NCBI GenBank assembly: GCA_945861345.1
Contig: CAMATX010000023.1
Location: 1 to 33,517 of the forward strand
DNA: 33,517 bases
DNA from: Comamonas sp. lk
GTDB taxonomy: Bacteria > Pseudomonadota > Gammaproteobacteria > Burkholderiales > Burkholderiaceae_C
Direction of reading: 5' to 3'
In this document: piece by piece, positions 1 through 33,517 of the stretch
Layout of the letters: every line of letters starts with the position of its first letter
Position numbering within the stretch: position 1 is the stretch's first letter
Translations under genes and position numbers: made by a program
Notes under the pieces: generated by a model
The model's database searches: none
Told to the model about the DNA's origin: nothing
Seen by the model: the letters and a program-made list of their open reading frames with translations, nothing else

Positions 1-47
1 GCCAAGCTGCCCAAAAGGCAGCCGACTCATCCCAGGAGCCCTTCCCC

Positions 48-3000
48 ATGAACGCCCCCCTGCACCCCGACCAGCTACGCGCCGCATCCGTCACGCTGGA
101 CGACAAATACACCCAAACCACCGGCCAGGCTTTTATGAGCGGCATCCACGCCCTGGTGCGCTTGCCCATGATGCAACGCGTGCGCGACCTAGCAGCAGGC
201 AAAAACACCGCAGGTTTGATCAGCGGCTACCGTGGTTCACCGCTAGGCAGTTACGACCAATCGCTGGCCAAAGAGAAGAAGCGCTTGCTAGAGCACCATG
301 TGCATTTCCAGCCCGGCGTGAATGAAGAGCTGGCTGCCACCGCTTTGTGGGGCACGCAGCAACTGGGCTTTGCGCCGCCGGGCAGCAATAAATACGACGG
401 CGTGTTTGGCATCTGGTATGGCAAAGGCCCGGGCGTGGACCGTTGCTCCGATGTCTTCAAGCATGCCAATATGGCCGGCACTACACCCTGGGGCGGCGTG
501 ATTGCGGTGGCCGGAGACGACCACGTGTCCAAAAGCTCGACGGCGGCGCACCAGAGCGACCATATTTTTAAGGCCTGCGGGACGCCGGTGTTTTTCCCGG
601 CCAGCGTGCAAGACATTTTGGATTTGGGCGTACATGCGTTTGCCATGAGTCGCTACGCCGGTGTCTGGGCGGGTATGAAAACGATTCAAGAAATCGTCGA
701 GTCCAGCGCAGCGGTGGATGTAGACCCGCACCGCGTCAAAATTGTGATGCCGACCGATTTTGAAATGCCCGCAGGCGGCGTGCACATACGCTGGCCCGAT
801 GGCGCGCTAGACCAAGAGGCGCGCCTTTTTGACACCAAGTGGTATGCCGCGCTGGCCTATGTGCGCGCGAATCGGCTCAACCACAATGTGATTGAAGGCC
901 CGAACGACCGCTTCGGCCTGATGGCCAGCGGTAAGGCGTTTAACGACACCCGCCAGGCTTTGCTCGATCTGGGCCTGGACGATGCCACCTGCCGCCGCGT
1001 AGGCATACGCCTGCATAAAGTGGCGGTGGTCTGGCCGCTAGAGGCGCAACTGACACGCGAGTTTGCCAGCGGCTTGCAAGAGATTTTGGTGATCGAGGAA
1101 AAGCGGCAGGTAATTGAATACCAACTCAAAGAAGAGCTCTACCACTGGCGCGCCGATGTGCGCCCGCGCGTAGTCGGCAAGTTCACCGTATCCGATGATG
1201 CGGCCAGCCCTTACGGCATTGGAGGCGAATGGTCGGGTTCAGAGCCTTCGGCCAACCGCTTGCTGCGCGCCAACGCGGACCTGACGCCCGCCATGATTGC
1301 CCGCGCGATTGCGCAACGCCTGACCGCGCTCGGCGTAGATGCCGACGTGCGCGCCCGCATGGATGTGCAGTTGGCAATTTTGGACGCCAAAGAAAAGTCC
1401 ATGCAAGCGCTGGCCCTGGGCGCGCCGCTGGCCGAGCGCCAGCCCTGGTTCTGCTCGGGCTGCCCGCACAACACCTCCACCCGCGTGCCCGAAGGCTCGC
1501 GCGCCATGGCCGGTATCGGCTGCCACTTTATGACGCTGTGGATGGACCGCTCCACCACCGGCTTTACCCAAATGGGCGGCGAAGGCGTGCCATGGGTGGG
1601 GCAGCAACCGTTTGTGAACGACGCGCATATTTTTGCCAACCTGGGCGATGGCACCTACTTCCATAGCGGCTTGCTGGCGGTGCGCCAATCGATTGCGGCG
1701 GGTGTGAATATCACTTACAAAATTTTGTACAACGACGCAGTGGCGATGACGGGCGGCCAGCAAATCGGCGAGCGCGCCGAGGGCCATAGCGTGATCCAGA
1801 TCGCGCAAAGCATGCGGGCCGAAGGTGCGCAGCGCATTGTGGTGGTGACCGACGAACCCCAAAAATACGATGGTGTGCAAGGCCTGCCCGAAGGCGTCGC
1901 GGTAGAGCACCGCGACAGCCTGGACGCGGTGCAGCGCGTGATGCGCGAAATCAAAGGCACCACCGTCATTATTTACGACCAAACCTGCGCCACCGAAAAA
2001 CGCCGCCGCCGCAAACGCGGCACCATGGTGGACCCGGCCACGCGCGTGGTGATTAACGAATTGGTCTGCGAAGGCTGCGGCGACTGCGGCGTGCAAAGCA
2101 ATTGCGTGAGTGTGGAGCCGCTTGAAACCGAGCTGGGCCGCAAACGGCGCATCAACCAAAGCACGTGCAACAAAGACATTTCTTGCGTGAAAGGTTTTTG
2201 CCCTAGCTTTGTCACCGTGGAAGGTGGCAAATTACGCAAAAAGAAAAGTTCTGCGCAGTCCGCTAGCAGCGGTCCGGCGGCGGGCCTGCCCGAACCCGCG
2301 GTGTTCGATTTGCAACAAGCGCATGACGGCGTTTGGGGCCTGGTCGTTGCAGGCGTGGGCGGCACCGGCGTGATCACCATCGGCCAGTTGCTGGGCGTGG
2401 CGGCGCATATCGAAGGCAAAGGCATCGTCACGCAAGACGCCGGCGGCATGGCGCAAAAAGGCGGCGCTACTTGGAGCCATGTGCTGATCAGCGAAAGCCA
2501 AGACGCGATACGCACCACCCGCGTGGGCATGGCCTGCGCGGACCTGGTGATCGGCTGCGACCCTATCGTCACCGCTGGCAAAGAAACCAGCTTGCGCTTG
2601 CGCGCCGGGCGCAGCCGCGTGGTGCTCAATAGCCACAGCCAACCCACCGCCGCTTTTGTGCAAAACGCCAACTGGAGCAACCCCGGCGAGGCCTGCATAG
2701 CCGCCATTGCCGCCACACTGCAAGAGCCGCAATCGCTAGGCTGCGTGGACGCCGAAGCCATCGCCACCGAATTGCTGGGCGACAGCATTTTTACCAACCC
2801 GGTGCTGCTGGGCTACGCTTGGCAAAAGGGCTGGATACCGCTGGGGCAGGATGCACTTTTACAAGCCATGGCGCTCAACGCCGTGGCCGTAGAAAAAAAC
2901 CAGGCCGCCTTCCGCTGGGGCCGTCTGGCCGCGCACGACCCGGCGGCGGTGCAACGCAACTTGCTGCCCGCGCAAACCGTGCAATTGGTGCGCAAGCAAG

Positions 3001-3647
3001 CGCCCACCTCGCTGGACGCGCTGGTAGAGCACCGCGCTACTTTTTTGACCGGCTACCAAAACGCGGCCTACGCGCAAAGCTATCGCGACTTCGTGGCCAA
3101 GGTGCGCCGCGCCGAAGGCGCCCTGGGCGCCCAAGCCGATGCCAAAGAGCTTCCGCTAAGCAGCACCGTGGCGCGCTACCTGTTCAAGCTGATGGCCTAC
3201 AAAGACGAATACGAAGTGGCGCGTCTGCACAGCGACCCTGCGTTTCGCGAAAAAATCACTGCGATGTTTGAAGGCGACTACCAAGTCAACTACCACCTGG
3301 CGCCGCCACTCTTGGCGAAGAAGGATGAGAAAGGCCGCCTCATCAAGCAACGCTTTGGCCCCAAGATGGGCTTGGGCTTTCGCCTGCTGGCGCCGCTCAA
3401 GGTCTTGCGCGGCACGGCGCTAGACATCTTTGGCTACAGCGAAGAGCGCCAAGGCGAGCGCGCCCTGGTGCAGAACTACATGCAGACGCTGGAACGCATG
3501 CTGACGCACTTGAGCCCCAGCACCCTGCCCGACGCGCTGCGCTTTGCCAAACTGCCCGAAGAGATTCGCGGCTATGGGCATGTGAAGGCGCGGCATATTG
3601 CGGCGGTAAAACCTGGCTGGGAAGGGTTGGGTGGGAAATTGCCTTAA
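48..3647 (+). CDS. Indolepyruvate ferredoxin oxidoreductase, fused alpha and gamma subunits
   Basis: Oxidatively decarboxylates arylpyruvates (indolepyruvate, phenylpyruvate) to aryl-acetyl-CoA with thiamine diphosphate, passing electrons to ferredoxin; cytoplasmic, amino-acid catabolism. The 1199 aa chain shows, in order: an N-terminal pyrimidine-binding domain (about 30-210), a TPP-binding domain with NLGDGTYFHSG near residue 530, a ferredoxin-like cysteine cluster (CEGCGDCGVQSNC and following CxxxxxCxxxxxC, about 674-718), the gamma-type domain beginning with GVGGTGVITIG near 768, and a C-terminal DUF6537-like region. Length is normal for the one-piece proteobacterial enzyme. AGGAG (34-38) sits 9 nt before the ATG. 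The frame stays open back to base 3, but the Shine-Dalgarno and family start favour 48. Codon use is GC-rich like most of the window. No partner gene is visible downstream; the metal-receptor cassette follows. Confidence 0.95.
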   Translation: MNAPLHPDQLRAASVTLDDKYTQTTGQAFMSGIHALVRLPMMQRVRDLAAGKNTAGLISGYRGSPLGSYDQSLAKEKKRLLEHHVHFQPGVNEELAATALWGTQQLGFAPPGSNKYDGVFGIWYGKGPGVDRCSDVFKHANMAGTTPWGGVIAVAGDDHVSKSSTAAHQSDHIFKACGTPVFFPASVQDILDLGVHAFAMSRYAGVWAGMKTIQEIVESSAAVDVDPHRVKIVMPTDFEMPAGGVHIRWPDGALDQEARLFDTKWYAALAYVRANRLNHNVIEGPNDRFGLMASGKAFNDTRQALLDLGLDDATCRRVGIRLHKVAVVWPLEAQLTREFASGLQEILVIEEKRQVIEYQLKEELYHWRADVRPRVVGKFTVSDDAASPYGIGGEWSGSEPSANRLLRANADLTPAMIARAIAQRLTALGVDADVRARMDVQLAILDAKEKSMQALALGAPLAERQPWFCSGCPHNTSTRVPEGSRAMAGIGCHFMTLWMDRSTTGFTQMGGEGVPWVGQQPFVNDAHIFANLGDGTYFHSGLLAVRQSIAAGVNITYKILYNDAVAMTGGQQIGERAEGHSVIQIAQSMRAEGAQRIVVVTDEPQKYDGVQGLPEGVAVEHRDSLDAVQRVMREIKGTTVIIYDQTCATEKRRRRKRGTMVDPATRVVINELVCEGCGDCGVQSNCVSVEPLETELGRKRRINQSTCNKDISCVKGFCPSFVTVEGGKLRKKKSSAQSASSGPAAGLPEPAVFDLQQAHDGVWGLVVAGVGGTGVITIGQLLGVAAHIEGKGIVTQDAGGMAQKGGATWSHVLISESQDAIRTTRVGMACADLVIGCDPIVTAGKETSLRLRAGRSRVVLNSHSQPTAAFVQNANWSNPGEACIAAIAATLQEPQSLGCVDAEAIATELLGDSIFTNPVLLGYAWQKGWIPLGQDALLQAMALNAVAVEKNQAAFRWGRLAAHDPAAVQRNLLPAQTVQLVRKQAPTSLDALVEHRATFLTGYQNAAYAQSYRDFVAKVRRAEGALGAQADAKELPLSSTVARYLFKLMAYKDEYEVARLHSDPAFREKITAMFEGDYQVNYHLAPPLLAKKDEKGRLIKQRFGPKMGLGFRLLAPLKVLRGTALDIFGYSEERQGERALVQNYMQTLERMLTHLSPSTLPDALRFAKLPEEIRGYGHVKARHIAAVKPGWEGLGGKLP

Positions 3648-3717
3648 GGCGGCGCCTTTCGCAGCCTATTGCTTCATGCGCCTATAGCTGCCACCACCAC
3701 CATGGCCGCAAGCGACC

Positions 3718-3731
3718 CAAAACGCGTTTTG
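3718..3731. repeat. 14-bp perfect palindrome upstream of the receptor cassette
   Basis: CAAAACGCGTTTTG is a perfect palindrome in the 175-bp gap between the oxidoreductase and the first cassette gene, about 90 bp before that gene. It could be an operator or a chance palindrome; there is no T-tract, so it is not a terminator. It does not match the AT-rich Zur box I would expect for zinc uptake genes. Confidence 0.4.
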
Positions 3732-3822
3732 AAGCAGTCCGATCCGCCGCTGTAAAGCGGTCATCTATGCGCAGGCTGTAGATGATACATTTGCACATGG
3801 CAAAACTCAATGAGGCGATCAA

Positions 3823-4065
3823 ATGAAGAAGGCGCTACTGGTGCTAGTTACCCTTGCGCTAACTGTTGCCGTTGCGATAGCGGCTGTAACTGATAAACAA
3901 ACCAAGGATGACATTGCCCGGCACCGTGCAATCGCTACGGCCCACGAGGCCGCAGCCAAATGCCGCGAGGCAGGTACGGTGGAAGAAGTGTGCAATGCCC
4001 AACTGCAGGCCGCCTGCAAGGGACTGGCAATCGGCAAGTTTTGTGGCATGAAGCACCAGCACTAA
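3823..4065 (+). CDS. Small exported Cys/His protein, first gene of the receptor cassette
   Basis: 80 aa protein I cannot name. Residues 1-21 form a typical cleavable signal peptide (MKKA, then a Val/Leu/Ala core ending AIAA), so the product is probably periplasmic. The mature part is about 60 residues, helical and charged, with four cysteines (roughly residues 47, 56, 64 and 73) and a C-terminus KHQH. Two disulfides or a small metal site are both plausible. A GAGG Shine-Dalgarno lies 9 nt before the ATG. The next small gene starts 9 bp after the stop and the ZnuD-like receptor follows, so a shared role in metal acquisition is inferred from context. Codon use and GC content look lower than in the flanking housekeeping genes. 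Confidence 0.75.
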   Translation: MKKALLVLVTLALTVAVAIAAVTDKQTKDDIARHRAIATAHEAAAKCREAGTVEEVCNAQLQAACKGLAIGKFCGMKHQH

Positions 4066-4068
4066 ACT
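4063..4068 (+). promoter_or_regulatory. Possible -10 box 6 nt before the 4075 ATG
   Basis: TAAACT (4 of 6 to TATAAT) lies exactly 6 nt before the ATG, overlapping the stop codon of the preceding gene, and no Shine-Dalgarno is visible. It is the weakest member of a spacing pattern seen at other starts here. Translational coupling to the gene 9 bp upstream is an equally good explanation. Confidence 0.25.
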
Positions 4069-4074
4069 ATCCTC

Positions 4075-4449
4075 ATGGTGTTGTTGAAATTTATGGCAAA
4101 GGGTAAATGGCATATTGGAGTGCTGGCCTTGGCATTGGTGCTTGCGCAAAGCATCGGCTTGATCCATCGCATTGCACACGCTCCTTTACTCACCAATGAC
4201 CATGCCCAACGAGTTGTAGATGCGCCAGACAGCCTTGTCGAGCTTCTATTTGTTGATCATCATGACGGCAATGGCAATGCTAAGTGCCACCTGTTTGACC
4301 AAAGCAACCACCTCGATGGCCTCTGCGATATCTCTGCGGTGGTGTTACCTACCCAATTTGCTGCGGCCATCCCAGCCGCGTTTGCGGGCCTGTTCACGGT
4401 CCGGTGGTTAGCGGCTTTTCACGCCCGCGGCCCTCCCGCTCTCCGTTGA
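4075..4449 (+). CDS. Small His-rich membrane-anchored/exported protein, DUF2946-like
   Basis: 124 aa (118 if the in-frame ATG at 4093 is used). A hydrophobic segment at about residues 15-32 is a signal anchor or signal peptide. The middle carries several histidines (HRIAH, DHHDGN) and a CHLFDQSNHLDGL stretch; a second hydrophobic segment precedes a C-terminal HARGPPALR. A small exported protein with Cys/His motifs and an RGPP-type tail resembles the loosely defined DUF2946-type proteins often found beside metal-related TonB receptors; this is recalled, not searched. It sits between the 80 aa Cys protein and the receptor. Function unknown; periplasmic metal binding or a role in receptor assembly is inference only. 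Confidence 0.65.
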   Translation: MVLLKFMAKGKWHIGVLALALVLAQSIGLIHRIAHAPLLTNDHAQRVVDAPDSLVELLFVDHHDGNGNAKCHLFDQSNHLDGLCDISAVVLPTQFAAAIPAAFAGLFTVRWLAAFHARGPPALR

Positions 4450-4527
4450 TTTTCTGAGTCAGTCATTTCCGCCTCGCTCTCAGCGCAGGCGGTGTTGTGC
4501 TTTGCACGTTTCAACGGAATTCTTACT

Positions 4528-6531
4528 ATGAAAAAATCTTCATTGGCGCTTCTAGCGCTGGGCACCCTGTCGTCTGCCCAGATCTTTGCGCAAAATGCCC
4601 CTGCTTCCACATTGATACCGGTCACCGTCACAGGTAATCCGCTTGGCGCTACCGATTTGATCGCACCTGCCGCACAATATTCCGGCAATGAGTTGCTGTT
4701 TCGCTCGCAAACCACGCTGGGCGAAACGCTGGACGGTACGCCTGGCGTTTCCAGTACTTACTTCGGGCCAAACGCCAGCCGCCCGATCATCCGCGGACTG
4801 GACGGCGACCGCGTGCGGGTGCTGAACAACGGTGGCTCGGTCGCCGATGTATCCAGCCTGAGCTATGACCATGCGGTTACCGCTGATCCTTTGAGCGTGG
4901 AGCGCGTAGAGGTATTGCGCGGTCCGGGTGCGCTGTTGTACGGCGGTAACGCCGTGGGCGGTGTCGTTAATGTGCTGGACAGCCGCATCCCGCGCGAACC
5001 GTTGTTCGATGCAAAGGGCGGGGCCAGTGGAAAGGCTGATTTGGCCATAGCCAGTGGCAATACCGAGCGAAGCGCGGCTGCCATGCTCGACGCTGGAAGC
5101 GACCGTTTTGCATTGCATGCCGATGCGTTTCAACGCACGACCGCCGATGTCGCTGTGCCCGTCCACTTAGCGTGCAGCAAGCCCGGTGCGCCGTCCATGG
5201 CCCGAACCATTTGCAACTCGTCCAGCAAAACTCGTGGTGCTGCGGTTGGTGGCTCCGTATTTTTTTCCAGAGGCTACCTGGGCGTGTCTGCCAGCCAATT
5301 TGTTAGTAACTATGGCACTGTGGCCGAAGACGAGGTGACTATCGACATGAAGTCCCAACGCTACGCCATCGATGGTGCGTTGCATGGCCTCTCCGGTCCG
5401 TTGCAAAGTGTCAAGGTCCACCTCGGCCAAAGTGACTACCATCACACCGAGTTTGTAGGCGATATGTCCGGTACCGTATTCATGAGCAGCGAGCATGACT
5501 TGCGCGTGGAGGCTCGGCATGCACAGTGGGCTGGGCTGGATGGGGTAATTGGCTTACAGGCCGGAACTTCCAACTTCTCCGCAGCCGGTGAGGAGGCATT
5601 TGCGCCCTATAGCCAAACCCGACAGGTTGCCTTATTTGCGTATGAGGAGAAGCCGTTTTCGTGGGGACGCTTGAGCGGCGGGGCGCGGGTGGAGCAGGTG
5701 GAGGTGCAGTCCTATGGCAACCCGGATATGAACCGGTTTTTGCTTGGAACGCGTAGCTTCCAACCCGGTAGCTATGCCCTGGGCGCGCTTTGGAACCTTA
5801 CGCCCGCGTGGCAGCTGACCACCAACCTGGCCTATAGCGAACGTGCCCCCAAAGACTATGAGCTTTTCGCCAACGGACCCCATGTCGCCACCAACGCATA
5901 TGAGGTAGGCGACGCTCGCTTGCGACTGGAACGCTCCACCAACCTGGACGTGGGCGCGCAGTGGAAAGTTGGCGGGAACCGGTTTGCCATCAGTGCGTTT
6001 TTGAACCAGTTTGACAACTACATAACTCAAATTGCAACAGATGCCCAGGAGGATGGCATGGATGTATATGCTTACACCCAGGTACGTGCCCGCCTTTCGG
6101 GATTGGAGGCTAGTGCCAACTTGCGCCTGTTGCAGGGCGCCCAAACGTTGGATCTGGAAATGCGCGGTGACACTGTGCGCGCGCGAAACACTGACACTGG
6201 CGAGGCATTACCGAGGATTGCCCCTTTGCGCCTAGGTGCAACCTTGGTCTGGGCGCAAGGTCAATGGAACGCAAGGCTGGGCGCCAGCCACTCAGCTGCG
6301 CAAACCGATGTTCCCACGGGACAAATTAGCACGGACTCTTACACCTTGTGGAATGCCTCAGCGGGGTACACCATGAAGGCCAGCACAACACAAATGCTCT
6401 GGTACGTCAAACTCGACAACATCACCGACGCGCTAGCGTATTCGGCAAGCTCCGTGCTCACGCAAACCGTGCCGGGCAAAGCGCCGCTGCCGGGCCGAAC
6501 GTTGAAGTTCGGAGTGCGCTGGACCTTCTGA
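4528..6531 (+). CDS. TonB-dependent outer-membrane receptor, ZnuD-like
   Basis: 667 aa outer-membrane receptor for energised import of a metal or metal complex. It has a signal peptide (MKKSSLALLALGTLSSAQIFAQ), a plug domain with RPIIRGLDGDRVRVLNNG and VERVEVLRGPGALLYGGNAVGGVVNVLD (about 85-155), and a beta-barrel ending in aromatic Phe (VRWTF). The segments HVATNAYEVGDARLRLERS, VHLGQSDYHHTEFVGD and WYVKLDNITDALAYS closely resemble remembered Neisseria ZnuD sequence, so zinc is the best guess. The His/Cys-rich extracellular loop of ZnuD is almost absent (see findings). ATG at 4528 is chosen over 4492 because it begins the signal peptide and has GGA upstream. No clear Zur box was found. Codon use is less GC-biased than in the neighbours, suggesting a transferred or fast-evolving cassette. 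Confidence 0.9.
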   Translation: MKKSSLALLALGTLSSAQIFAQNAPASTLIPVTVTGNPLGATDLIAPAAQYSGNELLFRSQTTLGETLDGTPGVSSTYFGPNASRPIIRGLDGDRVRVLNNGGSVADVSSLSYDHAVTADPLSVERVEVLRGPGALLYGGNAVGGVVNVLDSRIPREPLFDAKGGASGKADLAIASGNTERSAAAMLDAGSDRFALHADAFQRTTADVAVPVHLACSKPGAPSMARTICNSSSKTRGAAVGGSVFFSRGYLGVSASQFVSNYGTVAEDEVTIDMKSQRYAIDGALHGLSGPLQSVKVHLGQSDYHHTEFVGDMSGTVFMSSEHDLRVEARHAQWAGLDGVIGLQAGTSNFSAAGEEAFAPYSQTRQVALFAYEEKPFSWGRLSGGARVEQVEVQSYGNPDMNRFLLGTRSFQPGSYALGALWNLTPAWQLTTNLAYSERAPKDYELFANGPHVATNAYEVGDARLRLERSTNLDVGAQWKVGGNRFAISAFLNQFDNYITQIATDAQEDGMDVYAYTQVRARLSGLEASANLRLLQGAQTLDLEMRGDTVRARNTDTGEALPRIAPLRLGATLVWAQGQWNARLGASHSAAQTDVPTGQISTDSYTLWNASAGYTMKASTTQMLWYVKLDNITDALAYSASSVLTQTVPGKAPLPGRTLKFGVRWTF

Positions 6532-6556
6532 TAGGAAGTTAAAGCGCATAATTTTT

Positions 6557-6587
6557 GGTTGGGACGGAATGCAACTCCGGCCCAACC
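6557..6587. terminator. Hairpin between convergent receptor gene and hrcA
   Basis: Arms GGTTGGG (6557-6563) and CCCAACC (6581-6587) enclose a second stem CGGA/TCCG with a short loop, giving about 11 pairs in the 107-bp gap between two convergent genes. A T-run lies on its left side only, so on neither strand is the hairpin followed by U's. It may still stop or stabilise transcripts. Confidence 0.3.
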
Positions 6588-6638
6588 CACTTGAAAATGG
6601 CGCAGCCATAAAGCGGGCACATGGATGAGATTCGCGGC

Positions 6639-7643
6639 TTATTTCTGGTGACTAAGCGCGTTGCTCACCAGCTTGGCCGTGATATCCACGATTTGGATCA
6701 TGCGGTCGTAGGCCATGCGGGTGGGGCCGATCACGCCTAAGGTGCCGACCACTTTGCCGTCCACTTCGTAAGGCGCGCTGACCACCGACAGCTCTTCAAA
6801 CGGCACCACCTGGCTTTCGCCGCCAATGTAAATGCGCACGCCCTCGGCGCGCCCGGCGATGTCCAGGAGGCGCATGATTTGCGCTTTTTGCTCAAACAGT
6901 TCAAAAGCGCGGCGCAGATTGCCCATGTCACTGGAAAAGTCGCTGAGCTTGAGCAAATTGCGCTCGCCAGAAATCACCACCTCGTCCTGGTCTTGCGACA
7001 TGGCCTCGGAATTGACCTTGACGGCCGCCGCCATCAGCCCGGCAATTTCCGAGCGCAGGCTTTCCACCTCCGATTGCAAGCGGATGCGCACCTGATCGAT
7101 GTCCAGGCCTACGTAATGGTGGTTCAGAAAATTGGCCGCCTCCACCAGTTGCGCCTGTGTGTAATCGGCCTCGGTGAACAGGATGCGGTTTTGCACATCG
7201 CCATCGGGCGAGACGATGATGACCAGCACCCGCCGCTCGGACAGGCGCAAAAACTCCATGTGCCTAAAGGCGCTGCTGCGCCGTGGCGTCATCACCACGC
7301 CGACAAACTGCGACAGGTTGGAGAGCAAATTGGCCGCATTGGAGATCACTTTTTGCGGCTGGTCGGGCGCCAGGCTGTGCGCGCCAAACTGCTGGGGCTG
7401 CACGGTGAGCATGGTGTCCACGAACAGGCGGTAGCCGCGCGCCGTAGGAATGCGCCCGGCCGAGGTGTGGGGGCTGACAATCAGGCCCAGCTCCTCCAGG
7501 TCCGACATGACGTTGCGGATGGTGGCCGGCGACAATTCCAGCCCGGATGCCTTAGACAAAGTGCGGCTACCCACCGGTTGGCCGTCAGCAATGTAGCGTT
7601 CAACCAGCGCTTTGAGTAATAACTTGGAGCGATCATCGAGCAT
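6639..7643 (-). CDS. hrcA: Heat-inducible transcription repressor HrcA
   Basis: Represses class I heat-shock genes (groESL, dnaK-grpE) by binding the CIRCE operator, with GroEL as feedback effector. The 334 aa product has the N-terminal winged helix ([19 protein letters not shown], then [17 protein letters not shown] and [20 protein letters not shown], residues 3-75) followed by the HrcA GAF-like/dimerisation region. Length is normal. ATG at 7643 is used; a TTG one codon upstream is unnecessary. No Shine-Dalgarno precedes it; a TAAAAT box ends 6 nt before the ATG, suggesting a leaderless mRNA. It is divergent from nadK with only 28 bp between the two ATGs. No CIRCE inverted repeat is visible in the gap, and no chaperone gene is in the window. 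Confidence 0.96.
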
Positions 7644-7649
7644 CAAAAC

Positions 7650-7655
7650 ATTTTA
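7650..7655 (-). promoter_or_regulatory. -10 box of hrcA, leaderless arrangement
   Basis: On the minus strand TAAAAT (5 of 6 to TATAAT) is followed by 6 nt and then the hrcA ATG, which places the expected transcription start at or next to the A of the ATG. No good -35 hexamer is visible; it would fall inside nadK. Confidence 0.5.
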
Positions 7656-7659
7656 GTGA

Positions 7660-7665
7660 TGTAAT
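7660..7665 (+). promoter_or_regulatory. -10 box of nadK, leaderless arrangement
   Basis: TGTAAT (5 of 6 to TATAAT) is followed by TTGCCC and then the nadK ATG at 7672, a spacing of 6 nt. There is no Shine-Dalgarno. It lies 4 bp from the oppositely oriented hrcA -10, so the two promoters should exclude one another. Confidence 0.5.
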
Positions 7666-7671
7666 TTGCCC

Positions 7672-8580
7672 ATGAACCCCCGCCTGAACCCGCAGTTCCG
7701 CCAGGTTGCCCTGACCGGCAAATACCTCTCCAGCCACGCGCCGGCGGCTATTGCCGCCTCGCGCGCTACGCTCGACGAGATAGCCCATTTCCTGATGGAC
7801 CAGGGCTGCGAAGTAGTGATCGAGGCCGATACCGCCGCCAAACTCGGCCTAAACGCCTACACCGCCCTGGACATCGAGTCCATCGGCCGCCAGTGCGGCC
7901 TGTGCCTGGTGGTCGGCGGTGACGGCACCATGCTGGGCGTGGGCCGGCGTCTGGCGCCCTTTAAGGTGCCGCTTATTGGTATCAACCAGGGCCGGTTGGG
8001 TTTTATTACCGATATTGCGCTGGAGCGCTACGCCCAGACCCTGGCGCCCATGCTCGCGGGCGAGTACGAGGTGGACGACCGCAGCCTCATGCAGGCACAG
8101 GTCATGCGCAGCGGGCAATGCGTGTTCTCAGCGCTGGCGCTCAATGACGTGGTGGTCAACCGTGGCGCCACCTCGGGCATGGTGGAGTTGCGCGTCGAGG
8201 TGGACGGCCACTTTGTGGCCAGCCAGCGCGCCGACGGGCTGATTATTGCGACGCCCACCGGCTCGACCGCCTACGCGCTCTCGGCCGGCGGGCCCATGCT
8301 GCACCCTTCCACGCCGGGCTGGGTGCTGGTGCCGATTGCGCCACACACCTTGTCCAACCGGCCGATTGTGCTGTCGCACACCTCGGAGATCGCGATCGAA
8401 ATCGTCTCGGGGCGCGACGCCAGCGCCAATTTTGATATGCAGTCGCTGGCCACGCTGATGCACGGCGACCGCATCGTGGTGCGCCGCTCGGAGCACCAAG
8501 CGCGCTTTTTACACCCCCGGGGCTGGACCTACTTTGATACGCTGCGCCGCAAACTGCACTGGAACGAGGGGGGGAGTTAA
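7672..8580 (+). CDS. nadK: NAD kinase
   Basis: Phosphorylates NAD+ to NADP+ using ATP or polyphosphate; cytoplasmic. The 302 aa product has the GGDGTMLG motif (about residues 81-88), the [13 protein letters not shown] segment, and the glycine-rich [16 protein letters not shown] segment that forms the NAD-binding site. ATG at 7672 is preferred to an in-frame TTG at 7666. No Shine-Dalgarno is present and a -10-like box ends 6 nt upstream. It is divergent from hrcA and only 3 bp ahead of recN, a common beta/gammaproteobacterial arrangement, so nadK, recN and rapZ are probably one transcript. Confidence 0.96.
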
Positions 8581-8583
8581 AAG

Positions 8584-10236
8584 GTGGGCCTCAAACGCAT
8601 CGTGCTGCGCGACTTTGTCATCGTCGCAGCCCTGGACCTGGAGCTGGAAAGCGGCTTTACCGTGCTCACCGGCGAGACCGGCGCGGGTAAATCCATTCTG
8701 ATTGACGCATTGCAACTGGCCACCGGCGCCCGCGCCGATGTCGGTTTGATCCGTGAAGGCGCGCCGCGCACCGACGTGAGCGCCGAATTTGACACCCCCG
8801 GCGCCTTGTTGGACTGGCTGCAAGAGGCGGGTTTTGAAGCTGGCGATACCCTGCTGCTGCGCCGCAGCCTGGACGCAGCCGGTAAAAGCCGCGCCTGGAT
8901 CAACGGCCTGCCCGCCACCGCCCAGCAGCTGCGCCATGTGGGCGAACAGGTGCTCGACATCCACGGCCAGCACGCTTGGCAAAGCCTGACCCGCCCCGAC
9001 GCGGTGCGCCGCCTGCTGGACGATTACGCCCGTATCTCCACCAGCACCCTGGCCGCCTTGTGGCAAAACCTGCGCCAGGCCCAAGAGGCCTATGACAAAG
9101 CGCTTGCCGCCCAAGACCAACTGCAGCGCGAGCGCGAGCGCCTGGCCTGGCAAATCGGCGAGCTTGACAAGCTGCAGCCCCAAATCGACGAGTGGGACAG
9201 CCTCAACAGCGCCCACAGCCGCCTGGCGCACGGCCAGACTTTGCTGGACGCGGCCCAGTCAGCCCTGGCCCTCTTGGCCGACGAGGAGGCACCCGCGCTC
9301 ACCCAATTGCACAGTGCTTTGCAGCAAGTCCAAAACCAGGTGCACCTGGACCATGAATTTCAGGGCCCGGCCGAGGTGCTGGCCTCTGCCATCGCGCAGG
9401 TGGAGGACGCGGTCTATAGCCTGCGCGCCTACCAGCGCCGCGTCGAGTTGGACCCGGCCCAACTGGCCGCGCTGGACGAGCGCATGGCTTTGTGGGTGTC
9501 TTTGGCGCGCCGCTACAAGCGCGCGCCCCAAGAATTGGCCGCCACCCATGCCGCCTGGAAAGCCGAGCTGGCCCAGCTCGACGCCGCCGCCGACAGCGCG
9601 CATTTGCAGGCCCTGGCCGAGCAGGCGCGCGCCGCCTTTGTGCAAGAGGCCAAAAAAGTCTCCAAAGCGCGCCACAAAGCGGCGCCGCTCCTGGCTGGCG
9701 CCATCACCCAGGCCATGCAAGGTTTGGGCATGGAGGGCGGCCAGTTCCAGGTGCAGCTGCAAGCGCACGCGCAGCCCCAGGCCAGCGGCCTCGAAGAGGT
9801 GCTTTTTTTAGTGGCCGGGCATGCCGGCAGTACGCCGCGCGCAGTGGGCAAGGTGGCCTCGGGCGGCGAGCTTTCCCGCATCGCGCTGGCCATTGCGGTG
9901 ACTACCAGCCAAGGTGGTGGCGCGCAAACCCTGATCTTTGACGAAGTAGACGCCGGTGTGGGCGGCGCGGTCGCGCACACCGCGGGCCGCCTGATGCGCC
10001 AGCTCGGGCGCGACCGCCAGGTGCTGGCCGTCAGCCATTTGCCCCAAGTGGCTGCCTGCGCTGACCAGCACTGGGTGGTGCGCAAGCAGTTCCAGGACGG
10101 CGCCACGCGCAGCAGCGTCGCCCCGGTGGCGCAGACCGAGCGTGAGGCTGAAATCGCCCGCATGCTCGGCGGCCAGGTGGCCTCGGCCACGACACTGGCC
10201 CATGCCCGCGAAATGCTGGAACAAGCCCATGGCTGA
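8584..10236 (+). CDS. recN: DNA repair ATPase RecN
   Basis: SMC-like ATPase acting at double-strand breaks to hold or tether DNA during RecA-dependent repair. The 550 aa chain has Walker A GETGAGKS (residues 30-37), a central coiled-coil region rich in Ala, Gln and Glu (about 155-360), the ABC signature [13 protein letters not shown] (about 424-436) and Walker [14 protein letters not shown] (about 448-460). Length is normal. The start is GTG at 8584, 3 bp after the nadK stop, with a purine-rich GGGGGGAG Shine-Dalgarno inside the end of nadK. Its last codons overlap the rapZ start by 8 bp. LexA control is usual for this gene but I see no LexA box directly upstream, as expected for an internal operon gene. 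Confidence 0.96.
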
Positions 10237-11134
10237 TACGCCCATGGAGCTGGTGCTCATCACCGGCATGTCGGGCTCGGGCAAATCGGTGGCCTTGCAC
10301 GCTTTGGAGGACGCCGGTTATTACTGTGTGGATAACCTCCCGCCCCAGCTTTTGCTCGATTTTGTGGCGCTGCAGGGGGGCGCAACGGCTGCGCGCGTGG
10401 CTATCGCTATGGATGTGCGCAGCGCCAAGGCCTTTCCGCAGGTGCCGGCACAGCTCGAGCGCTTGCGCGCCCAGGGCATGGCCATCAAAACCCTGTTTTT
10501 GGACGCCAGCACCGAGACCTTGGTGCGCCGCTACTCCGAGACGCGCCGGCGCCACCCCTTGTCGCAGGCTGACGCCGTGCCTGGCGACGCCCAGCACGCG
10601 CTGGTCGAGGCCATTGAGCTGGAGCGGCGCATGCTCGAGGCCATGCGGGCGCAGTCCTATGTGATTGATTCGAGCATGATCCGCGCGTCGCAACTGCAAA
10701 GCTTTGTCAAAAGCCTGATCACCGCGCCGGTGGCCCAGCTCACGCTGGTGTTCCAGTCCTTTGCTTTCAAGCGCGGCATTCCTTCGGACGCCGACTATGT
10801 GTTTGACGTGCGCATGCTGCCCAACCCGCATTACGAGCCGGTGCTGCGCGCGCTCACCGGGCGCGATGCGCCGGTGGCCACGTATTTGCGCGGCCAGCCT
10901 GCGGTGGCCCAAATGCAGGCGCACATCGCCGGTTTTCTGGAAACCTGGCTTGATGCCCTGGTGCTGGACCACCGCAGCTATGTGACCGTGGCCATAGGCT
11001 GCACCGGCGGCCAGCACCGCTCGGTGTACTTGGTGGAACAACTGGCCGCGCACTTCGCCCCCCAGTGGGTGACGCTGCGCCGCCACCGCGAGCTCGATTC
11101 TTTGTCCCCACCGGTCCCCACGCCCGCCGCCTAA
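10229..11134 (+). CDS. rapZ: RNase adapter protein RapZ
   Basis: Nucleotide-binding protein of the RapZ (YvcJ/YhbJ) family; in enterobacteria it guides RNase E to the GlmZ small RNA to control glucosamine-6-phosphate synthase, and that exact role is not assured here. The 301 aa product has Walker A GMSGSGKS (residues 13-20), the [11 protein letters not shown] segment after it, and the C-terminal [14 protein letters not shown] motif (about 257-270). ATG at 10229 has a weak GGA 9 nt upstream and overlaps recN by 8 bp; a second in-frame ATG at 10244 would give a protein starting [11 protein letters not shown], which matches the usual family start about as well. It converges on mutY with 3 bp between stops. 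Confidence 0.94.
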
Positions 11135-11137
11135 AAC

Positions 11138-12193
11138 TTATTGTTGCGCCAGCAAGGTGCGCACGGGCGCGGGCAGGCCCAGTGCGGGCCACTGGTCCGC
11201 AGCGACCCAGCTGCCGGCAATGTCGGGCAAGGCCTGGCCGGTTTTGAGCAACAACTGGCAAGGGTGCAAATGCAAGTCTTTGTGGGTGAGCACGTGCACA
11301 AAGGCGGGCCCGTCTGCTACGCCTTTACTTAGCGGCGCGGGCAGGGCGGCGCGCAGTTGGGCGGCGCTGTCAAACACCGGCAGGCAATGCAAACCGGCCC
11401 AAATACCAGGCGCCGGGCGGCGTTGCAGCCAGACGGCGCCACTGGCGTCTTGCGCCCACAGCAGCCACAGCGATTGGGCGCTGCGCTTGAGTTTGCGGCT
11501 GCGCACCGGGAAATCGGCCATGCGCTGTTGGGCATGCGCCTGGCAGCGGTTTTGTAGCGGGCAGACATGGCACGCCGGATTGCGCGCGGCGCAGACGGTG
11601 GCGCCCAAGTCCATCATGCCCTGGGTGTAGCGGGCCATCGCCTTTGCGCCGTCTTGCGCGCTGGGCAGCAGCTCACCCGCGGCTTGCCACAAGGCGCGCT
11701 CCTGGGCGGCTTGCGCCAGGTCGCCCTCAAAAGCGAGCAAGCGGGTGAGTACGCGCTTGACGTTGGCATCCAAAATCGCCACGCGCTCGCCAAAGCACAA
11801 AGAGGCAATCGCCGCCGCCGTCGAGCGGCCGATGCCTGGCAAGCTTTGCAGCACGTCGGCCTGGCGCGGAAACTGCCCACCATGCTGCGCCACCACCATT
11901 TGGGCGCAGCGGTGCAGATTGCGCGCCCGGCTGTAGTAGCCCAGGCCGCTCCACAAGCCCATGACCTCGTCCTGGCTGGCGGCGGCCAGATCGGCCACCG
12001 TGGGCAAGCGCGCGGTAAAGCGGGCAAAGTAGTCCAGCACCGTGCGCACCTGGGTTTGCTGCAGCATGATTTCGGAGAGCCATACGCGGTAGGGATCGGT
12101 CGTGTTTTGCCAAGGCAGGCTGTTGCGCCCATGCACTTTTTGCCAGGCCACCACCGCCTGCGCCACGGTGGGCGCGATCACGGCTTTTGGCAT
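11138..12193 (-). CDS. mutY: A/G-specific adenine DNA glycosylase MutY
   Basis: Removes adenine mispaired with 8-oxoguanine, in the same oxidised-guanine defence as Fpg. The 351 aa product has the catalytic Glu in [12 protein letters not shown] (E41), the helix-hairpin-helix [14 protein letters not shown], the catalytic Asp in [10 protein letters not shown], the [4Fe-4S] loop with spacing C-x6-C-x2-C-x5-C ([17 protein letters not shown]) and a C-terminal NUDIX-like MutT domain that senses 8-oxoG. All key residues are present. The ATG overlaps the end of fpg by 16 bp and has no Shine-Dalgarno of its own, so it is probably translationally coupled to fpg. It is convergent with rapZ. Confidence 0.97.
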
Positions 12194-12993
12194 ACCGGGC
12201 AGAAAAAGGTGGAGCGCTGGCCTTGGCGGATGCTGCGGATGGGGCTGGCGCAGACCCGGCAGGGCAGTCCTTGGCGGCCATAAACGGCTGCCTCCAGCTG
12301 GAAGTAGCCCGATTCGCCCTGCGCATTGGAAAAGTCCTTGAGCGTGCTGCCACCAATGTGCACCGCGCGCGCCAGTACGGTGCGAATAGCCTGGCGCAGA
12401 CGCTCGATGCGCGGGCGGCTGATGCGCGCAGCGCGCGTGCTCGGGCGTATGCCAGCCATGAACAAGGCCTCGCTGGCGTAAATATTGCCCACACCGACCA
12501 CCACCTCGCCGGCCAGCAACAGGGGTTTGATCGCGGTCTTGCGCTCGCGCAGCGCTTGGTAAAAAGCCTCGGGCGCAAAGTCCTCGCCCAGCGGCTCCAC
12601 GCCCAGGCGGCCCAAGAGCTTTTGCGCCTGCGGGCTGTCTTGGCTGGGGGCAAACACCACGGCGCCAAAGCGGCGCGGGTCGTGCAAGCGCAGCGTGCCG
12701 GCGCTGGTTTGCAGGTCAAAGTGGTCGTGTTTGCCCGGTGCGGGCAGCCCGGCTTCAAAACGCACGCTGCCCGACATGCCCAAATGCAGCAGTAAAAGGC
12801 CGCGCTCCAGGTCGATCAGCAGGTATTTACCCCGGCGGCGCACACCCAGCACCTGCTGGCCATACAAAGACGCTGGCGCGCAGCCCAGCGGCCAGCGCAA
12901 GGGCTTGCCCATGCGCACCGCCTCAATGCGCGCACCCGCAATGCGCAGGGCAAAGCTTTGGCGTGTCACTTCGACTTCGGGTAGTTCGGGCAT
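12178..12993 (-). CDS. mutM: Formamidopyrimidine-DNA glycosylase (Fpg/MutM)
   Basis: Bifunctional glycosylase/AP lyase that excises 8-oxoguanine and formamidopyrimidines. The 271 aa product begins MPELPEVE with the catalytic N-terminal proline and glutamate exposed after Met removal, contains the [11 protein letters not shown] segment with the conserved lysine, a helix-two-turn-helix region ([15 protein letters not shown]), and ends with the zinc finger CRVCASP...FFCPVCQ. ATG at 12993 is fixed by the MPELPE start; the frame extends upstream without homology. It overlaps mutY by 16 bp, pairing two enzymes of the same repair pathway. It diverges from the TPR gene across a 77-bp gap. Confidence 0.97.
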
Positions 12994-13058
12994 GCGGATG
13001 GTGCGGTAAAGAAAAGGGCGGCTGCTCGCTGCACAGGCCCGTATGGCGGGCCTTGGAT

Positions 13059-13064
13059 TATTAT
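13059..13064 (+). promoter_or_regulatory. -10 box of the TPR gene, leaderless arrangement
   Basis: TATTAT (5 of 6 to TATAAT) is followed by GGCCGC and then the ATG at 13071, 6 nt spacing. There is no Shine-Dalgarno between them. A convincing -35 is not seen. Confidence 0.5.
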
Positions 13065-13070
13065 GGCCGC

Positions 13071-14828
13071 ATGTCACGCATCTCATTTTTCCTGGGCGCT
13101 TGTTTGCTGGCGCTGGCCCCCGCCGCGTTCGCGCAAACGCCTGCGGCTGCATCCCCATTGGCGCCCAAAACACCCGAGCGCTCGGCCCTGGATGCCCAGC
13201 TGATGTACCAGCTGCTCATCAGCGAGCTGAGTTTCCAAAACACCGATTACGGCTCGGCCTATGGGCTGATGCTGCACGCCGCGCGCGAGTCGGGAGACGC
13301 CCAACTGTATGAGCGCGCCATCGAAATGGCGCTGACTGCGCGTGACGCCAACGCCGCTATGGGGGCGGCCAAAGCCTGGCAGCAGGCCCAACCCCAATCG
13401 CCCGACCCGGACCGCCATCTGCTGCAACTGGCTATCGGCCTGAACCGCCTGCCCGACAGCCTGGCCGTTTTACAAAGAATGCTGGCGCGCGTGCCAGCGG
13501 CTGAAAAATCCGCCGCAATTACCGGCTTGACCCGCTTTTACACCCGCGCTACCGAAAAAGCCGCTGCCGCCGATTTGGTGGAAAAAGCCCTCGCGCCCGA
13601 GTTGGCCAACCGCGCCACCGGGCCTGCTGCGTGGGCTGCCATCGGCAATTTGCGCTTGCTGGCCAACAACAAGGCCGCAGCCTTGGCGGCGGCGCGCAAG
13701 GGCGCCGCGCTCAACCCGGCTTCGGACGACGTGGCCATGCTGGCCATCACTTTGCTCGACCCGCCCGCCGAAGGCATGGCCGAACTTTTGCAGACCTATT
13801 TCGCCGGACCGGCGACATTGCAAGTGCGCATGGGCTATGTGCGCAAATTGATTGACTTGCAGCGCTACGACCAGGCCTTGGACCAGGTGCAGCGGCTCAC
13901 CCGCGACAAGCCCGATTTCCCCGACGCCTGGCTGGTGCAAGGCTCTATCGAGTTTCAAAACCAGGCTTTGGAGTCGGCCGCGCGCTCGCTTTGGGCCTAT
14001 GTCGCTTTGGTCGCGCCGGCGGTAGCTGCGCCCTTGAATGAGGAGCTGGCGTTGACGCCACGCGGCTTGGTGCAGGCCTATTTGCTCTTGTCCCAAATTG
14101 CCGAAAAGCAACGCGATTTTGCCCAGGCACAAAGCGTCCTCGAGCGCATACGCAGCCCGCAGGACGCGGCCCGGGTGCAGTTGCGCCGCGCCATGATCAC
14201 GGCACTGGCTGGTAGCCTGGACGATGCGTTGGCGCTCCTGGACAAGCTACCCGATAGCGACCCCGACGAGGCCCGCATCAAGCTCAATGCACAGTTGCAA
14301 TTGCTGCGCGAACACCAGCGCGAGCAACAGGCCTACGAGTTGCTCGCCCAGGAGCGCAAGCGCAACCCGCAGGACGTGGACCTGATGTACGAGCAAGCCC
14401 TGTCGGCCGAAAAACTGGGCCGATTGGACGAGATGGAGTCCTTGCTGCGCGCGGCGATCAAACAGCAGCCCGATTACCACGCCGCCTACAACGCGCTGGG
14501 CTATTCGCTGGCTGAACGCAATATTCGCCTGCCGGAGGCGCGCGCCCTGGTCTCCAAAGCGCTGGAATTTGCGCCCAACGACCCCTTTATTTTGGACAGC
14601 CTGGCCTGGGTCGAGTTTCGCAGCGGCAACCTCGCGCTGGCGCTGCGGATTTTGCAAGAGGCTTACCGCGCCCGACCCGATGCCGAGATAGCCGCCCACT
14701 TGGGCGAGGTGCTGTGGGCCATGAACCAGCGCGACGAGGCCAGCGCCGCCTGGCGCAAAGGCCTGGATCTGAACGCCAATAACGAGACGCTCAAGTCCAC
14801 GATCTTGCGGCTGCGCGGATCGCTATGA
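13071..14828 (+). CDS. Exported tetratricopeptide-repeat protein
   Basis: 585 aa protein with a signal peptide ([22 protein letters not shown]) and an alanine-rich alpha-helical body. Tetratricopeptide repeats are clearest near the C-terminus ([77 protein letters not shown]), with weaker repeats across the rest. It is probably periplasmic or attached to the outer membrane and acts in protein-protein contacts; no enzyme motif is visible. Its stop overlaps the lolB start by 4 bp (ATGA), so the two are co-translated, which fits a role in envelope biogenesis with LolB, though that is inference. The start is set by the signal peptide; upstream in-frame sequence has no such features. Confidence 0.9.
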
Positions 14829-15337
14829 CGGCGGTGGCGCAGCAGCCAGGCTGGCTGCGCCGTGCGGCGCTGACCCTCGTGGCGCTGCTATTGGCCGCCT
14901 GCGCCAGTCCGCCGCCGGCCAAGCAATACGGGCAGGCCAGCGATGTCTGGCAGGGCCGCCTGTCTGTGCAAGTGGCCAGCGAACCAGCCCAGCGCATCAG
15001 CGCCGACTTCTTTCTGGAAGGCGGCCCCCAGGCCGGCAGCCTGACGCTGGACAGCGCCCTGGGCACCCGCATGGCCCGCATGCAGTGGGACGCCAGTGGC
15101 GCGCTGCTGCAAATGCCGGGCCAAACCCAGCGCTTTGCCTCTCTAGACGCCATGGTGCAGCAAACTTTGGGCAGTACACTGCCCATGCCTGCGCTGTTTG
15201 CCTGGCTGCGCGGCCAAGCGGTCAGCGCGGCTGGCTGGGAATTGTTGACCTTGGACAAAGCGCAGGGCCGCATCCGCGCCCGCAGCGTGCAGCGCGTGCC
15301 CGCCACGCAGCTCGACATCGTGCTCGAAGCCAGATAA
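14825..15337 (+). CDS. lolB: Outer-membrane lipoprotein receptor LolB
   Basis: LolB accepts lipoproteins from periplasmic LolA and inserts them into the inner leaflet of the outer membrane. The 170 aa product has a lipoprotein signal with lipobox LLAAC (Cys26), no Asp at +2 (Ser instead, allowing outer-membrane sorting), then the WQGRLSVQV strand and a beta-rich barrel domain typical of LolB, with the conserved LxxWLRGQ-like PALFAWLRGQ. Sequence identity in LolB is usually low and the assignment rests on this plus the lolB-ispE-tRNA-prs order. It overlaps the TPR gene by 4 bp and ends 7 bp before ispE. Confidence 0.88.
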   Translation: MTAVAQQPGWLRRAALTLVALLLAACASPPPAKQYGQASDVWQGRLSVQVASEPAQRISADFFLEGGPQAGSLTLDSALGTRMARMQWDASGALLQMPGQTQRFASLDAMVQQTLGSTLPMPALFAWLRGQAVSAAGWELLTLDKAQGRIRARSVQRVPATQLDIVLEAR

Positions 15338-15338
15338 T
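15333..15338 (+). promoter_or_regulatory. -10 box of ispE, leaderless arrangement
   Basis: GATAAT (5 of 6 to TATAAT) overlaps the lolB stop codon and is followed by CCGGCC and the ispE ATG at 15345, again 6 nt. ispE has no Shine-Dalgarno. ispE could thus be expressed independently of lolB. Confidence 0.5.
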
Positions 15339-15344
15339 CCGGCC

Positions 15345-16178
15345 ATGCAGGCGCTCTACGACATCCCGGCCCCGGCCAAGCTCAATCTGTTTTTGCACAT
15401 CACCGGCCGGCGCAGCGACGGCTACCACTTGCTGCAATCGGCTTTTATGCTGATCGATTGGTGCGACCAGCTGCACTTTGCCCTGCGCAGCGACGGGCAT
15501 ATCAGCCGCGAGGATCTGGGCGTGGCCCTGCCCGCCGAAGATTTGTGCGTGCGCGCCGCCCGCGCCTTGCAAGCGGCCACTGCCTGCACGCTGGGCGTGC
15601 ACATCGGCGTTGCCAAATCGGTGCCCAGCCAGGCCGGCATGGGCGGGGGCTCCTCGGACGCGGCCTCGACGCTGCTGGCGCTCAACCGTTTGTGGAAAAC
15701 CGGCCTGAGCCGCAGCCAATTGGCCGCTATCGGCTTGCAGTTGGGCGCTGACGTGCCTTTTTTCCTGCTCGGCCAGCACGCCTGGGTCGAGGGCGTAGGC
15801 GAAGTTTTGACGCCGCTGACCCTGCCAAAAGCCCGTTTTGCGGTGCTCAAACCCCAGGCCGGTTTGGACACCCGCGCCGTCTTTGCCCACCCCTTACTGG
15901 CGCGCAACACCGCTCTTGCTATAATTTCAGGCTTCGCTGCGGACCCCTTTGGCTTTGGCCACAATGACTTGCAGCCAGTTGCCCAGATGCTCTGCCCGGC
16001 CGTAGGTGAATCCATAGACTGGTTCTCCGCCCAAGGATTGAATGCCAGGATGACCGGTTCAGGAAGTGCGGTGTTCGCGCAATTGCCCCATGACAAGGAT
16101 GTTCATGACGCCCCCGGCGGTATGACGCTCAAGACGTGCAGCAGTTTGGATGCCCACCCGCTGCAGGGTTGGTGTTAA
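15345..16178 (+). CDS. ispE: 4-diphosphocytidyl-2-C-methyl-D-erythritol kinase
   Basis: ATP-dependent kinase of the non-mevalonate isoprenoid pathway (fourth step). The 277 aa GHMP-kinase has the N-terminal PAKLNLFLHITGRRSDGYH segment (residues 8-26) with the catalytic-site Lys, the glycine-rich ATP loop PSQAGMGGGSSDAAST (about 94-109), the GADVPFF segment carrying the catalytic Asp, and the C-terminal MTGSGSAVFA motif. Length is normal. It sits 7 bp after lolB and before tRNA-Gln and prs. An extended -10 element is embedded in codons for LAIIS near 15920. Confidence 0.97.
   Translation: MQALYDIPAPAKLNLFLHITGRRSDGYHLLQSAFMLIDWCDQLHFALRSDGHISREDLGVALPAEDLCVRAARALQAATACTLGVHIGVAKSVPSQAGMGGGSSDAASTLLALNRLWKTGLSRSQLAAIGLQLGADVPFFLLGQHAWVEGVGEVLTPLTLPKARFAVLKPQAGLDTRAVFAHPLLARNTALAIISGFAADPFGFGHNDLQPVAQMLCPAVGESIDWFSAQGLNARMTGSGSAVFAQLPHDKDVHDAPGGMTLKTCSSLDAHPLQGWC
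15917..15925 (+). promoter_or_regulatory. Extended -10 promoter element inside ispE
   Basis: TGCTATAAT contains a perfect TATAAT preceded by the extended -10 TG. It lies inside ispE, about 300 nt before tRNA-Gln. TTACTG (15894-15899) is a possible -35 but its 20-nt spacing is long. It could drive the tRNA and prs independently of ispE. Confidence 0.45.
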
Positions 16179-16222
16179 AGCGACAAAGTTTCGGTTGGCA
16201 GCCTATGGCTGTGGACCTGTGT

Positions 16223-16299
16223 AGGGGAATCGCCAAGTTGGTTAAGGCACTGGATTTTGATTCCAGCATGCGAAGGTTCGAATCCTTCTTCCCCTGCCA
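16223..16299 (+). tRNA. tRNA-Gln (anticodon UUG)
   Basis: The 77-base cloverleaf folds with acceptor stem AGGGGAA/TTCCCCT, D stem GCC/GGC, anticodon stem CTGGA/TCCAG enclosing loop TTTTGAT (anticodon TTG), T stem GAAGG/CCTTC with loop TTCGAAT, discriminator G and an encoded CCA. A run of seven T's follows just after the CCA and may help end transcription or mark the processing site. It lies between ispE and prs, the usual betaproteobacterial position. Confidence 0.97.
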
Positions 16300-16396
16300 A
16301 ATTTTTTTAACGGCACTGCCAGACGGTCTGAAGAAGCTCTGAAATCGCCCCTTTTTGCGCGCAGCCTCACACACCAACTTCACCTCCTTGAGCACC

Positions 16397-17374
16397 ATGC
16401 AGGCCCCCGATACCCCCGATTTCATGGTTTTTACCGGCAATGCCAACCCTGTGTTGGCATCCGAGGTTGCGGGTAATCTGGGCATCAGTCTGGGCGCGGC
16501 CAGTGTGGGCCGCTTCTCCGACGGTGAGGTGACGGTCGAAATCAACCAAAACGTGCGTGCGCGCGACGTCTTTGTGCTGCAAAGCACCTGCGCCCCGACC
16601 AATGAGAACCTGATGGAGCTCTTGATCATGGTCGATGCGCTCAAGCGCGCCTCGGCCGAGCGCATCAGCGCCGTCATCCCGTATTTCGGCTACGCGCGCC
16701 AGGACCGCCGCCCGCGCTCGACACGCGTGCCGATTACGGCCAAAGTGGTGGCCAATATGCTGCAGGCCGCTGGCGTTTCCAGCGTGCTGACCATGGACTT
16801 GCATGCCGACCAAATCCAGGGCTTTTTTGACATCCCGGTGGACAATATTTACGCCTCGCCCGTGCTTTTGGGCGATTTGCGTCAGAAAAACTACGAAGAC
16901 CTGATCGTGGTCTCGCCCGATGTGGGTGGCGTGGTGCGCGCCCGTGCGCTGGCCAAGCAGCTCAACTGCGACCTGGCCATCATCGACAAACGCCGCCCCC
17001 GGGCCAATGTCAGCGAAGTCATGCATGTGATCGGCGAGATCGAAGGGCGCAACTGCGTCATCATGGACGACATGATCGACACCGCCGGCACCTTGGTCAA
17101 AGCGGCCGAAGTGCTCAAGATGCGCGGCGCCAAAAAAGTCTATGCCTACTGCACGCACCCGATTTTTTCCGGACCGGCCATTGAGCGCATCACCAACGGC
17201 GACGCGCTGGACGAGGTGGTGGTTACCAACACCATCCCATTGAGCGTAGTAGCCGCCAATTGCCAAAAAATTCGCCAACTCACCGTGGCACCGCTGATCG
17301 CGCAAACGATTATGCGCATCGCCAAGGGGGAGTCGGTCATGAGTTTGTTTTCGGACCAGAACAATTTGTTCTGA
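16397..17374 (+). CDS. prs: Ribose-phosphate pyrophosphokinase
   Basis: Makes PRPP from ribose 5-phosphate and ATP, feeding purine, pyrimidine, NAD, histidine and tryptophan synthesis. The 325 aa product has the [20 protein letters not shown] region, the ATP-site [27 protein letters not shown], the [19 protein letters not shown] segment and the PRPP loop [17 protein letters not shown] (about 221-237). ATG at 16397 gives a short N-terminal extension (MQAPDTPDF) before MVFTGNANP as in related Burkholderiales; ATG 16424 is an alternative. No strong Shine-Dalgarno. Downstream rplY is 97 bp away and probably co-transcribed. Confidence 0.97.
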
Positions 17375-17389
17375 CGCAAACAAAAAGCC

Positions 17390-17419
17390 GGTGCGCTGCG
17401 GCCTCAAGCCAGGCGCACC
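17390..17419. other. Hairpin between prs and rplY
   Basis: Arms GGTGCGC (17390-17396) and GCGCACC (17413-17419) with a small inner GGC/GCC stem. No T-tract follows, so it is unlikely to terminate; it could stabilise the prs end or act in the rplY leader. Confidence 0.3.
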
Positions 17420-17471
17420 ATATTGAAACCGGAGTCACACTGGTCGCGGTGGACTCTTACAGGAGTAAGTT

Positions 17472-18104
17472 ATGAAATTTGTCGCTTTTGAGCGCGCTAA
17501 GCAGGGCACGGGTGCGAGCCGCCGTCTCCGCATCACCGGTCGCACGCCCGGTATTGTGTATGGTGGTACGGCCGAGCCTACAGCCATCGAACTGGACCAC
17601 AACGCACTGTGGCACGCCATCAAAAAAGAAGCTTTCCACGCCTCTATTTTGGACATGGAACTCAATGGCAGCGAAAGCAAAGTGCTGTTGCGCAATGTAC
17701 AAATGCACCCCTTCAAGCAATTGATTTTGCACGTGGACTTCCAACGTGTCGAAGCCAACACCAAGCTGCAAATGAAAGTGCCACTGCACTTTAGCGGCGA
17801 AGAAAGTTCTCCTGCCGTCAAGCTTGACGCCTGCTTGATCAACCACATCGTCAACGAGCTGGAGGTGGCCTGCCTGCCGGCAGACCTGCCCGAGTTCATC
17901 AATGTGGACCTGAGCAACCTGAAAAAAGGCACCTCCCTGCACGTCAACGACATGGTTTTGCCCAAGGGCGTGACCGCCGTGACCCGTGGCAAGGAAAATC
18001 CGGTGATCGTCTCGGTGGTAACGCCTGTGGCCGAAGTGATCGAAGCGCCCGCAGCGGACGCCGCGCCTGCTAAAGGCAAAGCCGCAGCCAAGACCAAAAA
18101 ATAA
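17472..18104 (+). CDS. rplY: 50S ribosomal protein L25 / general stress protein Ctc
   Basis: Binds 5S rRNA in the large subunit. The 210 aa long form has the N-terminal L25 domain (about 1-92, with [19 protein letters not shown]) and the C-terminal TL5/CTC beta domain (about 100-190), ending in an Ala/Lys-rich tail. It is longer than E. coli L25 (94 aa) but normal for the CTC class. A strong AGGAG Shine-Dalgarno (17460-17464) precedes the ATG. It follows prs, and a rho-independent terminator lies 26 bp after the stop. Confidence 0.96.
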
Positions 18105-18130
18105 GGCCCTGTTGGCGCCTTGGCAAAACG

Positions 18131-18153
18131 GGCCCGCGCAAGCGGGCCTTTTT
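18131..18153 (+). terminator. Rho-independent terminator after rplY
   Basis: Stem GGCCCGC (18131-18137) / GCGGGCC (18142-18148) with a GCAA tetraloop, followed by TTTTT. An A-run precedes the stem. It ends the prs-rplY transcript before pth and is the clearest intrinsic terminator in the window. Confidence 0.9.
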
Positions 18154-18224
18154 GCTGACGCGCCGGCATTGGTCTACCATGGCGCACCGGCTGCGATGCC
18201 AGTGCGCTTTAGCAAAGTCCGAGC

Positions 18225-18869
18225 ATGATCAAACTATGGGTTGGCCTGGGAAACCCGGGCCCTGAGTACGAGGCAACCCGCCACAACGCGGGCTTTTGGT
18301 TTATCGACGGCCTGGCTCGGCTATGGAAAACGCCCTTGCAGTTGGAGCGCAATTACTACGGCCTGGTCGCGCGCACGAGTTTTCAGGGCGAAAGCGTCTT
18401 GCTGCTGCAGCCGCAGACCTATATGAACCTGTCGGGTAAGTCGGTGGGCGCATTGGCGCGGTTTTTCAAAATCAACCCAGACCAAATTCTGGTCGCCCAT
18501 GACGAGTTGGATTTGCCACCCGGCCAGGCCAAGCTCAAATTTGGCGGCAGCCATGCTGGCCACAACGGCTTGCGCGACATCCACGCCCAGCTGGGTACGG
18601 GCGACTACTGGCGCCTGCGTCTGGGCATAGGCCATCCCGGCGACAAGGCAGAAGTGGTGCATTGGGTCTTAAAAAAGCCGGTCCTGGACCACCGCATCGC
18701 GCTGGACCAATGCATTGACCGGGCGCTGGGCGCCGTTCCCGCCCTGATGGCCGGCGACACGCACAAAGCGATGCTGCAAATTCACACAAGTACGCCGCCC
18801 CGGCCTAAACTCGCCAAACCCAAGGAGTCAGAGGCCAGGCCCACGCAGCCCCCCGACTTAGGCGCCTGA
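18225..18869 (+). CDS. pth: Peptidyl-tRNA hydrolase
   Basis: Cleaves peptidyl-tRNA released from stalled ribosomes, recycling tRNA; cytoplasmic. The 214 aa product has the active-site residues N10 (GLGNPGPEY), H20 (ATRHNAGF) and D93 ([10 protein letters not shown]), the [12 protein letters not shown] motif and the [13 protein letters not shown] segment. About 20 residues after the normal end ([24 protein letters not shown]) form a disordered Pro/Lys-rich tail, longer than in E. coli. It lies beyond the rplY terminator, so it needs its own promoter in the 70-bp gap; no clear hexamers were recognised there. Confidence 0.97.
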
Positions 18870-18924
18870 GCCACGGCGGCGCAGAGCGCCGGGCTCGGTT
18901 TGTTGTTTGCATCAGGGAGGAACC

Positions 18925-19395
18925 ATGCGTTTTGTGCCACTTGGCGGGCTTGTGCTCGCGTCATTGATCTCTTGCGCTGCTGTGTCAGCGCAAACCTTGT
19001 ATCGCTGCGGCAACGAGTACCGCGATACCCCGTGCCCCGGTGGCAAGGCCGTCGATACCCAGGACCCGCGCACGCCCGAGCAGCGTGCGCAAACCCTGCA
19101 AGCCAGCGCCAAAGAGGCCGCGTTGGCGGAAAAAATGGAGAACACGCGCCTGGCGGCTGAGGCCACGGCCGCCAAACGCCTGCAAGCGCAGGCCCAGCTG
19201 GCCGCCGCGCAGGCCGCCAAAGAAGAGGCCGCTGCCAAAGCAGCCCAACAAGCGGCTGACAAAGCCCAGGCCCCGCATGCGCACAAAGCGCAAAACGCCA
19301 AAAACCAAAAGTCGGCCTCTAGCGACATCCTTACGGTACGTCTGCCCAAACCACCCAAACCGCCCAAGAACGCGGCCAGCGCCAAAGCGCCGTAG
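18925..19395 (+). CDS. Exported DUF4124-domain protein with coiled-coil tail
   Basis: 156 aa with a signal peptide (MRFVPLGGLVLASLISCAAVSA) followed by the short DUF4124 motif QTLYRCGNEYRDTPCPGG, in which two cysteines probably form a disulfide. The remainder is an Ala/Lys/Glu/Gln-rich helix, likely coiled coil (about residues 60-120), then a Pro/Lys-rich tail with PKPPKPPKN. Probably periplasmic; molecular function unknown for this family. A strong GGGAGG Shine-Dalgarno (18915-18920) fixes the ATG at 18925. It stands alone between pth and the convergent ferredoxin gene. Confidence 0.85.
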   Translation: MRFVPLGGLVLASLISCAAVSAQTLYRCGNEYRDTPCPGGKAVDTQDPRTPEQRAQTLQASAKEAALAEKMENTRLAAEATAAKRLQAQAQLAAAQAAKEEAAAKAAQQAADKAQAPHAHKAQNAKNQKSASSDILTVRLPKPPKPPKNAASAKAP

Positions 19396-19417
19396 CGCCG
19401 TAGCTCAGGCCCGTGGT

Positions 19418-20167
<750 letters not shown>

Positions 20168-20171
<4 letters not shown>

Positions 20172-20827
20172 GCAAGCGCTCCTTCAGCAGGTGGCAGGGA
20201 CGGCAAAACAGAGGTGATCGGCCGCAGCACATGCGCGTGCACGGCGCCGGCTTTGAGGTGGCGGTGCAACGCCCAGCCCAGGGCGGCCAATGCATCGGGC
20301 GCCCAAGCCTGGGGCGCCTCCAAATAAACCTGCCCATTAGCGGCAATGGCCTGGCGCGCCGCTTGCAGCGCGCGCTCCCATAGCGAGGCGGCAAAAGGCG
20401 GGTCCAGAAAAATAATGTGCAGACTCGCCGGTGCCGCCTGGCGCAGGCTGGCGATCCCGTCGCCACGCTGCACACTGACCGCCTGCGCGTCCAGTTGCGT
20501 CACGCTGCGCTTGAGCTGCTCGACCAGGGCGGCATCTTGCTCTACCAGCAGCACCTGCGCGGCGCCGCGCGACGCGGCTTCCAAGCCCAGCGCGCCCGAG
20601 CCGGCAAAGGCGTCCAGGCAACGCAGGCCGCTTAAGTCCTGGCCCAGCCAGTTAAACAAAGTTTCGCGCACACGGTCGGGCGTGGGGCGCAAGCCGGCGG
20701 CGTCTAGCACCTTGAGTTTGCTGCGTTTCCACTGGCCGCCAATGATGCGCACCTGGTGGTTGAGTTTGCTCGGTGCACGCGGCTTGGGCTTGGGCGGCGG
20801 TTTGGCGGCTGATGATTTTGGTCGCAT
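20168..20827 (-). CDS. rsmD: 16S rRNA (guanine(966)-N(2))-methyltransferase RsmD
   Basis: AdoMet-dependent methylation of G966 in 16S rRNA. The 219 aa product has a basic Pro/Lys-rich N-terminus (about 1-22), then VRIIGGQWKRSKLKV, the AdoMet motif LDAFAGSGALGLEAASRGA and the catalytic FLDPPF. ATG at 20827 lacks a Shine-Dalgarno but has GACAAT exactly 6 nt upstream, pointing to leaderless expression. It is the first gene of rsmD-coaD-ferredoxin and diverges from the Nudix gene. Confidence 0.95.
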
Positions 20828-20833
20828 AGCGCT

Positions 20834-20839
20834 ATTGTC
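20834..20839 (-). promoter_or_regulatory. -10 box of rsmD, leaderless arrangement
   Basis: On the minus strand GACAAT (4 of 6 to TATAAT) is followed by AGCGCT and the rsmD ATG at 20827. The same hexamer at the same 6-nt spacing precedes the rlmI-like gene. Confidence 0.45.
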
Positions 20840-20892
20840 GGTGTTCTGGGGCGGCGCCCGCAATGGCGCGCACTGGCCGATAGACTTGCCGC

Positions 20893-20916
20893 ATGGTCCC
20901 TCGCCCTGCTTTATGA
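20893..20916 (+). CDS. Possible 7-codon leader overlapping the Nudix start
   Basis: ATG at 20893 opens a 7-codon reading frame (MVPRPAL) whose TGA overlaps the Nudix-gene ATG as ATGA. TAGACT lies exactly 6 nt before this ATG, like the leaderless -10 boxes elsewhere in the window. If real, ribosomes finishing the leader would restart on the Nudix gene, which has no Shine-Dalgarno. A frame this short is easily produced by chance. Confidence 0.3.
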   Translation: MVPRPAL

Positions 20917-21752
20917 CACCAGCACTTTCACCATCCCACACGGCGGTTTTGCGCCAGGTCTTGGAGGGTGCTCGCCACAGCGTGCCGCCGCAGGCGCGCC
21001 GCTGGGCTCTGGACGATGTGCACCTGGGCTGGTTGCCGCCTGCCAATGATGCGGCGCTCGCCGCCGTGCTGCCCGGCACGCGCTGGGATGGCCATCAGCG
21101 CATCTGGCCCGCGGGTGCTTGGACGCCCGCGCAGCGCTCCGAGGCGCTGCAGACGGCAGCCGAGCAGCTGCACCGCCAAGGCCTGATCAGCGGCTGGCGC
21201 AACGAGGCCTACAGTTTTTGGGGCGATACCGGCGGACAGCCGCACCCTGGCCTGCCGGAATATTTCCGCCTCGAGCGTGCCGCGTTTCGGTTTTTGGGTT
21301 TGCGTAGCCACGCCGTGCATATCAACGGATTTACGGTAGACGGCCGCATGTGGTGCGGTCGCCGGGCGCTGAGCAAAGCCACCGACCCGGGCCGCTTGGA
21401 CAATCTGGCTGCGGGCGGTCTGGCGGCTGGCGAAACCGTGCTGGGCTGCGCAGTGCGCGAACTCTATGAGGAAGCGGGACTGCCCGACAGCGTGGCTGCG
21501 CAGGTGCGGCCCTTAGGCCACACCACCGCCGCACGCATGGAGCGCGAGGGCTGGCACGAGGAAACTTTGCTGGTCTTTCATTTGCTGCTGCCTGACGGTG
21601 TGCAGCCGCGCAATACCGACGGCGAAGTGAGCGGCTTTGAATGCTTGGGCGTCGATGAGGTCATCGAGCGCATCGTGGCGCGCGATTTTTCGGACGACGC
21701 GGCCTGTGTGGTGGCCTGGGGCTTGTTGCAGCGCCACGCCGATTCATGCTAG
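20913..21752 (+). CDS. DUF4743-domain Nudix hydrolase
   Basis: 279 aa with an N-terminal DUF4743-like region (about 1-125, including GWRNEAYSFWGD) and a C-terminal Nudix domain. The Nudix box is complete: GGLAAGETVLGCAVRELYEEAGL fits G-x5-E-x7-R-E-U-x-E-E-x-G-U at about 167-189, so it should hydrolyse a nucleoside diphosphate-linked compound. Relatives are sometimes annotated as thiamine-pyrophosphokinase-linked Nudix proteins acting on damaged thiamine diphosphate; substrate here is not shown. ATG at 20913 lacks a Shine-Dalgarno and may be coupled to a 7-codon leader. Its TAG overlaps the stop of the convergent amidotransferase gene within one CTAG. Confidence 0.9.
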   Translation: MTPALSPSHTAVLRQVLEGARHSVPPQARRWALDDVHLGWLPPANDAALAAVLPGTRWDGHQRIWPAGAWTPAQRSEALQTAAEQLHRQGLISGWRNEAYSFWGDTGGQPHPGLPEYFRLERAAFRFLGLRSHAVHINGFTVDGRMWCGRRALSKATDPGRLDNLAAGGLAAGETVLGCAVRELYEEAGLPDSVAAQVRPLGHTTAARMEREGWHEETLLVFHLLLPDGVQPRNTDGEVSGFECLGVDEVIERIVARDFSDDAACVVAWGLLQRHADSC

Positions 21753-22516
21753 CGCGCGCCGGCCGCCTGCAAAAAATCGTGCAGCAAAGCGCTGTCATCG
21801 AGCACGCCGTACTCGGATTTATGAAATTCCGGATGCCATTGCACCGCAGCGATCCATGCATTGCCCCGGTGGCGAATGGCCTCGATGGTGCCGTCTTCCG
21901 GGCAAAAGGCTTCGACCACAAAATCGGGTGCCAGGTCTTTAATGCCCTGGTGGTGAATGCTGTTGATTTTTTCGCTGGCAGCGGCGCCTAGCAAGCTGTC
22001 CAGCCGGGTACCGGCCACCACCTGCACGGGGTGAAAGTGGCGGTCATAGGCCTGGCCATCGCGGTGCAGGCGGGCCTGCGGGTGCTGGGTGCTGATGTCT
22101 TGGTAGAGCGTGCCGCCGTAGGTCACATTGACTACTTGCAGCCCCCGGCAAATCCCAAATACCGGTTTGCCCGCCGCGACAAAGGCGCGAATCAATTCCA
22201 TCTCGTAGAGGTCGCGTGCTCGGTCCCCAGCCCAGTCCGGGCGCAAGGGCTCCTCGCCGTAGCTGGTGGGCGACATGTCCACACCACCATGCAGCACCAG
22301 ACCGTCCAGCCACTGCGCGTAGTGCTGGGCCGTGACATCGCCGCGTGCGGTATCGCCTACCAGTGCGGGCACCAAGACCGGCATGGCACCCCCTGCCATG
22401 AGCCAGTGTGGCACGGATTGCTCCAGGTATTGCAGGGTTTTTTGTGCAAATGCGGGGCGCTGGGGGTCGGGATACAAAAAGCAGGCGCTAACGCCAATTT
22501 TGGGACGGTGGTGCAT
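21749..22516 (-). CDS. Class I glutamine-amidotransferase-like hydrolase (peptidase C26, PuuD-like)
   Basis: 255 aa cytoplasmic hydrolase of the gamma-glutamyl-gamma-aminobutyrate hydrolase type, which releases glutamate from gamma-glutamyl compounds in putrescine degradation. The triad is intact: nucleophile Cys123 in GICRG, His228 and Glu230 in WHPEF; the GLVLHGGVDMSP segment forms the oxyanion region. No other putrescine genes are nearby, so the substrate is open. It follows the rlmI-like gene by 9 bp; TAAAAT overlapping that gene's stop lies 6 nt before the ATG and no Shine-Dalgarno is seen, so it may have its own leaderless transcript. Confidence 0.92.
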   Translation of the reverse strand: MHHRPKIGVSACFLYPDPQRPAFAQKTLQYLEQSVPHWLMAGGAMPVLVPALVGDTARGDVTAQHYAQWLDGLVLHGGVDMSPTSYGEEPLRPDWAGDRARDLYEMELIRAFVAAGKPVFGICRGLQVVNVTYGGTLYQDISTQHPQARLHRDGQAYDRHFHPVQVVAGTRLDSLLGAAASEKINSIHHQGIKDLAPDFVVEAFCPEDGTIEAIRHRGNAWIAAVQWHPEFHKSEYGVLDDSALLHDFLQAAGAR

Positions 22517-22522
22517 GCCCCA

Positions 22523-22528
22523 ATTTTA
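22523..22528 (-). promoter_or_regulatory. -10 box of the amidotransferase gene, leaderless arrangement
   Basis: On the minus strand TAAAAT (5 of 6) overlaps the stop codon of the upstream methyltransferase gene and is followed by TGGGGC and the ATG at 22516. Confidence 0.45.
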
Positions 22529-23713
22529 TCGGGTGGTACGCACCACCACCAAACCTTTGAGGTACTCGCCTTCTGGGAAGCTCAGCGTCATCGGGTGGTC
22601 GGGCGCAGCGCCCAGGCGCTCGCTGATAAACCCGTCCACGCCCGCGTCCGCGCCCGCCGAGGCGACAATTTTGTGGAACAGGTCCGCGCTGATGCCGCCC
22701 GAGCAGGAAAAAGTAAACAACACGCCGCCGGGCTCCAGAATCCGCAAGGCCAGGCGGTTGATGTCTTTGTAAGCGCGCGCGGCCCGCTCGGCATGCGCCA
22801 CCGTGGGCGCTAGCTTGGGCGGATCGAGCACGATGGCGTCAAAGCTGCGCCCCTCTTTGGCCAGGCGGCGCAAGCTGGCGTTGACATCGGCATCGATGAA
22901 ATCCGTGCGCTCACTGGCAAAGCCGTTGCGCGCCACATTGCTGGCCGCCAGCGCCAGCGCTGGCGCTGAGGAATCGATGGAGGTGACATGCGCCGCGCCG
23001 CCGGCCAGTGCGGCCACGCTAAAGCCGCCGGTGTAGCAATAGCAATTGAGCACGCGCTGCGACTGCAGGCGCTGCACATACTGGGCAAAGCGCTGGCGGC
23101 TGTCGCGCTGGTCCAGGTAATAGCCCGTCTTGTGCCCTTGCGCGATGTCCAGGCCCAGTTGCCAGCCGTGTTCGCGCAGCACCAGGGCCACCTCGCCCTG
23201 GCCGCGCAGCCAGCCCACGCGGGTGTCCAGGCCTTCCAGACCCCGGCTGCTGGCGTCCGAGCGCTCATAGAGTTTGGTGAGGCCGGTACGGGCCAGCAGC
23301 GCATCGGCAATGCTGTCCTTCCAGCGCTCGCAACCGGCCGCGCCAAACTGGGCCACCAAAGTGTCGCCATACCGGTCCACGATCAGGCCGGGCAAGCCGT
23401 CCGATTCGCCATGCACCAGACGCAGCGCGTCGCTGTCGATACCCAAGTGCGTGCGCGCTGCAATGGCCGTGGCGATTCGGGCATCAAAAAACTGGGTATC
23501 GATGCGCTGGGCTTCGTCAAAACTCCAGATGCGCGCCCGGATGCGCGACTGCGGGCTAAAGGCCGCCCAAGCCAAAAATTCTCCCTCATGGCCCTCGACC
23601 CGTACCGTTTCGCCGCTATCGCCACCGCCCTTGGCAATCGCCGATTCAAATATCCAGGGGTGTTTGCGCAGCAAAGAGCGTTCTTTGCCTGGGCGGAGTC
23701 TGAGGGTTTTCAT
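22526..23713 (-). CDS. rlmI: Class I rRNA (cytosine-C5) methyltransferase, RlmI-like
   Basis: AdoMet-dependent methyltransferase related to E. coli RlmI, which makes m5C1962 of 23S rRNA. The 395 aa product has an N-terminal PUA domain (LRLRPGKERSLLRKHPWIFESAIAKGG onward, about 1-75), a linker region with DRYGDTLVAQF, and a Rossmann domain with motif NCYCYTGGFSVAALAGGAAHVTSID, catalytic-region DPPK (IVLDPPKLAP) and FTFSCSGG with the conserved Cys. Length is normal. ATG at 23713 has no Shine-Dalgarno and GACAAT is 6 nt upstream. A perfect 20-bp palindrome lies in the coding sequence at 22949-22968. Confidence 0.93.
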   Translation of the reverse strand: MKTLRLRPGKERSLLRKHPWIFESAIAKGGGDSGETVRVEGHEGEFLAWAAFSPQSRIRARIWSFDEAQRIDTQFFDARIATAIAARTHLGIDSDALRLVHGESDGLPGLIVDRYGDTLVAQFGAAGCERWKDSIADALLARTGLTKLYERSDASSRGLEGLDTRVGWLRGQGEVALVLREHGWQLGLDIAQGHKTGYYLDQRDSRQRFAQYVQRLQSQRVLNCYCYTGGFSVAALAGGAAHVTSIDSSAPALALAASNVARNGFASERTDFIDADVNASLRRLAKEGRSFDAIVLDPPKLAPTVAHAERAARAYKDINRLALRILEPGGVLFTFSCSGGISADLFHKIVASAGADAGVDGFISERLGAAPDHPMTLSFPEGEYLKGLVVVRTTR

Positions 23714-23719
23714 GGGGGC

Positions 23720-23725
23720 ATTGTC
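23720..23725 (-). promoter_or_regulatory. -10 box of the rlmI-like gene, leaderless arrangement
   Basis: On the minus strand GACAAT is followed by GCCCCC and the ATG at 23713, the same hexamer and spacing as at rsmD. Confidence 0.45.
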
Positions 23726-23820
23726 GCTGGCGCGGCAGGGTGCAAACGGGTGGGGCACCTACCACCGTCGTGGCACCATTGCATGATAATGGAATGCGTT
23801 AACGTTATAAAAATAGAAAA

Positions 23821-23826
23821 TATTTT
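23821..23826 (+). promoter_or_regulatory. -10 box of the 23833 gene, leaderless arrangement
   Basis: TATTTT (4 of 6) is followed by CCCGAC and the ATG at 23833. It lies in an unusually AT-rich stretch (about 23781-23826) that also contains the palindrome CGTTAACG (23797-23804), a possible regulator site. Confidence 0.35.
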
Positions 23827-23832
23827 CCCGAC

Positions 23833-24501
23833 ATGACAATCAGTGAGTACCACAAAGAGGCGCAATGGAAGGTCTTAGAACGCTATCGCTTACTGGCTGC
23901 GGCGCTTGTGCTTTTTCTGCACTTGGCTTTTCTACTCGCTTTGAAAGGCATGCCCTTACCCAGGGCGCCAGTGCATGCGCCCCGATTAGCGCCGACGGTG
24001 CTGGTGCTGCTACCTTCCTTGCAACCTCCGATGACGCCGCCAATGCGGCCTGAACGCAGGCTTTCCATCGATCCAACCCCAAAAGAGCGCTTTTCTCCCC
24101 TGCCTATCACTTCACCGCCCGCTGCTGCATCGGGTCCTGCGGTGATAAGTCCTGAGGCGCAAACTGCTGCCGCGCCTGGGCCAGCTGCCACCGAGGCTTC
24201 CAAGCCCTTGAATCTCAGCTTGTCGCGCGAAGCGCTGCGCGCCTTACCCTCTGCATCAACGCCTTTGGTGCCGCCATCCCGATTGCCGCTGACCACGGAG
24301 CAGCGCATTGCCAAGACCTTGGCGCTCAACGCGAGCGGGCCCTGGGTGGAAGAACGCTTGGACATAGATCATGTGCGCTACCGAAATGGTGACCTTTGCA
24401 TCACCTATACCCGTCCAGTGACCTCCGCTCTTTTCCCCTTTGACGCGTATGCGCAGCGCGTACCTTGGTCCTCACCGGGCGTGCAGGCGTGCCCGAACTG
24501 A
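23833..24501 (+). CDS. Unrecognised proline-rich single-span membrane protein
   Basis: 222 aa protein I do not recognise. A short cytoplasmic N-terminus is followed by one membrane segment (about residues 19-38, LLAAALVLFLHLAFLLALKG), then a long Pro/Ala/Ser-rich periplasmic linker (about 40-150) and a compact C-terminal part (about 150-222) with TEQRIAKTLALNASGPWVEERLDIDHVRYRNGDLCITYTRP and a final VQACPN. The N-in/C-out topology with a Pro-rich arm resembles TonB, but no YP-type TonB C-terminal domain is evident. The two cysteines (CITY, QACPN) may pair. It stands alone between the rlmI-like gene and the convergent sulfur module. No Shine-Dalgarno; a possible -10 box is 6 nt from the ATG. 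Confidence 0.75.
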   Translation: MTISEYHKEAQWKVLERYRLLAAALVLFLHLAFLLALKGMPLPRAPVHAPRLAPTVLVLLPSLQPPMTPPMRPERRLSIDPTPKERFSPLPITSPPAAASGPAVISPEAQTAAAPGPAATEASKPLNLSLSREALRALPSASTPLVPPSRLPLTTEQRIAKTLALNASGPWVEERLDIDHVRYRNGDLCITYTRPVTSALFPFDAYAQRVPWSSPGVQACPN

Positions 24502-24564
24502 CGGGGCTAGCGGTTTAGGAGGCCCAATCCTTTGCCTGGCAGCGATGCCTTAGGGCTTGTGCAA

Positions 24565-25020
24565 TCAACCGGTCGTGCCACGCGCTTCAAGCAGTTGCGC
24601 AGCCTGCGCACGCCGCTCGCGCACTTCAAAAATCAGCATGCCAATGAGCATAAAGACCACAAACCAAATCGCTTTGCTTTGCCCAGCGGCCATAGACACC
24701 AGCGCCGGTCCGGGGCAAAACCCGGCAAGCCCCCATCCGGCACCAAATAAAAGCGAGCCAAGCACCAAACGCTTGTCGATCACTTCATGGTCGGGCACGC
24801 GCAGGTCAGCACCGAAAAAGCTCAGGCTGCGTTTTTTGGCCAGAGAAAAGGCAAACACCCCAAGCGCAATAGCGCCGCCCATCACCAGCGCCAAGGAAGG
24901 ATCCCACAGGCCCGCTACATCCAAAAAGCCCAGCACTTTGCCGGGGTCGGTCATGCCCGAGAGCATCAGGCCCAAGCCGAATATCAGGCCTACGAAAAAT
25001 TCAGTAACACGGTGTTGCAT
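24565..25020 (-). CDS. YeeE/YedE half-transporter, C-terminal-type half (PmpB-like)
   Basis: 151 aa integral membrane protein with about four hydrophobic segments. It carries the conserved GWGLAGFCPGPALVS segment whose Cys is part of the sulfur-relay path in YeeE/TsuA thiosulfate transporters. In one-piece YeeE both halves are on one chain; here they are separate genes 12 bp apart, as in the bigR-linked pmpAB pair of Xylella and Agrobacterium. With the upstream half it probably moves a sulfur compound across the inner membrane (direction not shown). Last gene of the minus-strand unit after the BigR-type regulator. Confidence 0.9.
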   Translation of the reverse strand: MQHRVTEFFVGLIFGLGLMLSGMTDPGKVLGFLDVAGLWDPSLALVMGGAIALGVFAFSLAKKRSLSFFGADLRVPDHEVIDKRLVLGSLLFGAGWGLAGFCPGPALVSMAAGQSKAIWFVVFMLIGMLIFEVRERRAQAAQLLEARGTTG

Positions 25021-25032
25021 AGCGATGACTCT

Positions 25033-25470
25033 TTAGAGTGCGTGGCGTACGAGGAACACGATGGCAAAGCCGGCGGCCATAAAGCTCAAGGTGGCGACCA
25101 GGGAACGGGGCGAGAGGCGCGAGAGCCCGCACACGCCGTGGCCACTGGTGCAGCCCGAGGCGTAGCGCGTACCCAGGCCGACCAGCACGCCGGCCACGGC
25201 GATCACTGGCTCAGTCGCGTCGATGCGCACCACAGGCAGGAATTCGGGGGGCATCAAGGCCGCAAACACCAGCGGTGCCGCGCCCATGCCCAGCAGGAAT
25301 GACACGCGCCAGGTGATATCGCCCCTGCGCGGGGCCAACAGACCGCCCAAAATGCCGCTGATGCCCAAAATCCGGCCATTAAGCAGGAAGAACATGGCCG
25401 AAGCAATGCCTAGCAAAATTCCGCCGCCCAGCGAGGTCCAGGGCGTGAAGTGAATCCAGTCGATGTTCAT
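25033..25470 (-). CDS. YeeE/YedE half-transporter, N-terminal-type half (PmpA-like)
   Basis: 145 aa inner-membrane protein with about four hydrophobic segments. The motif [21 protein letters not shown] contains the conserved GCTSGHG-C cysteines of the YeeE/YedE sulfur-transport family. ATG at 25470 ([11 protein letters not shown]) overlaps the stop of the upstream regulator gene by 4 bp, so translation is coupled; the second half follows 12 bp later. It is inferred to form one transporter with that half, used in sulfide or persulfide tolerance under control of the adjacent repressor. Confidence 0.9.
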
Positions 25471-25793
25471 AGCGCCCCCTTTTCGGTAGAACAAAATTGT
25501 TCGTACAGCACCTGGATCAGGGCCAAGGCCTGCACACTGCTGAGCTGGTAGTAAATATTTTTGCCCTCGCGCCGGGTGCTGACCAGCTCCTCATCGCGCA
25601 AAACGGTCAGCTGCTGCGACAAGGTCGGCTGCACAATGCCCAGCGCTGCCTCCATTTCACCCACCCGCATTTCGCCCTGGGCGAGCTGGCACACAATCAT
25701 CAAGCGGTCCGGGTTGGACAGGACTTTGAGCAGGCGGCAGGCCTGCCCGGCGGCTTGCTGCATGTCCTGCAAACTCAGCGAAACTTTATTCAT
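25467..25793 (-). CDS. bigR: BigR/SqrR-type ArsR-family persulfide-sensing repressor
   Basis: 108 aa ArsR/SmtB-family winged-helix repressor. Residues about 25-85 form the DNA-binding domain, with recognition helix QPTLSQQLTVLRDEELV and wing STRREGKNIYYQL. It aligns closely, from memory, with Xylella BigR, and has the two redox cysteines that sense reactive sulfur by disulfide/polysulfide formation: Cys35 (IVCQLA) and Cys101 (EQFCSTEKG). A third cysteine is at 19. ATG at 25793 has GGAG about 9 nt upstream; a TTG start at 25808 is less likely. It heads the minus-strand regulator-transporter operon and diverges from the dioxygenase gene across an AT-rich dyad that is its likely operator. Confidence 0.93.
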   Translation of the reverse strand: MNKVSLSLQDMQQAAGQACRLLKVLSNPDRLMIVCQLAQGEMRVGEMEAALGIVQPTLSQQLTVLRDEELVSTRREGKNIYYQLSSVQALALIQVLYEQFCSTEKGAL

Positions 25794-25819
25794 CAGCGCG
25801 CTCCACAATTCATTTTTTC

Positions 25820-25858
25820 ATAGTATATTTAATTTTAATATATCAGTTTATATACTAT
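25820..25858. promoter_or_regulatory. Mirror-symmetric divergent promoter/operator of the sulfide module
   Basis: Perfect 9-bp arms ATAGTATAT (25820-25828) and ATATACTAT (25850-25858) are 21 bp apart. Each arm contains a -10-like TATACT: plus strand 25851-25856 towards the dioxygenase, minus strand 25827-25822 towards the regulator. Between them an imperfect dyad spans 25824-25842 (TATATT at the left, AATATA at the right), matching the AT-rich type of site bound by BigR. Expected start sites leave short leaders with good Shine-Dalgarno sequences on both sides. Confidence 0.7.
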
Positions 25859-25886
25859 CCGAACATTAATTGAGGAGCTTGCCGCC

Positions 25887-26762
25887 ATGCCTACCGAATT
25901 GCTCACGCCCCAGGTACACGGAATTTTTGACCAAGGCACCTGGACGGTGACCTACGTGGTGCACCAAGGCCCGGGCACGGCCTGCGCCATCATCGACTCG
26001 GTGCTGGACTACGACCCCAAGTCGGGCCGCACCCGTCATACGTCCGCTGACAAAGTAATCACCTATGTTCGCGAAAACAAACTGCAAACCGCCTGGATTT
26101 TGGAAACCCATGCGCATGCGGACCACCTCAGCGCCGCGCCTTATCTAAAAGCGCAACTCGGTGGCAAGACGGCCATCGGCGACCAGATTACCGCCGTGCA
26201 GAAAGTGTTCAAAGGCATCTTCAATCTGGAGCCGGAGTTTGCCTGTGACGGCTCGCAGTTTGACCATTTGTTTACCGACGGCGAAACAATGGTGGTGGGT
26301 GAGATGCGCGGCCACACCATGTTGGTGCCCGGCCACACGCCCGCCTGCGTGGCCTACCGTTTTGGCGACGCGGTGTTCGTCGGCGACACCATGTTTATGC
26401 CTGACGTAGGCAGCGCGCGCTGCGATTTCCCGGGCGGCGATGCGCGTCAGTTGTACGCATCCATTCAAAAGATATTGAGCCTGCCGCCACAGACCCGCCT
26501 GTTTATGTGCCACGACTATCCGCCAGCGGGCCGCGAAATCGCCTTTGAAACCACGGTGGCCGAACAACGCCGTAAAAACATCCATACCCACGAAGGCATC
26601 AGCGAAGACCAGTTTGTCCACATGCGCACCACCCGCGATGCCACTTTAGATATGCCGGTCTTGATACTGCCGGCCGTGCAAATCAACATCCGGGCCGGGC
26701 AGTTACCTGCGCCAGAGACCAATGGCGTCGCTTACCTAAAAATTCCGATCAACGCGGTCTAA
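25887..26762 (+). CDS. blh: Metallo-beta-lactamase-fold persulfide dioxygenase, Blh type
   Basis: 291 aa single-domain relative of ETHE1/Blh that oxidises glutathione persulfide to sulfite using non-haem iron, detoxifying sulfide. The metal site is complete: THAHADH (H75, H77, D79, H80), H150 in VPGHTP, D167 in VGDTMF and H209 in CHDY. A glutathione-binding-like SARCDFPGGDA segment follows D167. There is no fused rhodanese domain. AGGAG before the ATG supports the start at 25887. It is divergent from the BigR-type repressor, giving the known bigR-blh-YeeE/YedE set; no sulfide:quinone reductase is in the window. Confidence 0.94.
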   Translation: MPTELLTPQVHGIFDQGTWTVTYVVHQGPGTACAIIDSVLDYDPKSGRTRHTSADKVITYVRENKLQTAWILETHAHADHLSAAPYLKAQLGGKTAIGDQITAVQKVFKGIFNLEPEFACDGSQFDHLFTDGETMVVGEMRGHTMLVPGHTPACVAYRFGDAVFVGDTMFMPDVGSARCDFPGGDARQLYASIQKILSLPPQTRLFMCHDYPPAGREIAFETTVAEQRRKNIHTHEGISEDQFVHMRTTRDATLDMPVLILPAVQINIRAGQLPAPETNGVAYLKIPINAV

Positions 26763-26826
26763 GGCCCGGGCGCCCAAGCGTGCGGCGCGCCGTATCATGG
26801 GTCTTTGCTTGATAACCCCGAGCCCC

Positions 26827-28626
26827 ATGATCCGCATTACCGAAATCAAACTTCCGCTCACGGCTTTACCCGTCAGCGCCCGGCGCGCCGCCGACGCGCC
26901 CAGCGAAACCGATGGCGACCGGCTGCCCCCGGCCCACCCCTTGGACGCGCTGCGCTCGGCGGCGGCGGGCATTTTGGGCGTCACGGTGCAAGATATCGCA
27001 CAACTGCAGGTTTTTAAACGCAGCTTTGACGCCCGCAAAGCCGATGTGATGGCGGTCTACATCGTCGATGTGCAGCTCACGGGTAACGCGCAGGACGCCT
27101 TACTGGCGCGCCACGCTACCCATCCGCATGTCAGCGCTACGCCCAACATGGCGTACCGCCCGGTCGCGCAGGCGCCGGCCAACTTGACTCTGCGCCCCGT
27201 GGTGGTCGGCTTTGGGCCGTGCGGCATGTTTGCCGCCTTGTTGCTGGCGCAAATGGGTTTTCGGCCGATTGTTTTGGAGCGCGGCCCCCCAGTGCGCCAG
27301 CGCACCAAAGACACCTGGGACCTGTGGCGCAAAAACACCTTGCACACGCAAAGCAATGTGCAGTTTGGCGAGGGCGGTGCCGGCACGTTTTCCGATGGCA
27401 AGCTCTGGAGCCAGATCCGCGACCCGCAGTTTCTGGGCCGCAAAGTCATGACCGAGTTGGTGCAGGCTGGCGCCCCGCCCGAAATTTTGTACGAGGCCCA
27501 TCCGCATATTGGCACCTTTAAGCTGGTCAAGGTGGTGGAGAGTTTGCGCGAGCGCATCATCGCGCTCGGTGGCGAGCTGCGCTTTGGGCACCAGGTGGTG
27601 GATGTCGAACTCCAAAGCCAGGAGGGCCTGCAGGCAGTGCGCGGCCTGACGGTCTATGACAGCCTGACCAACGCACAGTACGCGCTGCCCGCCAGCCATG
27701 TGGTGATGGCGCTGGGCCACAGTGCCCGCGACACCTTTGCCATGCTCTACGAGCGCGGCGTGGCCATGCAGGCCAAGGCGTTTTCGATCGGGTTTCGGAT
27801 CGAGCATCCGCAAGGCGTGATTGACCGGGCGCGTTGGGGCCGACACGCGGGCCACCCGGCCCTGGGCGCGGCCGATTACAAACTGGTGCACCATGCCAGC
27901 AACGGGCGCAGTGTTTACAGTTTTTGCATGTGCCCTGGCGGCACCGTAGTGGCCGCTACCAGCGAGCCCGGGCGCGTGGTCACCAATGGCATGAGCCAGT
28001 ACTCGCGCAACGAGCGCAATGCCAACGCCGGCATCGTGGTCGGCATCGAGCCCACTGATTTCCCGCAGGACGAGGCCAGCTTTATCGCCGCCTTCGGCGC
28101 GCAAGACGGCGCACGCTACGCCGCGCAGGCACAGGCCTTGCAGGCGCAAGGCGGCGCAGCGGCGGTGCATCCGCTAGCCGGCATGGTCTTGCAGCGGCAA
28201 CTGGAGTCGCGCGCCTATGTGCTGGGCGGCTCCGACTATGCCGCGCCGGGCCAAAAGCTGGGCGATTTTTTGGCTGCCCAGCCTTCCACTGGCTGGGGCG
28301 AAGTTACACCTTCGTACCAACCGGGCGTGACGCCGGGCGACTTGGCCAGCGCGCTGCCCGCCTATGCGATCGCCGCCATCCGCGAAGCGCTGCCGGTGTT
28401 TGGCCGCAAGATCAAAGGTTTTGACATGCCCGATGCGGTGCTCACCGGCGTGGAAACCCGCACCTCCAGCCCGCTCAAAATGCCGCGTGGCGAGGATTTG
28501 CAAAGCAGCAATGTGCGCGGCTTGTACCCGGCGGGCGAAGGCGCCAGTTATGCGGGGGGCATTTTGTCGGCCGGTGTGGACGGCATCCGTGTGGCCCAGG
28601 CGCTGGCCTTGGATATGGTTGGCTGA
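26827..28626 (+). CDS. NAD(P)/FAD-dependent oxidoreductase, COG2509 type
   Basis: 599 aa protein of the uncharacterised FAD-dependent dehydrogenase family COG2509. It has an N-terminal RNA-binding-like or substrate domain (about 1-110, FKRSFDARKADVMAVYIVDVQL), the dinucleotide fold RPVVVGFGPCGMFAALLLAQMGFRPIVLERG (about 123-153), QFGEGGAGTFSDGKL, and C-terminal YPAGEGASYAGGILSAGVDGIRVAQ for FAD. Substrate unknown. ATG at 26827 is chosen because MIRITEIKLPL matches the usual start; no Shine-Dalgarno is evident, and GATAAC (26811-26816) could be a -10 leaving a leader of only a few nt. It lies 64 bp after the dioxygenase gene, and the two stops of this gene and the LysE gene converge with a 7-bp gap. 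Confidence 0.9.
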   Translation: MIRITEIKLPLTALPVSARRAADAPSETDGDRLPPAHPLDALRSAAAGILGVTVQDIAQLQVFKRSFDARKADVMAVYIVDVQLTGNAQDALLARHATHPHVSATPNMAYRPVAQAPANLTLRPVVVGFGPCGMFAALLLAQMGFRPIVLERGPPVRQRTKDTWDLWRKNTLHTQSNVQFGEGGAGTFSDGKLWSQIRDPQFLGRKVMTELVQAGAPPEILYEAHPHIGTFKLVKVVESLRERIIALGGELRFGHQVVDVELQSQEGLQAVRGLTVYDSLTNAQYALPASHVVMALGHSARDTFAMLYERGVAMQAKAFSIGFRIEHPQGVIDRARWGRHAGHPALGAADYKLVHHASNGRSVYSFCMCPGGTVVAATSEPGRVVTNGMSQYSRNERNANAGIVVGIEPTDFPQDEASFIAAFGAQDGARYAAQAQALQAQGGAAAVHPLAGMVLQRQLESRAYVLGGSDYAAPGQKLGDFLAAQPSTGWGEVTPSYQPGVTPGDLASALPAYAIAAIREALPVFGRKIKGFDMPDAVLTGVETRTSSPLKMPRGEDLQSSNVRGLYPAGEGASYAGGILSAGVDGIRVAQALALDMVG

Positions 28627-28633
28627 ACGGCTT

Positions 28634-29266
28634 TTAGGTCGCGGCGCGCTTGAACAGTGCCAGCAAAGTGCCGGCCACCACAAACAAGCTGCCAAACGTG
28701 CGGTTGAGCGCCCGAATATGGCGCGGCTCCTTGAGCGCGCCCAGCACGCGCGCGGCCAAGAGCGTGTAACCGGCCATGACGACCAGGTCGGTGAATGACA
28801 GACTGGCCCCGATCACCAGGTATTGAAAAGCCAGGGGCTTTTCGAGCACCAAAAACTGCGGCACCACGGCCAGCATAAAGACCGTGCCTTTGGGGTTGAC
28901 GGCATTGATCATCCAGCCGCGCAAGACCATGTCGCGCCGTCTGACCTGAACATCGTCAAAGCTTTGCGTGGCCATCGGCTGCGCCGGTGCGCGCCACTGC
29001 GAAATGCCCAGCCACACCAGGTAGGCCACGCCGGCCCATTTAATGACCAAAAATGCGGTTCCCGAGGCCGCCACCAAAGCGCCAAGGCCGACGGCCACCA
29101 CCACCAGCTGCGTCCAAATGCCCAAAATCAGGCCGAACACGGTGAAATAGCCGCGCGAAAAACCGTAATTCAGGCCTGCGCTCATGGCGGCCACCGCGCC
29201 GGCGCCGGGGGAAATGCTGATTGCCCAGCAGGCGGCGAAAAAGGCCAGCCAATGTGAAAACTCCAT
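28634..29266 (-). CDS. LysE/RhtB-family amino-acid exporter
   Basis: 210 aa inner-membrane protein with five to six hydrophobic segments. The N-terminal ISISPGAGAVAAMSAGLNYGFSRGYFTVFGLILG is the LysE/RhtB signature region, and GWMINAVNPKGTVFMLAVVPQF is the second conserved part. Members export amino acids such as homoserine, threonine or lysine; substrate cannot be told here. ATG at 29266 is 10 bp after htpX, same strand. CATAAT overlapping the htpX stop, 9 nt before the ATG, could be an own promoter. Confidence 0.93.
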   Translation of the reverse strand: MEFSHWLAFFAACWAISISPGAGAVAAMSAGLNYGFSRGYFTVFGLILGIWTQLVVVAVGLGALVAASGTAFLVIKWAGVAYLVWLGISQWRAPAQPMATQSFDDVQVRRRDMVLRGWMINAVNPKGTVFMLAVVPQFLVLEKPLAFQYLVIGASLSFTDLVVMAGYTLLAARVLGALKEPRHIRALNRTFGSLFVVAGTLLALFKRAAT

Positions 29267-29276
29267 AGAGCTTTGA

Positions 29277-30146
29277 TTATGCGCGCTGCAGTGCGGCGAT
29301 GCGCTCCTCAATGGGGGGGTGGGTGCTAAACCATTGGCCGATGCCCCCGGCAATGCCGAAAGCCGCCACGCTCTTGGGCAACTCGCCTGGCGTCATGCCG
29401 CCCAGGCGCGCCAGTGCGTCGATCATGGGCTGTTTGCGGCCCAAGAGCGCCGCCGCACCGGCGTCGGCCCGAAACTCGCGCTGGCGGCTGAACCAGGCCA
29501 CCACCATGGCGGCGGCAAAGCCCAGCACAATGTCGAGCAAGACGGTAGTAATTAGATAGGCCATGCCAGGGCCGCTGTTGTGCTCATCGTCCTTGCGAAA
29601 CATGCTATCGACGGCGTAGGCAACTACGCGGCTGAGGAACACCACAAAAGTGTTCATCACGCCCTGGATCAAGGTCATGGTCACCATATCGCCATTGGCG
29701 ATGTGGGCCACCTCGTGCCCGATCACGGCATGCACTTCTTCGCGCGTCATGCCGGCCAGCAAGCCGGTGGAGACGGCTACCAGCGCCGAATCCCGAAACG
29801 CGCCCGTGGCAAACGCATTGGGCTCGCCCTCAAAAATGCCGACCTCGGGCATGCCGATGCCGGCTTTTTCGGACAGCTCACGCACGGTTTGGACAATCCA
29901 GGCCTCGTCGGCGTTTTGCGGATCGGTGATGACATGCACGCCCGAGCTCCACTTGGCCAGGGGCTTGCTGATGAGTAGCGAGATAAAGGCCCCGCCAAAA
30001 CCGATCACCAGCGCATAGCCAAGCAGCAAGCCCAGGTTCAGGCCGCTGCGGGTGAGGTAGTTGTTTACACCCAACAAACTGGCCACGACGCCCAGCACCA
30101 CAACCACCAACACGTTGGTCAGCACCAACAAAAGAATGCGTTTCAT
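29277..30146 (-). CDS. htpX: Membrane zinc metalloprotease HtpX
   Basis: M48-family protease of inner-membrane protein quality control, partner in function of FtsH. The 289 aa protein has two N-terminal membrane segments (about 4-26 and 38-60), the zinc motif HEVAH (144-148) followed by IANGDM, two further hydrophobic segments (about 155-175 and 193-215) and the third ligand in [17 protein letters not shown]; it ends with [17 protein letters not shown] at 30146 has GGAG 9 nt upstream. A sigma-32-like promoter is visible at 30224-30250, in line with heat-shock control of this gene in other bacteria. Confidence 0.97.
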
Positions 30147-30223
30147 AAATACTCCTGAACAGGGTGTGCACACCGCCGCGCAAAGGCCGGATGGCCCTTA
30201 AGCGGTGTCACACAAGCTTGCAT

Positions 30224-30250
30224 AGTAGGGGACGTCTGTGAAAAAACAAG
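30224..30250 (-). promoter_or_regulatory. Sigma-32-like heat-shock promoter of htpX
   Basis: On the minus strand CTTGTTT (30250-30244) is separated by 12 nt from CCCCTACT (30231-30224), close to the sigma-32 consensus CTTGAAA-N12-15-CCCCATNT. It lies about 80 nt before the htpX ATG. The -35 overlaps a perfect inverted repeat at 30238-30259. Confidence 0.5.
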
Positions 30251-30259
30251 TTTTTTCAC
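30238..30259. repeat. Perfect 10-bp inverted repeat before htpX
   Basis: Arms GTGAAAAAAC (30238-30247) and GTTTTTTCAC (30250-30259) flank AA, making a 22-bp near-palindrome. It sits between the end of the DUF3025 gene and htpX and overlaps the heat-shock -35. It may be an operator, or a structure at the end of the upstream transcript; the 2-nt centre is too tight for a normal terminator loop. Confidence 0.7.
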
Positions 30260-30287
30260 CCCCAAGGGCCCAGCCCGATTGCGGGAT

Positions 30288-31058
30288 TTAACCCCTCGCA
30301 CGGGCGCTGCGCGGCGCCCGAAACACCGCGCTGTCGGCATAAAAGGCTGGATCTTCGTTGGCGGCCCACCAGCCGGGCACGCCCAGCACCGGTAAATGGG
30401 CAAAGGGTTTGGCCGCCAACGTGCGGGCGTCCAGGCTGTTGCACAAGGCGGCGTCCATCGCGGCCACATCCGGCGCGCACGGTGGCAGGCGGTAGACGTG
30501 GGCGGTGATCGCTTTGCGCGGATGCACCAGCTTTTCTAGCAAGGCGTGGCCAAAGAGGAGCAGTTGCGCTTGTCCCCACAAAGGTCGCAGCGGGCCAAAC
30601 AGCTGCACCCAGTCTTTGGCCTGCAGGGCTTCCCACAGCGCGTCAGGGGCTTGGAGCAAAGCGGCGTTTTCGTCAAACACGGTGAGGGCATCGCGCGCCG
30701 GGCCGCGCACCGGCGCGATGCCGCTGTGCGCAATGTGCGCGGCCTGCAATTGATTGAGGCGCTGCTTGCTGCGCGGAAAGTGCAGCCAGCACAGGCCATT
30801 GAAAAAATCATGCAGCCCGTCGCGGGTGGGCACTTGGCCGGTGGAAAAAATAAAGGCCTCGTAGGCCTGGCCTGCGGGCAGCATGGCCTGGGGCACAAAG
30901 CGCACGGGGCAGGTGCTTTGCGCGCCAGCAGCGGCATGGTTCAGGGCTTGCGCGCAGGCCGATCGGTCATCAGTGCTGCGGGCAATAGGCGCGCCCAGTG
31001 CGCGCCAGGGCGCAAGCCAGGGCGCGGACCAGTCGATCGCCTCTAGTCCATGTGCCAC
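30288..31058 (-). CDS. DUF3025-domain protein
   Basis: About 256 aa protein matching the uncharacterised DUF3025 family, with the typical QTYE-like [45 protein letters not shown] segment, the DENAALLQ region and C-terminal [26 protein letters not shown]. No enzyme motif is known to me. The start is uncertain: GTG at 31058 (reading [10 protein letters not shown]) fits the family start and overlaps the pyrC stop by 16 bp; a TTG further upstream at 31130 would lie within pyrC. Coupling to pyrC is frequent in Burkholderiales as I recall, but no function follows from it. Confidence 0.85.
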
Positions 31059-32107
31059 TGCAGTGTCTCGCCCCCACCCAGCGGTTTGAGGCGGGCTTGC
31101 CCAAAGGCATAGCTTTCGGGCGGCACCCAAGCCTCGCGGCGCAAGGTGATGTGGCTGCTGTTGTGCGGCAGGCCGTAAAAATCGGGCCCGTGAAAGCTGG
31201 CAAAAGCCTCCAGGCGGTCCAGCGCCTGCGCGGCCTCAAAGGCCTGGGCATACAGCTCGATGGCCGCGTGCGCGGTGTAGCAACCGGCGCATCCACTGGC
31301 GTGCTCTTTGAGCTGCGCGGCGTGCGGCGCGCTGTCGGTGCCCAAAAAAAAGCGCGGCGAGCCGCTGGTGGCCGCTTGCACCAAAGCTTGGCGATGCGTC
31401 TCTCGCTTGAGCACCGGCAGGCAGTAGTAATGCGGGCGGATGCCGCCGCTAAAGATGGCGTTGCGGTTGTAGAGCAGGTGGTGCGCGGTGATGGTGGCGC
31501 CGATCGCCCCCTCGGCCTGGGCCACGTACTGCGCCGCTTCGCGGGTGGTGATGTGCTCAAACACCACTTTGAGCGCTGGGAAATCGCGCCGCAAGGGGAT
31601 GAGCTGGGTGTCGATGAACACGGCCTCGCGGTCAAACAGGTCGATATCGGGCGAAGTCACCTCGCCGTGCACCAGCAGCGGCATGCCGGCCTTTTGCATG
31701 GCTTCCAGCGTGGCGTAGGTTTTGCGCAGGCTGGTGACGCCTGCCTCGCTGTTAGTGGTAGCCCCGGCCGGGTAGAGCTTGACGCCCACAATACCAGCTG
31801 CGTGGGCGCGCACGATTTCGTCGGGCGAGAGTGCATCGGTCAGGTACAAGGTCATCAGCGGCGCAAAGGGGGCGCTGCCGTCAGTGCGCGCCGGCGCGGC
31901 TGCAGCGATGCGCGCCTGGTAGGCCAGGGCTTGCGCCGTGCTGGTGATGGGCGGCTTGAGGTTGGGCATGATCAGCGCCCGGCCAAATTGGGCGGCGCTG
32001 TGCGGTACAACGGTGTGCAAGGCCTCACCGTCGCGCACGTGCAGGTGCCAGTCGTCGGGGCGGGTGATCGTCAGGGTGGTGGGGGCGGGGGTAGAAGTCG
32101 AGGGCAT
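31043..32107 (-). CDS. pyrC: Dihydroorotase, PyrC type
   Basis: Zinc amidohydrolase cyclising carbamoyl-aspartate to dihydroorotate in pyrimidine synthesis. As a separate gene from ATG 32107 it encodes 354 aa, close to E. coli PyrC (348). Metal and active-site motifs are intact: [10 protein letters not shown] (residues 16-25), the carboxylated Lys in [43 protein letters not shown], and GTDSAPH. The frame continues upstream without a stop into LysR-type sequence to ATG 32419, which would give a 458 aa fusion. The separate start is favoured because the protein starts at the normal place and GACAAT lies 9 nt upstream. No Shine-Dalgarno is close to the ATG. Confidence 0.93.
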
Positions 32108-32419
32108 AAGTGCTTGATTGTCCCAAATCGTGACGGCGGGCGGCAGCGCGGAGGCGCCGCTGGCGGCACTGCGCAACAAGGCCCGGCTGCTTTGCAGGCT
32201 TTGCAAGATATCGAGGGCCCGCGCATACAGGGCGGCGCCAGCCGGGGTGAGCTGGGTTGGGTAAGCACTGCGGTCCACCAAGGGGGCCCCGGCCCAGGCC
32301 TCCAGCGACTGGATGCGCCTGGAAAACGCGCTTTGCGTGATATGGCGCAGCTGCGCTGAACGGCTAAAACTGCGCGTCTCGGCGAGCGAAACAAAGTCTT
32401 CAAGCCATTTGGTATCCAT
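32108..32419 (-). pseudogene. LysR-type regulator remnant, fused in frame to pyrC
   Basis: From ATG 32419 about 85 residues are clearly the N-terminal winged helix-turn-helix and linker helix of a LysR regulator: [19 protein letters not shown], then [41 protein letters not shown]. After about residue 88 LysR similarity stops ([18 protein letters not shown]) and the roughly 200-residue effector domain is absent; instead the frame enters pyrC. There is no stop or frameshift in the DNA-binding part. Its stop-free fusion either makes a LysR-PyrC protein or is a deletion remnant read through the pyrC promoter region. It begins 34 bp after the ABC-transporter stop, with no clear Shine-Dalgarno. Confidence 0.8.
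32117..32122 (-). promoter_or_regulatory. Candidate -10 box of pyrC
   Basis: On the minus strand GACAAT (preceded by TTTGG) ends 9 nt before the pyrC ATG at 32107, giving an expected leader of 0-3 nt. The same hexamer precedes rsmD and the rlmI-like gene. In the fused frame these bases are read as codons for IWDNQ. Confidence 0.4.
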
Positions 32420-32453
32420 TGCGGTGCTGCGTTTGGGGTACTTGGGTACTGGC

Positions 32454-33517
32454 TTAGGCGCTGCTCTGCTGCAAAGCCCACATCTGCGCGTACTGGCCGC
32501 CCGCTTGCAGCAGCGCCATGTGTGTGCCGCGCTCGACGATGCGTCCGCTTTGCAGGACCAAAATCTCGTGCGCGTCGACCACGGTGGACAGGCGGTGCGC
32601 AATCACCAGCGTGGTTTTGTTCTGCGCCACGCGTTGCAGCTCGGTCTGGATGGCGCGTTCATTGGCCGAGTCCAGCGCGCTGGTGGCCTCGTCAAACACC
32701 AGGATAGGCGGGTTTTTGAGCAAGGTGCGGGCAATGGCCACGCGCTGTTTTTCGCCGCCAGAGAGCTTCAAGCCACGCTCGCCCACCATGGTCTGGTAAC
32801 CCTTGGGGGTCGAGGCAATGAAGTCATGGATGCGGGCTTGGCGCGCGGCCTCTTCCACATCAGACTGGGTGGAGCCTGGTCGACCGTAAGCGATGTTGTA
32901 GGCCACCGTGTCGTTGAACAAGACCGTGTCTTGGGGGACGATGCCAATGGCGCGGCGCAGACTCGAGTGGGTGACGCTGCGGATGTCTTGGCCATCAATG
33001 GTGATGCGCCCGCTCGACGTCTGGTCTGTGGGCACATCGTAAAACCGGTACATCAAACGCGCCAAGGTGGACTTGCCCGCCCCGGAGGAGCCCACCACGG
33101 CCACGGTTTTACCCGCAGGAATTTCAAAGCTCAGACCTTGCAAAATGGGTCTGTCGGACTCGTAAGCAAAGCGCACATTTTCAAAACGCACTGTGGGCGA
33201 TCCGGCCAGGTTCAAATCAGGCGCACCCGCTTGGTCATCCACCTCACGCTCTTTCTCCAGCAAGCGAAACATCCGGTCCAAATCAGTCAGGCTTTGCTTG
33301 ATTTCGCGGTAGATCATGCCCAAACAGTTCACGGGGATATAGAGCTGGATCATGAAGGCATTGACCATCACCAAGTCACCCAAAGTCATGCGGCCCTCGA
33401 CCACGCCTTGGGTGGCGCGCCACAACATGGCAATCAAAGCCACCGCAATGATCAATTGCTGCCCGGTGTTGAGCAAGCTCAGGCTGGTTTGCGCCTTCAG
33501 TCTGGCGCGGCGCAATT
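32454..33517 (-). CDS. Atm1/HMT1-type ABC exporter, incomplete at the window edge
   Basis: C-terminal 354 or so residues of an ABC transporter with fused membrane and ATPase domains; the N-terminal membrane part lies beyond base 33517. The visible membrane end ([46 protein letters not shown]) is characteristic of Atm1/ABCB7-like exporters, which move glutathione-linked or sulfur/iron-sulfur and heavy-metal compounds, rather than of MsbA. The ATPase has Walker [11 protein letters not shown]-loop [11 protein letters not shown], signature [13 protein letters not shown], Walker [13 protein letters not shown] and the H-loop AHRLSTV, all intact. It is followed 34 bp later by the LysR remnant. Confidence 0.93.

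Follow-up and report, generated by a model that had tools for sequence, protein, structure and literature searches.

A small conserved ORF ahead of a ZnuD-like receptor in Comamonas as a candidate zinc-type arrest-peptide leader

The window (the whole stretch of DNA analysed here, 33,517 nt from Comamonas sp. lk) encodes two small proteins, P1 (80 amino acids) and P2 (124 amino acids), directly ahead of a TonB-dependent receptor (Table 1), with 9 nt between the P1 stop and the P2 start and 78 nt between the P2 stop and the receptor ATG. The upstream neighbor of P1 we take to be a 1199-aa indolepyruvate ferredoxin oxidoreductase-like gene, and the receptor is presumably followed by homologues of hrcA, nadK, and recN. 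An earlier note on this DNA had described two small Cys/His ORFs before the receptor, and both are real and conserved, with the four cysteines of P1 (C47, C57, C65, and C74), its KHQH tail, and the HRIAH, DHHD, and CHLFDQ motifs of P2 all present. P2 also has a hydrophobic N-terminal helix and a Pro-Pro pair at residues 120-121, and the N terminus of P1 resembles a signal peptide by eye. Neither protein matches a Pfam or NCBIfam family over its cut-off; weak matches of P1 to Pfam Conotoxin and DUF6520 lay under the cut-off and were rejected. A scan of window positions 3500-6700 for sigma-70 promoters and terminators returned nothing above shuffled sequences.

Table 1. Features of the P1-P2-receptor locus, in window coordinates.
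Feature	Position	Strand	Remarks
P1, exported-type small protein	3823..4065	+	conserved CX9C ... CX8C, GMKHxH tail
P2, candidate arrest-peptide leader ORF, CruR/CutF-like	4075..4449	+	hydrophobic N terminus, H31xxxH35, C71xxxD75, A117-R-G-P-P121
C71-H-L-F-D75 codons, proposed metal site (C-x3-D)	4285..4299	+	46 residues before R118
R118-G-P-P121 codons, RGPP arrest-type motif	4426..4437	+	three residues ahead of the P2 stop
H1 5' arm, TCCGTTGA	4442..4449	+	final P2 codons and stop; complementary to the receptor start region
H2 inner hairpin, CCGCCTCGCT...AGCGCAGGCGG, between the H1 arms	4469..4492	+	thermodynamic prediction
H1 3' arm, TCAACGGA	4511..4518	+	9 nt ahead of the receptor ATG
ZnuD-like TonB-dependent receptor, 667 aa	4528..6531	+	domain and structure matches

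The three genes had also been thought to differ from their neighbors in codon use. This holds against the six flanking genes, with GC3 values of 0.593, 0.560, and 0.656 for P1, P2, and the receptor versus 0.746-0.846, but it does not set them apart within the window, where three other long ORFs at 16367-19792 are as low (0.594-0.657) and form a second compositionally odd stretch.

The receptor carries Plug and barrel domains over their cut-offs. ZnuD is both its best named model (NCBIfam, 330 bits) and its best solved relative (4rdr, E 4e-59), while the TonB-copper model scores far lower at 67 bits. The resemblance to ZnuD has its limits, since the model's cut-off of 950 bits is not reached and the window receptor is without a His-rich loop. 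The lack of a metal-rich loop, which the earlier note had offered as a reason for the receptor to need partners, is correct as an observation (no 20-residue stretch has more than 3 His), but it is ordinary for this family, because 12 relatives measured in the same way have at most 2.

Relatives of P2 were found in 45 of 200 genomes of the same bacterial family (own genome counted) with a single sequence and in 101 with a profile. With receptors counted at E up to 1e-80 (92 of the 200 genomes), P2 and the receptor occur together in 81 genomes and are adjacent in every one (Fisher p=1.9e-24); P2 occurs in 20 further genomes that lack a receptor at that threshold, and in 18 of them it is followed immediately by a more distant receptor of this type, bringing to 99 of 101 the genomes in which a ZnuD-like receptor directly follows it. 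The more distant receptor behind P2 is split between two frames in locus L170, and P2 lies at a contig edge in genome G104. The proposed link between P2 and ZnuD-like receptors is borne out. A single P2 locus with enough flanking DNA has no receptor behind it (L175 in genome G082, 3987-4523) and is followed by other ABC-type ORFs. Conversely, a receptor without a P2 match occurs in eleven of the 200 genomes searched. ORFs preceding two such P2-less receptors (G011:C8:249556-249855 and G030:C19:72413-72643) match DUF2946, one over and one just under the cut-off, and these sequences suggest that P2 and DUF2946 may form a continuum.

P1 follows a different pattern. Across the 200 genomes its presence is independent of both the receptor (Fisher p=0.52) and P2 (Fisher p=0.87), and it is tied instead to an ABC permease of the P1-cluster type (counted at E up to 1e-60, 63 of 200 genomes), the two occurring together in 46 genomes and adjacent in 44 (Fisher p=1.5e-23). 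The expected co-occurrence with ZnuD-like receptors therefore applies to P2 and not to P1, whose family occurs independently of them, and the idea of P1 and P2 as one unit is not upheld. Where both small proteins are present they are frequently near one another, within 3 kb in 23 of 26 genomes, and of the 34 genomes with both P2 and the permease, 29 have P2 no more than 5 kb downstream of the permease. P1 stands directly before P2 in five of the 200 genomes, and likewise in three near relatives (loci L095, L145, and L155) that keep a Fur-like gene before P1 in the order regulator-P1-P2-receptor. The upstream flanks of these three loci gave no blastn match among themselves, and the two downstream flanks compared share a 40-nt match, which suggests, at the level of sequence, that the regulator-P1-P2-receptor row has been relocated, perhaps by transfer. 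We conclude that P1 and P2 belong to two modules and are probably not paired metal-binding partners.

The usual setting of P1 is a cluster in the order ABC ATPase, MacB/FtsX permease, P1, DUF3299. Among the best 80 of 360 named loci with P1 relatives, a sample that leans to close relatives because only the best were kept, P1 adjoins the ATPase and/or the MacB/FtsX-type permease in 75 and a DUF3299 gene is present in 72 (within 600 nt in 68); P2 is also present in 16 of these best 80 loci, and 13 of the 16 include a receptor ORF that is complete. Relatives of P1 occur in 53 of the 200 genomes, and in A1 and A3 neither the four Cys nor the two His of the tail vary. They are rarer outside the bacterial family: a sample of 300 genomes from the order had 15 with P1, and 4 of these 15 are of the same family. 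The P1 model consists of a long and a short helix (mean pLDDT 84) and has no significant fold match (best E 2.0), and no solved relative was found for the protein (best E 0.46). Some clusters depart from the standard arrangement: loci L103, L128, L142, and L152 have ∼0.9 to 4.5 kb of extra DNA between P1 and DUF3299 and are otherwise standard, and L153 has two DUF3299 genes in succession between P1 and P2 (10272-11331).

An ATPase, a MacB-like permease, and a DUF3299 protein are components of the zinc-regulated ZrgABCDE system of Vibrio and of PA4063-PA4066 in Pseudomonas (PMC9817125, PMC9820375, PMC9431628). The P1 cluster resembles these in combining the three genes, which are under zinc regulation in those organisms, and differs in having P1 between permease and DUF3299, a feature with no mention in the parts of PMC9817125 and PMC9820375 available to us. 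P1, we infer, serves a Zrg-like zinc ABC importer as a small accessory protein in the periplasm. In the Comamonas genome the ATPase, permease, and DUF3299 genes lie on another contig (C50; L070:5365-7958) without P1, with three bases between the permease stop and the DUF3299 start; the DUF3299 protein itself is just under the family cut-off (20.8-21 versus 22 bits) and matched no solved structure at E up to 0.1. P1 has probably parted from its Zrg-like importer in this genome and joined the P2-receptor pair. The C50 permease also contains a long His/Asp stretch (HDTDHDHHDDHDDHDTEE) that is a candidate metal site.

The surroundings of the P1 cluster in relatives have a zinc character. In the 75 P1 loci with at least 1 kb of upstream sequence, a Fur-like gene lies directly upstream of the cluster in 55 and divergent znu genes in 45, and locus L091 has beside its P1 cluster a ZnuA (E 1.2e-90, over the Pfam cut-off), an ABC-3 permease, and an ATPase over the NCBIfam cut-off of the zinc model AztA (225.8 versus 220 bits). 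The label "Fur-like" is based on this neighborhood and on sub-threshold matches (FUR at E 0.0085-0.3 in 3 of 5 proteins, with weak PerR/Irr matches). The 160 nt before the Fur-like gene contain GCAA-N5-TTGC in 62 of 62 loci of L090-L169, against a shuffled mean of 0.15, and TTGC-N13-GCAA in 37 of the same 62; judged from sequence, the former is a probable operator between the Fur-like gene and the znu genes. It is missing before P1 in the window (3648-3830), where only the reversed order TTGC-N5-GCAA occurs (3791-3803). A GCAA-N5-TTGC with a different core lies near the start of the C50 ATPase (about 7908-7920). Visual inspection of the DNA ahead of P1, in the window and in three near relatives, showed no conserved palindrome, and a GTTATANTATAAC-type palindrome was rejected as a general candidate, as it showed no excess in 69 loci, where the stretch is mostly coding sequence of the Fur-like gene, and matched 10 of 12 positions in five related loci. 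The Comamonas genome (94% complete) gave no ZnuA and no match to the P1-linked Fur-like gene, by loss or through an assembly gap, and has one other FUR protein, so that it is the relatives and the receptor family that point to zinc. With that basis, the metal context previously proposed holds for both P1 and P2 and is of the zinc type.

The P2 protein itself has an unusual pattern of conservation. All 101 distinct P2 sequences have an R-x-PP motif close to the C terminus (50 ARGPP, 50 ARAPP, and 1 PRGPP), followed by exactly three residues in 67, as in the copper-responsive protein CruR, and a C-x3-D motif is found in 100 of 101, with a C-to-R spacing of 46 residues in 81, 47 in 15, and 45 in 4. 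As the set was collected with a profile that includes both motifs, their presence is partly selected, and the constancy of the spacing less so. Average identity between C and R is just 21% (81 sequences), and the HxxxH motif stands at distances of 20 to 108 from C. None of the 101 has CXXC at the place of C-x3-D. For comparison, DUF2946 proteins of the same bacterial family gave 28 spacings between CXXC and the R-x-PP that follows it (from 27 of 30 loci), and 24 of these are 44-46 residues. Relationship between the two families is faint: the window P2 scores 9.0 bits against Pfam DUF2946 (cut-off 23.7), 12 of 26 P2 family members match DUF2946 at E up to 10 (best 0.13, sub-threshold), and a profile-profile comparison aligns exactly the metal-motif and R-x-PP ends, if weakly (E 0.0011, probability 20). 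The P2 model is of low confidence (pLDDT 57).

The RNA that joins P2 to the receptor is predicted to form a helix. In the window, TCCGTTGA pairs with TCAACGGA and encloses the hairpin H2, in a fold mildly better than shuffled sequences (z -1.9 and -2.3), and hairpins like H2 were read by eye in relatives. We assigned receptor starts in 112 loci by an ad hoc score of closeness, start codon, and Shine-Dalgarno pairing, which gave a median P2-receptor gap of 129.5 nt. Complementarity of at least 8 nt between the region of the P2 stop and the last 35 nt ahead of the receptor start was present in 19 of the 112 loci (21 with the segment placed 10 nt further upstream), compared with 0-7 for same-size P2 segments at the other 22 positions. 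The signal is concentrated where ATG starts lie at gaps below 110 nt, with 14 of 41 loci at the P2 stop versus 0-2 for segments farther upstream, the perfect 8-nt stretch being missing in the other 27. After dereplication, 12 of 39 real short-gap pairs had it, versus a mean of 2.1 and a maximum of 4 for mismatched pairs. Pairing is kept though the sequences differ (CGTTCGTTGAAA/TTTCAACGAACG, CTCGCTGAAA/TTTCAGCGAG, TTCCGCTGA/TCAGCGGAA, CTTTGATT/AATCAAAG, and CATTCTCTG/CAGAGAATG).

When all 41 short-gap loci were aligned without regard to structure, 72.2% of cells were paired versus 64.7% in shuffles and at most 48.7% in slid registers, 52 cells were changed on both sides versus 25.8, and the covariation score was 0.251 versus 0.161, each value being reached in 0 of 500 shuffles, counts that are not probabilities because the loci are related. 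Other measures were less favorable: two of five pair-count measures failed to beat the shuffles (232 of 500 and 51 of 500), a slide of +1 exceeded the real register for pairs changed on both sides (11 versus 8), and alignment pairs 44-160 and 50-155 fail in 24 and 21 of the 41 rows. A subset of 30 rows, picked after viewing for visible pairing, was 79.2% paired, and RNAalifold gave no consensus on this 30-row alignment; our main figures are those for all 41. Duplex energies over 36 nt showed no peak at the P2 stop, and real pairs did beat mismatched pairs, but since the profile along P2 is flat, these energies are explained by base composition and are uninformative.

A stalled ribosome would be placed to act on this helix. 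With P120 in the P site, we take the front edge of the ribosome to lie at about 4447-4448, covering most of the H1 5' arm, a position that would fit the common three-residue tail after R-x-PP. We modeled the arrested ribosome as a mask of 31 nt and computed the accessibility of positions -20 to +3 of the receptor, using a mask one footprint upstream as control. Mean predicted accessibility in the short-gap loci rose from 0.410 to 0.552 with the arrested footprint and to 0.415 with the control, and the gain exceeded 0.1 in 29 of 41 versus 2 of 41 loci (p=2.5e-8). The window's own gain is modest (0.52 to 0.61). At gaps of 110-299 nt the footprint effect is absent (6 of 42 versus 1 of 42, p=0.41), and a different mechanism, such as the Rho-based one of CruR, may operate there.

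The R-x-PP end, the fixed spacing, the variable middle, the low-confidence fold, and the covarying helix together point to P2 as a regulatory leader ORF, and they tell against its being chiefly a metal-binding stand-in for a receptor loop, as had been suggested. We consider it likely that P2 controls translation of the ZnuD-like receptor as a zinc-type RGPP-arrest switch. We infer that a ribosome translating P2 would arrest at the C-terminal RGPP, with its front edge in the P2 stop codon and over the H1 5' arm; the arm, once covered, could not pair with the receptor start region, and the receptor would be translated. A metal, most likely zinc, would bind C71-x3-D75 and neighboring His of the nascent chain, a site that at 46 residues from the arrest point would be just outside the exit tunnel. 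Binding would relieve the arrest, the ribosome would leave, the helix would re-form, and the receptor would be switched off. That metal shuts the receptor off, and not on, is suggested by the precedent of CruR and by the receptor being an uptake gene, and zinc is indicated as the metal by the receptor family and by the genes neighboring the relatives.

Several known systems come close to this proposal. CruR (Bordetella pertussis bp2923, DUF2946) is a copper-responsive upstream regulator ahead of a receptor that arrests at RAPP, is relieved by copper at a CXXC 45 residues upstream, needs RAPP for expression and CXXC for metal control, and is predicted to be poorly structured (PMC9426467). P2 resembles it as a small exported-type ORF before a TonB-dependent receptor, poorly structured and with a metal motif at a fixed spacing of ∼45 residues upstream. 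It differs in having C-x3-D instead of CXXC, in lying under the DUF2946 cut-off, and in heading ZnuD-like and not copper receptors; moreover, other genes often precede P2 in its row, as P1 does in the window, and whereas CruR works through Rho, the short-gap P2 loci show a helix that covers the start of the receptor. For that feature the closer comparison is CutF of Rhodobacter capsulatus, a nascent exported protein that opens a stem-loop over the ribosome-binding site of the next gene (PMC9973294). CutF shares with P2 the C-terminal PP and an RNA structure over the next ribosome-binding site that is opened by the ribosome (in P2 a computed feature of short-gap loci), but it responds to copper and heads a multicopper oxidase, and in P2 the 5' arm of the helix consists of its own last codons and stop. 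A genome-wide survey reports that RGPP gives the strongest arrest in several contexts, that in the CruR arrest the P and A sites are occupied by the two Pro codons, and that arrest at RGPP/RAPP is shown in other proteins (PMC12992588). Its subjects share with P2 the end motif, a TonB-dependent receptor downstream, and a small protein of secretory type (putatively so in P2), and RAPP/RGPP small proteins upstream of such receptors are therefore already known as a class; the word "zinc" is absent from its main text, and no zinc class is singled out in the passages available to us. In the titles and abstract openings of a mainly open-access set of journal papers, we found no zinc leader ORF of the P2 kind.

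The conserved Cys and His residues and N-terminal hydrophobic segments of both P1 and P2, together with the adjacency of P2 to the receptor in 99 of 101 genomes, could also be read as the earlier note read them, with the two proteins acting as extracytoplasmic metal-binding partners that supply the ligand function missing from the receptor loops. We think this very unlikely, as the strongest conservation in P2 lies in the R-x-PP end and its distance to the Cys, not in a His-rich middle, the P2 model is poorly structured, P1 is tied to the ABC importer and not to the receptor, and the RNA complementarity at the stop codon is left without a role. That complementarity would be explained by plain translational coupling, in which any ribosome at the P2 stop opens the helix sited there and R-x-PP merely slows termination, no metal being sensed. 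Such coupling leaves both the C-x3-D at fixed spacing (100 of 101) and the R-x-PP (101 of 101) unexplained, and we give it little credence.

More of the proposed switch is retained if P2 is an arrest leader that senses copper or another metal, as do its characterized copper-sensing relatives CruR and CutF (PMC9426467, PMC9973294); the main text of the CutF study does not contain the word "zinc" (PMC9973294). The copper motif CXXC is nevertheless absent from that place in all 101 P2 sequences, with C-x3-D in its stead in 100, the receptors resemble ZnuD far more than the copper receptor model (330 versus 67 bits), and zinc genes lie in the neighborhood of relatives, which makes this reading improbable. 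It is likewise unlikely, if somewhat easier to entertain, that P2 exposes or hides a Rho site as CruR does, transcription stopping before the receptor and the helix being secondary. The CruR precedent, the median gap of 129.5 nt, and the lack of a helix effect at 110-299 nt would suit such a mechanism; against it, the short-gap pairing like that in the window covers the receptor start region and covaries. Rho action would in any case be compatible with the arrest switch and not exclusive of it.

Beyond this locus, we tentatively suggest, at a confidence somewhat short of even, that P2 could represent the founding type of a zinc-sensing arrest peptide, whose chain reads zinc through C-x3-D (plus His) at a fixed distance from RGPP/RAPP and toggles a covarying helix formed by its own last codons and the receptor start, beside a Zur-type repressor or perhaps, in this genome, which yielded neither the linked Fur-like gene nor its conserved site, instead of one. 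The discoverers of CruR pointed to the lack of any described riboswitch for copper or zinc as a possible reason for the evolution of protein-based copper control (PMC9426467). If our reading of P2 is true, it would provide a post-transcriptional zinc switch; as a counterpart for zinc in which the RNA switch can be seen, it would carry metal sensing by nascent chains over to a second metal at the top of the series. The system would be compact and easily mutated, with one motif for arrest, one for metal, and one helix as output. P1, for its part, would add a conserved, unnamed component to Zrg-like zinc importers, and P2 would explain a class of small unnamed proteins ahead of zinc-type receptors in this bacterial family.
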